DNA of 64,000 nucleotides, from positions 248,001 to 312,000 of the forward strand of contig NZ_AP018929.1 of the NCBI RefSeq assembly GCF_008326425.1, written 5' to 3'. Below are positions 1 through 64,000 of the stretch, one piece after another. Within the stretch, counting starts at the first letter, position 1. Each line of letters starts with the position of its first letter. Source of the DNA: Sulfuracidifex tepidarius (lineage in GTDB: Archaea > Thermoproteota > Thermoprotei_A > Sulfolobales > Sulfolobaceae). Below the pieces are notes generated by a model. It made no database searches and was not told the DNA's origin. It worked only from the letters and a program-made list of their open reading frames with translations. A program made the position numbers and the translations under genes.

Positions 1-2
1 AC

Positions 3-194
3 TTCAGGAGAATCACGGAAGAGACGAACCCTGCTTATGCCTATGCGGTCTACGGATACAACTACGTTTTCGTGTACAGTAGCGAGCTAGAGCAGATATC
101 TGAGATGGGGTACAGGGTGTTTCATAGAGGATCTGTACACCCAGCACAGCTTAAAGTGAAGAAGTTTCTTGACTTCACTAATACAATTCTATAA
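3..194 (+). CDS. C-terminal end of an unidentified protein (partial)
   Basis: An open frame enters from the left edge and runs 63 codons to a TAA stop. The residues are rich in tyrosine and valine early (a YAYAVYGYNYVFVY stretch) and end in a charged helix-like tail (VKKFLDFTNTIL). No family is recognised from this fragment. The frame is unbroken and its codon use resembles the neighbouring real genes (AGG/AGA arginine). The start lies outside the window. Confidence 0.5.
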   Translation, partial: FRRITEETNPAYAYAVYGYNYVFVYSSELEQISEMGYRVFHRGSVHPAQLKVKKFLDFTNTIL

Positions 195-269
195 TGACCC
201 CCAAAGCCAAACTAAGACTCATCTATGGAAAGAATTTATCTTGATAGAGTTAAGGGGGAAAGACCCTGA

Positions 270-520
270 TTAGGGATGGTAGTCCTTACAGTGAAAGTGG
301 ATGGAAAAAGCCTTGTATTTCAATGGCAGTTGCAGGTAAGGCAGGAGTCACCGAGACACCTCCAAGCGAGGGTCTTGTATACGCTCCTGTTCATTAGTAG
401 TCTTCAGGACACGTGGAATATTCACTCAAGGTCAGGTAGGAACGACCCTGCTCTGCCTCTACCAGTCCTAGGCAAGGTAGAGCCATGAAGCAGGAAGCCC
501 CTCTTAAGGGCGGTGCAGTT
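270..520 (+). pseudogene. Relict 3' end of an IS200/IS605-type tnpB with its right-end structure
   Basis: The stretch is not a gene now, but its end (about 467-520) aligns with the tail of the tnpB pseudogene at 34.4 kb: both carry GGCAAGGT(A/G)GAGCC, then TGAA(G/T)CAGGAAGCCCC, then a short GC-rich hairpin and an AGTT. Positions 320-440 also match the minus strand of 52.74-52.83 kb, including ACACGTGGAATATTCACT in both. This is best read as the decayed C-terminus of a TnpB gene plus the element's right end, where the omega RNA is encoded in TnpB systems. Only about 250 bp survive, with stops in every frame. Seen: the alignments. Inferred: the element identity. Confidence 0.6.
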
Positions 521-849
521 AACAAAGAACATATTCCATTCTGGTATTTTACACAATTAACAGTCTTCGCAGAATCAAATTCATTATTACTTTCTAATGA
601 AAGAGTTACCTCCTCACTTCATAATCTGAGAAGTACTTATCAGCTACATGAAACTTTCTCATCAACTTTAGATCTCCAGTTTATGGAATTTACTATTTTA
701 TCTTAAATATGATATCTTTAAAAAGAATAAATTTCTAGATTAGAGAATTTTAATTTAAATTAGCAGGAATTTTCCTTTTAAAATCCTTATCTACGAGAAT
801 TTTTCTATAAAAAACGAAATAGTTTTAATCCTCTTTTTATATAGATCTT
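521..849. other. AT-rich intergenic stretch, no gene seen
   Basis: Very AT-rich, with short runs of A and T and no coding-like frame. TATA-like sequence lies at about 834-843, close upstream of the next gene. Nothing else recognised. Confidence 0.5.
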
Positions 850-852
850 TTG

Positions 853-1278
853 ATGGGATTATTCAGTCGAAGAAGATATGATAAGTACCAAATTGCGATC
901 TACTTATTACTTTGTTCCTCCATTGGGCTGTCCCCTACTGCGCTTCTTTACCTCTTTTACATTTTAGACAAGGAATACAAAATAAAGACCGGAGTCAAAT
1001 TCAGGAAGTGGTTCCACGGGTTCTACTCTAAGGACGTCAATGAAGTCCTATTTGATTTAGAAGAGAGAGGCTTGGTTATCCAAAGTATGAGGAAGAACGA
1101 ATACCATGAATGGCTGTATAAGATCAATCCCGATTCAATTGATGAAGCTAGAGAACAAGTGAAGGACTTAGAGCAGTTTGAGGAGCTTTTCCAGACTATT
1201 TCAAACATGCCGTTGATAGTAATGATGGATAGAGTAGACAGGATAAATCAGCGCAGATTAGGCTGGTTACATCTCTAA
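853..1278 (+). CDS. Small winged-helix-like protein (Panacea/SocA-like fold possible)
   Basis: The protein has 141 residues from the ATG at 853; a TTG codon directly before it is a weaker alternative. Residues 10-70 have the shape of a winged helix: a hydrophobic helix, LYILDKEY-like spacing, then KWFHGFYSKDV and a helix ending DLEERGLVI. This pattern (lysine/tyrosine helix, W-x-G-x-Y-S, then leucine-rich recognition helix) resembles the Panacea (DUF4065/SocA) group and other archaeal winged-helix proteins. The C-terminal half is an amphipathic helix (REQVKDLEQFEELFQTI) that could dimerise. It stands alone, with AT-rich DNA on both sides. DNA or protein binding is inferred; the exact family is uncertain. 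Confidence 0.65.
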   Translation: MGLFSRRRYDKYQIAIYLLLCSSIGLSPTALLYLFYILDKEYKIKTGVKFRKWFHGFYSKDVNEVLFDLEERGLVIQSMRKNEYHEWLYKINPDSIDEAREQVKDLEQFEELFQTISNMPLIVMMDRVDRINQRRLGWLHL

Positions 1279-1369
1279 TTTTAAACAGGATTTAGTTAAA
1301 TTATATATCTATATTGATAAATTCTAGGTGGGTAACTTTATTATTTAAAGCATGAGAACTAAGGATTAA

Positions 1370-3004
1370 ATGAATTTCAAGAGGTTAGCCTCAATCGTTT
1401 TAAGCTTCCTCGTGTTGTTGTCTTTCGTGTTTTTCGTCCCAACCGTGGGCTCACAAGGGATGAATGGAGCCCAAGCACATGTCTATTACTCTAGTTATAC
1501 AGTTGAGCTCCATTCTTCTTCCAGCCCGATCGGGGGCTTTGAAACACTGAGAATTACCAACTCTACCTTTAATGGTACGGTTAAAGGAGAGTTCACAGTT
1601 CAGGAGCAATCAACCACTTACATCCTTCATACTGGAAGCCTCAAGGAATACAAGGGTGTCTTGAACGTGACGTTAGGTACGAACGGAACTGTGTATGTGT
1701 CCTCTCCCGCCCCTATCATGGAGGTTAAGGTGACGTCTGGATCGCAACAGGAAATAGCTTGGGCTGGAACTCCTTCTACTAAAATAGAAGGTTACGCTTA
1801 CATTAACGGGTCAGGAGAGGTAGAGCTAATATTCCTCAACGGAACTGAGACTACCTCTGAGTCATTCAATGTCTCAGTGGGAGGGAAAGAAACATACAAT
1901 ATTGACGTTTACCTTAACGTCCCATCATTCCAGGTGAAGGAAACGAACACAAGGGAGGTTGGAGTTAACATACAGGGATTTGAGAGATATCATGAAGGAG
2001 AGTTCGCTTACGTAAACTCGAGCGTGGAGATCAAGGCAAATAACTCACCTTTCTCCGTTTCGACCTCTTACTTCGACGGAATGGAAGTCCCTTCCATGAT
2101 CTGGAGGGCCATGGTAATGAACTCATTCTCTGGGTTAGGACAATACAACGCATCCTTCATGACAGTAGAGTTCTTCGGAGTTAACGGCACTGAGGCGGGA
2201 ATGGTGAAGTCCACTTACGTCTCAAACCAAGTTGGTCTTGGAGGAGGCCTAGGTCATTTTGGAGTACAGAACTCAATGGAGCACTCTCGTCTATTGATAG
2301 TTCAATTTGAGGGAGTACATGTAGCTCAGGGTAAGTCGTTCTTGGTCGAAGTAGATGGTATGCCACTGATGGTACAATACGATAATGGGAACGTATCTAC
2401 GACAGCTTACGTGAACATGACCCACCAAGTTCATAGGGGAGCACTTGTAGAAGTCTTCTTAAACGGAACACACTTCGTCTTCGTCAACTCAAGTAATGTG
2501 ACAACTGTTCAACAAGTGAAAGCCACAGTGAAACACACGGTCATTAACGTTAACTCAACTCAGAGAGGTGCTATAGAAGCTGACATAAATTTCACTAGTT
2601 ACGCTGTTTTCAATTTCAGTGTTGCAAACTCCTCATTTGTTATCTACAAGAACGTGAGCGGTCACTTGGTTTTGCTCAACTCTAAGGACTACTTCATCAT
2701 TGACGGCAATGTCACTGTATTCTCAGATCCTGCTCAACAGTACTACCTTGTTTACACTTCCTACAATTCTGGATTAAGTGCACAGTCCATTAATGCTTCA
2801 TCGTCCAGCACTTCATCATTAAGCACAAGTACACAGTCTACCGGTACTTCTTCTCAACAGAGCACTTCGTTACAGAGTTCTTCCCCTTCATCCCAAACAC
2901 CTCAAGCTACCTCAACACCTCAAACGAATTACGCTATTTATATTGTTGCCATAATCGTAGTTATCGTGGTTGCAATAGGTATAGCTTACTTATTGAGGAG
3001 GTGA
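1370..3004 (+). CDS. Exported, glycosylated surface protein with C-terminal membrane anchor
   Basis: The protein has 544 residues. A signal peptide (lysine/arginine start, then a long hydrophobic stretch to about residue 30) is followed by a beta-rich ectodomain of about 430 residues with many N-x-S/T sequons. A low-complexity Ser/Thr/Gln stalk (about 470-520) and a final hydrophobic segment ending LLRR complete it. This layout is typical of anchored archaeal cell-surface proteins that sit in or on the S-layer, where the Ser/Thr stalk is O-glycosylated. A TATA-like TTATTTAAAG lies about 25 nt upstream of the ATG, so the mRNA is probably leaderless. No enzymatic motif is seen; substrate binding or an S-layer role are both possible. 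Confidence 0.7.
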   Translation: MNFKRLASIVLSFLVLLSFVFFVPTVGSQGMNGAQAHVYYSSYTVELHSSSSPIGGFETLRITNSTFNGTVKGEFTVQEQSTTYILHTGSLKEYKGVLNVTLGTNGTVYVSSPAPIMEVKVTSGSQQEIAWAGTPSTKIEGYAYINGSGEVELIFLNGTETTSESFNVSVGGKETYNIDVYLNVPSFQVKETNTREVGVNIQGFERYHEGEFAYVNSSVEIKANNSPFSVSTSYFDGMEVPSMIWRAMVMNSFSGLGQYNASFMTVEFFGVNGTEAGMVKSTYVSNQVGLGGGLGHFGVQNSMEHSRLLIVQFEGVHVAQGKSFLVEVDGMPLMVQYDNGNVSTTAYVNMTHQVHRGALVEVFLNGTHFVFVNSSNVTTVQQVKATVKHTVINVNSTQRGAIEADINFTSYAVFNFSVANSSFVIYKNVSGHLVLLNSKDYFIIDGNVTVFSDPAQQYYLVYTSYNSGLSAQSINASSSSTSSLSTSTQSTGTSSQQSTSLQSSSPSSQTPQATSTPQTNYAIYIVAIIVVIVVAIGIAYLLRR

Positions 3005-3034
3005 AAAAAAGAGTTTCATTCAAACTTTTGATAA

Positions 3035-3045
3035 TTTTTTCTTTC
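3035..3045 (+). terminator. T-run after surface protein gene
   Basis: A T-rich run (ATTTTTTCTTTC) begins about 30 nt after the stop codon of the surface protein gene. Archaeal RNA polymerase terminates at such U-tracts without needing a hairpin. Confidence 0.35.
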
Positions 3046-3268
3046 AATTATAGGTTTTCAATTTTATACAACATTTATGTTGATTATTGTGAATAGCTTA
3101 CAGATAAGCTTATCCTTAATTCATTTAACATGCTTTGGGTCGAAGGTGCTAAACCAAATAATTTTCCTTTTTTAAAAAAGAGATTTGGTTATAATTATTC
3201 AGATTTTTACTAATAGCTCCAAATTTATTATAATATTATTCCAGGGAAGTTAAAAGGAAGCGTAATTA

Positions 3269-3276
3269 CTTAAAAT
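3269..3276 (+). promoter_or_regulatory. TATA box of the aminotransferase gene
   Basis: CTTAAAAT lies about 26 nt before the ATG at 3298, the spacing expected for a leaderless archaeal transcript. The position supports that start codon. Confidence 0.5.
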
Positions 3277-3297
3277 CATGCTTAGACCATTATCTTT

Positions 3298-4455
3298 ATG
3301 GATAAAATTCTCATGCACGTCGGTCCTGTGACGATAAAGGACGACGTTCTTTTGGCAGGAGTTAAGAACAACGTGGGGTTCACGTCAAAGGAATTCGTGG
3401 ACGCTTTCTCCTCGTCCTTGAAGGGCTTGAGGTATATCACGAAAGCGAAATCATATCAGCCGTTCATAATCCCTGGTGGTGGCACGTCAGCTATGGAGAG
3501 TGTCACTTCCCTTCTGAGGAAGGGAGACAACGTCCTCGTGGTCTCTAACGGAGTCTTCGGGGACAGATGGGAATACATTCTAAAGAGGTACCCTGTGAAC
3601 GTAGACGTCCTGAGGCCGAAGCCGGGATACTACGTTAAGCCAGACGAAGTGAAGGAGATGACTGAGAAGAAAGAGTATAAGGTCGTCACGTTAACTCACG
3701 TGGAGACCAGCACGGGTGTGAGGGAACCAGTCAAGGAAGTGATCAGCAAGGTCAGGGACAACGTAGACCTGACAGTGGTGGACGGAGTGTCGGGAATGGG
3801 AGCAGAGGAGGTCAACTGTGAAGACTGGGGAATAGACGTTTACCTTTCAGCTAGTCAAAAAGCTTTGGGCTCCACACCCGGTGCAGGCCTCCTCGTATTG
3901 TCTGATAAGGCCGTGAATTCCATATCAGAGGACTCTGTTGCGGGCTATTATCTGAACTTGAAGAACTGGTTACCAGTCATGAGGTCAATGGAGGAGGGAA
4001 AGGCATCGTATTTCGCCACTCCTCCGGTTCACACTATCCTCCAGCTCAGCAGAGCTCTGGCTGAAGTAGAGAAAGAAGGAATAGACAACAGAGTGAGAAG
4101 GCATCAGGTAGTTTCCGGGGCGATCAGGGCCGGAGTAGAAAGCATGGGCTTCAGCACGGTAGCTAAGTTACCTGAAAGCTACAGCAACAGTGTGACCGGT
4201 GTTGAGTTGAAGAAAGCCGACCCTAAGAAGGTTATGGAGATGAGCTTGTCAGAGGGAGTTGAGTTCGCCCCAGGCGTGCACCCAGCCTTCAAGTACTTCA
4301 GGATAGGCCACATGGGATGGGTTACTCCAAACGACGCTGTGGTAACCATCAGTGTGCTGGAGAGAGTCCTGAAGGAACTAGGAGAGGACATCAGGCTGGG
4401 AGAAGGCTTGAGGGCTGTGCAGGAGTTCTTAGACTCCAAACAAGAAAGACATTGA
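3298..4455 (+). CDS. Class V pyridoxal-phosphate aminotransferase (serine-pyruvate/alanine-glyoxylate type)
   Basis: The protein has 385 residues, normal for the family. Visible family marks are the GGGTSAMES phosphate-binding loop (about 60-68), THVETSTG (about 133-140), [10 protein letters not shown] with the PLP-ring aspartate (about 161-170), and the Schiff-base lysine 188 in SASQKALG. The family transfers an amino group between small amino acids and 2-oxo acids such as pyruvate or glyoxylate in the cytoplasm; the exact substrate cannot be told. Archaea also use relatives in serine and glycine metabolism. The gene has its own TATA box and precedes the lipoate operon by about 60 nt, in the same direction; co-regulation is possible but not shown. 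Confidence 0.9.
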
Positions 4456-4514
4456 CTAATCACAGATCAATAAGTGCTATGTCTTATAACATAATACCAC
4501 ATAAGTATATATAC

Positions 4515-4844
4515 ATGGCAGATTTTCAAGATATCCTGAATTACACTATCATGAGGAAGAGGATGTCACAGTTTGAGGAAGAGCTGAAACTCAACAGGGA
4601 AAGTCCTAGGTCCTTGAAGGAGGTAGTGAAAGAGTTTATCTCATTCACCAAGGGAGTCCTCAGGGAGATAAATGACGTAAGTTTCAGGGAGGTCATGGGG
4701 AAGCAGTTGAGGATAGCCAAGAGGTTACTGATGACTATCAACTTGAGATGGGTCCTCATTTTCCTGTACAAGAGGGTAGTGACGAGCTTAGTGAACGCAC
4801 TGTTGAGTTTAATAAACACAGCAATAAATCAAATAAAGTTATGA
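4515..4844 (+). CDS. Small helical protein of unknown function, first gene of the lipoate operon
   Basis: The protein has 109 residues from the ATG at 4515. The longer frame that begins upstream overlaps the aminotransferase gene and is rejected as a start. It is mostly charged, helix-forming sequence (FEEELKLNRE, KEVVKEFISF, GKQLRIAKRLL), and ends in a more hydrophobic, basic helix (LVNALLSLINTAI). No known domain is recognised. Its stop codon overlaps the start of the first radical SAM gene in ATGA, so the two are translationally coupled. That coupling suggests a helper role in lipoate synthesis or a scaffold for the oxygen-sensitive enzymes; this is inference only. Confidence 0.6.
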   Translation: MADFQDILNYTIMRKRMSQFEEELKLNRESPRSLKEVVKEFISFTKGVLREINDVSFREVMGKQLRIAKRLLMTINLRWVLIFLYKRVVTSLVNALLSLINTAINQIKL

Positions 4845-5683
4845 CCACTCTCCTATTCTCCTCAGGGACATTCTTTTTTTTAAAAGGAAAACTGAGCCAG
4901 TCGTATAGCGGTACTGCCTACGCTCTCCAAGGCGGGGGTTGTACCGCTGGGTGTGCCTTCTGTGCACAGTCCAGATTTTCCTCTTCTAGGGACATGCTTT
5001 CCAGGGTTAAATGGTACCCAATGGACTTGGACGAAGCGAAGGGAAGGATGGGGGCTTTCAAACGCTTTTGTCTTCAGACCGTCTACAGACCCGGTTTCAG
5101 GGAAGAAGCACTTGAGGTAATGAAGAAGGTTAACACCAAGGGTAAGTCTTTGACCACTGTCCCGGTGGAGGGGTTAGAGGAATTCGCAGAAGCCGGGGTG
5201 GACTACATAGGTGTGGGGTTGGACACTACTGAAGATATGTTTACAAGGATAAGTAAGCCATTCCCTTTCTCTAGATATATGGAGTTCATTGAGGAGGCAG
5301 TGGAGGTCTTCGGAAAGAGGAGAGTATACGTACACCTTGTGTTCGGGCTCGGGGAAAAGAGTGAGGACTTCCTCTCTTTGATGGAGAGGATCTACTCCAT
5401 GGGAGCTGAAGTAGCTCTTTTCGCCTTCACCCCGGTTAAAGGGACGTTAATGCAGGACATGAGTCCCCCTTCAATTCAGGATTACAGAGTGGTTCAGACT
5501 GTGAGGTATTACCTTTCCAGAGGCTATCCTCTGTCGAGGATCATCAAGGACGGGAAGCTGTTACTCCCCTCCGAGAGGTATCATTTCAACACCTCTGGGT
5601 GTCCCACATGTGACAGGCCCTTCTATAACGAGTCTCCTAAGGACAAGGAGCTTTACAACATACCCAAGGTGATGAGGGATTAA
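4841..5683 (+). CDS. Radical SAM enzyme of the LipS1/LipS2 lipoyl synthase type
   Basis: The protein has 280 residues from the ATG at 4841, which overlaps the previous stop in ATGA. A biotin-synthase-like radical SAM site, C-x3-C-x2-C in CTAGCAFCAQS, lies at about residues 31-41. Late cysteines in a GCPTCDRPF motif (about 256-264) could hold a second iron-sulfur cluster. LipS1 and LipS2 are two radical SAM proteins that together insert two sulfurs into octanoyl groups in archaea and some bacteria that lack LipA. The second such gene and a lipoate ligase follow directly, which supports that role over biotin synthesis. I cannot say which subunit (S1 or S2) this is. Confidence 0.8.
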   Translation: MTTLLFSSGTFFFLKGKLSQSYSGTAYALQGGGCTAGCAFCAQSRFSSSRDMLSRVKWYPMDLDEAKGRMGAFKRFCLQTVYRPGFREEALEVMKKVNTKGKSLTTVPVEGLEEFAEAGVDYIGVGLDTTEDMFTRISKPFPFSRYMEFIEEAVEVFGKRRVYVHLVFGLGEKSEDFLSLMERIYSMGAEVALFAFTPVKGTLMQDMSPPSIQDYRVVQTVRYYLSRGYPLSRIIKDGKLLLPSERYHFNTSGCPTCDRPFYNESPKDKELYNIPKVMRD

Positions 5684-5699
5684 GAAGGGATTCGTACAG

Positions 5700-6503
5700 A
5701 TGAGGAAGTTCGCAACCTTGAGCCTTACTGGAGGTTCGTGTGCCCTTTCGTGTTCATACTGTTCGTCTCACTACATCTCCTCCATGGAGGGGGTGATGTC
5801 GGTTGATGAGTTCGAGAAGACCATTCGAAAGATGAACGCTCGAGGTGTGAAAGGCTTCCTCGTCAGCGGCGGGTTTGACAAAGAGGGTTCACTTCACGTC
5901 AGGAAATACCTACCAGTCATGAGGAAGTTGAAGAATGAACTGGGGGTCATCTTCAACGTCCACCCAGGGGTTCAGGGAAAAGACGTGGTTGAGGAGATGT
6001 CAGACGCGATTGACATAGTCGATTTCGAGTTCACGTTCACCGAAGCGGAGATAAAGGAGAAGGGATTGAAGAGGTCGCCTGAGGACTACGTCCAGATGTT
6101 AGAACTCTTGACTTCTCTCGGGCCTAAATACGTCGTCCCCCACGTAATGGTAGGTTTACCCAACGATGACCCGTCGTTAGCGATAAAGGAGGCCTCCTCT
6201 TTTCACCCTTACATGATTAACATCCTTGTCATGATCCCCACTAAGGGTACTGCGTCAGAGAGGTACGAGATGCCTAAGGTCGAGAAAGTGATGGAAATGG
6301 TAAGACTTTCCTCTACGCTCAACAGGACTTCCCTCGGATGCATGAGGCCTTTTCCACTGAAGAAGGAGCTTGATGCCCGAGCTATGGAGTACGTAGACAG
6401 GATAGCTAACCCTCACCCTTCACTCAGGGATAAGATGGAGATCTATGACGCTTGTTGCTCACTCCCTGAGGAGTTCCTCGATGAATTCAGGGCGAAATCA
6501 TGA
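5700..6503 (+). CDS. Second radical SAM enzyme of the LipS1/LipS2 lipoyl synthase type
   Basis: The protein has 267 residues. The radical SAM cysteines sit at the N-terminus (C-x3-C-x2-C in CALSCSYCSSH, about 14-24), followed by a TIM-barrel pattern including FLVSGGFDKEG and VPHVMVGLPNDDP. Near the C-terminus are further conserved-looking cysteines (SLGCMRPFP, about 216-224, and YDACCSLPEE), which could bind an auxiliary cluster that donates sulfur. It starts 16 nt after the previous gene and its TGA stop overlaps the ATG of the ligase gene (ATGA), so the three are one operon. Pairing of two different radical SAM proteins with LplA matches the archaeal LipS1/LipS2 lipoyl synthase. Subunit identity is not assigned. 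Confidence 0.8.
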   Translation: MRKFATLSLTGGSCALSCSYCSSHYISSMEGVMSVDEFEKTIRKMNARGVKGFLVSGGFDKEGSLHVRKYLPVMRKLKNELGVIFNVHPGVQGKDVVEEMSDAIDIVDFEFTFTEAEIKEKGLKRSPEDYVQMLELLTSLGPKYVVPHVMVGLPNDDPSLAIKEASSFHPYMINILVMIPTKGTASERYEMPKVEKVMEMVRLSSTLNRTSLGCMRPFPLKKELDARAMEYVDRIANPHPSLRDKMEIYDACCSLPEEFLDEFRAKS

Positions 6504-7216
6504 GGCTGGTCATCTCCGGCGGGGATAGAGGGGAAAACCAGATGGCTTTAGACGAGGCCATGCTGATCTTAGCTTCCCACAAAATCATCCCGCCTACAGT
6601 GAGGCTCTGGAACTTCTCACCTACCACACTTTCCATAGGTAGGTTCCTAGCCTATCAGGACTGGGTAAACGAAGAGGAAAGGGTCAGGTTGTCTATCCCC
6701 GTGGTCAGACGTTTCACCGGAGGAGGTCCTGCACTCCACGACGAACGAGGAGAGATAACCTGGTCTATAGTGGGGGAGTTCTCTATGGAGGAAGGATACG
6801 AAATCGCGGGGAGGGGAATAGTCAACGCTTGCGAGGTGTTAGGTATTGAAGCGACGTTCACCCCGATAAATGACGTCGAAGTGGACGGTAAGAAGATAAC
6901 AGGGATGGCGGGAGCTACCAGGAGGGGGTTCACGTTAGTGCACGGGACCTTTATGTTCGACACTGACCTTGAAAAGTTAGCTGTAATAAGACAACCGTCG
7001 GCGAAAGAGAACGTGAGGGGAAAGCCTTCGGTTAGAGTCACCACGCTCTCGAACATCCTCGGAAGTAAAGTGAGCAGGGATGAGGCAACGAAAGCCTTGC
7101 TGGAGGGTTTCTCCTGGTTGGGGCTTCAGGAAGGAGAGATATCCCACTTGGAGAGAGATCTAGCTAAGGAACTTTCTTTTAAATACTCGAATGAAAAGTG
7201 GCTCAAGATCAGGTAA
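6500..7216 (+). CDS. lplA: Lipoate/octanoate-protein ligase catalytic subunit, LplA type
   Basis: The protein has 238 residues. It shows the LplA/LipB fold: RRFTGGGPALHD (about 70-81) is the family's lipoyl-AMP binding loop, followed by KKITGMAG with the catalytic lysine (about 131-138) and LVHGTFMF. The family activates lipoate or octanoate with ATP and attaches it to a lysine of E2, GcvH or, in sulfur-oxidising Sulfolobales, LbpA proteins. It is short and lacks the C-terminal accessory domain of E. coli LplA; archaea often encode that domain separately (LplB), and no lplB is seen here. The ATGA overlap with the preceding LipS-type gene implies coupled translation. Confidence 0.88.
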   Translation: MRLVISGGDRGENQMALDEAMLILASHKIIPPTVRLWNFSPTTLSIGRFLAYQDWVNEEERVRLSIPVVRRFTGGGPALHDERGEITWSIVGEFSMEEGYEIAGRGIVNACEVLGIEATFTPINDVEVDGKKITGMAGATRRGFTLVHGTFMFDTDLEKLAVIRQPSAKENVRGKPSVRVTTLSNILGSKVSRDEATKALLEGFSWLGLQEGEISHLERDLAKELSFKYSNEKWLKIR

Positions 7217-7588
7217 AGGAGTCACGCTAGGAATTAACAAGTTAGTGTGATTCATGATAAAGAGAAGAACTTGTGCTATATACGACGAAATGAACAGATC
7301 TAATCATCTCTGCAAAGGCGTGTAAGTCTCCGCTAGAGACCCTTGGAGGATAGGGATGAAAGAAGGAGGACGACGGAAAGACCTCTTGAGTCTTATGGTT
7401 ATCACTTTTTTGGTATTGAAGGATAGTTGATTCTGAAGGCTAGGGGAAAACCTTACTTGAAGTTTAAGAGAACACAATGAATCCACTATGATCGAAGAAT
7501 CATTAAGACGAAATGGTTTTTGTCCAAACTGACAAGTTTAAATGTAACTTGTCGAAAGCATTTAACTCGAGCTTACCACTTTTCATAT
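7217..7588. other. Intergenic region, no gene recognised
   Basis: Mixed-composition sequence between the lipoate operon and the ABC exporter. A 60-codon minus-strand frame (7304-7486) is present but has no recognisable domain. No tRNA, snoRNA or repeat was identified. Confidence 0.4.
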
Positions 7589-8509
7589 ATGGATGGGATT
7601 ATCGTTAGCGATATCGTTAAGGTATACAAGGCTAAGGGAAGGGAAATTCGTGCACTTGACGGGGTTTCATTCAGGGCTGAGAAAGGAGAAATAACTTCCA
7701 TCGTGGGTCACAACGGTGCTGGTAAGACAACCATGTTGAAGATCCTCTCAACTCTGGTCATACCCACTTCCGGTACAGCCACCGTGAACGGCTACGACGT
7801 GGTGAAGGACGAGAAGAGAGTGAGGGAAAACATAGGCCTTGTCACGGTGAGTGATAGACTGTTCTATTACAGACTCACCGGCATGGAGAACTTGGTGTTC
7901 TTCGGTTCACTTCAGGGTCTCTCTATCTCCGAGGCTAAGAGGAGAGCCAAGGAAGTGCTTGACATAGTAGGCTTGACCGAATGGAGAGACACCCCTTATA
8001 TGAAGTACAGCACCGGGATGCAGAGGAGGTTAGCCTTAGCCAGGGCAATACTCACCGACCCCCCTGTGATCCTCCTCGACGAACCTACCCTCGGTCTAGA
8101 TCCTGTATCAGCTAGGATATTTAGGGAGAACTTGCAGAACCTGGGTAAGACCGTCTTGATGACATCCCATTACCTCAAGGAAGTGGAGGACTTGTCGAAG
8201 AACGTGATAGTGTTCAAGAGAGGAAAGGTAGTAGCCAAGGGAGATCCGGAACAGCTCAAGAGTTCGATAGGTAAGGTATACGAAGGAAAAGTTTACGATC
8301 TCCCTCACGGAATGGAGAAGTTCGTCGTCAGAATGGAGAAAGAGTATGCTGTGTTGAGGTTGCCTGAGAGGGAAATGGGGAAGGTTGAGTTGTACGACTT
8401 GAAGGAGGTCACTCCTACCATGGACGATGTGTACGTCTTCTTCGTGGAGGAAGGGATAGATGTAGCGAGGGAAGGAAGGAAAAGGGGAGGAGCGAGATGG
8501 AGAGAGTGA
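7589..8509 (+). CDS. ABC-2 type exporter ATPase
   Basis: The protein has 306 residues from the ATG at 7589; a TTG 23 codons upstream is possible but the ABC domain begins right after this ATG. Walker A is GHNGAGKTT (about 38-46), the signature is YSTGMQRRLALARA, Walker B is VILLDEPTLGLDP, and the H-loop histidine is in MTSHYLKEVEDL. The C-terminal 80 residues form the extra domain usual in ABC-2 exporter ATPases. It pairs with the permease that begins 23 nt downstream. Such pairs export drugs, lipids or polysaccharides across the cytoplasmic membrane; the substrate here is unknown. Confidence 0.9.
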   Translation: MDGIIVSDIVKVYKAKGREIRALDGVSFRAEKGEITSIVGHNGAGKTTMLKILSTLVIPTSGTATVNGYDVVKDEKRVRENIGLVTVSDRLFYYRLTGMENLVFFGSLQGLSISEAKRRAKEVLDIVGLTEWRDTPYMKYSTGMQRRLALARAILTDPPVILLDEPTLGLDPVSARIFRENLQNLGKTVLMTSHYLKEVEDLSKNVIVFKRGKVVAKGDPEQLKSSIGKVYEGKVYDLPHGMEKFVVRMEKEYAVLRLPEREMGKVELYDLKEVTPTMDDVYVFFVEEGIDVAREGRKRGGARWRE

Positions 8510-8532
8510 AAGCACGCTTCAAGTGATGAGAC

Positions 8533-9342
8533 ATGAAAGGGAACTTCTTGAGCGCAGCCTTCGCCTTCATTTACCTCAGGGGATTCAAGGTATGGATATC
8601 TTACAAGACACAAGTTATCCTCACTGTCCTCTCGTGGACTTTGCCTGTCTTTACGTATTACTTCGTAGGCACATCCCTGGGGGAGAACGTAGTCTCTGAC
8701 ATCGGCGTTCACAACTACACTCAGTTCTTCGTTATAGGGTTAGCCTTTCAGGGCTACGTCTCTTCAGTGATCTCCACCATCAGCCAAAGGCTCAGGAATG
8801 AGCAGCTTTACGGCACTATTGAATACTATGTCATTTCCAGGTCAGGGGTTACAGGTTTCCTCACTTATTCAGCACTCTGGGGCTTCCTCCTGAACACGAT
8901 AAACGCAGCTGTTATCCTGTCCGTAGGTTTCGCGTTAGGGGCACACTATGACGTGAACTTGACCTCCACACTAGTCTTGTTAGCAACTCTCCTCCTATCT
9001 ACCTTCGGCTTGGCGTCCCTTTCGGGAGCCTTTACGATGGTAGTTAAACAAGGAAACCCGGTGTCGTTCTTCTTCTCTACTTTCACCACTTTAATGAGCG
9101 GAACGGTCTTCCCTGTAGCGGTTCTTCCTTTCGGGTTGAAGTATGTAAGCTACCTTATCCCACTGACGTGGGCTCTAAGCGGGCTAAGGGAATCCATGCT
9201 AGAGGGAGCTTCTCTGTTCCAGCTATGGAACGTGATTTCGATCCTCCTCGTCTTTGACGCGGTTCTAGTACCTCTAGGAGTGCTGGCATTCAGGTACGCG
9301 TTCAGGAGGGCCAGGGAAAAAGGAACGTTAGGTGAATATTGA
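8533..9342 (+). CDS. ABC-2 type permease
   Basis: The protein has 269 residues with about six hydrophobic segments, the standard ABC-2 permease layout. Typical features are the loop [21 protein letters not shown] between the early helices and the [26 protein letters not shown] region near the C-terminus, both hallmarks of this transporter class. It forms the membrane channel for the ATPase encoded just upstream, and a GTGATGAG stretch before the ATG can pair with 16S rRNA. The substrate is unknown; efflux of toxic compounds or lipids is common in the family. Confidence 0.88.
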
Positions 9343-9365
9343 GATACAAAAAAGGGAGAACTATG

Positions 9366-9390
9366 TTTTTTCCCATTCCTTTTGTTTTTA
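9366..9390 (+). terminator. T-rich terminator after the ABC exporter
   Basis: Two T-runs (TTTTTT and TTTTGTTTTTA) lie 25-50 nt after the permease stop, as expected of archaeal termination. Confidence 0.4.
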
Positions 9391-9492
9391 GTACTCAAAA
9401 TGAAGTGAAGGGATAGATGTGAAAACTTTTGATATATCCTTTCGGGTCCTTAACACGAAAACGAATTAACTAAACCTAAATCATGAAAATTT

Positions 9493-9921
9493 TTACTTAT
9501 TTTTGTTATTCTCTTTGTATGCCCTTAAAATTGCTAGCCTAGTTTTATTAGTCAAATACTGTACTTCATACTTGTGTTTAGTTGATATATGTCTGTCTAT
9601 GTTATCCTCATTCACTCTTTCCCCGCATATGGTACAGACTCCATCTTTCACTATAGGTGACACATCAACTAGGTTTTGGGCAAGTAGCTTAGCTATCGCC
9701 TTGGCTCTTTTCTCTCCTCCACTCTTCTCTATGAACCTAACTATGTTTCCTCTTATCCTGTGTTTAGTTACGTTGTGCTCTGACGCCAATTTGCTTGGTC
9801 CCTCTCCCTCTACTAGATAGCTATATATGGAGTCTAAAACGTACTTCTTCCCTGCTAGAAGTTTAACTATGACGTACCTTATAGCATCAAGTGACGAATT
9901 GCTTAGATTGGATTTCTCCAC
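9493..9921 (-). CDS. Putative DNA-binding protein with helix-turn-helix and C2H2-like zinc finger
   Basis: The protein has 142 residues, starting at a GTG. Residues 45-70 read as a helix-turn-helix (GPSKLASEHNVTKHRIRGNIVRF). Residues 95-120 hold C-x2-C followed by H-x4-H (CTICGERVNEDNIDRHISTKH), a classical C2H2-like zinc finger. Short proteins of this build are common in Sulfolobales and their viruses and are thought to regulate transcription. It is convergent with the ABC exporter. The regulator role is inferred from the two motifs; no target is known. Confidence 0.7.
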   Translation of the reverse strand: MEKSNLSNSSLDAIRYVIVKLLAGKKYVLDSIYSYLVEGEGPSKLASEHNVTKHRIRGNIVRFIEKSGGEKRAKAIAKLLAQNLVDVSPIVKDGVCTICGERVNEDNIDRHISTKHKYEVQYLTNKTRLAILRAYKENNKNK

Positions 9922-10325
9922 ACTTTTAATTAGATGGTGAAGGTTAATATCCTTTTTCCAAATCTTGTTTCGACCTATTCTTTTAATGAGACAGAGCTTC
10001 TCTGAGGGTAGCGAAGCTGCGCACTTATGTAAAAGCTTACCACTTAACGGATGTTAGAATATCGTTAAATGTGGTTTGATATCTATTGATATAAAGAGAA
10101 AATGAAGAAACGCTGCCGCAAGCCTAAATGAGATAAGACTTGCTTTTGAACCTCTTTTTCCACAAATGCAGTTGAGACATAGAACGCGACTTCAGAGCTT
10201 ACCTGAACTTAAAGAGATCAGGTCGACTACTCTAATGTCTAGCCTTGTATCTTGGCAAGGGTATTCCGAAGCAGGAGGTTACTATAAGGATAAAGTTAGC
10301 TTCGGTACTATCTAAGGAAGTTTAA
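9922..10325. other. Non-coding stretch with possible decayed sequence
   Basis: No intact frame is seen. A short piece at about 10255-10310 (GGCAAGG, then GAAGCAGGAGG, then TAAGG) faintly resembles the relict tnpB tail at 0.47-0.52 kb, but the GC-rich hairpin is missing, so this is weak. Together with the neighbouring pseudogene the region looks like decaying sequence. Confidence 0.35.
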
Positions 10326-10697
10326 CTATCCCAATACATGTTGAATGACGTAAAGAGTTAATGAGGATTCTATGAATGCTAGTGAAAGTGTGGAGTATCC
10401 TTTAAATAAATAATTAATGTACCTGCCTCTAGATCTGAATTTCTGTCCAGTGTAAGCAAAGAAGCTGAAGCCCAAGATCTCCAAAACGCCGTGAGGTAGA
10501 ATACCAACTAAACCTATAAAGAAATCAGTAGTAATACTATTTCACTTAGCAGTTACATAGGCTGACTCTGTAATTTCGCCTGAAGCTACTGAACTAGCAT
10601 ATACTTGTGCCCTAAGCGGTACAAACGCTAACTTTACCAGTGCAACCAGAGCTAAAAATGAATGTACATGGCTTCTAGCTACTCCTCTTACTTTCAT
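10326..10697 (-). pseudogene. SpoIIM-like (DUF95) membrane protein gene with one in-frame stop
   Basis: Read on the minus strand from the ATG at 10697 (or GTG at 10706), one frame runs 123 codons to TAG at 10326-10328 with a single TGA as codon 52 (10542-10544). Either side of the stop the sequence is clearly membrane protein-like: an N-terminal hydrophobic helix, then GLVGILPHGVLEILGFSFFA, and a final IESSLTLYVIQHVLG. The PHG-x-x-E motif is characteristic of SpoIIM-like integral membrane proteins found in many archaea. The family is usually longer (about 180-200 residues), so an early part may also be lost. The single stop suggests recent inactivation. Confidence 0.6.
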
Positions 10698-10855
10698 TTC
10701 TTTCACTTACTATTAACTTTGAATAGTTAGTTTTTTTAACTATTTATATTTTTATGCCATAAAGATAATGTACTAACTATTATTCCTTTATTATCGACTC
10801 TACTTGAATAGATATTTAATAAAAAGACATTCATTTTAATTATTTTCTCTCGAAC

Positions 10856-10867
10856 TATATAATATAA
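10856..10867 (+). promoter_or_regulatory. TATA box upstream of the copper regulator gene
   Basis: TATATAATATAA is centred 22-24 nt before an ATG at 10882, so transcription should begin at or very near that ATG. From there to the family-typical start at 11005 would be a leader of about 120 nt, unless the longer protein is made. Confidence 0.5.
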
Positions 10868-11004
10868 GCTAAAGTCTTATAATGGGATTTTTGCTCTCTT
10901 TAATTATAATAACATACTATATCTTTATTTTTCAATTAATCGTTCTATTATTTCATCAAACTGAAAGAGAAAGAGAGAAAAAACTTGTTAAGCAAAATCA
11001 CTTC

Positions 11005-11517
11005 ATGGAAGAAAAGTTCTCGGAATTGGAGTTCAGAGCAATAGAGGCGTTAAGGAGAAACCCAAGAATCAGCGTGAAAGACCTTGCTAAGGAACTGAAC
11101 GTGAACAGGAACACTGCGTCACGTATTCTGAGGTCATTATTCAACAAGGGGGTGAAACTCAAGGTCACGGTGGAGAGCTTTCCCACGGTCTTCATACTGG
11201 GGAAATGTGTTAGCTGGTGCGAGGAATGTTATCCTTTAGTGGATGGTAAGGAACTTTGTGTTGTCAGAAGCAATGACGTCTCCTCTATTCTCAACAAGGC
11301 AGAGGAGGCTCAAGCTAAGGAAGTGCTCATCTCAATGAAAGGTAATGTAAAGGACATCCACGTTAGGCCTTCATTGACTTGCGATTATTGCGGAAAGGAG
11401 ATTCATCAAGGCGAGAAATACTTTACATACACGAGAAACAACAGAACTTATTACGTGTGCTGTTCATCATGCCTGAAGGAGTTGAAGAGGAACATGGAGA
11501 GGACTGAGAGACTGTAA
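11005..11517 (+). CDS. copR: Copper-responsive regulator (CopR/CopT family): HTH plus TRASH metal domain
   Basis: From the ATG at 11005 the protein has 170 residues. The N-terminus is an Lrp/AsnC-like helix-turn-helix (ISVKDLAKELNVNRNTASRILRSL); the C-terminus is a TRASH domain with the cysteine pattern CDYCGKEI and VCCSSCLKEL that binds copper. An extra pair of cysteines in CVSWCEEC lies between. This is the regulator of the Sulfolobus copTMA copper-resistance cluster (called CopT or CopR), and the chaperone and ATPase genes follow directly. In frame with it, an upstream ATG at 10882 fits the TATA box and would add 41 residues with a hydrophobic segment; family length favours 11005. Confidence 0.88.
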   Translation: MEEKFSELEFRAIEALRRNPRISVKDLAKELNVNRNTASRILRSLFNKGVKLKVTVESFPTVFILGKCVSWCEECYPLVDGKELCVVRSNDVSSILNKAEEAQAKEVLISMKGNVKDIHVRPSLTCDYCGKEIHQGEKYFTYTRNNRTYYVCCSSCLKELKRNMERTERL

Positions 11518-11719
11518 GGGACTCGTGTTCCATCACCTCCCCTCTCGATTTCTTGTAGGTCAAATTAATATATCTGTATAAAGTTCAAAGACGGAGAGAA
11601 GGAAATCAGGTAAAAAACGGAAAAACTCCATAAAAGTGATCTGACACATGATTTTAACGTTCACTTTGCATTTCAGAACGCATTAATCTGAAACCTGACG
11701 TAAATATCATTTAAGATTA

Positions 11720-11753
11720 CGTGCAACCTGCACGAAGAAAGGGTAAAATATAA
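11720..11753 (+). promoter_or_regulatory. Candidate copper operator and TATA box of copM
   Basis: A perfect inverted repeat, CGTGCA-ACC-TGCACG (11720-11734), lies immediately upstream of the TATA-like AAAATATAA (11745-11753), which is about 20-25 nt before the copM ATG. An element just upstream of BRE/TATA is where archaeal activators bind. The copper regulator encoded next door is the obvious candidate; binding is inferred. Confidence 0.5.
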
Positions 11754-11772
11754 CCTTTCGTATAATTTATGT

Positions 11773-12039
11773 ATGGCAACTTGTCCAGTTTGTGGAATGG
11801 ATGTGGATGAAGGGAGTAACCTCAAGACAATGTATAAAGGGAAGGTTTACTATTTTTGTTCAGACGGTTGTAAAAGGGCTTTTCAGTCCAACCCTGAGGA
11901 ATACATAACTGGAGGGCCTAAAGGGATGCCCTCTTCTGGTCATGAACATCATGAGCACCATCACGAACATCACGAGCACCATCACGAACATCACGAGCAC
12001 CATCACGAACATCACGAGCACCATCACGACTGTTGTTGA
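11773..12039 (+). CDS. copM: Copper chaperone CopM: YHS/TRASH domain with histidine-rich tail
   Basis: The protein has 88 residues. Residues 1-48 form a YHS/TRASH-type metal domain (CPVCGMDV, then YYFCSDGCKRAFQSNPEEY), which binds copper or another soft metal. The last 30 residues are a nearly pure His/Glu tail built of HEHHEHH units and ending DCC. In the Sulfolobus cluster CopM is the small metallochaperone between the regulator and the CopA exporter, and it presumably hands Cu(I) to CopA; the tail would give extra copper binding or sequestration. It has its own TATA box and is probably leaderless. The tail is encoded by 21-bp repeats, so its length may vary between strains. Confidence 0.88.
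   Translation: MATCPVCGMDVDEGSNLKTMYKGKVYYFCSDGCKRAFQSNPEEYITGGPKGMPSSGHEHHEHHHEHHEHHHEHHEHHHEHHEHHHDCC
11941..12030 (+). repeat. 21-bp tandem repeat encoding the CopM histidine tail
   Basis: Three exact copies of the 21-bp unit CATCACGAACATCACGAGCAC (11959-12021) are flanked by an 18-bp diverged copy and a partial one. Each unit encodes HHEHHEH. Exact repeats of this length can expand or contract by slippage without breaking the frame. Confidence 0.85.
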
Positions 12040-12091
12040 GCTTAGTTTCATTCTATTTTTCCAACCGTATCTTTCTTTTTAGGTGATTATC

Positions 12092-14338
12092 ATGGAGGAC
12101 AGAACCGAAAATAAGGAGACTGAAAATAAGGAAAGTGAAGATAAGAAGGTGGAGAAGGAAGCCAAACTCAGGATAGGGGGGATGCACTGTGCTTCTTGCG
12201 TTAACACTGTATCTCACGCTTTGAAGAACGTTAGAGGAGTCGAGGACGTAGACGTTAACTTAGCTACGTCCTCGGCAAAGGTGATAATGTCGAGCGACGT
12301 GAGACTGAAGGACGTAGTGAGGGCAGTGAAGAAGGCAGGATACGACGTTATAACGTCGAGGGGTACGATCAGAGTTAACGTGTTACCCGAGGACATGTCT
12401 AAGGTCAGAGCGCTGGTGGAGTCCATGGACGGGGTCGTGCAAGTGTTAGATAACCCCGGTCTGGGTACACTAAACGTGGAGTTCAACCCAGAGGAGACCT
12501 CGATTCAGGGGATAACGCAAGCCCTTTCTCTATCGGGCTATCGCGCTACAGTGATGGAGTCAGGGAAAGAGGAGGACGTTTTGAAGAAGGACTTCAGGGA
12601 AAGGTTAATCAGGTTACTTGTAGGGGTAGCAGTGCTCCCCGCCGTCCTTCTCACACACGGGGTAGTTCAGTTAGTCCTATCCATTCCGGTCCAGTTCTAC
12701 TCAGGGTTGACCTTTCATAAGGGGTTCCTGAGGGCACTGGAGAACAAGAACGCCAATATGGACACACTTGTCTCACTTTCTTCCAACATACTCTGGTTCT
12801 CCAGCGTCTACTTCCTGTTCATGGGGAAGCAGACCTTCTTCGACGTAGCGTCAATGTTGATAACCTTCGTCTTGGTGGGAAAGACATTGGAGGCCTACCT
12901 GAAGTACAGGATTTCCTCTCAGGTAAAGGTACCGGAGATCAAGGCTGTGACGAAGGACGGTAGGACTGTGAATGCAAGGGAACTTAAAGAGGGAGACATA
13001 GTGGTGGTCAAGTCCGGAGAGACCATACCTGCTGACGGAGTGCTGGAGGACGGAAAAGGTGTAGTAGACGAATCCCTCATGACGGGGGAGAGCGAGCCCG
13101 TGTTCAAGGTAAAGGGAGACAGACTCATAGCTGGTTCGATCCTGGTCTCTGGGTACCTAGAGGAATACGTGACTACTCCTTTCGAGAGGAGCTACATCAA
13201 TACCGTGGTGGAGACCCTTCGCGAGGCTTACAATGCCAAGGTGTCTATTCAGAGGACCGTGGACAAGGTCTCTTCCTGGTTCACTCCTTTCATTTTACTC
13301 ATCTCTGGAATTACGTTTGGGATCTGGTTTAGGTTGACTGGAGATGTAGTTGCATCAATGCTCTTTGCGGTCTCAGTCCTCGCAGCTGCATGCCCTTGTG
13401 CGCTCGGCTTGGCCACTCCCATGGCTATCCTGGCTAAGGTAAACCGGGCAATGAGGAGAGGGATCATCATCAGGAACGGGTCGGCTCTGGAAGAGCTCAA
13501 CAAGGTTAGGGTGATAGTCTTAGACAAGACAGGTACTTTAACTACCGGTAACTACAAGATAAGCTATTTCAAGGAGTACGTACCTAATGCTATGGAGATG
13601 GCCTCAGCCCTCGAAGGGAGGAGCTCTCATCCTATAGCGAAGGCATTTCCTAAATCCTCCATGAGAGTAGAATCATTCGACGAGTTCGTCGGCAACGGAA
13701 TTTACGGTAGAGTTGGAGGCCACGACGTGATAGTGGGGAAGCCCTCCTTTGTGAGGCAGAACTGTGATGTAGTAGAAGGAGTTGAGGGGGATCTTTTCGT
13801 CTGCGTCGATGGAAAGATCGGAGCTACGGTGAGCCTGAAGGAGGAACTCAGGGATGGAGCTGTGGAGTCAATTGAGGCGTTGAAGAGGCGCGGATTCAAG
13901 ATCGTGATAGCGACCGGAGACTCAAGTAAGTCCGCTGACGAAATAGGGAAGCTTCTAGGTGTTGAAGTTCATAAGAGTCTATCACCAGAGGAGAAGGGCG
14001 ATTTAGCTAGGGACGCCCTATTCGTAGGTGACGGGGTCAACGACGCATATGCGATGAGGGAGGCTAAGGTAGGGGTTGCTGTATCAACTGGTTCTGACAT
14101 CGCTAAGTCGGCGGGGGACCTAGTGATAAGGGACATAAGCCAACTTCCAGACGTGATTAAGCTAGGAAAGAGTACTGAGGGCAAAGTGAAACAGAACTTA
14201 GGCTGGGCATTCGGTTACAACGCTGCAATGCTTCCCCTGGCGTCTGGAGTACTCTACCCGATTTGGCTATCCCCTGAATACTCTGCGTTGGCTATGTCGT
14301 TCAGTAGCGTAATAGTTAGTCTATGGTCTTTGATTTGA
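12092..14338 (+). CDS. copA: Copper-exporting P1B-type ATPase CopA
   Basis: The protein has 748 residues from the ATG at 12092, preceded by AGGTGAT. A charged tail of about 25 residues is followed by a metal-binding HMA domain with GMHCASC (about 30-36). A second HMA-like unit (about 92-155) keeps the fold pattern but has no CxxC. The membrane CPC motif (AACPCALGLATP) is at about residue 434, TGES at about 330, the phosphorylated aspartate in DKTGT at about 476, SSHPIAKA at about 510, and GDGVND at about 646. It pumps Cu(I) out of the cytoplasm at the expense of ATP. It lies 50 nt after copM and ends the cluster at a strong T-rich terminator. Confidence 0.95.
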   Translation: MEDRTENKETENKESEDKKVEKEAKLRIGGMHCASCVNTVSHALKNVRGVEDVDVNLATSSAKVIMSSDVRLKDVVRAVKKAGYDVITSRGTIRVNVLPEDMSKVRALVESMDGVVQVLDNPGLGTLNVEFNPEETSIQGITQALSLSGYRATVMESGKEEDVLKKDFRERLIRLLVGVAVLPAVLLTHGVVQLVLSIPVQFYSGLTFHKGFLRALENKNANMDTLVSLSSNILWFSSVYFLFMGKQTFFDVASMLITFVLVGKTLEAYLKYRISSQVKVPEIKAVTKDGRTVNARELKEGDIVVVKSGETIPADGVLEDGKGVVDESLMTGESEPVFKVKGDRLIAGSILVSGYLEEYVTTPFERSYINTVVETLREAYNAKVSIQRTVDKVSSWFTPFILLISGITFGIWFRLTGDVVASMLFAVSVLAAACPCALGLATPMAILAKVNRAMRRGIIIRNGSALEELNKVRVIVLDKTGTLTTGNYKISYFKEYVPNAMEMASALEGRSSHPIAKAFPKSSMRVESFDEFVGNGIYGRVGGHDVIVGKPSFVRQNCDVVEGVEGDLFVCVDGKIGATVSLKEELRDGAVESIEALKRRGFKIVIATGDSSKSADEIGKLLGVEVHKSLSPEEKGDLARDALFVGDGVNDAYAMREAKVGVAVSTGSDIAKSAGDLVIRDISQLPDVIKLGKSTEGKVKQNLGWAFGYNAAMLPLASGVLYPIWLSPEYSALAMSFSSVIVSLWSLI

Positions 14339-14367
14339 ATTCTCGTTTTAGACATGTCTATCCTCTC

Positions 14368-14395
14368 TCTTTCTTTTTTATTATTTTTTATTTTT
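14368..14395 (+). terminator. T-rich terminator after copA
   Basis: Several T-runs in a row (TTTCTTTTTTATTATTTTTTATTTTTC) begin about 30 nt after the copA stop. Confidence 0.5.
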
Positions 14396-14526
14396 CAATA
14401 AAAATAAGTATATTCAGCACTCGATGTATTTTCAGAGTTATCGGAAATAACCAAACGACATTTTCGCCTTAATGGAGAACTTTAATAGGGTTCTTCTCAT
14501 CAAAGGTCAAAGAATAGGTGATTAAG

Positions 14527-14904
14527 ATGAAGGGATATTTGATTCTATTCCTCTGCAAGGAAGGAGTTTTGAAGTCAAGAACAAAGGAATTTAGAATTTC
14601 TAATGGATTATATTGTTACGTAGGATCTTGTGGAAGAAACTGTGCAAAGAGGATCTCGAGGCATCTGTCGAGTGAGAAGAACAAGTTTTGGCATGTAGAT
14701 TTCCTATCTCAACTATGCGTCCCAGTCCTTGCTTTAGTGATAGAAAAACACGAAAGAGAAATAGCTAGGATCATGAGGAAGTTCCCTTCGATAAGTGGGT
14801 TTGGAAACAGCGACGACAATGAAAATGAGAGCCATTTGTTCCTCGTTAGTTCCTTCCGTGATGTGTTAATTCCTCTGACTTCACTTGTCGGAAATTCGTC
14901 TTAA
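14527..14904 (+). CDS. DUF123 GIY-YIG-like protein
   Basis: The protein has 125 residues from the ATG at 14527, which follows the ribosome-binding AGGTGAT; an upstream GTG at 14518 overlaps that site. The pattern GLYCYVGSCGRN, ISRHL and KFWHVDFL is that of DUF123, a family related to GIY-YIG nucleases that is common in archaea and sometimes fused to endonuclease III. A role in DNA metabolism is suspected from those fusions, but no activity is established. The tail after residue 90 is variable and has an acidic NSDDNENES stretch. It stands alone downstream of the copper cluster. Confidence 0.82.
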   Translation: MKGYLILFLCKEGVLKSRTKEFRISNGLYCYVGSCGRNCAKRISRHLSSEKNKFWHVDFLSQLCVPVLALVIEKHEREIARIMRKFPSISGFGNSDDNENESHLFLVSSFRDVLIPLTSLVGNSS

Positions 14905-15207
14905 AGCAGGAGAACGGGACATTTCTTTCACAATGATCATCTTATCTCAGCTTTGGTCTTTAGAAATTATCTAGGTTCACAGTTGTTGAGCGAAGTATCA
15001 TTTGAAGTCTCGGTCAAAGTAAGGTTAGCCAGAAGTATCCTTCTTATTCTTCTGATATCAGGTTTCATGTGATTAACTGGACATACTTCTTTGCCATCTT
15101 AATTGCAGGCAATAGGAATTGATGAGGCAGGCGCTCAGAGAGGATGAGTCATATCCCTTCCCTGTCACGGAAAACAACATAAGAGGCTGAAATTTCTCAT
15201 GAGTTTA
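14905..15207. other. Intergenic region, no gene recognised
   Basis: No coding-like frame. A TTGATGAGG and later a CTGA resemble C and D boxes, but they are too far apart and lack the inner boxes. Confidence 0.4.
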
Positions 15208-15606
15208 CTAGCTTAGAAATTGTTTTATATGATCTAAAATATGTTCTGGCTCAATGTAAGGAGTTTTACCGAACACTCCGCCACCTTTCTTCCCTATTAC
15301 CATGACCGTTAGACTGTTACCTGAGTTCATGAACGTTATCTTGTAATAGTTTCCTCCCTTTCTGTTTTCTTCCATGATGTAAGAAATCCCCATGGGTTCT
15401 TCCTTAACTGTCATCCTGTACAGCACTAAGTCCTCCTCAACTCTGAACTTTGACGTCGTTTCCCACTCATATAAAACTACACTGTACTCTCCTTTTCCGT
15501 CTTCTCCTATGACGTGGAAATGCTTAGTTGAAGCTATTGCAAGATAGGGATTTCTTATCACTCTCTTTATTCCCTCAGAATTTAGGATCTTCTCAGACAC
15601 GGACAT
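15208..15606 (-). CDS. Conserved small protein, possibly SRPBCC-like
   Basis: The protein has 132 residues: an N-terminal helix (NSEGIKRVIRNP), a run of alternating beta strands (YSVVLYEW, LVLYRMTVKEE, YYKITFMNSG, LTVMVIGKKG) and a final helix (EPEHILDHIKQFL). That order (helix, beta sheet, long C-terminal helix) resembles the START/SRPBCC fold, which holds small hydrophobic ligands; Sulfolobales carry several such unknown proteins. The match is on pattern only. Its start overlaps the end of the upstream membrane protein gene by 14 nt, so the two are co-transcribed. Confidence 0.6.
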   Translation of the reverse strand: MSVSEKILNSEGIKRVIRNPYLAIASTKHFHVIGEDGKGEYSVVLYEWETTSKFRVEEDLVLYRMTVKEEPMGISYIMEENRKGGNYYKITFMNSGNSLTVMVIGKKGGGVFGKTPYIEPEHILDHIKQFLS

Positions 15607-15994
15607 TTGCCTTCCACCACGTCAAAATCGATCCTCCCAAAAGGACGAAGTCTAACACTAGAGCAGGGAATACCTCAGGGATTATCGGAAGTGTTCTTCC
15701 CAGTATTGGAGCCGGAGCGACATGAGACTCTATAAGCAAGCCTGTGTTTATTGTGAACAGGAATATTATAAGGGGTAATAATTTCCTAGTCCCCTTTAAT
15801 ATTTCATAACCTGCAAAGATGTAAAGAGCAGAGTTGAACCCGAAGTATTCCGAATAAATAGCGAATGATAGCACAGCTTCTCCCGTGGCATGCGCGGCTA
15901 GACTAGCTGCCCCATATCCGACCACTAAATGAAGTAATGACCATAGGAACGATGCGGTTCCAGTAAGAAGCCTAAAGATTCGCTCAGACTCCAT
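15593..15994 (-). CDS. Four-helix membrane protein of unknown function
   Basis: The protein has 133 residues with about four hydrophobic segments (FLWSLLHLVVGYGAASLAA, a second about 50-65, LLPLIIFLFTINTGLL, and VLDFVLLGGSILTWW). No known family is recognised. It is first in a two-gene operon with the small beta-rich protein, overlapping its start by 14 nt. A lysine/arginine cluster between helices two and three suggests a cytoplasmic loop there. Confidence 0.6.
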   Translation of the reverse strand: MESERIFRLLTGTASFLWSLLHLVVGYGAASLAAHATGEAVLSFAIYSEYFGFNSALYIFAGYEILKGTRKLLPLIIFLFTINTGLLIESHVAPAPILGRTLPIIPEVFPALVLDFVLLGGSILTWWKANVRV

Positions 15995-16075
15995 AGTGAA
16001 TAGTGATTACTAATTAGCTATTTAAATATTTCTGAGAGAAAGATATAAAAAGAAGAAAAAAACTGATAAATTTTT

Positions 16076-16495
16076 TCAGGATCTAACAGTCTCTAAGACT
16101 CTGATCTCCTTCTTCATGACGGTTAAAACTCCGAACTCTCTGTCTATCCTTTGATGTGAAGGAACGAATCCATGTTTGCGATAGAAATTCACAGCAGAGT
16201 CTAAAGCTTCGAGGATCACTCCCTTCTTGTTCATGTTTCCAGCTAATTCTTCTACTTTGTTTAGCAACTTAGATCCCACTCCTTGTCCGTGAAATAGTGC
16301 ATGTACAGCTATCATGTCGAGGAGAAGATAGTCGCCCTTAACTACTACGTCAGCAATTCCCTTTATTATTCCGTTGTCTTCTATGACTAGCACTATGTCG
16401 CCTTTTCTCTTCCAGTTGTAATAGTCCTTCGTTGTATACTTGTCCATCCTAGGATCCCCAGAGAAGAAGGGACTCCCAACATCCCTTCTCTCCAT
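16076..16495 (-). CDS. GNAT-family N-acetyltransferase
   Basis: The protein has 139 residues. The acetyl-CoA binding motif A is seen as LLLDMIAVHALFHGQGVGSK followed by LLNKVEELA (about 73-100), with the typical late motif ALDSAVNFYRKHGFV (about 108-122). The N-terminal half carries VIEDNGIIKGIADVVV, the second beta hairpin of the fold. GNAT enzymes move an acetyl group from acetyl-CoA to an amine; the acceptor (protein N-terminus, lysine or small molecule) cannot be told. The first 16 residues may not be translated, since a second ATG lies at codon 17. Confidence 0.85.
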   Translation of the reverse strand: MERRDVGSPFFSGDPRMDKYTTKDYYNWKRKGDIVLVIEDNGIIKGIADVVVKGDYLLLDMIAVHALFHGQGVGSKLLNKVEELAGNMNKKGVILEALDSAVNFYRKHGFVPSHQRIDREFGVLTVMKKEIRVLETVRS

Positions 16496-16607
16496 TTCTC
16501 TTATTATCTCAGCGCGATTTTGCTTTCAAAAAGAGTCTTATACCTTTTTGATGCATTATTCTCTTCCCTTACCTTTAAGTAGATTTTATACTTTAATTTT
16601 AAAAAAC

Positions 16608-17465
16608 TTACTGTTGCTTCTGTTCTTGGTCATTTCCCCTCAAGTTAACTCTAATCAAGTTGTCAGGCAAGTTAACCAGAGTAGACAAATTGGGGTAGTA
16701 AGGTATCCCAAGCGCCATGTTGACGGAAGCGGGGTCGTTCTTAGAGGTCAGCGATCCAGCCAAGTAGAGCCTTATGGCCTTCTCCACGTCTAACCCAAGA
16801 TCCCTCAACTGTATTATCCTCCTCAGTTCATCGTCCTGTGGTAGCAGCCTGATCACCCTGACAGATATCAACTCTACACCTATCTCCGTGAGGAACGGTT
16901 TAAGTCCAGCAGAGACCGCGTTAGTTACGTCAGTAAGCTTCTTGAATATCTCGTACAGTTTAACGTAATTTATGATGGAACTGACTTCCTGGTCTATCAT
17001 GGGTGAAACGTATCTAGCCAAGTCTGCGTCCTTGAACACGTTTCCTCCAAACTGGACGTTGAATACCAACTTCGACGGATCGGTGACCCTGTAGTAAACA
17101 GCGACTTCGTAAGTTAATGGAACTAGATCTTGAGTCTGAGAAACACCTACTATTCTCACTTCATGTCTAGTAGTGGAAGCGTAGAAGACAATAGTATCAA
17201 ATGGTAAAGCGTTATACCTGAACCTTGACAGGAAGGAGGAGAGGGGGTTCTGCGGGCTCTGCACGTTATGAGTCCCGGGTGGTAACACGGCTTGGACTTG
17301 TCCCTGAATTACGACCACTGCGGTCTCGTTGGGCTGAACGAATATGATCGACTTTGACGTGACCTCTTCCTTAGGGTAACGAAATATAATCACATCTTCT
17401 GCCATCATAGAGGTGCCATTTTCCCTCTCCGTGGAAATTACGGAACCTCTGATTTGGAGTGACAT
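16608..17465 (-). CDS. SPFH-domain (stomatin/prohibitin-like) protein, copy A
   Basis: The protein has 285 residues. After a short N-terminus the SPFH core shows IIFRYPKEEVTSKSIIFVQP, VVVIQGQVQAVLPPGTHNV, and YEVAVYYRVTDPSKLV, then LARYVSPMIDQEV and LTEIGVELISVRVIRLLP. SPFH proteins oligomerise and organise membranes or scaffold complexes; this soluble-looking subtype (no clear membrane helix) resembles bacterial zinc-ribbon SPFH proteins. The C-terminal tail is polar (NDQEQKQQ). It is the last gene of a five-gene block and a near copy of the gene at 19.7 kb. Blocks of perfect identity alternate with diverged stretches, a sign of gene conversion. Confidence 0.85.
   Translation of the reverse strand: MSLQIRGSVISTERENGTSMMAEDVIIFRYPKEEVTSKSIIFVQPNETAVVVIQGQVQAVLPPGTHNVQSPQNPLSSFLSRFRYNALPFDTIVFYASTTRHEVRIVGVSQTQDLVPLTYEVAVYYRVTDPSKLVFNVQFGGNVFKDADLARYVSPMIDQEVSSIINYVKLYEIFKKLTDVTNAVSAGLKPFLTEIGVELISVRVIRLLPQDDELRRIIQLRDLGLDVEKAIRLYLAGSLTSKNDPASVNMALGIPYYPNLSTLVNLPDNLIRVNLRGNDQEQKQQ
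16631..17465 (-). repeat. Direct duplicate A of the SPFH coding sequence
   Basis: It matches 19711-20545 at a constant offset of 3080 bp. Identity is perfect over 16631-16886 and 17223-17465, and nearly so over 16987-17105 (one mismatch); the pieces between are clearly diverged. Confidence 0.95.
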
Positions 17466-17944
17466 TTAAGAAAGGTTAAGGAAGATAAGCTGAAAAAGTT
17501 TTTGATAAATTATACATTCATATAGAAGGTAAGTTTTCTCAAATAAAAAGTTTAGATACAAAAAATGGAAATCTAGAAGAGTTTGCGGATAGTTAGTCCG
17601 TGCTCGTTAAATGTTCCATAATGAAGTCTAAGCATGAGTTCCAAGAGAACTTTTCCCATTTCTTTGGAAGCTGTAACCACAAGCTAATCCTTCTTATTAC
17701 AGTACCTGAGGAAAGATTAAACAGGTAACATCAGACAAAAAACCAAGTACTATACTTCCTCAGACCTTAAAAGCCAAGGCGGGCATATGTCAGTTCGTAA
17801 TTATGAGCTAGAAAGGAATTATTATGCAATTTCATCTTGCTCTTTATAATCTAAGCTAGTGTAAATAACATGATATATTCTCTTATTACAAAAAACTAAG
17901 TTAAAAAGTATTTAAGAGACTTTAATTCCTCATTTACAGTAAGT
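17466..17944. other. Intergenic region inside the SPFH block, no gene recognised
   Basis: AT-rich, no coding-like frame on either strand. A TATA-like GTATAATTTAT (minus strand, about 17506-17516) probably belongs to SPFH gene A. Confidence 0.45.
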
Positions 17945-18415
17945 TCATTGGAAAGAAGGGAAGAACAAGTTTTGTCTTTGTGCTAGAACCAATCTCATCT
18001 CGTCTAAAATTGAGTTTATAGAATTTATATCACCAAGATTTGCATTATCATAAAGTAAATTCGCCAAGCTTACTAATCTAACGTCGTTTTGAACTATGGT
18101 CTCCAACGCCTCTGAGGTTATTTTATACCTCGCATAAACGTCAGCTCCTCCACCTTGCATGGTAGCCATGTCGGCTACAAGCGACCTTATCTTCGAATTT
18201 AATAACTCTATTTGTTTTATGTTTGGAGAGAATGGATTATTTTGTGCTATTAGCGACTCCTTCTCTGAAAGCTTTGAAAGCGAATTTTCCAGGTGTTGTC
18301 TAACGTAGTTTCTTATGAGCATGTCGTCTTGTCTTATGAGATCCTTAACCTTGTAACCTCTATAGCCAGGCACTAAAAGTTGTAATTTCTCAAGAGGAGT
18401 TAGTTCTTTTGACAT
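17945..18415 (-). CDS. Coiled-coil protein with a GYRGYK motif, SPFH partner
   Basis: The protein has 156 residues. Near the N-terminus is LLVPGYRGYKVKDLIRQDD followed by a helix MLIRNYVRQHLENSLSKLSE; the rest is helix-rich and polar. Bacterial SPFH (zinc-ribbon/virion-core-like) genes are, as far as I recall, often accompanied by a small helical protein with a GY-x-GYK motif followed by an arginine/aspartate-rich helix, and this protein fits. It could bind or regulate the SPFH oligomer. It lies between the two SPFH genes on the same strand. That partnership is inferred from context and motif. Confidence 0.6.
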   Translation of the reverse strand: MSKELTPLEKLQLLVPGYRGYKVKDLIRQDDMLIRNYVRQHLENSLSKLSEKESLIAQNNPFSPNIKQIELLNSKIRSLVADMATMQGGGADVYARYKITSEALETIVQNDVRLVSLANLLYDNANLGDINSINSILDEMRLVLAQRQNLFFPSFQ

Positions 18416-18564
18416 GAGTGATAGTCTTTTCCCCTAAAATAAAAATCTTTTCCGTCAAATACAGAAAAACATTGCTAGAAAGAAACAATGCTAAATTCAG
18501 AAGTTACCTTCGGTGTATTTTCGGGAAGTTCACGAAAAGATTCCTGACTCATCTCTCTTTACCA

Positions 18565-19026
18565 TCAGTTTCTCCTTAAATTCAAGTTAGTTTTAGATTG
18601 ACTTTCCTCCTTTTTGCTGAACATCAGTGTGGCTAATGACCCAGAGAACAGCCCGTTGAAAAGTATCGATACTATGATCAACCCTATGAAAGTCTGTATG
18701 TAGGGAGTGTGTACAGCATAAGGTAAGAGAGAGAATATCAAATATCCTATTATTCCAAAAATTGAGAGATATCTTACCTGACCTAGCTCGCTGTTGAGAG
18801 ACTTTACAGTTATAGGATATGCAAACAACAACATTAATCCGAGTACGACTAGTTCCACTAAAGCGAGAACCGGATACGAGAAGACTATCAGCAAAGGCGA
18901 TATTAGGATAGGGAAGGGAGGGTAGAAAAGCTTAGCAATAAGGTCGAAAACAGTAATAACTATTGTCAAGAGTAAGGCATATATTATTCCTGCGCCCACA
19001 TTCCATGCGAATCTCCTCGACTCCAT
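18565..19026 (-). CDS. Four-helix membrane protein of the SPFH block
   Basis: The protein has 153 residues and four hydrophobic segments (about 10-30, 38-70, 86-104 and 112-135), with a charged C-terminal tail (FSKKEESQSKTNLNLRRN). No family is recognised. Its place between the SPFH pair and the exported protein suggests it anchors the module in the cytoplasmic membrane; that is inference. Confidence 0.6.
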   Translation of the reverse strand: MESRRFAWNVGAGIIYALLLTIVITVFDLIAKLFYPPFPILISPLLIVFSYPVLALVELVVLGLMLLFAYPITVKSLNSELGQVRYLSIFGIIGYLIFSLLPYAVHTPYIQTFIGLIIVSILFNGLFSGSLATLMFSKKEESQSKTNLNLRRN

Positions 19027-19263
19027 TCCGTCTCACTATGAATATTTAGAAAACCAAAGGTAAAAAACATATTCATCCATACACTATAAATGTTTAGTGA
19101 GGGAGAATAGAGGAATTTTCATCTCTCAGGTATATCGGAAGACTTGCCTTGATTCCAGGTAGAGAGTAAAGCCACGTATGTTATGAAATTGAAAAACTAA
19201 CATTGTGTTGAATTAGAAATATAACAGTTGATGAATGTTTTAGCGAAAAAAATAAAAGGTTTA

Positions 19264-19713
19264 TTATCTTCTAGTCAAGAAAAATATTACTGCAAGCACT
19301 CCGAACCCTAAACACACTATTCCCGCTACAAAAGAATATTCCTTTCCTACAGTGGAAGAATGTGCATACTGAACGTCGTAGTAAATTGTAGATGAAGCGT
19401 TGTTTATATTGTGAACTAATATCTCTCCTCCACTCGATGAAATGAAACAATACACGTAGACTATGCTGTCGTTCTCGCTAGTAGCCCCTGGCGGTAACAT
19501 AGAAACTGAGAGAGGAGTAGTGGAGTTTAGACTGATTATCACTTGTGAATCGGAAGGGTATTTAATTGGAAAGCTAGAGTTAGCGGGGACGTTCACCTCG
19601 TTAGAAATTGATGTAAAAGACGATGAAGATACAGAAAACGCTATTAAAGCAACTCCTATCGCTATCAATGCTATAGATGATAACATCTTAGCTTTTCTTC
19701 TCATTTTCACCAT
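19264..19713 (-). CDS. Exported or bitopic small protein of the SPFH block
   Basis: The protein has 149 residues: a basic N-terminus (KMRRKAK), a hydrophobic helix (about 10-28), a polar ectodomain of about 90 residues rich in Ser/Asn with N-x-S/T sites, and a C-terminal helix followed by TRR. The ATG at 19713 overlaps the end of SPFH gene B by 26 nt; a second ATG at 19686 sits one base after that stop. The basic stretch before the helix favours the longer form. It should span the membrane twice with the middle outside. Function unknown. Confidence 0.55.
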   Translation of the reverse strand: MVKMRRKAKMLSSIALIAIGVALIAFSVSSSSFTSISNEVNVPANSSFPIKYPSDSQVIISLNSTTPLSVSMLPPGATSENDSIVYVYCFISSSGGEILVHNINNASSTIYYDVQYAHSSTVGKEYSFVAGIVCLGFGVLAVIFFLTRR

Positions 19714-20545
19714 TTCCCCTCAAGTTAACTCTAATCAAGTTGTCAGGCAAGTTAACCAGAGTAGACAAATTGGGGTAGTAAGGTATCCCAAGCGCCATGT
19801 TGACGGAAGCGGGGTCGTTCTTAGAGGTCAGCGATCCAGCCAAGTAGAGCCTTATGGCCTTCTCCACGTCTAACCCAAGATCCCTCAACTGTATTATCCT
19901 CCTCAGTTCATCGTCCTGTGGTAGCAGCCTGATCACCCTGACAGATATCAACTCTACACCTATCTCAGTGAGGAAGTTCTTCAGTATTGCTGTGACTCCA
20001 GTAGTTATGTCGTTAAACTTGCTGTAGATTTCAGACAGCTTGGCGAAGTTCATCACTTGGCTAACGTCCTGGTCTATCATGGGTGAAACGTATCTAGCCA
20101 AGTCTGCGTCCTTGAACACGTTTCCTCCAAACTGGACGTTGAATACCAACTTCGACGGATCGGTGACTCTGTAGTAAACAGCGACCTCATAAACCAAGGG
20201 GACTAGGTCCTGAGTCTGACTGTTTCCAACCACTCTGATCTCGTGTCTGGTGGTGGATGTGAAGTACACTATTGTATCGAATGGCAAAGCGTTGTACCTC
20301 ATCCTTGACAGGAAGGAGGAGAGGGGGTTCTGCGGGCTCTGCACGTTATGAGTCCCGGGTGGTAACACGGCTTGGACTTGTCCCTGAATTACGACCACTG
20401 CGGTCTCGTTGGGCTGAACGAATATGATCGACTTTGACGTGACCTCTTCCTTAGGGTAACGAAATATAATCACATCTTCTGCCATCATAGAGGTGCCATT
20501 TTCCCTCTCCGTGGAAATTACGGAACCTCTGATTTGGAGTGACAT
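19688..20545 (-). CDS. SPFH-domain (stomatin/prohibitin-like) protein, copy B
   Basis: The protein has 285 residues, as copy A at 16.6 kb, and is nearly identical over residues 1-80 and 195-277. It differs mainly in two short regions, FDTIVYFTSTTRHEIRVVG and QDVSQVMNFAKLSEIY with the helix after it, and in the C-terminal tail (NGENEKKS). The first region is in the SPFH beta core, the second in the helix that in SPFH proteins leads into the oligomer interface. Two subunits with different contact faces would allow hetero-oligomers. It is the first gene of the block; a TATA-like stretch lies just upstream. Confidence 0.85.
   Translation of the reverse strand: MSLQIRGSVISTERENGTSMMAEDVIIFRYPKEEVTSKSIIFVQPNETAVVVIQGQVQAVLPPGTHNVQSPQNPLSSFLSRMRYNALPFDTIVYFTSTTRHEIRVVGNSQTQDLVPLVYEVAVYYRVTDPSKLVFNVQFGGNVFKDADLARYVSPMIDQDVSQVMNFAKLSEIYSKFNDITTGVTAILKNFLTEIGVELISVRVIRLLPQDDELRRIIQLRDLGLDVEKAIRLYLAGSLTSKNDPASVNMALGIPYYPNLSTLVNLPDNLIRVNLRGNGENEKKS
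19711..20545 (-). repeat. Direct duplicate B of the SPFH coding sequence
   Basis: Partner of 16631-17465. Recombination between the two direct copies would delete 3080 bp, including the three genes between them. Confidence 0.95.
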
Positions 20546-20867
20546 AATCCTTTATTTATATTTTGTCTTTATTAAGGTTATTCATTTTTAAGTGTTTTTT
20601 ATTTTAGAAATGCTAGATAATCTCTCAAATCTGGACTGAGTCATAGAAATAACTGATAGTTAAGAAAATAATACCGATTTTTCATTTCTAGAGATACTTT
20701 TTAATTTCTCGAGGGTGAATTAATGAACATAACAGACACAAGTAGTGCTTTTTAGAGAAAATTTAGCTTAAGTTTCTAGTTAGCGTTGATAACTTTCTTA
20801 TATTACATTAAAAATAATATATCTCTCTGGGAAGCTGATCCAAAAAGGAGACGAAAACGGAAGGAGC
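20546..20867. other. Intergenic region upstream of SPFH gene B
   Basis: AT-rich. Minus-strand TATA-like sequence (AATAAAGACAAAATATAAATAAAGG) lies within 35 nt of the SPFH B start. No other feature seen. Confidence 0.4.
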
Positions 20868-22124
20868 TCAACCTTCCTGCAACTTAGAAAAGAGTACTGC
20901 GTCTATTATCAATATTGATCCAGCTATGCCGAAATCTACTCCGTATCCTAAGAAATGAGTGATGTAGCCCGAGACCAGAGAGCCCACTAGGAGTGCTATT
21001 CCTACCACAGTGCTGTAAACTCCCAAGCCCTTACCTTGGCTTCTCTCTCCCACGATCTTGAATATCATAGTTGTTGAAGACGAATAATAGAGGGAGTAAG
21101 CGAAACCTGCTGCCAAGGGATAGAAAAGGGAGTTTACCACTACTATGACGCCTAATGTTCCTAACGTGGATAGACCCATCACGGTATAAGAAAGTCCTCT
21201 AATCAAGAGAGACATGGAAGCTACGAGCTTCTCTCCCCTCTCCTCAATCGTTTTCCCAGCGATGTAAAAAGTGACCGTCTGTGCTACCATTCCCAACGAG
21301 ATTATCCCTAGCACCACGGAGCTGTTGGCTCCCAGAGTGTAGAGCCCGGCAGGGTATACTGTGTTGAAGAGCCCGCTACTGAAGTAGAAAGCAATTATCC
21401 CGAGGTACAACATAGGAACGTAGTTCACTGGGCTCTTCCTCAACCTCTTCAGAGAGAACATCTTGAAGTGACCAGCCTTGGGTAGATGGAGGAAGAACAG
21501 GGGGAGCATCCTTATCCTTGTTGAGAAAGATTCTCTTTGATGTACCATGGCTACCCTTTCTACATGAATGGGGGATCTCGGTATCAGCTTAATTCCTAAG
21601 CCTAGGGATACTAGAGACAGGACGCCCATGATCTGAATTACGAGAGTCAGAGGGACGAAGTTGATGGTAAAGCTAGATATGATCAGGCCAGTGAGCATCC
21701 CAACTGAGGAGACCACGGAAAGTCTGGAGAAAGCCGACGCCCATTTCTTCTTCTCAGTGGTAGCCATTATCAACAAGTTCATCGGGGTAGTGGAAGCTGT
21801 GCTGAAGAAGACCGCGATTGCGTAATCCACGGAAACTAGAGGGATGGTATTGAGGAAAGTTATTAGAATTAAAGCGAGCCCCGTACCCGCAAAGCTGGTG
21901 ATGATGAGGAATTTCCTGCTGTATCTGTCAGCTAAAATTCCCCAGATTATGGATGCAGGTATCAAGATCGCATTACCTAGAGAGATGGCTAGACCTACAT
22001 CTATTGCGTTACCGTTTAAGTGAAGTATCTCCAAAGTGATGAGCGTGGATAAAGGTCCGGTGGACGCGTTGAAAGGCAGGGCGGTATACATCCATTTGAA
22101 GTCAGACTTTTGCTGAATTGTCAT
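20868..22124 (-). CDS. Major facilitator superfamily transporter
   Basis: The protein has 418 residues with about 12 hydrophobic segments. MFS motif A is seen after helix 2 as GILADRYSRKFLIITS (about 61-76), and a cytoplasmic central loop with basic residues (KMFSLKRLRKSP) separates the two halves. MFS proteins use the proton gradient to move small solutes; the substrate is unknown. It is transcribed alone. A drug- or metabolite-export role is common for 12-helix archaeal MFS of this length. Confidence 0.85.
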   Translation of the reverse strand: MTIQQKSDFKWMYTALPFNASTGPLSTLITLEILHLNGNAIDVGLAISLGNAILIPASIIWGILADRYSRKFLIITSFAGTGLALILITFLNTIPLVSVDYAIAVFFSTASTTPMNLLIMATTEKKKWASAFSRLSVVSSVGMLTGLIISSFTINFVPLTLVIQIMGVLSLVSLGLGIKLIPRSPIHVERVAMVHQRESFSTRIRMLPLFFLHLPKAGHFKMFSLKRLRKSPVNYVPMLYLGIIAFYFSSGLFNTVYPAGLYTLGANSSVVLGIISLGMVAQTVTFYIAGKTIEERGEKLVASMSLLIRGLSYTVMGLSTLGTLGVIVVVNSLFYPLAAGFAYSLYYSSSTTMIFKIVGERSQGKGLGVYSTVVGIALLVGSLVSGYITHFLGYGVDFGIAGSILIIDAVLFSKLQEG

Positions 22125-22478
22125 CTAAAGGAAAGGTCGAAGTTTACTATTTAAAATTATTTAAGGCTAATTAAACGTTACAATTTATGTTTAAACAACA
22201 AAGACAGTAGAAATCGCCGTGAGTTGCCACCTTGATATAATTGCTTCGTTGATTTCAAACTTTTTTCATGTGATGGCGTTTTTGTCTCCTTTACTTTTCC
22301 TGTGAACAAACTTGTATTTGGGAAAACAGTTTTACGTCCTCGTGCATTCTCTCTGACTAATATCTGAGTTAATCACAAAATTGGTGAAGACACTTATCTA
22401 AACCCAGTTCATGAGGATTTAAAGACGGTTTCGAGATTTCATGTGCACTCATGAGAGGACATAAACGATGTGCAAAGC
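22125..22478. other. Intergenic region, no gene recognised
   Basis: AT-rich spacer between the MFS gene and the EVE gene. No repeat or coding-like frame stands out. Confidence 0.4.
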
Positions 22479-22931
22479 TCAAGTTCGGCTCATGTGCTCC
22501 TCCTTTAGGCATTGCTCTATTAGCTTTCCGTCGATATCAGGTATAGGTCTTTTCATGTTGGCTGGAGCGTTCCTCAGATATTTAGCCATCTGGGACTTAT
22601 CTTCGATGAAGGTCAAGTCATCCAAAATTACCTTGAAATCACAAACTCCTATTACAGTAGGTTCTACCTTCACCCTGAAGACGAAAATTCCTTTATTTCT
22701 TATCTTCTCTTCTGGGTATAAGGGAGTCTCGTCCTTGAACCAATCGGATGTAACCTTTACTACTCCAACCATCTTTCCTCCGTATTTCTTTGCATAGTAT
22801 TTACTCACATATATAACGAGGTAATCTCCTTTCTTTATGAAACTGCTAATGTCCTCTTTATATCCGTAAATTCCTTCGGAGAGAATTACGTCCCACATAT
22901 CTTCTTGGATTGGTACTATCCAGTAAGTCAC
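22479..22931 (-). CDS. EVE-domain (PUA-like) protein
   Basis: The protein has 150 residues and is nearly all one EVE domain: it begins YWIVPIQEDMWDVI, then KKGDYLVIYVSK (the loop before the ligand pocket), GGKMVGVVKV and FVFRVKVEPT. EVE domains belong to the PUA/YTH superfamily and bind modified bases in DNA or RNA, often in restriction or RNA-modification contexts. No restriction genes are next to it. It is divergent from the DUF1286 gene, with a 37-nt shared promoter region. Confidence 0.8.
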   Translation of the reverse strand: MTYWIVPIQEDMWDVILSEGIYGYKEDISSFIKKGDYLVIYVSKYYAKKYGGKMVGVVKVTSDWFKDETPLYPEEKIRNKGIFVFRVKVEPTVIGVCDFKVILDDLTFIEDKSQMAKYLRNAPANMKRPIPDIDGKLIEQCLKEEHMSRT

Positions 22932-22968
22932 AGTATGAGATATAAGATGTTAATTATAAAAATAATGT

Positions 22969-23472
22969 ATGAGGTTGGCTACCCATTACGTCTTCACTAC
23001 AGGAGTGCTTGCCTTGTTCTTCAGCTATTTCACCTCTTACTACCTGGTCCTTGCAGGGGTCTTGGCTGTCGCGGGGAACCTCATCATAGACGGACTTGGC
23101 CATAAGGAAATACACACCAGACGGGGGACGATACCTACCAGGACTCCGTTGACCCACACTGTCCCTAGGTCTGTGGTCTGGGGCATGTTACCGTCTATAC
23201 CTTTCTTCGCTCTCGGTCTCCTCGTCGGTGACTTCCCGTGGTTCCTCCTCCTGTCTATGGCGATAGGTCCTTCACATATGCTCCTGGACGTCTTCACTGA
23301 GGCGGGGATATATGTGAAGAGGGACGGGAAATGGAGGAGGTATGCTTTAGCTCACTTCAGGTACAACAACCCTCTAGCTAACGGGGTGGCTATCCTCCTG
23401 GGGTTCCTCATGTTGGTCCTTTCCCTGCATGGAAGCTATCATTATTATAGTGTATATAAATATTTTTTATAA
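22969..23472 (+). CDS. DUF1286 membrane protein
   Basis: The protein has 167 residues with four or five hydrophobic segments. Conserved-looking polar spots within the membrane regions are NLIIDGLGHKEI, RTPLTHTVPRSVVWG and GPSHMLLDVFTEAG, which together offer histidines and aspartates that could bind a metal. This pattern matches DUF1286, a Sulfolobales-rich family distantly like the YdjM membrane-bound hydrolases. Activity is unproven. A TATA-like TATAAGATG lies 28 nt before the ATG, so the transcript is likely leaderless. Confidence 0.8.
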   Translation: MRLATHYVFTTGVLALFFSYFTSYYLVLAGVLAVAGNLIIDGLGHKEIHTRRGTIPTRTPLTHTVPRSVVWGMLPSIPFFALGLLVGDFPWFLLLSMAIGPSHMLLDVFTEAGIYVKRDGKWRRYALAHFRYNNPLANGVAILLGFLMLVLSLHGSYHYYSVYKYFL

Positions 23473-23715
23473 TATAGTTTTAATAAGAAAAGACGACTAA
23501 AGCGTTAGGGATTTGGACTAGCTTAATTTTATACATTTTAGAAGGCACACGAAGAGATTACACGTATACGTACCGCTCCCAGAAGCACTATAAATGAAGA
23601 AGTGAAAAGAGAAACCTAATAGGGGCTTAGGATAGACTATATTATATTTTAACTTCAATTTTTGAGGAAAGTGGGTTTCATGTTATACATGTTCAAGATA
23701 TATAGATAGACAAGA

Positions 23716-24480
23716 CTAGCAACTTTGGTGAGCTTCCTCCCCCGACCACGAACAAGACTCGTCCTTAACTTTACCCAGCAGGTCATATGGGTTCTTCTTC
23801 AACATGTAGTGAACCCCTTCTCCCCCTCTAGATACGGCAACAATCTGCGATGCTATGCTCAGGGCTATCTCTTGCGGAGTTTTAGAACCTAGATCTAGAC
23901 CTGCAGGAGAGTAAAGCCTTTTCTTTATTTCCTCCTCACTCAGACCGTCGTTTATCATTCTCTGTATCGACGCAGCAGCTCTGTTTCTGCTTGCCATTAG
24001 AGAGACGTACCTAGCTCCTGATCTAATAGCGGTCTCCACTCCCGTTATATCATAATGTTTCCCTCCTTCGTTTGCAACTACTACAAACGTGTTTCCATCT
24101 ATTAACGAAGAGAGTAAAGATATATCGTTAACAACGTTAGCATCTATGTCCTGAATGTCATGGTCGCCAACTACCGTTACTGGATAGTTGAGGAACTTCA
24201 TCAACTCAACTAGGTGCCTAGCGACCTTACCGTTGCCTATTACTATGACGTTAGGGTTGCCTTGTACACAGTCCATCATTACCTTGACCTTTCCATTGGG
24301 GGTGTCTATTTCTTCCTTTTCTGAGAAGGCAAGCTCGTCAAGGTTCCCTACTACCACCTTACCTTCCGAGATCACTCCCCTCTTTACCTTTCCGTCGGGG
24401 AAAACCTCAGTTACTATGCAGAAGCTCTTCCCCTTAGATGAGAGCTCGTCTACAATTGGATAGATCTCGCAACTGCTCAT
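23716..24480 (-). CDS. XdhC/CoxI family protein (molybdenum hydroxylase maturation)
   Basis: The protein has 254 residues. The N-terminal XdhC domain (about 12-40) begins KGKSFCIVTEV, and the C-terminal Rossmann domain shows VIVIGNGKVARHLVEL (about 78-93), VSLMASRNRAA and YSPAGLDLGSKTPQEIALSI. XdhC proteins bind the molybdenum cofactor and help insert it into xanthine or CO dehydrogenase-type enzymes. No such enzyme gene is in the window, so its partner must be elsewhere. It is transcribed away from DUF1286 and stands alone. Confidence 0.85.
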   Translation of the reverse strand: MSSCEIYPIVDELSSKGKSFCIVTEVFPDGKVKRGVISEGKVVVGNLDELAFSEKEEIDTPNGKVKVMMDCVQGNPNVIVIGNGKVARHLVELMKFLNYPVTVVGDHDIQDIDANVVNDISLLSSLIDGNTFVVVANEGGKHYDITGVETAIRSGARYVSLMASRNRAAASIQRMINDGLSEEEIKKRLYSPAGLDLGSKTPQEIALSIASQIVAVSRGGEGVHYMLKKNPYDLLGKVKDESCSWSGEEAHQSC

Positions 24481-24566
24481 CTATAATATATTCTTCTCTT
24501 GGTATTTATGTCTCCATCACTAATTCCCTCATCTAAAATAGGGAATAAGGACGGGGAGAGTGTTTC

Positions 24567-25754
24567 CTATCTCACTTCAACCTTGTTAGCTCCTCTGTTC
24601 CAAGTAATTAGGGTTGCCAACACAACTGTGAGAGCTGAGTAACACAAGACGTTTCCCCAAAAGGAAGCGCTGTTCAGTCCAAAAATTGTAACTAAGGTAC
24701 CCATTGTGATTGAACCGACCCCTCCCATAACGGATCCCAAATTATATGACAAACCCGTCAGAGCAGACCTGACCTCAATGGGAACGGACTCTATCACTAG
24801 GAGAGGAGCTATAGGCCAGAATCCGGTGGAAACCGTGTACACGATCAGCCCGGCTACCATTGAAGGGTAGTTCTGGAACACGTGAAGTAAGGGTAACATT
24901 AGGGGTACTCCGATCATCTCTCCGATCACTCCTCCTATGATTAATTTCCTCTTGCCTATCCTGTCTGCGAGCCTTCCGAAAACTACAAATGAGATTGCAA
25001 GGGCTATGTTCGACACAAACATTATCTCTCCCACCAAGGAACTTGGCGTTCCCAAGTTCTCTATGAAATCTGGATATATTGCGAAGATTGAATAATATGA
25101 AAAGAACATTCCTGAAATAACCAGCGAGGCTCTAACCAAGACTCCTAGATATTCCTTCATATTGATCGCAGGTCTCTTCTCATTTTTGAAGGTCTTTACA
25201 TCCGAAACCTTAGCTAATATCAGGGGGATTATGACCAGAGGAACGCTCCCTGTCAAAAGGAAGAACCTCCAGCCCATTCCGCCCATGTGAGGTGAGAACA
25301 ACAAGTAGGCTGCTCCCGTCATTGCGTAGCCCACTCCGTAACCAGCTTGTACTATCCCGTTAATCAGCCCTCTCAATTTCAAGGGAGCATTTTCGTAAGC
25401 TATCACCGTACCAGCAGTCCATTGTGCTCCCATCATTAGCCCTTGAATAGAACGGAATAAAAGGACGAGGGCAATAGACGGAGAGAAAGCTATTACAGCT
25501 TGGGTTATAGAATAACCTGCAGTGCCTAGGGCTAAGACTGCTTTTCTCCCGTGAGAATCAGCGTACTTACCAAATACGTATCCACCTATAACTCTGAAGA
25601 TCAGGCCTAACGCAAAGAGCAACGTCCCCTCCACCGTGTCCATTCCCAGATACTTCGAGAGGTACGCATAGACATATGTAACGATGAGAAGGTCGTATAT
25701 GTTTCCAGCCCAAGATGAGAAAGATGCCAGTGTAGCGTAAATGTATTTCTCCAC
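24567..25754 (-). CDS. Major facilitator superfamily transporter (metabolite:H+ symporter-like)
   Basis: The protein has 395 residues and 12 hydrophobic segments. Motif A appears twice as expected, in YVFGKYADSHGRKAVL and VFGRLADRIGKRKLI. The pattern of LLLFRSIQGLMMGAQWTAGT and YENAPLKLRGLINGIVQ in the first half resembles the metabolite:H+ symporter family that includes sialate, proline and carboxylate carriers. The substrate is unknown. It lies 86 nt downstream of the XdhC gene start, same strand. Confidence 0.85.
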   Translation of the reverse strand: MEKYIYATLASFSSWAGNIYDLLIVTYVYAYLSKYLGMDTVEGTLLFALGLIFRVIGGYVFGKYADSHGRKAVLALGTAGYSITQAVIAFSPSIALVLLFRSIQGLMMGAQWTAGTVIAYENAPLKLRGLINGIVQAGYGVGYAMTGAAYLLFSPHMGGMGWRFFLLTGSVPLVIIPLILAKVSDVKTFKNEKRPAINMKEYLGVLVRASLVISGMFFSYYSIFAIYPDFIENLGTPSSLVGEIMFVSNIALAISFVVFGRLADRIGKRKLIIGGVIGEMIGVPLMLPLLHVFQNYPSMVAGLIVYTVSTGFWPIAPLLVIESVPIEVRSALTGLSYNLGSVMGGVGSITMGTLVTIFGLNSASFWGNVLCYSALTVVLATLITWNRGANKVEVR

Positions 25755-26057
25755 ACAAAGATAAAGACATGAAGGGTAAAAAAGAATTTCTTTGTTTAAT
25801 CTTTGTTTAGTATAAAATATTTTAAAGAGAGAGGAGGCAAAAATCTTCGGAGATTCGCTCTATTTCATTATTTAGGAGATTTGTCTAGAAGATATTACAT
25901 AGATTAATTTACCAATTGCCCTGCTAAATCTTGCTCTATGTCAAATCGGAGAGATAGAGTCTATGAAAACGGAAAGAAAGAGAAGACGAAAATGGAAAGA
26001 GCATTCTAACTCATTTAACCATGCATGGGAATGAAGAGGAAGCCTAACTGAATCCCA
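25755..26057. other. Divergent intergenic region, no gene recognised
   Basis: AT-rich spacer between the MFS gene and the permease; the permease operator candidate follows at 26072. Confidence 0.4.
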
Positions 26058-26071
26058 ATGTCCCTCTTTTT

Positions 26072-26100
26072 CGAACATATGTTCGGAAGTTTTTTTATTT
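26072..26100 (+). promoter_or_regulatory. Palindrome and TATA box of the APC permease gene
   Basis: CGAACATATGTTCG (26072-26085) is a perfect 14-bp palindrome, directly followed by the T-rich TATA-like TTTTTTTATTT (26090-26100). The ATG at 26121 is 25 nt further on. A palindrome touching BRE/TATA is a likely regulator site. Confidence 0.5.
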
Positions 26101-26120
26101 CAAAAGAAGTCAACGCTACT

Positions 26121-27626
26121 ATGCAGTTCGTTAGAAACAGCTCTGGACTTGTGAAGAGGGTTTCGCTCCTCGACGCTGTAATGCTGAACGTTGCTAACAT
26201 GGGAGCCGGGCTGGCAGTGTTCACTGGGATCTCTCCTTATGTAGAGCCGGGCTCGCTTCTTTGGCTTTCGTCTATCATCACTTTCCTCGTTACTTTACCA
26301 CTGGTCATTCTCTATACGTTTCTCCTCATCATGACCCACAGGACAGGTGGCGATTACGTTTGGCTGTCCCGTTACCTGAACGGTAAAATAGGCTCAATCA
26401 TGGGAATTGCGATAGCCTTTAACATGCCTCCTTACTTCGCTCTCTCAGCTTTCTTCTCAGTAGCTGCAATAAATTCAGTTCTCACCGTAATGGGGATCAC
26501 AGACCATTCTGGAACGCTCCTTTACTTGGCAAACCATGTTTTCGTGAACCCTTACAACTCCCTCACTCTTAGTCAAGAGCTCTTCATATATGTTCTGTCA
26601 GGTTTGATTTTCTCAGCAATAGTTATGGTGAACGTAGTGAAGCCTAAGTGGGGTTTCAAGATAGTCTCTGTCTTCGGATTGATTTCGTTGCTTGGCCTTC
26701 TCGTAGGCATTTTAGCAATCGCTACTGCGACACACTTTCATGCTGATGTCTTGAGCTTCCTAGAAAAGGACGGAGTTACTCCCACTCCTTATACTGGGCC
26801 ATCATTCAGCCTGGCGTCTACATTGTTCATGATACCCTACTTCGCTTCCTTCGCTTACATATGGCTCTACGCCGGTCCTGCAGTGTCAGGAGAGATTTCG
26901 AGTTCACGCGGAATAAAGTATAACATAATCATAGGTAGCTTATTGACTTTGGCGATGATCACACTGCCGTTTTACGTCATGGACCTTAAGGGAGGATACT
27001 CCTTCGACATGTCCCTTTACCCTTCAGGGACCTACAACTTCTGGAGCGCATCGATGGCCGTGAGTAGTCCCCTGGTTCAAACCGTGATAGGGATTGGACT
27101 AATATCGTGGGAGTTCTTCGTCATGTCCTTCGGGATTGTCGTGTTCGCTAGGTACGTTTTCGCGTTCTCTTTTGACAGACTCTTCCCGGAGGTCTTTTCA
27201 AGGCTGAATAAAGAAGGTTCCCCGGTGTACGCTCATTTCCTGGACTTGTTAGTGACCTTGATATTCCTTTCCTTCCCTATCATAAGTCCGGAGGGAGTTC
27301 AGGCACTTTATAGCTACACTCCCCTCGCAATAGCTTATCTGTTCTTGATAGGGTTAGTGGGTGTGAAGTTAGGAGTGAAAATCCACAATAAACTAATCAG
27401 CGTTCTGGGTGTTCTGTCATCTGCTCTAATGGTCTTCATGGGATACGAGGCTTTCACCAATCCCTACTTCGGTGTAATAGATGACGGTAAGCCTTTCATA
27501 CCTGGGATAATCTACATTGTGTCGTTAATAGGTACTGGAGCTCTGATCTACTCTTTGTCTAGAGTGATTCACGAGAGGAAGGGAATTAATATAGACCTCT
27601 CTTTCAAGGAGATACCTCCTGAATGA
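26121..27626 (+). CDS. APC-superfamily amino acid/polyamine permease
   Basis: The protein has 501 residues from the ATG at 26121, chosen because the TATA box lies 25 nt upstream; a longer frame begins 63 nt earlier across the palindrome. About 12 hydrophobic segments. The first helix reads [19 protein letters not shown], the unwound glycine-rich substrate helix of the APC fold, and [13 protein letters not shown] is typical of the second. It should import an amino acid, amine or related compound with protons. The substrate cannot be told. It has no operon partner. Confidence 0.88.
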
Positions 27627-27807
27627 GCTCGTATGGTTTCCTTCATTTTGATTTTTTAAAAAATAGTTAGATCTAGAAAATAGGAAAAGTTGATAGGCGT
27701 GTTAAGGATCAAAGAGAAGGCGAAGTGTGTTTTCATATTTATGTATAAATTTTTTTAACTCTAATCATTTTTATAATCAAAATGAAAGGCTATAAGACTA
27801 TTTTATC

Positions 27808-28614
27808 TCATCTCTTATTTGATGCTTTTACTGAGGCATCCGTTAAGGTGTAGGAAGCGTAAAGTAACACTAAAAAAGAGACCAGCTCCATGAAAGGTAT
27901 TACGAAAGTCAACGCTCCAAGTACAAATGAGATTAAAAAGAACTCTCCAGCTCTTTTGAATTGGGGACCGAACTCCCTGCTTAACTTAAACTGAGTTGAA
28001 ACCACCGAAATTATATTTCCTACTAGAAATCCGGCTATTCCTGAAATGAAAAGGATAGATCCTACTATCACTTCCTTGTCCGTTATCAAGTTCACTGTTT
28101 CGTTACTCTTCACGTAAGGTAGAATGAAATATCCTCCAGCTCCGACCAGGAAAGTTGAGAACACTGAGATTATTACTCCTGCCCTGTTCAAGACGCCCTT
28201 GTCTCTTCTTATGAGGAAGTTTATAGCCCTATACAAGTTCATCATGGAGGAGATCATCAAAGCTTCGCTTGCAACAGCTACTCCTTCAGCTATAGGTCTG
28301 CTTATGTCGAGGATGGAAATGGATGCCTGAAATATCAGGAAAGCCAGGACATAATATGAGGAGAAAAGCCTGAGGCTCGTCATTCCTTGGAGTACCTCAG
28401 GCGGTACTTGTTCCTTCCTCTCTTCCACTTTCACTACGGGGACGAAGAGAGGATACCTGCATTTCTCGCACAGTTGCGCGTTAGGCGGATTCTCGTATCC
28501 GCATCTAGGACACCTCGAGGACTGTGAAATAGGCTCGGCGAAGAGAGGATACCTGCATTTCTCGCACAGTTGCGCATTAGGCGGATTCTCGTATCCGCAT
28601 CTAGGACACTTCAT
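27808..28614 (-). CDS. Membrane protein with tandem duplicated zinc ribbons
   Basis: The protein has 268 residues. Two zinc ribbons at the N-terminus are identical over 23 residues (CPRCGYENPPNAQLC and on to EKCRYPLF, at about 3-25 and 35-57), each with four cysteines. After a linker (VKVEERKEQVPPE) come about five hydrophobic segments (about 84-265). Zinc-ribbon membrane proteins of this kind are abundant in Sulfolobales and mostly uncharacterised; the ribbons probably face the cytoplasm and bind protein or nucleic acid. The near-perfect DNA duplication shows that the second ribbon is recent. Confidence 0.75.
   Translation of the reverse strand: MKCPRCGYENPPNAQLCEKCRYPLFAEPISQSSRCPRCGYENPPNAQLCEKCRYPLFVPVVKVEERKEQVPPEVLQGMTSLRLFSSYYVLAFLIFQASISILDISRPIAEGVAVASEALMISSMMNLYRAINFLIRRDKGVLNRAGVIISVFSTFLVGAGGYFILPYVKSNETVNLITDKEVIVGSILFISGIAGFLVGNIISVVSTQFKLSREFGPQFKRAGEFFLISFVLGALTFVIPFMELVSFLVLLYASYTLTDASVKASNKR
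28443..28609 (-). repeat. Tandem duplication of the zinc-ribbon coding block
   Basis: 28443-28513 and 28539-28609 are nearly identical at a 96-bp offset (32 codons). One clear difference is G versus A in GCGCGTTAGG/GCGCATTAGG. Confidence 0.9.
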
Positions 28615-28649
28615 TGATTACATGTCTTATCTAAGGTAAAAAACCATTT

Positions 28650-28886
28650 TCAAGTTAACTTGGTGCAAGGGGGATATTCCTTCTTCACGATTTCATAGAG
28701 CTCCTCCATTTCTACGCCCAAGATTTTCTTATCGGGCTTCTCGCACCGAGACAGTGAGTTTTCTATGAGTGAGAGGTCTTCCTCTGTGCAAAAGAAATCT
28801 CCCGTTACCATAACTCCATTATTGAAATATAGAATCACTGTTTTTCCTCCCTTAGATCTATAAGTTATTTTCTTCACACATATCAC
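28650..28886 (-). CDS. Small hypothetical protein
   Basis: The protein has 78 residues: a beta hairpin (KKITYRSKGGKTVILYFNNG, VMVTGDFFC) then a charged helix (EMEELYEIVKKEYPP). Four cysteines are spread through it. No family is recognised. It lies upstream of, and on the same strand as, the zinc-ribbon gene, with a 36-nt gap, and may share its transcript. Confidence 0.5.
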   Translation of the reverse strand: MICVKKITYRSKGGKTVILYFNNGVMVTGDFFCTEEDLSLIENSLSRCEKPDKKILGVEMEELYEIVKKEYPPCTKLT

Positions 28887-29209
28887 CCTTCATAGAGCAC
28901 GTAAGTTATTATGGGGACAGAGATATTAATCTTCCTCGTTGTGTTGTCGCATGTGAGGTCTATAGAGCTTTCTAGTCGGAGAAGTTAATTATTACAATAT
29001 TTCATAAGTTTCAATTTAATGACATTTACTTCTTCCTATTCACGTGTCCAAACTTAATTATAAAGTATAAAAATTTGTTGTAATTTAGACATAAAGAAGA
29101 GTTATTTTTCGGATATAGATCCTTCTAAGAAGTAGAAAAGAAAAAAAGATAAGTAATTAGCATTTTAAAATTTTAAAAAAAGATATGTATAGTGTAGATT
29201 AGGTGTAGA
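28887..29209. other. Intergenic region, no gene recognised
   Basis: Strongly AT-rich, with A/T runs near 29140-29180 that would form a U-tract for the secreted protein gene on the minus strand. Confidence 0.4.
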
Positions 29210-30370
29210 TTAGATCGGGTTTGGTGGATATATGTTTGGAGTGCTGAAGTAGAGTACTACGTTAGTGTTTGAAGTGTTCATTAAGTCTGCTGGGCTGCTA
29301 ACGCCGGGGACTATTACTTGAAGTCCTCCTACGTGGAATGCATCGTTCAGTGTCTGCCATATTGGGTTATTTGAGTTAGCTGCTATCACTGCGCTGTCAT
29401 ATGTAGTCATTGCGTGCTCTAGAGAGGTTACGTTAGTCAAGCAGTTAGCTGTTGGATCAGTTAAGTTGCTTGGAACTACCTCCTGGCACTGTCCAGTGAT
29501 TGGGTTTGGCATAATGTTTGGATCCATTACTAAGACTACTACTAGATACCATCCTATAGAAGTGTTACCGGTAGATTGAGCTATTAGGTGAGTATGTGCT
29601 GGAGTGAACAGTACACCTTCATCTGCGTGTACGGTCTGTCCGTTGCTTAGAGTTACGTTAAGTCCGTTGTCTATTCCTAGGTGTTGCTCTACTGCGGTGA
29701 AGTATGGTGAGTACAGCAGGAATGGATGGTCTACGCACATGAGTGCTGGGTTTTCTGCTCCCATACCTGGGCAGTTAGTCAATACTACATGAGAAGTCCC
29801 GTTGTAAGTGAAGGTTGGGAATCCCTCTGGTGTTGCTCCCAGCGGTGCGTATCCGAATATTGAGAGTCCTGCATATGCTGGAGTTAAGACGAACAGTGGT
29901 AACGTACCTGATGGAATTACTCCTGCACCAACTTCGCAGTCAGTGCTCTGAGCCTCTTGTCCTGGAAGTCCCATGAATAGTGACTGAACTGATGAAGTGT
30001 TCTCACAAGCGTAGTTCGCAGTGTAGTGCTGAGTTATGACTTTGTTATTGTATATAGTTCCTGAATCGTTTAATAATATCTCATCGTTTGGAGGAAGTGC
30101 TGTAACTGTACTGGTTTGAGTAGTGGTTACAGTTGTAGCGGGAACAGTGGTCGTGGTAGTTGAAGTAGATGTGACTGTAGTCGGAACGGTGGTCGGTACT
30201 GTTGTCGTGGAAACACTTGTGGTGGTTGATGTGACTGGAGAAACTGATTTAGTTGCGTACAACCCGAAACCTATTGCAGCTATTATTATCAGAACAACTA
30301 TGACAGCTATATACACTGTTGTTGAAGCTGCCACTCTCTTCTTGTCCTTTAACGTTTTTTTAGACTTCAT
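29210..30370 (-). CDS. Secreted, threonine-stalked cysteine-containing protein
   Basis: The protein has 386 residues. A basic N-terminus and hydrophobic helix (about 17-38) export and probably anchor it. A Thr/Val/Ser-rich stalk of about 55 residues follows, then a globular domain of about 290 residues with N-glycosylation sites, several cysteines (YACENTS, TDCEVGAG, TNCPGMG, LMCVDHP, GQCQEV, NCLTNV) and two histidines in THLIAQ and DHPFLL. Disulfides are likely. No enzyme family is recognised. It lies next to a divergent regulator and a membrane polyferredoxin, so a surface redox or electron-transfer role is possible but unproven. Confidence 0.65.
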   Translation of the reverse strand: MKSKKTLKDKKRVAASTTVYIAVIVVLIIIAAIGFGLYATKSVSPVTSTTTSVSTTTVPTTVPTTVTSTSTTTTTVPATTVTTTQTSTVTALPPNDEILLNDSGTIYNNKVITQHYTANYACENTSSVQSLFMGLPGQEAQSTDCEVGAGVIPSGTLPLFVLTPAYAGLSIFGYAPLGATPEGFPTFTYNGTSHVVLTNCPGMGAENPALMCVDHPFLLYSPYFTAVEQHLGIDNGLNVTLSNGQTVHADEGVLFTPAHTHLIAQSTGNTSIGWYLVVVLVMDPNIMPNPITGQCQEVVPSNLTDPTANCLTNVTSLEHAMTTYDSAVIAANSNNPIWQTLNDAFHVGGLQVIVPGVSSPADLMNTSNTNVVLYFSTPNIYPPNPI

Positions 30371-30484
30371 TGAGATATAAGATTAAAATAGGTCTATAAA
30401 AGCCATTAAAAGGATAAATTTTTAAATAAAAATGAACGTGGATATTCTTAAATAACAGGATTGAGATATAATAAACGAGATTTA

Positions 30485-30994
30485 ATGTTTGTTTACACGA
30501 CGGTGAAGAAGAAGGACATTCATATATTCTCAGATCCTCTGAATCAGAAGATGATTGAGCTCTTGATAAGGAACGATATGACTCCATTAGATCTCATGAA
30601 GAAGCTTAACAAGCCGATCCTCTCTGTCTGGAAAAGAGTTAATGACATGGAGAACGCTAACATAATAAAATTTATAAAACAGAAAAAGAAAATTGGCGGT
30701 CCTGTCCTCAGGGTATACAGAGCCTCGGCTGTAATATATGTGGATGAGGATCTATCCTTCCTGAACGGAAGCGTTCCAGTGATGCATGTTTGGAGAGAAT
30801 TGAACAGTGAGATATTCAAGTTAATAGATGAGAACAACGATATTCCCCCGGGTGTAGACCCAATTAATTACGCTTCTCTCGTTTTCCTTAAGTCACTCAA
30901 GACAGTGATAAGTAACTCAGACGAAATATTAAAGAAACTCTCTCTCATGGAGGACGATATTCAAAAGAATGTGAAGAATATAAGATTAAAGTGA
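30485..30994 (+). CDS. Winged-helix transcriptional regulator
   Basis: The protein has 169 residues from the ATG at 30485; a TATA-like ATATAATAA lies just over 20 nt upstream, supporting this start over one eight codons earlier. Residues 12-75 form an ArsR/MarR-like winged helix (IHIFSDPLNQKMIELL, then MTPLDLMKKLNKPILSVWKRVNDM as helix-turn-helix). The C-terminal half is helical (VFLKSLKTVISNSDEILKKL), probably for dimerisation. It is divergent from the secreted protein gene, sharing a 114-nt region, so it likely controls that gene, itself or both. Confidence 0.75.
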   Translation: MFVYTTVKKKDIHIFSDPLNQKMIELLIRNDMTPLDLMKKLNKPILSVWKRVNDMENANIIKFIKQKKKIGGPVLRVYRASAVIYVDEDLSFLNGSVPVMHVWRELNSEIFKLIDENNDIPPGVDPINYASLVFLKSLKTVISNSDEILKKLSLMEDDIQKNVKNIRLK

Positions 30995-31658
30995 AAGAAA
31001 ATAACTCTAAATGAGACTTAACTAAATTATTAGGTAGTGGGAAAGAGTAATTAGAGATCCAGGAATAAAGTTCACCTTATATTTTATAAACACTAACTTT
31101 CTAAGTAATTTTTGAAAATTGAGATATAACCAGAAAAATATTACATTGCTCATGAAGCTTTTAAAGACATAAATTATCTAGGTGACAATATCTTATATCT
31201 ATATCCTAGCTCTCTTTCGTTTTAAGATCGTAGGAGAAATTGACCAGATCTTCATTAATCATTTATAGATAAATGCTCAGATTATATCCAACTAATAGAA
31301 TTTAAGGTATGACTTTCATAATTCCCCTGTTTCCGTCATGAAAGGGTTTCCGAGGTGAATAGAGAATCGTTAGCGTATATGACACCTTTCTCCAATTACT
31401 AGTATATAAGTACAAGTTTTAATGTATATACACATAAAAAATATTGAGCCTAGTAATATTATTAATTAAGTCCTACTTAAATTTCATAATCCTATTTGAA
31501 AGACGAAGATCAAAGAAGGGGGATCTATCCTCTCCTCCGCTTGTATCTATTTTCATAACTTAAATTAAACCTCATAATCTGTTAACTATTAACCAGAAAT
31601 TTCTATTTATAATTATCCTGCTATTTAACCTTTAAATGATCATTTCGAGAAATGTTTT
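30995..31658. other. Long AT-rich intergenic region
   Basis: About 660 bp without a coding-like frame or recognisable RNA gene. At its right end a TATA-like TTTAAATGATC lies about 27 nt before the ATG of the polyferredoxin gene. Confidence 0.4.
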
Positions 31659-33044
31659 ATGGACAAAAGAGTAACGAGAACTCTAGTTTCCCTTTCAATA
31701 ATCACAGGAATGCTGGCTTTCACTCGTTTTCTTTGGGTTTATGACATCTTCGCATCTATAGTTGTGGGATTAGTTCTTGACTCAGCCTATAGAAATAGGA
31801 ATAAGGACTCAGGAGAGGAGGTAAAGTATCTTCTGGTTCTAACCACGTCCTCCATCTTGACGTTATTCTCTTACGTAACTCCCTTTATATCGCTAGTTAA
31901 CATTCCTCTTGCAACAATACCTTTCTTGATCAACATGAGGGCACCGAGTTATGTGAGAAGCCCGAAGCTGGCTACAGGAATGATGCTCTCATCCTTTGTG
32001 TCTTTCCTAGCTCTATCCTGGTCTTTCGGATATTCCCTGGGCAGTCCTCCTTCACCTGCTTTCGGTATTTATCCTATATATCTGTTTCCTTTGGACATAG
32101 TATCTGTAGTAGCGGGTATAACTGGAAGCTCCTCTTTCTCTGTAGTATTTGGGGCCGGACTGGTATCCTTAGTGTTGCTTAAGATGAGAGAGACAAAGAA
32201 GTTAGGAAACAGAGTAAGGATGGGGTTAATGCTTTTGGCTTATTTCGTCTACTCTACTTATATTCCCAACTACTCTCCAATAGCATCTCAGGTACAGTAT
32301 ATTCCTTACATGTGGTTTAACGGTCTCGGGACATACGCCGGAGTAGAGACCCCACTCTTGATAGGTATACTGGGAACTTTCGTCGTGACGGCCGTGATCT
32401 CCTACATGTTCGGATCCAGACAGATATGTTCCGTGACTTGCACCGCACCTTACATGCTTCAGGGGAACTTCATGGACAGCATGAAAGGGTTCAACAGGAC
32501 ATCTAAGCTAGGCAGGAAGACGCTTACGTCTAAGCTTTCATCTTGGTATAAAGTGGCCATGTGGGCAACTTGGGGATCCCTCCTTGTAGCTGCTGTAATA
32601 TCTTATCTTAACTACTTAGGGATAACTAACTTCACCATACTAGGAAGTGATCCCACAATGTTCTACGCTGCGATCTACTTCAACTTCCTTTGGTACCTCC
32701 AATTCATCTTCATGCCTTATCTCGGTAACTACGCATGTGTTAATCACGGCATCTGTACTTGGGGGTCTTTCAATCAATTGTTTGGTTATCTAGGCCCGTT
32801 CAAGCTAAAGGTGAAGGACCCCACAACTTGTTTGACGTGCAAGACTGTGGATTGTGCAAAGGCTTGCCCCGTAGGTCTAACTGACATGAGGTCATCATTC
32901 ATTAAGAAAGGAGAGTTCAAGTCGTTCAAGTGCATAGGAGTAGGAGAGTGCATTGACGAATGTCCTCATGATAACATCTTTATTTACGACATTAGAAAGG
33001 TGATAAGAGAGAAGATTGTTAAGGAGGCCAGAACAAGGGAATAA
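31659..33044 (+). CDS. Membrane-bound polyferredoxin (two [4Fe-4S] clusters)
   Basis: The protein has 461 residues. About nine hydrophobic segments fill residues 8-365, with an internal [15 protein letters not shown] that resembles the CcoG/NapH-type cysteine site. The C-terminal 75 residues hold two 4Fe-4S patterns: C-x2-C-x4-C-x3-CP ([16 protein letters not shown]) and C-x5-C-x3-CP ([15 protein letters not shown]). It should pass electrons between a membrane carrier and cytoplasmic partners. The architecture recalls FoxG of the iron-oxidation clusters of related Sulfolobales, but no other fox genes are here, so I leave the name open. A leaderless promoter is likely. Confidence 0.75.
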
Positions 33045-33130
33045 CATATCAAGTCTCAAAGAGGAGGAACTGAAGCCCGAACTGATATTCTTTTCTTGAT
33101 CTCTAGTTTAAATGTTTCTTTATCTTCATA

Positions 33131-34440
33131 GGGGGGTTCAAAGGGGGCGGAAGTCCCCTCCCGTCAGGGAGGGGATGGATAGCCCTCATATTTAAATATC
33201 GGCCCTTCAAAAACCTCCTAATGCCTGACGTAGGATTCAGGTTTCGAGCTTACACAAATTCGCAAACGTTGAGGGCGTTAAAGGCCCAGTTGAGGGTGGC
33301 GTGTGAGGTGTAAAACACCCTGCGTTGGGCAGACTCCTATTTCTACCAAAGAGATGGAAAAGGTCTGAATCAAACCCAGTTGAGGCAACTCGCCTTGGAC
33401 CTGAGGAAGCAGGACGGGGAGTATCAACAACTTCACTCTCATGCTCAGAACGTTGCGGATCGCTTCTACGATGCTAGGGAGGGGTTCTTCAAGGGATTAG
33501 CGCGTTTCCCCAAGGAGAAGCCCCACAAGTACTCTTCCCTGGTCTATCAGAGCGGATGGAAAGTCTGAGCGTGAAGATAATCAGGAAGAATAGTAAAGAA
33601 GCGAGAACCACCCCAAGGAGTTGGTGAAGCTGAGCCTCTCCCACCTGGGAGTCTTCAAGGTCCTCGTGCACAGGGACTTCCCCCTCGATAAGGTAAAGAG
33701 GGTAATCGTGAAGTTAACCCTTCGGAGAGGGTCTACATCTCCTTCGCGGTCGATTACGAGTTCCCCAAGCTGCCTAAAGTCAACAAGATCACGGCACTGG
33801 ACGTGGGCATCGAGACCCTCATCATGACGTCCCATGGGGAGTACTTCCCCAACGTGAAGCCTTACGAGAATGCCTTGTGGAAGGTGAGGCACCTACACCG
33901 AATCCTGTCCAGGAAGCAGTTCCTATCCAAGAACTGGTTCAAGGCGAAGGTCAAGTTAGCCGAGGCATACGAACACCTCAGGAACCTGAGGAAAGACACA
34001 TCTACATGAGGCTGGGCAAACACTTCGCAAGGAACTACGCCCTCGTGATGGAGGACATACAAGTCAAGGAGCTCGTGGGCAACTCCCTACGAAGGATGAG
34101 GCTCCACGACGTCGCCTTCCACGAGCTTAAGAACACCTTGAAGTACCAGATGGAGAAGCACGGTAAGGCACTCATCCTTGTGGACCCACCCTACACTTCC
34201 AAAACCTGCGCCAAATGCGGTTACGTGAGGGAAGACCTAACCCTCCGATAGGATCTTCTCCTGTCCACGATGCGGTTGGGTGACTGACCGTGATTACAAC
34301 GCCTCCCTGAACATCTTGCGTAGATCGGGGTCGGTGCGACCCTTAGATGTGGAGCTCCGCCCTCTACCGGTATCGGTACTGGCAAGGTGGAGCCGTGAAT
34401 CAGGAAGCCCCGTCCGTAAGGGCGGGGTGAGTTCACTTCA
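33131..34440 (+). mobile_element. tnpB-only IS200/IS605-family element (IS1341-like), decayed
   Basis: The element spans from a left-end hairpin (CCCCTCCC-GTCA-GGGAGGGG, 33155-33174, perfect 8-bp stem) to a right-end hairpin near 34406-34425. Only a tnpB pseudogene lies inside; there is no tnpA. It would have depended on a TnpA elsewhere for movement. The boundaries are approximate because no target site could be defined. Confidence 0.7.
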
Positions 34441-34465
34441 AGTGGATCTCTTCCAATTCAAGTAA
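33221..34465 (+). pseudogene. tnpB: tnpB (RNA-guided nuclease) pseudogene
   Basis: Reconstructed across frames it is a full TnpB of about 400 residues beginning [15 protein letters not shown]. It is broken by a TAA at codon 31 (33311-33313) and by frameshifts near 33563, 33720, 34000 and 34247. The RuvC residues are still visible: ALDVGIE (about 33800), VMEDIQV (about 34051) and DRDYNAS (about 34286), as are the zinc-finger cysteines CAKCG and CPRCG. TnpB is the transposon-encoded, omega-RNA-guided DNA nuclease related to Cas12. It cannot be made as a whole protein now, but the right-end RNA structure is intact. Confidence 0.9.
34370..34437 (+). ncRNA. Possible omega-RNA scaffold at the element's right end
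   Basis: In TnpB systems the omega RNA overlaps the 3' end of tnpB and extends to the right end, where a guide follows. Here GGCAAGGTGGAGCCG and GAATCAGGAAGCC are followed by CCCCGTCC-GTAA-GGGCGGGG, an 8-bp stem with one G-T wobble and a GTAA loop. The same arrangement recurs in the relict at 0.5 kb. Expression is inferred. Confidence 0.4.
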
Positions 34466-34542
34466 CAATCAGCACGAGATAGTGACCATATAAAAAATTA
34501 TCCCATCTGCGAAGCTTAAAAACTTGCTGAATTATAGATGAT

Positions 34543-35370
34543 ATGCCACGAAGGCAGAGCAAGAAGAAGTTTTATCTCACCGGTTTCCTGATAATTGCTG
34601 TAGTAATAGGAGCTTACATCTACTCAGGATATGCGTCTGAACAAGCGCTTTTGGCTGAGATAGGCCAACCAGTACCTTCATCTTATTATTCTACGTTTAG
34701 TTCTGTCTCCTCTTATTACGGGATTGTAAACACTTCCTACGACTCAATCTTTTACAGGATAAACGGGTCAACTGTCTTCCATAACCAGACACTCCCACTT
34801 ACGGTTAATCACAAACTGCTCATAGTTTACATAGGTGCTGAATGGTGTCCCTTCTGTGCAGCTGAGAGGTGGGCATTAGTGATAGCGTTATCCCGGTTCG
34901 GCAACTTCTCAAACTTACATTACATGATGTCCACATCTAAAGACGTCTTCCCGGACACTCCAACATTCACCTTTTACAATTCCACATACAGTAGCCCATA
35001 CATTTGCTTCCAATACTACGAGTATCAGAATAGGTCTCACGGGGAATTAATGACAGTCCCGTCCAACTACTCCGCATTGTGGAAGGACTTTCATTCCTCT
35101 ATTCCATTCATTGTGATTGGCGGATTGCTAGTTCAAAATGGGAGCTCAGTTAACCCAGGTCTCATAAGCGGACAGTCATGGTCTTATGCCATTTCGCAGT
35201 TACAAGGAAACACTCAGTTTAGGCAGGAGGTTATAGACTCAGCAAATGAGATAACTGCGGCAGCGTGTTCCATGGATGGTAACCAACCTGCAAATGTGTG
35301 TAATCAGTACACTATTCACCAATTAGAAGGACTTCTTGAAGTGGAATATTTCCCTGAAACGGTTCAATGA
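34543..35370 (+). CDS. DUF929 membrane-anchored thioredoxin-fold protein
   Basis: The protein has 275 residues: an N-terminal signal anchor ([21 protein letters not shown]) and an external domain with a thioredoxin-like start, [21 protein letters not shown] (CxxC at about 105-108). Sequons are frequent. This is DUF929, a family largely confined to Crenarchaeota. The CPFC motif suggests disulfide exchange outside the cell membrane, for example on secreted cysteine proteins such as the one at 29.2 kb; two further cysteines ([13 protein letters not shown]) lie near the C-terminus. A TATA-like CTTAAAAAC is 24 nt before the ATG. Confidence 0.85.
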
Positions 35371-35619
35371 GTAAATATCTACGTTATACATTTTATATTA
35401 ATAATAACAAGTGAGGAAAAACTATTTATATCTATAAAGAAAGCTGTAAAAAGAGATGTTAAAGTAGGATATACATCAACATAGATAAAAATAGAAAAGA
35501 AAAACTATATATAAATAAATAAAAAAATGCTTCTTATAATTCATGATCTAGATCACTTAATTGCTAACTTCTTATGTAATAGCATCACGCTTTTATGTCT
35601 TGAGTAAAGAGATTACCTA

Positions 35620-36351
35620 ATGTTAGATCTCACTCTTGATGGCTTTGACTTGGTTCATGACTTGTACGGAAGAATGTCTGGAGTGAAGTTCTTCGCTGCT
35701 GGAAACCAGTGGTTCGCACTTGAGGAGGTCCTTCCGAAGATGGGTGACGTCTTCATGGAGACCCTTCCTCCTGGAGTCGTAATGAAACAGGTCATGGGAG
35801 AGGAAGTGAGAATTGGGAACTTGGTGATAGACGTCAAGCCAGACGTGGTGTCTCTCCCCTCCTCTATGATGGAACAGGTAAAAGACTTAGTGCTGGAACC
35901 AGTAGTGTACGTTGAAAACGAGGTCGTCATAGCTACAGACTTGAGAGTAAGGGATATATGTGACTTGTCTGGCCTCAAGTTAGCCCTACCTAACCCCGAA
36001 AATGAAGGTATAGGGGCTGTTTTCAAGGAGGCTTATGAGAAGCAGTGCGGGGATTATTCCTCCCTTAGAGAGAGAAGTTACGTGACCAAGGTACACCACA
36101 GGGAAACTCCCTTCCTCATGAGGAAAGGTATAGTGAACGCTGGAGTAATGTGGAACACCGAAGCAGTCAAGTGGGGTTTCAAGAGTGTAGGGACGGGGAG
36201 AAAAGGTAAGTTGTCTATAGCAGTCACTAAGTTCGGCGACAAGGAAGGAGGTAGGAGAGTGAAGGAAGTAGTTCTCTCCCCCGAGTCGCGTTCAGTTTAC
36301 GAGAAGTATGCCTTCAAGTGGATGATGAACCGTGTTTCACGTGAAAGGTGA
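35620..36351 (+). CDS. ModA/periplasmic-binding-like protein without a signal peptide
   Basis: The protein has 243 residues. The middle and C-terminal part read like a type II periplasmic-binding fold of the ModA/sulfate-binding kind: VIATDLRVRDICDLSGLKLALPNPENEGIG, then a two-lobe pattern with GIVNAGVMWNTEAVKWG. ModA-like proteins bind oxyanions such as molybdate, tungstate or sulfate. Unusually there is no signal peptide or lipid anchor, so it is probably cytoplasmic. It overlaps the DsrE-like gene, suggesting a shared role in an oxyanion- or sulfur-linked process; this is inference. Confidence 0.65.
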   Translation: MLDLTLDGFDLVHDLYGRMSGVKFFAAGNQWFALEEVLPKMGDVFMETLPPGVVMKQVMGEEVRIGNLVIDVKPDVVSLPSSMMEQVKDLVLEPVVYVENEVVIATDLRVRDICDLSGLKLALPNPENEGIGAVFKEAYEKQCGDYSSLRERSYVTKVHHRETPFLMRKGIVNAGVMWNTEAVKWGFKSVGTGRKGKLSIAVTKFGDKEGGRRVKEVVLSPESRSVYEKYAFKWMMNRVSRER

Positions 36352-36673
36352 AGAGAAAGACGCTTCTGACTTGAAGGTAGTCGTGCAGATAAGTGAGGAC
36401 CCTGAGAGGGGAGTGAAGTCAGTGATCAATCTCCTCAGGGAGATGAAGTTAGGCGAAGTTGAGGTAGTTTTCCATCAGGAAGCAATAAATGCAGTCCTAG
36501 ACCCTTCATTGGTGGAGAAGCTTCGTCCAGCTAAGGTAGTTGCATGCAGGAATTCACTTAAAGCTAAGGGCATAGACGAGTCCAGCTTACCTCGAGGTAC
36601 GGTCGTGGTGAACGCGGGAGTTGCAGAGATAGTGAGGAGACAAGCAGAAGGATGGATTTACCTCAAAGTATAA
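36332..36673 (+). CDS. DsrE-like small protein
   Basis: The protein has up to 113 residues from the GTG at 36332, overlapping the previous gene; another GTG at 36341 is equally possible. The core LKVVVQISEDPERGVKSVINLL, VEVVFHQEAINAV and VVACRNSLKAKGI is the DsrE/DsrF-like fold. Family members of this kind carry sulfur on a conserved cysteine in a CxNSL context, and a cysteine is present here (VACRNSL). In sulfur-oxidising archaea DsrE proteins move sulfane sulfur. The role in this pair is unproven. Confidence 0.75.
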   Translation: MFHVKGEEKDASDLKVVVQISEDPERGVKSVINLLREMKLGEVEVVFHQEAINAVLDPSLVEKLRPAKVVACRNSLKAKGIDESSLPRGTVVVNAGVAEIVRRQAEGWIYLKV

Positions 36674-36736
36674 ATACAAGAGGGCGAGGAGTGGAGAAGA
36701 AGAAGGAAAAAAATCTACAACCCCTCACTTCTTAGA

Positions 36737-38818
36737 CTACTTAGCGTTCTTGTCGTTATCGAACTTGAACTTCACCCTCCCATCTTCTACGAAAACCGTC
36801 GCAGAGAACTTCTTACCGCTCTTGCTCACGAACCCCTTCATTTTGACCTCCTTTCCTTGGAAGAGAAGTGAGGCTTGCCTCCTGGTTATCCTCTTTCCTA
36901 AGATGGTCTTCCACACGACCGAGTTACATGAAGAGCACCTCCATCCCTTGAAGAACTCCCTTACTTCTCCTCCGCATTTGCACTTCATGACATCGTTTTC
37001 TTTTCCTTTCACTTCGTCGTCTTCTTCCTCCTCTCCTCCTTTACCTATGTCCTCGAGCTTCGGCATAAGCCCTTGAATTTCTTGAGCTATGAACTCCCTT
37101 ATTTTACTCACGAACTCTTCATATCCCTGCCTTCCTCTGTGGTTCAGGTAAATTCCTTCCAGCAGTTTCTCCCACTCCCCTGTCATCTCCGGGCTGACAA
37201 CTCTGCTGTCCTTCAGCTTCTGAATTAGTTCCCTTCCCTTCTCAGTTGAGACCAGCAACTTCTCCCTCCTAGTTAGATACCTCCTCGAAAGTAATGTTTC
37301 TATGATAGACGCCCTCGTAGCCGGAGTCCCCAGGGAGAGCCTCTCCATCTCTTTGAGAATAGAAGAGTCCGTGAAGTGGGAAGGAGGCTTCGTAGTCCTC
37401 TTAGAGGCCTCGACGCTCAACTTCTCTACTGCGTCTCCTTCCTTCAGGTCTGGAAGGGGGTTCTCCTTGCTTTCATAGAGTGACATCCAACCCAGGGAGA
37501 TGTTCCTCTTACCGTGAGAGACGAACATCTCTCCGTTCAACGCAGTGATTACTTTCACGACTTCGTATACATAGTCCTCCATGAAAGCCCCCACGAACTT
37601 CCTGTAAACCAGTAAGTACACTTTCTTCTCCATGTCGTTCCCCCCGTCGAACTTATCTAAGGGAATTATTGCGTGGTGGTCAGTGAGCTTTGACGAGTCG
37701 AAAACTCTCTTTCCAACCTTATAGACTCTCGGTACTAAGTCGTCTTTTCCTAGCTTCTTGAGTATTGAGACTACCAAGCCCTTATTGCTGTCCCCCATGT
37801 ATCTAGCGTCGGTTCTCGGGTAGCTTATCACTTTATATTCCTCGTAAAGTCGTTGTGCTATGTCGAGAGTCCTCTTAGCAGACAGACCGTAGAGCGCGTT
37901 AGCCTCCCTTTGCAGAGAAGTAAGGGAGTGTAGGAGTGGAGGTCTCTCTCTCCTTATCTCCTTCTCAACTTGTTTGACTTTCCCGTTCTTGATTGAGGAA
38001 AGTTTCTTCACTACTGCTTCAGCCTCTTCCTTGGTCATCCTTGTCGCAACCCTCTCGTCCTCCTGTTTTTCCTTTGCTTCATCTTTTTCGCGTTCGTCTT
38101 TCCCTTTTTCAGATGGTCTTATCAGGTAACCAAGATAATCTCCTCCATTCCCGTTTCCGTTCCCCTTTCTGAATTTAGCTATGACCACGTAATATTCCTG
38201 AGGCTTGAAGTCATCTATTTCCTTATCCCTTTCGACTATCATAGCTAAAGTTGGTGTCTGTACCCTTCCCACGCTCCAGACCTCCTTGTTGTTCGCCTTG
38301 AGTGTGACCAGCCTGGTCAAGTTTATTCCCACTATCCAGTCGCTGTGTTGCCTAGCTAAGGCACTGAAGTACAAGTCGTCGTATTGTGAGGAAGGTTTCA
38401 GTGAGGAGAATTCCCTCCTGACCACGTCTGGAGTTAGAGCTTCTGACGTCCACAGACGGAGGACCTTTCCCTTGTAGCCTGCAGTCTCAAGGATTTCCCT
38501 CACTATGAGCTCTCCCTCCCTTCCTGCGTCCCCGCAGTTAACTACCACTTCGCTCCTCTCCAGGAGCTTCTTCACGAGGGAGAAATGGGATCTCTTCCCT
38601 TCAATCACCTTATACCTGAACTCCTTGGGGAAGATCGGAAGGTCCTTCAGGTCCCACTTCCTCGGTGCTATTGAATCGTCTATTTCGAGTAGATGACCGT
38701 AAGCCCAAGTGACAACGTAGTCGCCCGCGACCACGTACCCTTCCTTCCGCTCCACTTTCCCTAAGCTTCTGGCTATGTCCATGGCAACAGATGGCTTCTC
38801 GGTGATCACGAGCTTCAT
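36737..38818 (-). CDS. Type IA DNA topoisomerase (topoisomerase III-like)
   Basis: The protein has 693 residues. The toprim domain starts MKLVITEKPSVAMDIA with the catalytic glutamate 7, followed by NCGDAGREGELI (about 113-124). The strand-cutting tyrosine is in VISYPRTDARYMG (about 333). The C-terminus has a four-cysteine zinc site (CKCGG and CSSC) and a short ITRRQASLLFQGKEVKMKGF repeat of the sort usual in bacterial TopB. Type IA enzymes break one strand, pass the other and reseal; in Sulfolobus topoisomerase III acts as a decatenase beside two reverse gyrases. No helicase domain is present, so this is not reverse gyrase. Confidence 0.92.
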   Translation of the reverse strand: MKLVITEKPSVAMDIARSLGKVERKEGYVVAGDYVVTWAYGHLLEIDDSIAPRKWDLKDLPIFPKEFRYKVIEGKRSHFSLVKKLLERSEVVVNCGDAGREGELIVREILETAGYKGKVLRLWTSEALTPDVVRREFSSLKPSSQYDDLYFSALARQHSDWIVGINLTRLVTLKANNKEVWSVGRVQTPTLAMIVERDKEIDDFKPQEYYVVIAKFRKGNGNGNGGDYLGYLIRPSEKGKDEREKDEAKEKQEDERVATRMTKEEAEAVVKKLSSIKNGKVKQVEKEIRRERPPLLHSLTSLQREANALYGLSAKRTLDIAQRLYEEYKVISYPRTDARYMGDSNKGLVVSILKKLGKDDLVPRVYKVGKRVFDSSKLTDHHAIIPLDKFDGGNDMEKKVYLLVYRKFVGAFMEDYVYEVVKVITALNGEMFVSHGKRNISLGWMSLYESKENPLPDLKEGDAVEKLSVEASKRTTKPPSHFTDSSILKEMERLSLGTPATRASIIETLLSRRYLTRREKLLVSTEKGRELIQKLKDSRVVSPEMTGEWEKLLEGIYLNHRGRQGYEEFVSKIREFIAQEIQGLMPKLEDIGKGGEEEEDDEVKGKENDVMKCKCGGEVREFFKGWRCSSCNSVVWKTILGKRITRRQASLLFQGKEVKMKGFVSKSGKKFSATVFVEDGRVKFKFDNDKNAK

Positions 38819-39430
38819 GGGGATTGTTAAAAGTTAGATTATAAAAGGATAATGATGTATGAAGGTAGTCGGAACACTTCATTCTTAACGGGATTCTCAA
38901 AGGAAGATCTCAGCGAGTATGGAGACTAAGAGCTCTCCATACAGTAGAAGGTAGGTTTATGTCTTCAACTTGTTTTTGTGATAGCATGACCCTTACTCTC
39001 TACATTTACAAAAACCTCCTTTCTAACTGTCTCAGTTTTATATCTTGGCAATACGTTCTATTTCAGATTTAAAGGCAACTATATACATCATTTAAATAAA
39101 AATGATAATCAGTGGTCTCAAGACGTGAGGACATATCTTCCTGTATACCAATTATTTAGAGTGGATTAGCTCTCTGAAACCAAAATAGACATGAGTTGAC
39201 TTCTCATTCAATATTTCCTGAAAGCAAGTGATCTATTACAGTAGATGTTCATACATCACTTAAAAGCAGTTCTCCCTCCAATTCTTCCCTTTTTTAATCG
39301 TAAGCTAGCCCATAAGGTTAACGGCAAAAACCGTCATAAACTCATTTCTGACTTATCCTCTGTCCTGAGTGACGTGAACTTCAATCTTTTAAGGAAAACT
39401 TTTCTCTTTTCGTTTGAAAGGGTTCGTGTA
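38819..39430. other. Intergenic region, no gene recognised
   Basis: About 610 bp. A plus-strand frame at 39245-39502 runs into the neighbouring gene on the other strand and has no protein-like pattern, so it is not called. Confidence 0.4.
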
Positions 39431-40921
39431 TCACGTATAACCTTTCAGCGCCAGGTTCTCGGTAATCCTCTCGTAGTACCCTTTCCATTTAGTGAGCCAT
39501 AATGTCAATGAAAAGAAGACAGCGAACTCGCTTAACATGACCTCTGCAAAGGCTGCGGTTGAGAGAAAGGGAACAAGGACAGAAATATCAGTTGTCACTA
39601 TATAAGGTATGAATTGTAATAAGGGCACTACAAATCTGTTCTTGACCGTGGTGAATCCCGGTTGCAGCCCTTCCATGATCAGTTGTAGGTTGGGAGATGT
39701 AGAAACGGTCATAAGGAAACTTATCATGTAAGCAAAGGATGTTATTGGCAAAGTGGGAAGCAGGAACATGAGGATTTCACCCCACGAGATTTCATATCTT
39801 AATACAGAGTGTGAAGAGAGGACCACAGACGCTGAAAACGTCCCTATCAGGACTGAATCCGTGATAACGAAAGAGGCGAAAATTATCCAGGAGAAGGTCA
39901 GGTTTAGGAGGTTGCCTTTCTGGATCGTTCTCAGGTACGTGTACACCCCGAAGATCTGGGCCCCTATCCAAGGCCTCTCGAAGGTCAGTGTACCAATTAC
40001 CAGAGACTGAGTCTGAAGCATGAAAACAAAGAAATAGATCATGCTAATGGAGAAGAACATGAAGTATGCAAAAGGTGAGCCTTTGAGCACAACGGAGGTA
40101 ACGATCACGAGGGAACCAGCTAGGACGGATATCAGTATCATGAAACTTCTCGGTTTGATTCTGGGACTCACCCTGTACGACTGTCCCGATGATAGACTCG
40201 CTATTGCCATAGGAGGGCTCCTCAGGAACCTCGACATAAGCTGTTTCTCGCCCTTGGATTCAATACTGACTTCGTCAGATAACGTCCTAAGCTTCCTCCC
40301 TTCTCCGCCTTCAAATGTCGAATACATGAGCTCTAGAAGATAATTCCTCGATCTGTACCTTAGAAAGACTCCTAGAGACACTAATGTTGAGGCTGTCAAT
40401 AGGAGGAACGCTTGGTAAATTGTTAACCACCCTTCAAAAGAGGATAGGAGAGTCAGGATCTCACCTGTCTGCAGGCCATACGACGCACGTACCATTGTCC
40501 TATCAGCCATGGCCGCAGAGGCGAGAAATCCGCACGTGAGTGAGTTCTCTATCAAGAACGGAAAGTTGAACGGTGACATAACGGGGAAAAAGCCAATAGA
40601 GGAGATGAAGCCTACGAATAGAAATTTGTAAATGGACTGGAAATAGAACCATGAATCATAAATCATCTTGGGATGGAGGGGGAGTGAGATCACGTTGAAC
40701 ACATCTGACTTGTTAGGCCTGAGTACAATCGGGACGTATACTAAGAGCACGATAAGGACGACTAAGAACGAGAGGAAATCATCTCTGAAGATATTCATGA
40801 ACCTAAAGCTCAGAGCGAACTCGACTACTGAGAGGACGGAGAAAATTGAGTAAATTAAGAGGAGAGGAGTGCTCATCCTTGACTTCAGCAGGAAGACCGT
40901 GAGAGTTAACTTCTCGCCCAT
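39431..40921 (-). CDS. Large multi-helix membrane protein, paralogue 1
   Basis: The protein has 496 residues with about twelve hydrophobic segments. It starts LTVFLLKSRMSTPLLLIYS and contains LRPNKSDVFNVISLPL, then a middle soluble loop of about 75 residues, and GTLTFERPWIGAQIFGVYTYLR in the second half. All four stretches recur in the gene at 41.4 kb, so the two are paralogues. No family is recognised; the layout (two membrane halves and one cytoplasmic loop) could fit an exporter permease. A TATA-like GCTTTTAAG lies about 25 nt upstream of the ATG. Confidence 0.7.
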   Translation of the reverse strand: MGEKLTLTVFLLKSRMSTPLLLIYSIFSVLSVVEFALSFRFMNIFRDDFLSFLVVLIVLLVYVPIVLRPNKSDVFNVISLPLHPKMIYDSWFYFQSIYKFLFVGFISSIGFFPVMSPFNFPFLIENSLTCGFLASAAMADRTMVRASYGLQTGEILTLLSSFEGWLTIYQAFLLLTASTLVSLGVFLRYRSRNYLLELMYSTFEGGEGRKLRTLSDEVSIESKGEKQLMSRFLRSPPMAIASLSSGQSYRVSPRIKPRSFMILISVLAGSLVIVTSVVLKGSPFAYFMFFSISMIYFFVFMLQTQSLVIGTLTFERPWIGAQIFGVYTYLRTIQKGNLLNLTFSWIIFASFVITDSVLIGTFSASVVLSSHSVLRYEISWGEILMFLLPTLPITSFAYMISFLMTVSTSPNLQLIMEGLQPGFTTVKNRFVVPLLQFIPYIVTTDISVLVPFLSTAAFAEVMLSEFAVFFSLTLWLTKWKGYYERITENLALKGYT

Positions 40922-41404
40922 AGAGAAACCATCACTTGTAATCTTAAAAGCATTTTTCTTTCTAATGCTTTATCTATTGCACGATTTTTATCAAGTCTAG
41001 ATCAAATCTTATTTTTTAATAATATGATGGTTCTTTTATTTCTCACAGCTCTTATCGGAAAATCCTACAGAGTTACTTAGCGTTAAAAATAATTTAATAG
41101 CAACAAGATAGAGATTAGATAGTTAGCTATAGATTCGAAAATCTACTCACTGTAAAATGGATAAAATTTATTTTATGAGACTACATGATGAAAACATTTA
41201 GACTGCAGGAATTCCCGTAAACTGCTATCTCGTTCGGGGGAGATACCACGTCCGTGACGGCGTGTAGTTCACTAATGTAGAAATAATAATAAGATGTATA
41301 TTCATGGCACTTGCCTTTTAGCTCTAAAAGAAATATCAAACCACTTGAGAAGGCGTTGCAACTACGCTTATTTAAATTTTATTCTGTATTAAAATAAACT
41401 ATCG
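40922..41404. other. Intergenic region with a possible relict transposon end
   Basis: At 41248-41273 the sequence CACGTCCGTGACGGCGTG and the following AGTTCACT resemble the right end of the tnpB element at 34.4 kb, including a G-T wobble in the stem. No tnpB coding relic is seen next to it, so the match could be chance. Confidence 0.35.
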
Positions 41405-42817
41405 TCATAGGTAGCCCTTTGTTGATAACACCTTAAGGGAATAGTTATTATATGCTCCATTATTCAGAGCTAATGCGGCGACTACTCCCACCACGATAGC
41501 TTCGATTCCGCTCATCTCGATGAATGTTATTGTAGGAATAACAGAGGCTAGCGACGACGTGATAAGCAGAACAAAGAACGGGATCACACTGAGGAAAGAT
41601 ATACCAACAACGTTTCTGACGTTCCCCATGTAAGGCTGGTTCTCGTCCGCGATTAGCTGCACGTTAGGCATGCTTGACGACACGCTCAGGAAAAGTATGA
41701 CGTAAAGTAGCCATGAAGACGGGAGGGACAAGACTGCGATCATAAATACCTTAGGACCGCCGAATATGGAGGCTACTGCAGAGAACGCGCCCAGTAATCC
41801 CCAAGACATAGTTAGGACTAGCAAGTTGCTCAGGTGTACTTCCCTGAAGTATCTGTTAACTCCTAAGGCTTGAGCCCCTATCCAAGGCCTCTCAAAAGCC
41901 AGCGTACCCATTACTAGCCACTGAGTCTGAAATATTATTGCTATATAAAATAATAACCCTATAAAATAGTATAATCCAAAACCTAAAGATGTTGGTCTTG
42001 TAAGGACGGAAAGCACAAGTTCCACTACACCTAAAGCCCCTGAGATAATGAAAAGGACGTATTTAGCGTTGATCTTAGGCTTGATCACCTTCAACTGCCC
42101 AGACACGTTAAAGGTTAGGACTATCTGAGGGTTCTTAATCCTGTTAATAAGTAGAGCCCTCTCACCTTTCTCGCCAGTCACTATCTTGTCCTGAGCTACG
42201 TCGCTCTTCTTCTCCTGGAAAAGGGATGAGAGGAACTCTATCGGGTCATATGATGACCTATACTCCATGTAAATTCCCGCTGATGCGAGCGTTATTCCTC
42301 CAGATACAGCGAAGAGCATGGCGGGGGAAAGGAAAGGTAAAGTTAACACTTCTGCAAGCTGGAACACGTAGAAAACCCATCTCATTTTCCTTCCTAGCAT
42401 GTTAACCGAGCTCAGAGTCGCTCCAGTCAGGGAGTACTCGACCATGAAGGGGAAATAGAAAGGTGAGGAAAGGTCAATCGTCGTCACGGACGAGATGAAA
42501 CCCAGGAACAGTAACCTATACACAAACTGGAAGAGGAACCAATAATCGTAGATCTTCTCCGTAGAGATGGGGAGGGAGAACACGTTGAACGCGTCAGCTT
42601 TGTTTGGAGTTGGCGTCAAGAAAGCCATAGGGATCATCGCGACGAGCAAGTAGTATAACAGGAACTTGTCTCCCTTGTAAATGCTCAAAGGGGCATTGAA
42701 GCTGTAGACGAACTCCGCTACAGCCAGAAATGTGGTGATTAGATAAATTACCAGAAGCGGAGTGCTGAGTCTGGACTTCAGCAAGAATTTAATGAGAGTT
42801 CCAATCCTTTTATCCAT
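41405..42817 (-). CDS. Large multi-helix membrane protein, paralogue 2
   Basis: The protein has 470 residues, the same layout as its neighbour at 39.4 kb. Shared marks are FLLKSRLSTPLLVIY at the start, TPNKADAFNVFSLPI, the central loop with KGERALLINRIKNPQ, and GTLAFERPWIGAQALGVNRYFR in the second half. The two share the same strand with a 483-bp gap and their own promoters, so they are an old tandem duplication. Function unknown; the family has no name I can give. A TATA-like box lies about 25 nt upstream. Confidence 0.7.
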   Translation of the reverse strand: MDKRIGTLIKFLLKSRLSTPLLVIYLITTFLAVAEFVYSFNAPLSIYKGDKFLLYYLLVAMIPMAFLTPTPNKADAFNVFSLPISTEKIYDYWFLFQFVYRLLFLGFISSVTTIDLSSPFYFPFMVEYSLTGATLSSVNMLGRKMRWVFYVFQLAEVLTLPFLSPAMLFAVSGGITLASAGIYMEYRSSYDPIEFLSSLFQEKKSDVAQDKIVTGEKGERALLINRIKNPQIVLTFNVSGQLKVIKPKINAKYVLFIISGALGVVELVLSVLTRPTSLGFGLYYFIGLLFYIAIIFQTQWLVMGTLAFERPWIGAQALGVNRYFREVHLSNLLVLTMSWGLLGAFSAVASIFGGPKVFMIAVLSLPSSWLLYVILFLSVSSSMPNVQLIADENQPYMGNVRNVVGISFLSVIPFFVLLITSSLASVIPTITFIEMSGIEAIVVGVVAALALNNGAYNNYSLKVLSTKGYL

Positions 42818-43240
42818 GAACTATTATGGTCTGTTTACTGTCAAATATGTTTCTAAAGCTGAATCTGTACAGAAGGATAGAATCTCCTTATATCGAGAAC
42901 GCTTTTGATCACTTTGTAAATTTCTCTGGATAACATGAAGTCTTAATTATTGGTGTGATCATTTAAAGGCATGTCGTGAACAGAGAGTTTTAACAATAAT
43001 AATTATTCTCAGACCTTGAGGAGACAGGGGAGAACTGAGAGAAGGAGAATGAAAGTTCTCTTCCATATAGCTCTCTACTCCTTTAATACAAAATAAAAGT
43101 GATTTTTATATTTAAAAAACATTTAATATTGAAAATTTTCTCTTAGTGAAAAGTAACAAAGAATTAAAGTTAATTTATATTCACTTGCATAGTAATAGAC
43201 TTATTTAAATCTACTTAAATTATGAGTGGAAGAACTAATT
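42818..43240. other. AT-rich intergenic region
   Basis: Divergent spacer between paralogue 2 and the sugar importer; no gene seen. Confidence 0.4.
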
Positions 43241-43250
43241 TTTTATATAG
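43241..43250 (+). promoter_or_regulatory. TATA box of the ABC sugar importer
   Basis: TTTTATATAG ends 29 nt before the ATG at 43280, giving a very short leader. It rules out the longer frame that begins at 43226. Confidence 0.5.
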
Positions 43251-43279
43251 TAAAAACATACAGTATTACGGGTATATAT

Positions 43280-44626
43280 ATGAATAAGAGAATTATGAGA
43301 GCATTGGGGAGAACTGCTCTCATAGGAATCTTAGTGCTGGGTATATTGGTAGTGGCAGCAGGAGTCGGATATTACTATTACAGCAGCCATTCGTCGTCAA
43401 AGAAAGTTGTAATCAATTATTACGACGACCTGGCTCCGTCAGAGGCTAAGGTGTTCGACAACTACATAATACCTCAGTTTGAGAAAGAGTATCCCAACAT
43501 TACGGTAGATCTTCACGTAGAGAGTGCAGGCAAAATGGTTGGCACAATTAAGGCACTAGTTGAAGGAGGCGACGTGGGATCTACAGTAATAGCTGAGGAT
43601 AACATGATAATAGGAGAGTTAATTTACGCTAATGATCTCATGAACTTGCAACCTTACATGTCATCCCTTCCTACGTCTGACCTGATACCTTCCATGACAC
43701 ATCTCATGAACTACGAACAGAGTGTGTATCACTCAGTATACTTCATTCCATTCCGGGGAAACATACCCCTCGTTTGGTACAATGAAAGCGTAATGAAGGA
43801 GGCAGGGATAACTTCTCCGCCGTCAAACTGGTCACAGCTGATGACTGATGCTAAGTTGATATACCAGAAGACCGGTGTAGGTCCCATCATGTTCCAGGGG
43901 CACGGAGGAGCCAGCACCTCGACAGAGCTATATCAATGGATGGTACAAGCTGGAGGAAACCCGTTCGTGTTTAACGATTCAGGAGACGTAAAGGCATTCA
44001 CCTATCTAGACCAACTCTCTACCTACTTCAACCCTGATTATATCCACGGCTATTGGGGCAATTACAAGGGCTTAGCTGACGGAAAGTACTACATCCTCGA
44101 TTATCAATGGCCTTATATATACTCGACCATGAAGAGTGAAGGAATCAATGTGAGCGGTATCGGGTTTTATCCTGGCCCTACAGGACCGGTGAATAATGAC
44201 CACTTAGTAGGAGGTGACGTCCTAGCGATACCAAAGGGGGCTACTCACATACACTCGCTATTGCTCTTCATAAAGTTCCTCTTGTCATATAACGTTCAGA
44301 GAGATATTATCATGATATTAGGAGAGCCTGCAGTGAACTCGCAAGCCTATAACAACCTTCCATCCAATATCTCCTCCCTGTTCAAGGCAGAGGAGAGCGC
44401 ATTCCAGACGGCGTTCTTCAGGGAGCCTGTACCGTGGATAAGTGAGTGGAACAACATTGCAGATTCAGCTTTCGTGAAGATAGTAGAAGACCATGCTCCG
44501 GCATCGCAGATACCCTCTATACTGAGTAGTGCGAACCAGGAAATGTACACTTATCTGCTGACAAACTATAACTCCACAGTGGCACAGGAGTACGAGCAGG
44601 GCTACTTCGCACCCTTGTATGGGTGA
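43280..44626 (+). CDS. ABC sugar importer, substrate-binding protein
   Basis: The protein has 448 residues from the ATG at 43280. The basic N-terminus and hydrophobic segment (about 10-35) look like a signal or anchor; the mature domain begins VINYYDDLAPSEAKVF. GNIPLVWYNESVMKEAGI and the later PLAPS-like layout are those of family-1 extracellular solute-binding proteins, which capture sugars or oligosaccharides. It heads a complete importer operon (two permeases and an ATPase), so it is the sugar sensor at the cell surface. The sugar cannot be told from sequence. Confidence 0.88.
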   Translation: MNKRIMRALGRTALIGILVLGILVVAAGVGYYYYSSHSSSKKVVINYYDDLAPSEAKVFDNYIIPQFEKEYPNITVDLHVESAGKMVGTIKALVEGGDVGSTVIAEDNMIIGELIYANDLMNLQPYMSSLPTSDLIPSMTHLMNYEQSVYHSVYFIPFRGNIPLVWYNESVMKEAGITSPPSNWSQLMTDAKLIYQKTGVGPIMFQGHGGASTSTELYQWMVQAGGNPFVFNDSGDVKAFTYLDQLSTYFNPDYIHGYWGNYKGLADGKYYILDYQWPYIYSTMKSEGINVSGIGFYPGPTGPVNNDHLVGGDVLAIPKGATHIHSLLLFIKFLLSYNVQRDIIMILGEPAVNSQAYNNLPSNISSLFKAEESAFQTAFFREPVPWISEWNNIADSAFVKIVEDHAPASQIPSILSSANQEMYTYLLTNYNSTVAQEYEQGYFAPLYG

Positions 44627-44632
44627 AGTGGC

Positions 44633-45445
44633 TTGAAGTTAAGATACATCTTTTTTGTTTTACCTTCCTTGGTATACGTGTTGGCATTTGCTTTCTACCC
44701 TTCTGCTAGGGCTGTTTATCTCAGCTTCTTTACTTCTCAGGGAAAGTTTACGTTAGACAACTACAAGGAACTCTTCTACTTCAACTTATACGGGACAATT
44801 GAAAATACTGTGATTCTGACAGTAGGCGCCCTTATGATTCAGCTCCTCTTAGCTCTGGGTATATCTTCCATACTTGTGAGGGAGTTTAAGGGTAAGAGAC
44901 TGGTCTCGACCATTTCCATAATTCCCATGGGGGTTGCTACTGTAGTCGCAGCGATCACTTTCGCTTTCATATTTCAGACTTCAGGAGGTTACGCTAATAC
45001 CTTCTTGCATTACCTCGGGTTAAGCGGGATAAACTGGTACTTCAACAGTTACATTTCCCTTTTCATAGTGATGATAGCAGACTCGTGGAAGAACACTCCG
45101 ATAATGACTCTGATAATCCTGGCTGGAATGTATTCCATCCCCAGAGATCTCTATTACGCGGCCGCACTAGACGGTGCAGGTCCTCTCAGGAGGTTCGTCC
45201 ATATCACGCTTCCTAACCTGAAGAAGTTCATTGCCATTGCTTTGATAATAAGGGGAGTCAGTGAATTCAATATCTTTGCGCTTCCGTTAATTCTCATAGG
45301 CTATTCACCTTCAATCCTCACCACGTTAGCTTACAGTTTATACTCAACGACCACGGAGAACTTGGCTTCCGCAGCTGCAGTTATCATCCTAATATTCGTG
45401 TCAGTGTTGATAGCGCTGAACATAAAATTGGGAGGAAAGAGGTGA
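44633..45445 (+). CDS. ABC sugar importer, permease 1 (MalF/UgpA type)
   Basis: The protein has 270 residues, starting at a TTG 6 nt after the binding-protein gene. Six hydrophobic segments. The EAA loop that contacts the ATPase reads YYAAALDGAGPLRRFVHITLPNL (about 176-198). It forms half of the transmembrane channel with the next gene. Family: CUT1 carbohydrate importers. Confidence 0.9.
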   Translation: MKLRYIFFVLPSLVYVLAFAFYPSARAVYLSFFTSQGKFTLDNYKELFYFNLYGTIENTVILTVGALMIQLLLALGISSILVREFKGKRLVSTISIIPMGVATVVAAITFAFIFQTSGGYANTFLHYLGLSGINWYFNSYISLFIVMIADSWKNTPIMTLIILAGMYSIPRDLYYAAALDGAGPLRRFVHITLPNLKKFIAIALIIRGVSEFNIFALPLILIGYSPSILTTLAYSLYSTTTENLASAAAVIILIFVSVLIALNIKLGGKR

Positions 45446-45449
45446 TCTG

Positions 45450-46259
45450 ATGAGGAGAAACTTATTAGTTTATGCTGGCGCAATCATCTTCACTCTGTAT
45501 TTCCTGGTACCACTTTACATTCTCATTCTGATAGCTTTCAGTCCGGCTAAGTTCACACTGGAGTCCCTTTACCCACCGTTATACTTCAAGGGTTTCACGT
45601 TAAACAACTTGGTTTACGCTTTCACGCAATACGACTTCGTTCATCCCTTCCTGAAGAGCTTCTTCGTGGCGTCACTCGTAGGAGTTATAGCTATACTTCT
45701 GGGAATCCCCGCAGGTTATGGTCTAAGTAAGCTTCCAGGCAAGATAGCTTACGCCTTCATAGTAGTTCTATTGATAACTAACATGGTTCCCGGTTTAGTG
45801 GTAGCTATTCCTATTAGCGTTGAGTTCATAAAGCTACATCTCTTCGACTCCATCCCTGGGTTGGCCCTAGTTCAAGAGCTTGTAACCCTCCCATTGGCAG
45901 TCTTCATACTTCAGGGAACTTTCTCCGCAGTACCTAAGGAAGTCGAGTACCAGGCTAAGATAGATGGAGCCTCGACCTTGAGCTACTTAACTAACGTATT
46001 GATTCCCATAGCTCTCCCCGGTATAGTTGCGGCTTTCCTCATCTCCTGGATGTTCTCATGGGACGAATTCACTTACGCTGTGCTCCTCTCCCCCATCCAT
46101 CCTACGCTTCCAGTTGAAATATACTTCAATATACAAAGAGGGAACGAGTTAGCTGCGGTTGCCTTCTCCTTGGTCTTCACAATCCCTGTCATAGTGCTTA
46201 CAGTGATATTGCAGAAGTATCTGAAAGGTGAGTATTTAGCGGGAGGTGTGAAGTATTGA
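45450..46259 (+). CDS. ABC sugar importer, permease 2 (MalG type)
   Basis: The protein has 269 residues, preceded by the ribosome-binding GAGGTGAT. Six hydrophobic segments; the EAA loop is EVEYQAKIDGASTLSYLTNVLIPI (about 169-190). Second half of the channel. Its first gene partner ends 4 nt upstream. Confidence 0.9.
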   Translation: MRRNLLVYAGAIIFTLYFLVPLYILILIAFSPAKFTLESLYPPLYFKGFTLNNLVYAFTQYDFVHPFLKSFFVASLVGVIAILLGIPAGYGLSKLPGKIAYAFIVVLLITNMVPGLVVAIPISVEFIKLHLFDSIPGLALVQELVTLPLAVFILQGTFSAVPKEVEYQAKIDGASTLSYLTNVLIPIALPGIVAAFLISWMFSWDEFTYAVLLSPIHPTLPVEIYFNIQRGNELAAVAFSLVFTIPVIVLTVILQKYLKGEYLAGGVKY

Positions 46260-46296
46260 ATGATAGAAACATTTGTTTGATTAAAGGTGATAGTTT

Positions 46297-47271
46297 ATGA
46301 TAGAATTAAAAGAATTAGTTAAAAGTTATGGGAAGAAGTTAGTCCTCAATGGGATAAGCGAGAAAATAGAGACAGGAGAGTTCTTCGTGATACTGGGCCC
46401 CAGTGGCGCTGGAAAATCCACCATGTTGAAGGTTATAGCTGGGATAGAGGAACTGGATTCAGGATCCATAGTTGTGGACGGAAAGGACATCTCTAGGTTA
46501 CCCCCAGAGAAGAGAAACCTAGCTATGGTCTTTCAAAACTACGCTCTCTACCCTAACATGACAGTCTTCGACAACATAGCTTTTCCCTTGAAGATGAAGG
46601 GAGTGAGCCGGGATAAGATAAAGGAGAAAGTGGAGAGGGTCGCCAGACTCCTCGGAATTCAGGACTTGTTGAAAAGTAATGTGACTAAGATAAGTGGAGG
46701 CCAACAACAGAGGGTAGCTATAGCTAGGGCAATAGTTAGGGAGCCGTCCTTCTACCTTCTCGACGAACCGTTGTCAAATCTGGACGCTAGAACCAGGTTT
46801 AAGGCTAGGGGAGAACTGAAGAGGATACAGAAGGAGCTCGGGGGAACGTTCATCTATGTGACACACGATCAGAAAGAAGCTATGAGTTTAGCTGATAGAG
46901 TAGCTGTCCTTCACGAAGGTAAGTTTGAGCAGGTTGGAGTTCCAATGGAACTTTATGAATATCCGAGGACTAAATGGGTGGGAGAGTTCATAGGCGATTT
47001 TCCGATGAACTTCATACCGGGAGACTGGTTAGGAGCTCAAGGCGTGGAGATAGGATTCAGACCGGAATGGGTTAAGCTGGACGGGAATGACTTCAGGGGG
47101 ACTGTCAGCTCCATGGAATCTGTAGGCGAATATACTTATCTTTTCCTCGACGTGAAGGACACGAAGGTGATAGTGAAAGGTAGCGGTCAATTCGACGTCG
47201 GAGACGAAGTGAGCTTCAGCATAAATAAGTGCAGGAGATTCAAGGACGGTTTTATAGTGGATCAGAAGTAG
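46297..47271 (+). CDS. ABC sugar importer, ATPase (MalK/MsmX type)
   Basis: The protein has 324 residues. Walker A GPSGAGKST (about 34-42), Q-loop VFQNYALYPNMTV, signature ISGGQQQRVAIARA, Walker B YLLDEPLSNLDA and H-loop YVTHDQKEAMSLAD are all intact. The C-terminal 85 residues are the OB-fold-like regulatory domain of CUT1 ATPases, though shorter than in MalK. It drives sugar uptake through the two permeases. AGGTGAT precedes the ATG. Confidence 0.95.
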   Translation: MIELKELVKSYGKKLVLNGISEKIETGEFFVILGPSGAGKSTMLKVIAGIEELDSGSIVVDGKDISRLPPEKRNLAMVFQNYALYPNMTVFDNIAFPLKMKGVSRDKIKEKVERVARLLGIQDLLKSNVTKISGGQQQRVAIARAIVREPSFYLLDEPLSNLDARTRFKARGELKRIQKELGGTFIYVTHDQKEAMSLADRVAVLHEGKFEQVGVPMELYEYPRTKWVGEFIGDFPMNFIPGDWLGAQGVEIGFRPEWVKLDGNDFRGTVSSMESVGEYTYLFLDVKDTKVIVKGSGQFDVGDEVSFSINKCRRFKDGFIVDQK

Positions 47272-47302
47272 CACACATAGGAATCAGAAAAATCGAGTAA
47301 TT

Positions 47303-47310
47303 CTTTTTTT
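47303..47310 (+). terminator. T-run after the sugar importer operon
   Basis: CTTTTTTT lies 32 nt after the ATPase stop. Confidence 0.4.
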
Positions 47311-47364
47311 CCTGAAAAGAAAACAAAGATTAAAAGAGTGGAAGAAAAACTGGAAGACTCATAA

Positions 47365-48735
47365 TTAGGTCTTAGAACGCTTAGACTTCTCGATCCTGGA
47401 GTCAGTTTTCTCGTCAACTATTTCATCCGAGATGTCCTCTAATTCCCTTCCTTCTACCTTGATCTTTCCATAGAGAGTGAAAAGCGCTATGAAGAACGCT
47501 ACGAAGTTGATCACACCGTAAACTAGGAGGAGACCGTGAGTCCCGTAAGCTGCGGAGATGAGAGAACCGCCGAATATTCCTATAATTCCCGCTATTCTAA
47601 TTGCAAGTATTCCCATTCCTTGTGCTGTTCCCCTGATCTTGGTAGGAAATATCTCGGTGCTTAGTGAATAGATCACGGGCAAATAGAAGGAAGCGAAGAT
47701 CCCGGCTACTGCCAACAGAACTACCAAATAGTACGCAAATGAGGGTTTCGCAAGGAAAGACATTAGAATCAAAGACGCACCTGTGACTGCAGAGCCTAGC
47801 AGGAGCATTCTAATTCTTCCCACCTTGTCGTAAAGGGGATAAGCTAGGACTGCTCCGAGGGATTGACTTCCGAGGAACGCTAAACCTGAGAACACTAACA
47901 CCAGATTTGAAGGTATCTTCAACGCGGACAGTATGATAGGGTTAAGTGCAACCAGTCCAGAGAGCGGAAGGTTCAAAAGCAAGTTGATTGCAAATATTGA
48001 AACCAAAAGTGGTAAGAATATCCTGAACAACCTCGCCTCCTTCACCTCCTGTTCCCTTTTAGTGAACTGTGAGATGTCGGGCTCTAGCCCCATCTCTTCC
48101 ATGGAAGCCTCTGCCTTGTCATGCATACCTTTTGTAGCATACCATCTTGGAGATTCCGGAAGTTTCCTCCTCAAGATGAGTGCTATCATGGGAGGTATTG
48201 CTCCAGTGAGGAAAAGCAACCTCCACTGGAGCAGCCCGAACGGAAGTAATGCAGTAGCTACGAAATATGATGTCATCCCTCCTAGGCTGAACACTATGAG
48301 GAACTTTATGAGATACCTTCCTCTCTGTTCCTTGGAAGAGTATTCCGATAACATAGTTAAGGCAGGGGGGTAGTCTGCACCTATTCCAAACCCTACCAGA
48401 AGCCTCAATGCTAACAGCTCTACGTAACTTGTTGAAGCTGAAATGAGCAGTTCGGAAATGATGAAGACGAGGAGAGTTATCACGAAGGTCTTTTTCCTCC
48501 CTATTTTGTCGGAGATTAGACCGAAGCTGAACGCCCCTACAGCTCCTCCTATGAAGGTAGAAGCTCCAAAGAGCCCGAACTGAGCACTTGTCAAATGGAG
48601 GGTCTTAATGAGAGTTAATGATCCTCCTCCCACTATAGCCGTGTCATAGAGATCCGTGAAACCTCCTAGAGCAACTGAGAGGAAGAGCAGTCTCATGAAT
48701 CTTTCGTATTTTTGAACGTTCTGAATTGATACCAT
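47365..48735 (-). CDS. Major facilitator superfamily sugar-porter-like transporter
   Basis: The protein has 456 residues and 12 hydrophobic segments. Motif A is FSFGLISDKIGRKKTF, and KLPESPRWYATKGMHDKAEA in the central loop is the sugar-porter signature region; the second-half motif is YDKVGRIRMLL. The C-terminus is long and charged. It should take up a sugar or organic acid with protons. It converges on the ABC importer operon, which suggests a common carbon-uptake region. Confidence 0.88.
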   Translation of the reverse strand: MVSIQNVQKYERFMRLLFLSVALGGFTDLYDTAIVGGGSLTLIKTLHLTSAQFGLFGASTFIGGAVGAFSFGLISDKIGRKKTFVITLLVFIISELLISASTSYVELLALRLLVGFGIGADYPPALTMLSEYSSKEQRGRYLIKFLIVFSLGGMTSYFVATALLPFGLLQWRLLFLTGAIPPMIALILRRKLPESPRWYATKGMHDKAEASMEEMGLEPDISQFTKREQEVKEARLFRIFLPLLVSIFAINLLLNLPLSGLVALNPIILSALKIPSNLVLVFSGLAFLGSQSLGAVLAYPLYDKVGRIRMLLLGSAVTGASLILMSFLAKPSFAYYLVVLLAVAGIFASFYLPVIYSLSTEIFPTKIRGTAQGMGILAIRIAGIIGIFGGSLISAAYGTHGLLLVYGVINFVAFFIALFTLYGKIKVEGRELEDISDEIVDEKTDSRIEKSKRSKT

Positions 48736-49199
48736 AGCACAAAGAAAAAAGAGAGAAAAGTAAAAAAGCGTTTCTTCCTAGGATAGCTAAATTAATCTAA
48801 AGAGAGTTACAAGAACTTGTACAGAAGTTGAGATCTCCTAAATACAAGGAATTAACTACATTGTAAGGTGAGCATTATGTCACAATAAGACGATAGATAA
48901 TTCTTTGATTGTTTTTAGTTTGACGGCGAAGAGGTTGTAATTCATATAAACGTATAACACTTAACTACAGATATACTATGATAGACATTATAACGATTCT
49001 GAATACTCTTTGTATTTGTGACTCTATCTAAATCAAAACACAAGAATGCTGTTTCAGTTTTCTGAGATAGAATATAGCCATGGTATAGGTATACTTTCTC
49101 TCTGTAGTAATTAATATCTCTAGCATTTTCATCTTCAAAGAAAGCTTCTCAAAAGTGTAGAAACATAATGTTTTTTAAACTTGGAAACTATTTTTACAA
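48736..49199. other. Intergenic region, no gene recognised
   Basis: AT-rich. A TATA-like TTTTTTAAAC at about 49169-49178 serves the nurA gene. Confidence 0.4.
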
Positions 49200-50225
49200 A
49201 TGGGACTAGAGGACGTAATAGAGAAGCTCATGAAAGCTCTCGCTGAAGCGTCAAAGGACGAGCCTTACTTGGGCGTTATGCAGAAAGTAGACGTTGTCGA
49301 CTCTACTCCAGTTTATGAGGACGGCGAGTTGGGGGAGTGCGAGCCTTTAAACGAGTTCGCTTACCTTGATACTTCCTCTCGAGTGATACAAGTGAAGGGA
49401 GCTAACATTTACATGGCATCACTTTACGGGAACGACAACGGGATACATGTGATGGTTCCCTCGGATTCCCTGGTTCCCTTCATCGCGGTTAAGGGTTCAA
49501 AGAAAGCCTTAGAGAAGGTCAAAGCTGCGCTCGGGGACCTACTGGTGACGGAGAACGTGAACGGGGTAGAGTACGACTTGGAGTACAAGGACGATAATAT
49601 CCTGGACGAACTTAGGATCTCCTTGGAGAACCACTTCATAGAGACGTCAAAGAACGTGGTAGTGGTCGACGGTCCCGTGGTTCCAGGTCCTTACCTCGAG
49701 ATGGTGGGTGAGCCCTACCGTTCTGCATTCGAGGAGTTAGCCTCGAGGAGACGGAGGGAGAAACTTGTGGGGGTAGTGAAGAGGCTTTCATTCACTAGGA
49801 AATTATCAAGGGAAGAGAAAGTGGGGAGTAAATTCCCCCGTCTGTTGGGTTCCACAGACGACGTAATAGTCCATGAGATGTCCAAGTCAGTGAAGTCAGA
49901 CGTCTTCTTTACGCCGGTCTACAAGGAGGAGGTTAACCTGAAGGGAGGGAAAGTGACCAGATACATGGTGTACGTAAAGGTCAGGGACAGCGTATTTCGC
50001 GTTGAAAGCACAGACAGGGAACTCCTTTGTAGGGGAGTCTTTACCTCAGCCAGGAACGCCTCTATCAGGGGGATACCTACTTTCATAGAGGTCGCAGACA
50101 AGATGTCCAAGAGGCTGAGCGCTTCCACTTTCGTGTTGTCCTTCGTTTACGCTAAGACCATGTTGGGGGTAAACTATGAGGACTGGAACTCCTTCGTGGA
50201 AGCCAAGAGGGACCTAAACGAGTGA
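49200..50225 (+). CDS. nurA: NurA nuclease
   Basis: The protein has 341 residues, starting at an ATG about 22-28 nt after a TATA box. NurA-type motifs are seen: FAYLDTSSRVIQV (about 53-65, metal-binding aspartate 57), VVVVDGPVVPGPYL (about 152-165), and the C-terminal SIRGIPTFIEVADKMSKR. NurA is a 5' to 3' nuclease that works with HerA on DNA ends. The gene order nurA-herA, 12 nt apart, supports a complex. Mre11 and Rad50, usual neighbours in Sulfolobales, are absent here. Confidence 0.88.
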   Translation: MGLEDVIEKLMKALAEASKDEPYLGVMQKVDVVDSTPVYEDGELGECEPLNEFAYLDTSSRVIQVKGANIYMASLYGNDNGIHVMVPSDSLVPFIAVKGSKKALEKVKAALGDLLVTENVNGVEYDLEYKDDNILDELRISLENHFIETSKNVVVVDGPVVPGPYLEMVGEPYRSAFEELASRRRREKLVGVVKRLSFTRKLSREEKVGSKFPRLLGSTDDVIVHEMSKSVKSDVFFTPVYKEEVNLKGGKVTRYMVYVKVRDSVFRVESTDRELLCRGVFTSARNASIRGIPTFIEVADKMSKRLSASTFVLSFVYAKTMLGVNYEDWNSFVEAKRDLNE

Positions 50226-50237
50226 GGTGAGGTAAAC

Positions 50238-51821
50238 TTGTCTCTTCATGACATGATAGAACAAGCGAGGGAGAGGGCGTCCAAGAACGGGGAAGTGGTG
50301 GGTTTAGCTTCAAGGGTGATACCTCTCACCCACGGTGACGAGGAAAAGGAGATCAGGGCTGAGATCCCCTTTGAGACTTACCTTAAGAAGAGGTTTCTAG
50401 TGGGGAGCTACCTGGGGATCTCCCTCCCGGTCTCAGGCACCCTGATACTCAGCAGGATAACCGCGGTGGAGAGGAGTGATATCCTAGCTCTGTCCAAGGT
50501 ACCCGCCCTCACTCCCGTGGAGGACCCTTCAGGCATGACTACCTCGTTGGCTGTGAACCTAGAATTGCTTTCTGAGGAAGTTGACGGAGAGGTTGTACCT
50601 CCGTCTTCCCCTGTGGACCCTCAGAGCCCCATCTTCATTCCTAGCACGGACTTCGTGAAGAGGATGTTGGGTATACCAGATCAAGGGGTTGAGATAGGAA
50701 AGGTCATGGAGGGTTACAAGGAGATGGACGTTCCGGTGAAGTTAACTCACGACATAACGAGGCACCACGTCTTGGTAGTTGGGACCACGGGGGCGGGGAA
50801 GACCAACCTTTTGAGGGTATTGTTGAAGAGGAGCCAGACCCCTGCAGTCGTCTTCGACATCCAAGGTGACTACGTGAAGACTGCTGCCAGGATAGGAGGC
50901 AACGTAGTCCTCCCTTTACCTAGGGAGTACGCTACTAAGGTCACTGACTTCGTTAACCTCTTCCTCAAGAGGAGTAACCTGAAAGGTTCCATAAAGGACG
51001 TACAAGACGGAAAGTTCATCATTGAAGGAGAAGAGGGGGAGTTCTTCCTTTACCTGACGGGTTTTCAACTGAGAAAGACATACAACTTCCTACCAGAGGT
51101 CTCGCCTTTCTTCACCTTACAAGGAGCAATGTTCTTCAAGTCCATATCAGAAGAGTGTCTCTCGACGGTGGACAAATGGGAGGAAGAGTGCTCCGAGTTA
51201 ATGGATGAGATGAGGATCCATAAGACTACTCAGGACAACATAATCAGGTCCGTGAACCTCCTCAAGAACACCGGGGTGATAGACGTTAAGTTCAAGGACA
51301 GCAAGTCGCTACTTGACGAACCTAAATACGAGGAAATCATGAATGGCAAAACCGTGGTTGACTTGAGGTGGGCGCTCGAGAGAGGTGTTTCAACTGCTAC
51401 CATGTCAGCGTTCATCATAGCTCAGAGGATCTTTGAGATAGTAGACAAGAGGTACAAAAGCGAAGGGGAGGAGACCCCGTACTTGATGATATTTGATGAA
51501 GCCCATGAGTACTTCCCGCAAAGCAGGAAGGACGACGAAAAGGAAGGGTTAGAGAGGCTCATCAACAGGATCATGAGGCTGGGCAGAGTAAGGGGGATAG
51601 GTACAATACTGGCTACTCACCGCCCTACAGACTTGAACGACTTGATACTTACCCTCGCGAACACTAAGGTCGTTATGAGGGCCGATGAGGACGCGCTGAA
51701 GAAGATCGGGATGGAGGAGTTCAGCTCAATGCTGCAAGCCTCGCCAGCAGGTTACAGCATAATGAGGACTTTCTCGCTTAAGGTACACGACCTAATATTC
51801 AGAACGGTGAAAGACAGTTAA
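50238..51821 (+). CDS. herA: HerA bipolar DNA helicase/translocase
   Basis: The protein has 527 residues. The likely start is the TTG at 50238, preceded by GAGGTGAGG; an ATG follows at codon 6. The N-terminal HAS-barrel (about 20-120) is followed by Walker A GTTGAGKT (about 182-189) and Walker B YLMIFDEAHEYFP (about 415-427), with IGTILATHRPTDL as sensor region. HerA is a hexameric FtsK-like ATPase that pumps DNA and activates NurA in end resection. Overlap with nurA in one operon supports this. Confidence 0.92.
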   Translation: MSLHDMIEQARERASKNGEVVGLASRVIPLTHGDEEKEIRAEIPFETYLKKRFLVGSYLGISLPVSGTLILSRITAVERSDILALSKVPALTPVEDPSGMTTSLAVNLELLSEEVDGEVVPPSSPVDPQSPIFIPSTDFVKRMLGIPDQGVEIGKVMEGYKEMDVPVKLTHDITRHHVLVVGTTGAGKTNLLRVLLKRSQTPAVVFDIQGDYVKTAARIGGNVVLPLPREYATKVTDFVNLFLKRSNLKGSIKDVQDGKFIIEGEEGEFFLYLTGFQLRKTYNFLPEVSPFFTLQGAMFFKSISEECLSTVDKWEEECSELMDEMRIHKTTQDNIIRSVNLLKNTGVIDVKFKDSKSLLDEPKYEEIMNGKTVVDLRWALERGVSTATMSAFIIAQRIFEIVDKRYKSEGEETPYLMIFDEAHEYFPQSRKDDEKEGLERLINRIMRLGRVRGIGTILATHRPTDLNDLILTLANTKVVMRADEDALKKIGMEEFSSMLQASPAGYSIMRTFSLKVHDLIFRTVKDS

Positions 51822-52035
51822 CAGCGATCTGTAACTAAAAAGTAACTGTTTCGAAAGATCCGGCGCGATGTAATACAGTGTAAAGACATTTTGGAGTAAA
51901 AGCTCAGTTTTCATTAGGTTAACTGTCACTGGAATTAGTCAGAACTATGATAGAAATTTGTGATAATTTAAACATAAGTTATCATAAAAAAGATTCAATA
52001 TAGTAAAAATACTACTTGAGAAACATTTAATGCTT

Positions 52036-52583
52036 TCACGTGATAGTGGGATTACCTTCTCCATCATCTAGCAGGAGTTTTAACGTGTCGATCACTGAAA
52101 TTGCTACCTTCTTTCCTATGGGCGTGGAAGGTCCCAAGAAGGTCTCCGTCTCTCCGTATGATATCCCTATAGCAGTCGCGTCACTGGCAGTCCCTGTTAT
52201 GTCGAACTTCATTAGGTATGAGCACTTAGCTTCACTGACTGTCCTCACCATGTCTACCATTGCGTTGATGTATGCCTTTCTCCTCAGGAAAACGCCGACG
52301 TTAATGGTCTTTCCTGCGTGATCACCGCTTTTCCCAATTCCGGCGCTCATGAAAAGCAGGAAATCCCCTCGTCTTTCATTATGTGTTTCCTTGCAGCTGT
52401 CATGAAGACGAGAGAACTTCGACAATCGCATACTGACATCACGTCTTTGACGGGAGTAACGCTGTCGTAATTGTGGGGCACTATACCTAAGACTACCTTG
52501 TTTACTTTAGAAATCCCTTCAGGATAGATAGCTGACGAGATAGTCAGGTACTCCCTATCCAAGGGAAATTCCAAGATATCCAT
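52036..52583 (-). pseudogene. cbiZ: Adenosylcobinamide amidohydrolase (CbiZ) gene with a frameshift
   Basis: Two overlapping minus-strand frames together give one protein of about 182 residues: MDILEFPLDREYLTISS to VMSVCDCRSSLVFMTAARKHIMKDEG, then DFLLFMSAGIGKSGDHAGKTINVGV and ITGTASDATAIGISYG. The second half is clearly CbiZ (SAGIGK-x-GDHAGKTIN and TGTASDA). They are joined by adding one G to the run of four Gs (C-run at 52365-52368 on the plus strand). CbiZ removes the aminopropanol side chain from adenosylcobinamide in B12 salvage in archaea. A single-base loss (or sequencing error) breaks it. Confidence 0.8.
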
Positions 52584-52624
52584 AGGATATCAAAAGGACG
52601 AAACATAAAAATACGCCTGACCAT

Positions 52625-52865
52625 TCCATTACGTGAATTACCGCTCTCACTAGAGGCTTCATACCTCCACCTTGTCAACAGTGAACTGGTGGAGGGCGAA
52701 GCTCCGCACAACCGTCCCGACTTGACTTCAGTGAATATTCCACGTGTCTTGGAGACTATTGGTGAGCAGAGACGTATATGAGATCCTCGCTTACAATTGT
52801 CTAGGTTACGCTCGCCCCGTCCTTGACGTCATTGAAGCGCATATCTTTTCCATATTTAGCCTTCA
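52625..52865 (-). pseudogene. Relict 3' end of an IS200/IS605-type tnpB
   Basis: On the minus strand the sequence GGAGCTTCGCCCTCCACCAGT and GACAAGGTGGAG match the tail of the 34.4-kb tnpB (GGAGCTCCGCCCTCTACCGGT, GGCAAGGTGGAG), 18 of 21 and 11 of 12. Further on (52741-52800) it matches the relict at 0.3-0.45 kb, with ACACGTGGAATATTCACT in common. It has stops in all frames. The right-end hairpin is decayed. Confidence 0.6.
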
Positions 52866-53095
52866 TTTGAAAGCGGGGTGTCCATATACTGGGGTCCTTC
52901 AACTCCCTTCAACCTCATAAGGATAAAACAGCTTCAAGGCTAAACTACGTGCCTAAAGAACGACTCAGCTACCAAAATATTACAATTGACGTAAGAAAAT
53001 AAATGTATATAGAGTTCTATATATTAATATAAAATAATAAAAGACTTATATAGAAAAATTTTTTTAAAAGATAAAGATAGTGAGCTTCGATCAAT

Positions 53096-54436
53096 ATGAA
53101 ACCTTTCTCCTATATTGACAATTTGAAGTGGAACAAATTCATAAGCAAAAACGCTTTCGTCACGGGAATGGGAGTTTTCACTGTTGGATATGAGGGCACA
53201 GCCATATCACTCACTTTGCTCATAACTTTGTCTTCTCTTCACGTCGTGAGCTCAGAGAAACCCATCTTAGAGGGACTACTGGTCTCCTCAGGCTATTTCG
53301 GTATGGTAATAGGAGGAGTGATCTTCGGGATTCTCTCCAACAAAGGTAGGAAGAAATACTACGGAATAGACGTCCTGCTCATGGGTATAGGCTCTGCAGC
53401 CCAGTTCCTTGTGAACAGCCCCATCGAACTCGTCCTCCTCAGGATAGTGATAGGTGTGGGAGTAGGTGCCGACTTAGTCCTTTCTCCCGTGATAATACCG
53501 GAGAACTCCAACTCCAAGGATAGGGGAAAGGCCATAGCCATAGGGAGAGTTGTAATGATAACGCTAGGCGACATAGCTGCGTCCCTAGTTTTCCTGGGAC
53601 TTCTGTTAGCTCACGTTAACCCTCACTTATGTGGAGAATCACCTTATCTCTGGGGGTGATCCCCGCACTGAGCACGTTTTACTTCAGGAGAAAGCTTCCA
53701 GATACGGTCAGGTATCTGGGTAGGGTTAAAGGGGATTTGAAGGAGTTAAACGAGGCTGTGAAGCAGATAACCAGCGAAAACGTAGAGGTAGATAAATATC
53801 ACTGTGGATAAAACACCAAGGACAGTGTACCTTAAGAGGAACTGGAAGCTCTTTCCTCATTTCCGCATTGATGTGGTCCATGTTGGACTTTAACATAGGT
53901 ATAAAGGAGTTCAGCCCTACCTTAATAGCCCATCGCATAGGGATAACTGATCCTGCTGTATACAAGATAGTAACTGACCTGGGGTTCGCCTTACCCGGTG
54001 CCTTCGTGGACGTGGTTGATAGACAAGGGAAGGAAACTGTCCCAAACTCTTTCGTTGGTATCCCTTATCCTTGTGCTTTCCCTGTTCGTAGCGTTGAGGA
54101 ACGTTATTCCAGACACGAGTTTGTTCGTCCTTATTTCCACTTACTACTTCGTGTACAACATAGGTACACATACGATAATTGGGACAGGTTTACCTGCCAT
54201 TGAACTAACTCCTTCCAAACTCAGGGGAATGATACAAGGGTTCGTGGTAGCCATAGCCAAGACTGGAGGGGCGATAGGGACATTGATATTCCCGCTGTTA
54301 GTACACGACTATGGATTAATAGGAGCTTTCATAACCCTCAATAACTATTTACTTGGTGATGTTGCTCCTATTCTTGTTGGTCTTGCCTGAGACTAAAGGT
54401 TTGTCCCTAGAAGAGACGTCTAAGGAGATCGTGTGA
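53096..54436 (+). pseudogene. MFS transporter pseudogene with several frameshifts
   Basis: Joined across frames it is a 12-helix MFS protein of about 445 residues: FVTGMGVFTVGYEGTAISL at the start, VVSSGYFGMVIGGVIFGIL with an NKGRKKYYG motif A, MWRITLSLGVIPAL mid-way, and LPETKGLSLEETSKEIV at the end, typical of sugar porters. Breaks lie near 53630, 53805, 53880, 54000 and 54370. It cannot be translated whole and is a decayed copy of a once functional gene. Confidence 0.88.
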
Positions 54437-54584
54437 TGAGGGTTATGTGGTAAAGTAACGCATAACGTAGTAAGGCATTTTTGGAAATACTCTAATTTAG
54501 TTTGCAAAGGAGAAAGATATGTTTTTAAGAAATCGTGGGAAACACTTAAAAAATTAATATTGAGTTCTCATCAGACATAACCTC

Positions 54585-55427
54585 TTAGTATTCATAAAGT
54601 CTAACTCCATATTTCTCCGCCACTTTATAGAGATCCTTCTTTATCACTGTCCCAGCAAGGATAGCGACCTTGTTCTTCTCCGAGATTAGGTTGGCTGTCT
54701 TAGACGCCAGAGAGCTTATATCGTCCCTCCTCGGGCGAACCTTCACTTCTACTATGTAAAGAGATCTGCTAGTTTCCACTACTAGGTCGACTTCCCCGTT
54801 CGGTGTTTCAACCCTTCTCTTCCTGGATATTATCTTGTCTCCTTCGTCCCTTATTTCCTCCTTAAGGTCGTCTAAGAAGAATCGGGAGATCGTAGCCTCG
54901 GTCAAATCTCCTAGGGTCTGTTCTATTCTCGAAAATCTGACCTCGTTCTTTCTGTTCTGCTCCTCGAAATCTATTCTCAGCTTCTTTATTTCCTCCTCAT
55001 GTCTATCGAACTTCTCGTTCAGTTTCACTATCTCCTCGTGCTGTCTATCGAACTTCTCGTTCAACTTCTTCAGCTCCTCCCATATCTTCTTTATTTCCTC
55101 CTCATGTCTATCGAACTTCTCGTTCAGTTTCACTATCTCCTCGTGCTGTCTATCGAACTTCTCGTTCAACTTCTTCAGCTCCTCCCATATCTTCTTTATT
55201 TCCTCCTCATGTCTATCGAACTTCTCGTTCAGTTTCACTATCTCCTCGTGCTGTCTATCGAACTTCTCGTTCAGTTTCACTATCTCCTCGTGCTGTCTAT
55301 CGAACTTCTCGTCTAATTTGTTCAGTCTGTCTATTATCTCCTTAAATCCTAGATACCCCATCACGGTCAGTCTGAATTCGTTGTCCTTCTCTAGAAGTTC
55401 CAGGAAGTCCTTCTTCAGGCTCTCCAT
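54585..55427 (-). CDS. Coiled-coil protein with PD-(D/E)XK-like nuclease domain (DUF3782-like)
   Basis: The protein has 280 residues. Residues 30-150 are a long coiled coil of LNEKFDRQHEEIVK and LNEKFDRHEEEIKKIWEELKK repeats. The C-terminal 100 residues carry GEVDLVVETSRSLYIVEVKVRP, the D-x(n)-E-x-K of the PD-(D/E)XK nuclease fold. Archaeal DUF3782/DUF1626 proteins share this plan and are thought to be solitary nucleases, possibly of mobile-element or defence origin; none is characterised. The coiled coil should form a rod that holds the nuclease in a dimer or trimer. Repeat length (14 and 21 residues) keeps the heptad phase. Confidence 0.8.
   Translation of the reverse strand: MESLKKDFLELLEKDNEFRLTVMGYLGFKEIIDRLNKLDEKFDRQHEEIVKLNEKFDRQHEEIVKLNEKFDRHEEEIKKIWEELKKLNEKFDRQHEEIVKLNEKFDRHEEEIKKIWEELKKLNEKFDRQHEEIVKLNEKFDRHEEEIKKLRIDFEEQNRKNEVRFSRIEQTLGDLTEATISRFFLDDLKEEIRDEGDKIISRKRRVETPNGEVDLVVETSRSLYIVEVKVRPRRDDISSLASKTANLISEKNKVAILAGTVIKKDLYKVAEKYGVRLYEY
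54981..55311 (-). repeat. 105-bp tandem repeat encoding the coiled coil
   Basis: A CTTCTTTATTTCC anchor recurs at 54981, 55086 and 55191, exactly 105 bp (35 codons, five heptads) apart. Inside each unit are 42-bp sub-repeats, and one extra 42-bp unit follows near 55270. Confidence 0.9.
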
Positions 55428-56002
55428 CTATTATCACTCTCTTTTCTAGAAAATAGACTTTTTCCTTCTTCTTCCCTATTATCTAGTGTAACGTCTTCAA
55501 CCATGTAACACATCGTTATCTTTCTTTTTAAGATGATTTTTATAAACGGAGCCTTTACAGAAACTAAAGAGAACTCAACTAATCCGATCCTTTCGGTAAT
55601 TAAGGGGACACTCACGTCTCCTTTGTGAATTCAGTTTATTTATTGGAATAAAATGAATTTAATTGAGGGCTCTTTTATGGACTAGGTAAGGATTCATGCT
55701 TGACAATTTCCTCTATTTGATCTATTTTCGCCATAATTACAATTCACAACGAAAACCTGAATCATCGTAATTAAGAAAGCCTAACTCTTCTGTATATCCT
55801 TTAAAAACACTTTCAGTGTTGAAGCTGTAGAGAACTTATCTAAATTTAAATTTTCTCCACATGTCCAGTTTTTAACAATATAATAAAATGATATAAATAA
55901 ATTTCAATACTACTGTAAGTACATGGAGTCTCGGTTTTTTGGCAGTATATACATGAAAGGTAAAACGTGTATAGCAGGAACGTGAGAAATCAAGCCAATC
56001 TG
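55428..56002. other. Intergenic region, no gene recognised
   Basis: AT-rich, no convincing frame. It lies between the nuclease-like gene and the oxidoreductase pseudogene. Confidence 0.4.
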
Positions 56003-57146
56003 CTAGATTTTCCTGATCTTTACCACATTTAGGGACTGTGCTATACTACCAGATATTGGGTCGGTTATTTGATCGCTGATCAGTTTGTTTACGTCGAATC
56101 CGTGTGACCGTACGCTACCTTTTCTTCTTTAGAGTGCCTCCCGAAACCGAAGTATGCAAACGCAGTGTCTTTCCTGATCCCGTCTGTCACTTTTACCCTG
56201 CTCTTAACCTTCTGACTTGTAGTGAGTGAGACTACCTCAACTTCGTCGTTGTCGTTTATGCTCAATTTCTTGGCAACTTCAGCGTTTATAATCAATGGGT
56301 TGTCAGGCGCTATCCTCACTAAGGTAGGTATGTCGAAGGTTATGCTGTCCTGAGTGTGATAAAGCGTGTGTCCAGTAGTGAGGAAGAACTCATCTTGGTC
56401 TCTAGGGGCTACGTTCTTCTCCACGTAAGTGGGAATCGGGTAATAGCCGTGAATCTTGAGGGTCTCGGAGTAAATCTCTATCTTTCCTGATGGGGTATTC
56501 AGGGGTTTACGATAAGGATAGACCTAGTATACATTATCTGCAAGTTTCATACAACCCTTAGAGTAAAGTTCTTCTCTATTCACGTGGAGTTGATCTAACA
56601 CTTGTTTCTCTAAAGTTTCGAAAGTGTCGTTTGACAACCCCAGCCTGTGTTCAAGCTCAAGGACGATCCACCATAGAGGCTTGGTGTCATAAATTGGGTC
56701 TATCACCTTTTGATGTATATCTACCCAAGACTCCAGCGACAAGCCCACAAGTAACGGGAGCTCGTCCCTCTCTAGGTATGTGGATTTCGCTAACACCAAA
56801 TCAGCGTACTCCGTCACGTCTGACGGCATCACGCCCACAACTACCATGAAATCAACCTTGGATAACGCTCTCCTCACCATCTCAGAGTTGGGGTCTCTTC
56901 CATCTAAGTTAGTAGCAACTACCATGAGGACGTTGATTGGATAAGGCGACCTGTGAGTATGCTTCTATATACTTCCTGAAAGGAAGCGTATGACAGAGGA
57001 TTCACCAAGTAAGGTCCTGCTGCACCCCTATCGCATATCCCCGGTTGAGGGTGTTCTCTGTTCGCCGACACCCTGACTGTTTTTCCATCTGTAGTTCCTA
57101 TTACCCCACACATGTTCTTGCACATGTAACATCTGAGAAATGCCAT
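56003..57146 (-). pseudogene. Molybdopterin oxidoreductase (DMSO reductase family) pseudogene
   Basis: The N-terminal piece MAFLRCYMCKNMCGVIG carries the [4Fe-4S] cysteines of the catalytic subunit; a middle piece (VVATNLDGRDPNSEMVRRAL, DVTEYADLVLAKSTYLERDELP) and a C-terminal piece (NPLIINAEVAKKLSINDNDEVEVVS) belong to the same family. They sit in different frames with a large part of the catalytic domain missing: about 370 codons remain of the usual 700-1000. A last frame after 56089 adds GFDVNKLISDQITDPISGSI. It resembles polysulfide, thiosulfate or tetrathionate reductases, but the surviving parts cannot decide between them. Confidence 0.82.
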
Positions 57147-57380
57147 GAGTTAATTCACCACAATAGAATTTAAATTAATTAGTGATTCTTCAAGGCAAAA
57201 ATAATGGAAAGATAGTAACTAACAACTACATGCTGGTGGAAATCGAATTCAATTAATCCCCATTTTCTTGTAACACTCTTACTTAAGTAAATTAGATATA
57301 GCGTGTAGGTAAAATAGGAAGAACTATTTTCCATGTCTTTTAAATTCAAACTTAAATAGGTCATTTCTATACCTATATCT

Positions 57381-58565
57381 ATGAACTCGAAAGCTCAATT
57401 CCTGCAAGTACTTTTAGTTATAGTTACCATGACCTTCGCTGTGAGAGCATCCAACAACATGATATCTACTACTGTACCTTTGCTTTCACGTTATTATTTC
57501 CACTTCACGCAAACTGAGGTAGGTTTAATCTCTGCAGTATTTTCACTCGGAACTTTCGTGACCAGCGGTCTCCTGAACTCCAGATTGCCTTCCTCCACCA
57601 GGAGAAAGGTATTCATAGCGTCTTCAATAGCTTACGCTGTGGTATTACCCCTTTACTACTTAGTGGGTCCCCTCACTTTGTGGCTATTGACGGGGGTCGC
57701 AGGACTTACGTTAGGTTCCGTGATGCCTAACATCATAACTTCCGCTGGTCTACTTGAGGACAGAAGAGCTAGGGAAAGGTTGCTCTCAATTTATACGTTG
57801 GCGTTAAGCGCAAGTCTAGTAGCAGGTCCGGCAATAGAGACTGCTATACTTTCTTCCTTCAGTTTAGCTGATGTCTTTCTGTTTTTCACTCCTCTCGGTG
57901 TTCTAGCGGCTTTACTGTCCTTCTTTATAAAGTTCCCGCCAGAGAGCAGAGTAGAACAGGGAAAGGTGCACGTTCTGGGTAACGTAGGCTTCAAGACTGC
58001 AGTGTTGAACATCCTAGCTTACAACATACCTTTCGCCGTGATACTAGCTTTCGGAGGAATTTACGCCGTCAGCGAGTTCCATGTTTCCTTCGCTGAGGTA
58101 ACTGGACTCTTCACTCTCTTCTTTGCAACTTCACTTGCGTCAAGGATCTACCTTTCAATAAGACCCCCAGATAGCGTTAGGCTACACGCTACTGCTGCTG
58201 TTTCTATGACAGCAGTCGGATTAAGCCTAATACTGTTTGGAGGAAACGTTTACTCCTTCGCCTTGGCACTGCTCGTACTCGGAATACCTCACGGGCTCAC
58301 CTACCCCCTGTCGGTAATATCAATAAGCAGGACATTTTCACCTTCAGAGAGGAACGCTGCAAATAGCGTCTTCTTTGCTACCATGATGTTAGTGGGAGTT
58401 GTGACGCCCTCAGCAGCTGGAGCTCTGGCTCAGATCATAGGGTTAAAGGACCTCTTCGGAGTTTTAGTTCCAGTTTTATTGTTCCTCCTAATCCTGTTAA
58501 ATAAATACGCCAAACCAGTTGACGAAATTGTGAAAAAAGAGGTAAAAGCTAGTACTAGGGCTTGA
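57381..58565 (+). CDS. Major facilitator superfamily transporter
   Basis: The protein has 394 residues and 12 hydrophobic segments, starting FLQVLLVIVTMTFAVRASNNM. Motif A is weak (GLLNSRLPSSTRRKVF), which is common in drug-efflux-like MFS. The last residues are basic (KEVKASTRA). It should export or import a small molecule with protons; the substrate is unknown. It stands alone between a pseudogene and a secreted protein. Confidence 0.85.
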   Translation: MNSKAQFLQVLLVIVTMTFAVRASNNMISTTVPLLSRYYFHFTQTEVGLISAVFSLGTFVTSGLLNSRLPSSTRRKVFIASSIAYAVVLPLYYLVGPLTLWLLTGVAGLTLGSVMPNIITSAGLLEDRRARERLLSIYTLALSASLVAGPAIETAILSSFSLADVFLFFTPLGVLAALLSFFIKFPPESRVEQGKVHVLGNVGFKTAVLNILAYNIPFAVILAFGGIYAVSEFHVSFAEVTGLFTLFFATSLASRIYLSIRPPDSVRLHATAAVSMTAVGLSLILFGGNVYSFALALLVLGIPHGLTYPLSVISISRTFSPSERNAANSVFFATMMLVGVVTPSAAGALAQIIGLKDLFGVLVPVLLFLLILLNKYAKPVDEIVKKEVKASTRA

Positions 58566-58649
58566 AGGAGAAAAAGAGAGGAGAGAGAAAGAAAAAGAAA
58601 GATGGATAATCGTGTATATAGGACGTATTTTCCGAAACTCCTTTTTTGT

Positions 58650-59561
58650 TTACATTTTTACATAGATTGGATCTCCACTTTTCATAAGGAATGCTATAAC
58701 GAAAAGCGAAGTTGTCTCAGTGTTCACGTTCCCTTCAGGTATAACGTGACCGTTAAAGACCTCGTAACAAGTGAAGAATCCCCCTATGGAGGACTGAAGA
58801 TGGTACGATATGTTATATATTTCGCTCATTTCTGGTTCAAAGGATGACGCAAAAGAGGAATTCGTTGAGTTGATGTATTTCCACGCTATGATAGCCAGAG
58901 CTAGCTTATAGGAGGAATACTTACCGTTATAACTATCGTCCATGAATCCGTAACCGTTCCAGAAGTTCATTCCGTCTGAGAAGGCTTGTTCTGCTAAGGT
59001 CAGGTTTCCGTTCTCTACCTCGTAGATCGAGTAAAGGAAGCTAGTGTCAGCGTACTCGTACCAGGAAAGATAAGGCATGGACGAGTTCGAGAAAGAGCAT
59101 GTAACCACGTTTCCGTTAAGTATCTCTAGAGAAGGGTCATGGAATTTCCAGGTGAAGTTGTGGATCCCGTCTAAAGGAAGATAAGGAGATAAACTCACTT
59201 TTCCGTAAAAGTTAATTTGAGGTGACTGGTTAAGATATCTCAAGGCAATGTCAGCCAAGAAGTTGTCACTTTCTAGATAATAAGTTGATGAATACGGACA
59301 TTCAGCGTAAATGTGAAGCGTTTTATTGTAAACTGTCGAATAGTAGGTCAAAGTTAACTTCATGAGCGAGTCTATCTTAGAGACATCGCTAATCTCAGAG
59401 GAGTTAATTGTCTTCGGAGTTTGTTTCATGTTGGTGTTTGTATTGGTGACTGTATCAGTGTTTCCATTTATACTGTTCTTAGGAACAGAGGCGATGGCAA
59501 TTAGTGCAATTATTAATATTATTAGAACAATAAAATATTTCTTCATCAGTTTAGTGTCCAT
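58650..59561 (-). CDS. Secreted protein with helical (alpha/alpha-like) domain
   Basis: The protein has 303 residues: a signal anchor (KKYFIVLIILIIALIAIASV), a short Thr/Asn linker, then about 250 residues rich in aromatic and N-x-S/T sites. Recurrent helix pairs (LADIALRYLNQS, YKLALAIIAWKYIN, TTSLFVIAFLMKS) and GYGFMDDSYNGKYSS recall the alpha/alpha barrel of six-hairpin glycosidases or terpenoid-cyclase-like proteins, but no catalytic motif is assigned. Probably located at the cell surface. The final tail may cut the fold short. Confidence 0.6.
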   Translation of the reverse strand: MDTKLMKKYFIVLIILIIALIAIASVPKNSINGNTDTVTNTNTNMKQTPKTINSSEISDVSKIDSLMKLTLTYYSTVYNKTLHIYAECPYSSTYYLESDNFLADIALRYLNQSPQINFYGKVSLSPYLPLDGIHNFTWKFHDPSLEILNGNVVTCSFSNSSMPYLSWYEYADTSFLYSIYEVENGNLTLAEQAFSDGMNFWNGYGFMDDSYNGKYSSYKLALAIIAWKYINSTNSSFASSFEPEMSEIYNISYHLQSSIGGFFTCYEVFNGHVIPEGNVNTETTSLFVIAFLMKSGDPIYVKM

Positions 59562-59877
59562 AAATCGATTTTAGTTACAACTTTTAAAAATCGAGCCTCG
59601 AGTCTCTTGATAGGAATAAGACGACCTTCCGTGGATGTCCTCTACCTCTCTCTTTCACTTCTTTAGCGGTTTAAAAAGGAAAACTCAGGGTTACGACTCT
59701 AGTTAAAACTCAGGTCATTTAAATCCTTAAATTTCCAATTAAGTATAATGAGGTGAAAGACATACATATATATAGTAATGAATAGGAAAACTGCGTTTTT
59801 AGTTAGGCCATGGAAACTCACATTATCGAGTGTATGTCTCAATTCTCTATTAAGTGAAAGTATACGGTAGCGTCTTC
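59562..59877. other. Intergenic region, no gene recognised
   Basis: AT-rich spacer with no coding-like frame. Confidence 0.4.
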
Positions 59878-60957
59878 TTATCTCTCAACTATCTTCCTCA
59901 CGTTCTTCTCGAAAGGCGGGTAAATTATTCCGTTTTCCGTTATTATTCCAGTAACATATTTAGGAGGGGTGACGTCAAAGACGGGGTTATAGACCTCTAC
60001 CTCGGCTGGGGCCACAGGGACGCCCCTTATGTACCTTACCTCGTTTGGATCCCTCTCCTCTATTTTGACATCTTCAACCCTGTTCTTCATGTCGAACGTA
60101 GACGTTGGAGCTAAAGCAAAGAAAGGAATCCCCATCTCATGCGCTATCACTGCTTCCTTGAAAGTGCCTATCTTGTTGTAAACGTGGCCGTCGCTCAGTA
60201 TCCTGTCTGCTCCCACCATGACAGATTGCACCATTCCCTTGTACATGACCAGACCTACAGCTGTGTCAGTGATGAGGGTCGTCTTCACACCGTCTGTCAT
60301 CAGCTCGTACACCGTGAGTCTGCTTCCCTGCAGCCAAGGTCTTGTCTCTGGGGCGAAGACGGATACGTCCATACCCAAGGCGTGGGCCAACTTCACTGGC
60401 GCGAGCGCAGTACCGAGACCAGTACCGGTAGCGAGCCCTCCAGCGTTGCACTGGGTTAGGACAGCGTCCCCGCTATTTATTTTCTCGAGGCCGTAAATTC
60501 CCATCTTGAGTTCAGCTTCTAGTTCCTCCTCGAACACGGAGTTGGCCTCTCTCTCCATGAGCTCCCTGAGCTCGTTGACGTCCTTCACCTCTCCCTGCTC
60601 AACAGCCAAGTTCGCCTTCTCGAGCATCCTAGATGTGGCCCAGGACAAGTTAACTGCAGTAGGTCTGGCAGAATCTAGAACGGCCTTAGCTTTCCTCATG
60701 GAGGAAATTGCCTCATCTAAGTTGTCCCCCCTCACTGAGAGGACCATTCCGTAGGAAGCCGTAATTCCTATAGCCGGTGCGCCCCTAACTTGCATGTTCT
60801 TTATACTCGAAGCCACTCCCTCCGGGTCTGTCAGTTTCACCCACACGGTCTGAAAGGGTAAGAGGGACTGGTCCAAGAGCAGAAGAGAGTCCTTTTTCCA
60901 TTCTATTGGTTTTAGCTTTGGCTTGAAGGCGTTTTTAGCCTCTTCTAGAGTAACCAC
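59878..60957 (-). CDS. mtnA: S-methyl-5-thioribose-1-phosphate isomerase (MtnA/eIF2B family)
   Basis: The protein has 359 residues, normal length. [10 protein letters not shown] (about 59-68), [11 protein letters not shown] with the catalytic cysteine 170, the proton-handling aspartate 251 in VGADRI, and NKIGTF are the MtnA fingerprint. It converts 5-methylthioribose-1-phosphate to the ribulose form in methionine salvage. In archaea the family is close to ribose-1,5-bisphosphate isomerase, but length and active-site motifs favour MtnA. No other salvage genes lie nearby. Confidence 0.92.
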
Positions 60958-61324
60958 AGAGAGTAAAGGGAAAATGAAACAAAAAAGTTTTTGTAACTAT
61001 AGAGAACGGTTTTACCTTTATCACTTACTTTCTCGAGGACAGTTAGCAAGAGAACCGAAGATTTTACACCTTCGTTTAATAGGAAGCACCTCCTGTAAAT
61101 ATACTTCATCGGACTTTAAATAGTAAAGCAGCTTCATTTAGTATTGGCGTCTAAGGCTTATCATACCTCCCACATTGTTAGATCGTTAGCTCTCCTAGAC
61201 ATGGGACGTAGGGACCTCTTTGTGTCTCACGTTAATGTCTCAAGATCTGTGTAGACCTGAGATACAAATCTTGTCTTTTAAGGTCTGACGAAGTATAATT
61301 GCAAGATTAGTTGTTTAGGACGAA
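60958..61324. other. Intergenic region upstream of a small frame
   Basis: No gene recognised. The TATA-like GTATAATTGC (about 61292-61301) points to a start at 61325. Confidence 0.4.
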
Positions 61325-61444
61325 ATGGCAAGAAATGAGACGAGAAGCATACACGAAGATAGTTCAGAAAATTTTGCAGAAAATATAGAAGAACTGAATA
61401 CAGTTGAAGGGTTTTTAATTTTCTCCTTAATATTAATCCTGTGA
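61325..61444 (+). CDS. Possible 39-residue protein with a C-terminal hydrophobic helix
   Basis: ATG at 61325 lies about 28 nt after a TATA-like box. The frame encodes a polar, acidic N-terminus (RNETRSIHEDSSENFAENIEEL) and ends FLIFSLILIL. Its stop overlaps the GTG start of the next gene. Short and unsupported by homology, but promoter spacing and gene overlap argue that it could be real. Confidence 0.3.
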   Translation: MARNETRSIHEDSSENFAENIEELNTVEGFLIFSLILIL

Positions 61445-62445
61445 GACTTTCTATAATTTACTTCGTATTAATAACCTCCTTAGTCCTGATTGCGATGTCG
61501 TTCTTTAGCTTGGCTCATACAAACAAGTATTCCGTAGTTGCAATAAAAGACAATGATCATATTGTAGGATTAGTGTTAGACGGAGATGAACCAGCAGACG
61601 GGGTTTCTGTCATAGCTGGTAACACCACTAATGTGACTCATGATGGGTTCTTTTACCTCCCTTACCATAGAAACTTCACAGTGAAGAGCCCTTTTCTGTC
61701 CAAGACCTTCTCGCTTTCTAACGGGAACTCTCTATACGTCATCAAGGTATATGCTGCATTTAACGATTCTAAAGGAACTGTAGCTGTTGTTACTAAGGGA
61801 GACCCACTTACTTTGTTCGTGGTAACGAATGAGAGTAAGGCCGTGGTAGACGAGTGTGATTCCGGATTCGTAGAGCACTCATCAAGTACTTTTTCGGTTA
61901 GTCTTTGTAACGACGTGAGAGAAGTGAAAGTAGATAACTTAACCATTAACGTCGGTTATTTCGATCTAGTCCTGTATCAAAGTGTAAGACTTCTAGGCCC
62001 TTTCCCTCTTTTAGTTCCGCTCCTGGTTTTCTTGACTTCTTATGCTACGGACTCTAAGGTCAAGATAGTTCCTACGATCATAGGGTCTATCACACCGACC
62101 TTATCAGCGTTGTTTCCCCTTATCCTTTTCAATATCGGATACGCTAAAGTTTTCACTATAGAGGTCTTGGTACTGGAAACGCAGCTATCCTCCGTCATGT
62201 CTTTATTGCCGTCAAAATTGAAATTTATGTCCACCATATTAGCTACTGCTCTTATATCCCTTTTTGCCTTAGTCCCTAGTTTCGCTATCTTCAATATGAA
62301 TCAAGCATATCTCCTTATACCGGGAATGATATACTTCTTCCCCGTAAACGCTGTAAATCTGGAGTTAGCTGTCCTGTCAGTTATCCCTTGGATTTTGATA
62401 TATTTCTCTCTAGAAATGTTTAAAGGGACGAGAAAGAGGGCGTAG
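61441..62445 (+). CDS. Membrane protein with an extracellular N-terminal domain
   Basis: The protein has 334 residues from a GTG. A signal anchor (about 5-25) is followed by about 150 residues of beta-rich sequence with N-x-S/T sites (GLVLDGDEPADGVSVIAGNTT resembles a carboxypeptidase-regulatory-like fold), then about five membrane helices. No family is recognised. The nearby genes (a small winged-helix regulator, a membrane protein and an ABC ATPase end) lie on the other strand, so it may be a regulatory target rather than a partner. Confidence 0.6.
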   Translation: MRLSIIYFVLITSLVLIAMSFFSLAHTNKYSVVAIKDNDHIVGLVLDGDEPADGVSVIAGNTTNVTHDGFFYLPYHRNFTVKSPFLSKTFSLSNGNSLYVIKVYAAFNDSKGTVAVVTKGDPLTLFVVTNESKAVVDECDSGFVEHSSSTFSVSLCNDVREVKVDNLTINVGYFDLVLYQSVRLLGPFPLLVPLLVFLTSYATDSKVKIVPTIIGSITPTLSALFPLILFNIGYAKVFTIEVLVLETQLSSVMSLLPSKLKFMSTILATALISLFALVPSFAIFNMNQAYLLIPGMIYFFPVNAVNLELAVLSVIPWILIYFSLEMFKGTRKRA

Positions 62446-62546
62446 TTCCTTTATTTATGGGAAAAGTGAAAAAACGTGTTTTTACTGATTTCCAGAAGGA
62501 CTTCCCCCTTACATGTATCCGGACAGATAACCTTTCGTGAATTACG

Positions 62547-62870
62547 TCAACTCTTCTCCTTTAAGAACTCTCTATATCTCTCCAAATACTCGAGGTAAGT
62601 CATTATCAAGTTGGCTCCTTCCTCTGTTATCCTTATGCGCTTCTTTGGACGTCCTTCGAATATTGTAAAGCTCTTGATTAACCCCTCCTCCTCTAGGCTA
62701 TCTAAAGTGAGAGACAAGGTAGATTTACTCACTCCTAAGACGTCCTGAAGCTCCGAGAATGACGCTTCTTTCGCTCCAACTAAAGCTAAGAGTATTCCTA
62801 CCTTAGTTGTAGACGCAAAGATCGGTCTAGAAAGGAAGTCAATTATCTCCCTTATTCCACCTTTTTCCAC
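62547..62870 (-). CDS. Small winged-helix (MarR/ArsR-like) regulator
   Basis: The protein has 107 residues: helices (IREIIDFLSRPIFASTTKVGILLALVGAKEASFSELQDVLGVSKSTLSLTLDSL) with the helix-turn-helix at about 38-60, then a wing (GRPKKRIRITEEG) and a last helix for dimerisation. Its start overlaps the membrane gene at 62.85 kb by 19 nt, so both are co-transcribed. It likely represses this operon or the ABC ATPase genes. Confidence 0.8.
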   Translation of the reverse strand: MEKGGIREIIDFLSRPIFASTTKVGILLALVGAKEASFSELQDVLGVSKSTLSLTLDSLEEEGLIKSFTIFEGRPKKRIRITEEGANLIMTYLEYLERYREFLKEKS

Positions 62871-63421
62871 GAGTGTATCACCATCTTAATCCCTATTGAA
62901 GCCCATACGAGTGAAAACCCGATCAGGGAGTATGCACATATCAATGAGAATGATATGAATAAAGGAGATATCAGTAATACATAGTCAACTAGACGCGCTC
63001 TAATCTTTAGTCCTACTATCGTATATAAAGCCCAAGTCTCAGCTAAGGACATTATCAGAAATGACCTCTCTATTGGATTTATTATGGTGAAGACTGAAAC
63101 TACGTTCACAGCTATCAAGAAATATAACGAGTTTCTGAGCCCTTCTTCCATATCGTTTCCATCAATTTTTTCCATTTTTAGAATTAATTTATACGAATCT
63201 CTTATTTTAAAGAACGAATATGCTGTTGTTATAATGAGTGATATAAAAATTAAAGACATTGTTACAGAGAAGGCTTCAGACTCAAATGACATCCCAAAGT
63301 AGAGCGAGCTGTAGAACGAGGTTAAAAGGTATACCAGACCTATTGATAGTTTTATCTTCTTTATCAGTAGTTTCCTTGCTATCTCTTTGCTCTCAGCGAA
63401 CCGCATTAGGTCCTCGATCAT
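62852..63421 (-). CDS. Multi-helix membrane protein upstream of the regulator
   Basis: The protein has 189 residues with about five hydrophobic segments (about 27-45, 47-70, 92-112, 117-135, 148-178). No family is recognised. The overlap with the regulator gene and the ABC ATPase upstream suggest an exporter-type operon. Confidence 0.6.
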   Translation of the reverse strand: MIEDLMRFAESKEIARKLLIKKIKLSIGLVYLLTSFYSSLYFGMSFESEAFSVTMSLIFISLIITTAYSFFKIRDSYKLILKMEKIDGNDMEEGLRNSLYFLIAVNVVSVFTIINPIERSFLIMSLAETWALYTIVGLKIRARLVDYVLLISPLFISFSLICAYSLIGFSLVWASIGIKMVIHSWKKVE

Positions 63422-63783
63422 GTCATTTTCATGTTAATTTACTAAAATAGAATATATACTTTTCTAAAAGTAGGAGTGACCATTTCAGAGTCAAAGTCGT
63501 ACAAAGGACAGCAATGGCAATGGAGAAATGAAGAGGGTAAACGAGAAACCATGCCATATTAAGGCTCTCTCTCGAACCTTAAGGATAGGACAAAGTTAAT
63601 ATAGACTTTAAGATATAATAATTATAGCAAAAGTTATAGTATAAAGTATATTTGAACTTCAAAATCTACTAAATATATTACATTCATGTATAGTAAATCT
63701 AAACATCAACTTGTTAGGGTAAGTTTAGGGATAGAGCTCGTCTATTAACTCTACAAAATTATATACAGATAAAATAAAAACAC
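63422..63783. other. Intergenic region, no gene recognised
   Basis: AT-rich, with a T-rich/A-rich stretch near 63640-63700. No coding-like frame. Confidence 0.4.
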
Positions 63784-64000
63784 TCAAGCTAGGACTTCGA
63801 AGTTTTCGAGTATTCTCCCTTTCTCCATGAAGACTATTCTGTCCGCGATTCCTTTCAGCCATTTAATGTCGTTGCATAGCAGCAGGATCGATCTACCGTC
63901 AAATGACCAATCCTTGACAAGTTCTCTCAATAATGCCACGTTTTCCTCGTTTAACTTAGACTCTATCCTGTCAAAAACAATGTTATTTGGTTCCTTCAGC
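63784..64000 (-). CDS. C-terminal end of a degenerate ABC ATPase (partial)
   Basis: About 71 codons survive within the window, ending at TGA (63784-63786). NNIVFDRIESKLNEENVALLRELV is the Walker B/D-loop region and SILLLCNDIKWLKGIADRIVFMEKGRIL the H-loop region. Two key residues differ from the consensus: the catalytic glutamate after Walker B aspartate is arginine (FDRIES), and the H-loop histidine is asparagine (CND for the usual TH-D). It may be a non-hydrolysing partner in a heterodimer. The N-terminal half lies beyond the window. Confidence 0.7.
   Translation of the reverse strand, partial: LKEPNNIVFDRIESKLNEENVALLRELVKDWSFDGRSILLLCNDIKWLKGIADRIVFMEKGRILENFEVLA

Follow-up and report, generated by a model that had tools for sequence, protein, structure and literature searches.

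The locus raises the question of how two neighbouring genes can be identical over most of their length and clearly different in two short interior blocks. The window, a 64,000-nucleotide stretch of the genome of the thermoacidophilic archaeon Sulfuracidifex tepidarius, contains two SPFH (membrane-scaffold) genes, A and B, of 858 nt each, which lie 3,080 bp apart, are both transcribed from the - strand, and align without gaps with 87 mismatches. The pair and its segments are as follows.

16608..17465, - strand: SPFH gene A, 285 aa ORF (Band_7 PF01145, E=4.1e-22), the transcriptionally downstream copy
19688..20545, - strand: SPFH gene B, 285 aa ORF (Band_7 PF01145, E=1.9e-23)
17223..17465, - strand: converted segment E1 of gene A, codons 1-81, 243 bp with 0 mismatches, equal to 20303-20545 in B
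17106..17222, - strand: diverged block B1 of gene A, codons about 82-120, 36/117 differ, counterpart 20186-20302 in B
16987..17105, - strand: converted middle M of gene A, 119 bp, counterpart 20067-20185 in B
16887..16986, - strand: diverged block B2 of gene A, codons 160-193, 40/100 differ, counterpart 19967-20066 in B
16631..16886, - strand: converted segment E2 of gene A, about codons 194-278, 256 identical bp, counterpart 19711-19966 in B
16608..16630, - strand: diverged C-terminal tail of gene A, 10 differences (16611-16630), where homology stops

Identity between the copies begins exactly at the A of the ATG, the last eight codons differ, and the 5' and 3' flanks are unrelated. The sole mismatch of the 119-bp middle is at position 17088. 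In 20,000 permutations of the variable sites, which together with constrained-tree tests (see below) stood in for GENECONV, neither of the observed identical runs of 156 and 133 variable sites was ever reached (0/20,000; the longest permuted run was 85), and the middle run of 66 variable sites has a permutation P of 0.00075. The mosaic and its coordinates, first described in a sequence-only reading of this DNA, are thus exact; the C-terminal tail with its 10 differences was omitted from that description.

The window genome (G000) is a single contig of 2,560,765 bp with exactly two copies in distinct flanks. The same A/B arrangement is present in a second member of the genus (G025), an independent one-contig genome of 2,191,724 bp, with the same gene order and neighbours (a GNAT gene on one side and an MFS transporter on the other) and the same mosaic. 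Among the 31 family genomes searched, two copies occur only in these two; genomes of the other genera carry a single SPFH copy, except for one in which nothing matched. No comparable intact pair was found elsewhere in the class among 229 genomes, two drafts of the same class giving several weak or broken SPFH matches. A third genome of the genus, a draft (G026, 71% complete), has a single gene on one contig (L035 / L003, UBA167 draft, 1-3605), in which a B-type upstream side with the MFS gene is joined to an A-type 3' end with the GNAT gene, and 70 N (2313-2382) fall at block 2. The LVPGYRGYK gene expected between the copies is absent from this 71%-complete draft. Either the assembly has collapsed the two copies into one here, or a real deletion has removed the DNA between the direct repeats; the contig was left out of the comparison, for which both copies are resolved in n=2 species.

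Comparison of these two species separates the segments into two classes. Synonymous differences between the paralogues of the window are absent from E1 (0/57), M (0/21) and E2 (0/62), and those of the second species number 4/56, 0/20 and 6/62 respectively, whereas between species 78-96% of synonymous sites in these segments differ (pS 0.94-0.96 in E1), which is saturation. The core of M (codons 127-159) differs between paralogues at 0/99 positions in both species and is 79% identical between them. In B1 and B2, 74-80% of synonymous sites differ between paralogues, and dN/dS in the blocks is uninformative and cannot be calibrated because dS is saturated. Constrained trees with outgroups included favour the paralogue-within-species topology by 360 lnL units for E1+M+E2 and the A|B-across-species topology by 35.6 lnL units (AU p<1e-4) for B1+B2; each block singly rejects the alternative topology (B2 AU p<0.001). 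When the orthologue alignment proposed in the sequence-only reading is run on the second species, the blocks thus flip to A-with-A and B-with-B and the end and middle segments group by species. Paralogues in E1, M and E2 are closer to one another within a species than to their orthologues, the signature of concerted evolution, and B1 and B2 have the form of a divergence peak, with blocks older than the species split in homogenised surroundings.

Given the within-species likeness and topology of E1, M and E2, conversion postdates the species split in both lineages. The claim of repeated conversion is therefore strongly supported, since the converted segments are alike within, and not between, the two species. 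As read from these comparisons, E1, M and E2 were converted independently in at least two species, the blocks have stayed unconverted since before the species split, the A and B types are older than that split, and the duplication itself predates it. In gene coordinates the segments span nt 1-243, 379-479 and 580-835 in the window, and the runs of variable sites span 13-240, 366-486 and 634-828 in the second species, so that the edges lie within 3 to 13 bp of one another at three boundaries and ~54 bp apart at the fourth; such differences would be as expected of independent conversion events.

These data also bear on whether the pair could be an assembly artefact, as the sequence-only reading had itself cautioned, or a gene duplicated recently, one copy of which then took up foreign segments. 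Near-identical direct repeats are a classic assembly problem and the contig of the draft G026 looks collapsed, but the same pair with distinct flanks in two independent one-contig genomes rules against collapse or artefactual duplication. The A and B blocks are not recent imports, as they group by type across species and cluster together as a monophyletic group against the other genera in a block protein tree. An origin of either kind is thus extremely improbable.

The origin of the pair is suggested by the genes lying between the two copies, as follows.

19264..19713, - strand: small membrane-protein gene (TM19264), an ORF with an orthologue at the equivalent place in the second species
18565..19026, - strand: membrane-protein gene (TM18565), normally found near the single-copy SPFH gene of other Sulfolobaceae
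17945..18415, - strand: gene of the 'LVPGYRGYK' protein, usually adjacent to SPFH where other Sulfolobaceae have one copy of it

The order of transcription is B, TM19264, TM18565, LVPGYRGYK, A. The ATG of TM19264 (19711-19713) overlaps the end of gene B and coincides with the 3' limit of A/B identity and conversion. At the single-copy Sulfolobaceae loci compared for synteny, a small membrane-protein gene, the counterpart of TM18565, lies beside SPFH in 19/19 and the LVPGYRGYK gene is within the locus in 17/19. The order from B to A would fit a tandem duplication of such a module, after which each end lost one partner gene; TM19264 was examined as a candidate leftover of that duplication and has scattered homologues elsewhere.

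That the blocks have resisted conversion may reflect selection or a neutral barrier. Residues fixed by type across the two species number 14 and all lie in the 79 block codons, and the 12 residues fixed by species all lie in the 199 codons outside them. The block 2 protein sequence is 77% identical among other genera, with A or B matching those genera at 56-57% and each other at 47-50%, and within type across species it is constrained again (B-B 85%, A-A 74%). Sites that are conserved elsewhere and changed in A or B make up 9/22 in block 2 versus 8/87 in the converted parts (Fisher p=0.001). Judging from these identities, block 2 changed rapidly in A and B alike.

The fate of the pattern under short-tract conversion was then simulated from the state at speciation over random parameter draws. 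The scheme is simple (one lineage, uniform initiation, flat priors), includes mismatch rejection and end anchoring, and represents selection as the rejection of tracts touching type-fixed codons. The observed pattern was retained in 26/2,785 neutral draws (0.9%) and in 465/2,785 draws with selection (17%), or in 5 and 139 draws under a strict criterion, so that the pattern persists about 18-28 times as often with selection as without it. In most neutral runs the two genes become uniform throughout, or the middle island is lost as well.

In the neutral account chance divergence of the blocks reached 27-40%, at which they paired too poorly for conversion to proceed, without any selection for two types. 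The block divergence is indeed high enough to impede pairing, and the 26/2785 neutral draws that retain the pattern, in which tracts are short and mismatches strongly rejected, show that it can arise in this manner. These are rare in the parameter space sampled, however, and the account predicts neither the 14 type-fixed residues nor the faster change of block 2 in both copies; moreover, the 100-bp middle island is perfectly converted in both species in spite of diverged DNA on both sides. We consider a purely neutral barrier unlikely. Given the type-fixed residues, the acceleration of block 2 and the simulation, selection against converted alleles in the blocks is favoured as the best explanation, and the earlier suggestion that selection keeps two variants apart is supported to this extent, although it is not proven.

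A history consistent with these observations can be proposed. In the ancestor of the genus, a three-gene module (LVPGYRGYK, SPFH and small membrane protein) would have been partly duplicated in tandem, which left the SPFH gene in two copies at a distance of 3 kb. Since then, ectopic conversion in short tracts has repeatedly copied one gene onto the other at codons 1-81, 127-159 and 194-278, and codons about 82-126 and 160-193 have escaped it and retain an A type and a B type. Conversion in Sulfolobus acidocaldarius proceeds in short, discontinuous patches (PMC4471258), and a converted island of 100 bp between unconverted blocks is thus mechanistically ordinary. Converted alleles within the blocks would be selected against because the blocks probably form the SPFH2 strand and helix surface between neighbouring subunits, and the shared parts (the N-terminal membrane-side half, alpha2-alpha3, and the last strand and coil) would need to stay matched. 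We regard this combination of module duplication, conversion outside the blocks and selection against conversion inside them as the probable explanation of the locus.

The part played by the blocks can be considered from the predicted fold. Both proteins match the Band_7 profile well above its curated cut-off (79.5 and 83.9 bits versus 23.6) and fall below the NCBIfam HflK equivalog cut-off (21-22 bits versus 159.4), and a profile search of PDB sequences with the SPFH protein gave no significant match. An AlphaFold model of B, built from a 27-sequence alignment, has a moderate mean pLDDT of 72, with the majority of block residues in its better-predicted portion (block means mostly 82-89), and Foldseek searches with it match stomatin (E 5e-11), a bacterial SPFH complex (3e-10) and prohibitin (9e-10) with a probability of 1.00; the fold matches thus comprise stomatin, HflK/C, prohibitin and erlin. 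In this model B1 corresponds to the SPFH2 strands 91-97, 100-110 and 116-127, M to the helix 130-136 and most of the helix 146-165, and B2 to the end of the helix 146-165 (alpha3) together with the helix 174-195 (alpha5). The sequence-only reading had assigned the blocks to the SPFH beta core and the helix before the oligomer face; they cover the three SPFH2 strands, the end of alpha3 and alpha5, and not the whole core.

In the human PHB1/2 ring, adjacent SPFH2 domains make contact through beta8 with alpha3 and through alpha5 with beta7 (PMC12624060). Taking the elements in order, the diverged blocks hold beta7, beta8 and alpha5, and the converted middle holds most of alpha3. It is plausible on the model and this analogy that the blocks are subunit-contact elements, although the correspondence is only partly matched because most of alpha3, a main PHB1/2 contact helix, is converted. 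The earlier mention of an interface is likewise plausible from the predicted fold and the published ring contacts, and is best taken as an interpretation of them.

If the blocks are contact elements, A and B may assemble together, as different subunits, into a single mixed ring or cage, in the manner of HflK/HflC, PHB1/PHB2 and Erlin1/2, a proposal by analogy to which we give somewhat less than an even chance. These too are paired paralogous SPFH proteins with a matching fold, and the divergent parts of A and B lie on their contact elements. The pair described here differs in that its C-terminal coil is short and an N-terminal transmembrane helix is not evident. A conversion mosaic like that of A and B is not known for PHB1/2 or Erlin1/2, and for A and B a mixed ring is suggested by the position of the blocks. 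A more specific and tentative proposal is that the two unconverted blocks are complementary contact surfaces of an obligate mixed archaeal SPFH ring in which the rest is held identical; a ring of one kind of subunit would then have become a two-subunit ring inside a single genus.

It is also possible, and we put this forward with similar reserve, that A and B are kept apart as two separate, non-mixing homo-oligomers, or that the blocks bind different partner proteins. This variant leaves the history proposed above unchanged apart from why selection acts, and the sequence evidence for it is identical; the different 5' regions of A and B, whose expression may differ, would accord with it. Against it, related SPFH pairs that share a compartment (Erlin1/2, PHB1/2) co-assemble (PMC12624060), and the identical remainder of A and B would favour mixing.

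The evolutionary pattern is already known, and the protein family and lineage are new for it. The divergence peak of the primate red/green opsins is an established case of one kept by selection against conversion (Teshima and Innan model; PMC3924837), and there too neighbouring duplicates are homogenised except around the sites of a selected functional difference; the SPFH pair differs in being archaeal and in having two protected blocks with a converted island between them in one short coding sequence. The methanogen paralogues mtrA-1/mtrA-2 show long-lasting, domain-limited conversion (PMC4632066) and are likewise archaeal and at one locus, with one part long homogenised and another distinct, but their distinct part is a transmembrane domain gained by fusion, whereas the SPFH blocks are inside one homologous domain. 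In the Tigriopus GOT1 paralogues islands of divergence are also reported to persist against conversion (PMC3728101), but these encode an enzyme in a eukaryote, and the SPFH blocks are followed across two species. A survey across prokaryotic genomes names 26 genes in concerted evolution, and neither SPFH nor Sulfolobus appears in its main text (PMC6053082).

The pair is a clear case of lasting concerted evolution of protein-coding genes in the Sulfolobales. It is also a clean natural experiment, repeated independently in two species, with conversion removing all but the parts in which the paralogues probably need to differ. With a young, putatively two-subunit SPFH pair beside single-copy relatives in other genera, the origin of HflK/HflC- and prohibitin-like pairs becomes testable, and if the obligate mixed ring is true, conversion would in effect have traced the contact surface between subunits.

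Several other features of the region were noted. The module of LVPGYRGYK, SPFH and small membrane-protein genes is conserved in Sulfolobaceae (17945-19026; L034, L037-L055), with the LVPGYRGYK gene inverted relative to SPFH in G025 (L034:8414-8893), L041 and L050; neither the LVPGYRGYK nor the small membrane protein has a Pfam match above cut-off. Directly upstream of B (20546-20585) is a short ATG-led frame (MNNLNKDK-like) kept in three species, which is in frame with SPFH in G025 and G026 and ends at a TAA stop in the window, and is either an alternative start or a conserved leader. A bacterial promoter scan, which does not model archaeal promoters, gave nothing above shuffles, and no defence-system families were matched. 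The YdjM-like gene is a single intact copy in the window (22969-23472), and in G025 it is partly duplicated (L034:13601-15192) around an inserted small ORF (14114-14497). A small metal-binding protein encoded at 11773-12039, directly upstream of a copper-type P-ATPase gene (12083-14338), is YHS/TRASH-like as judged by eye and carries a tandem HEHHEHHH tail.
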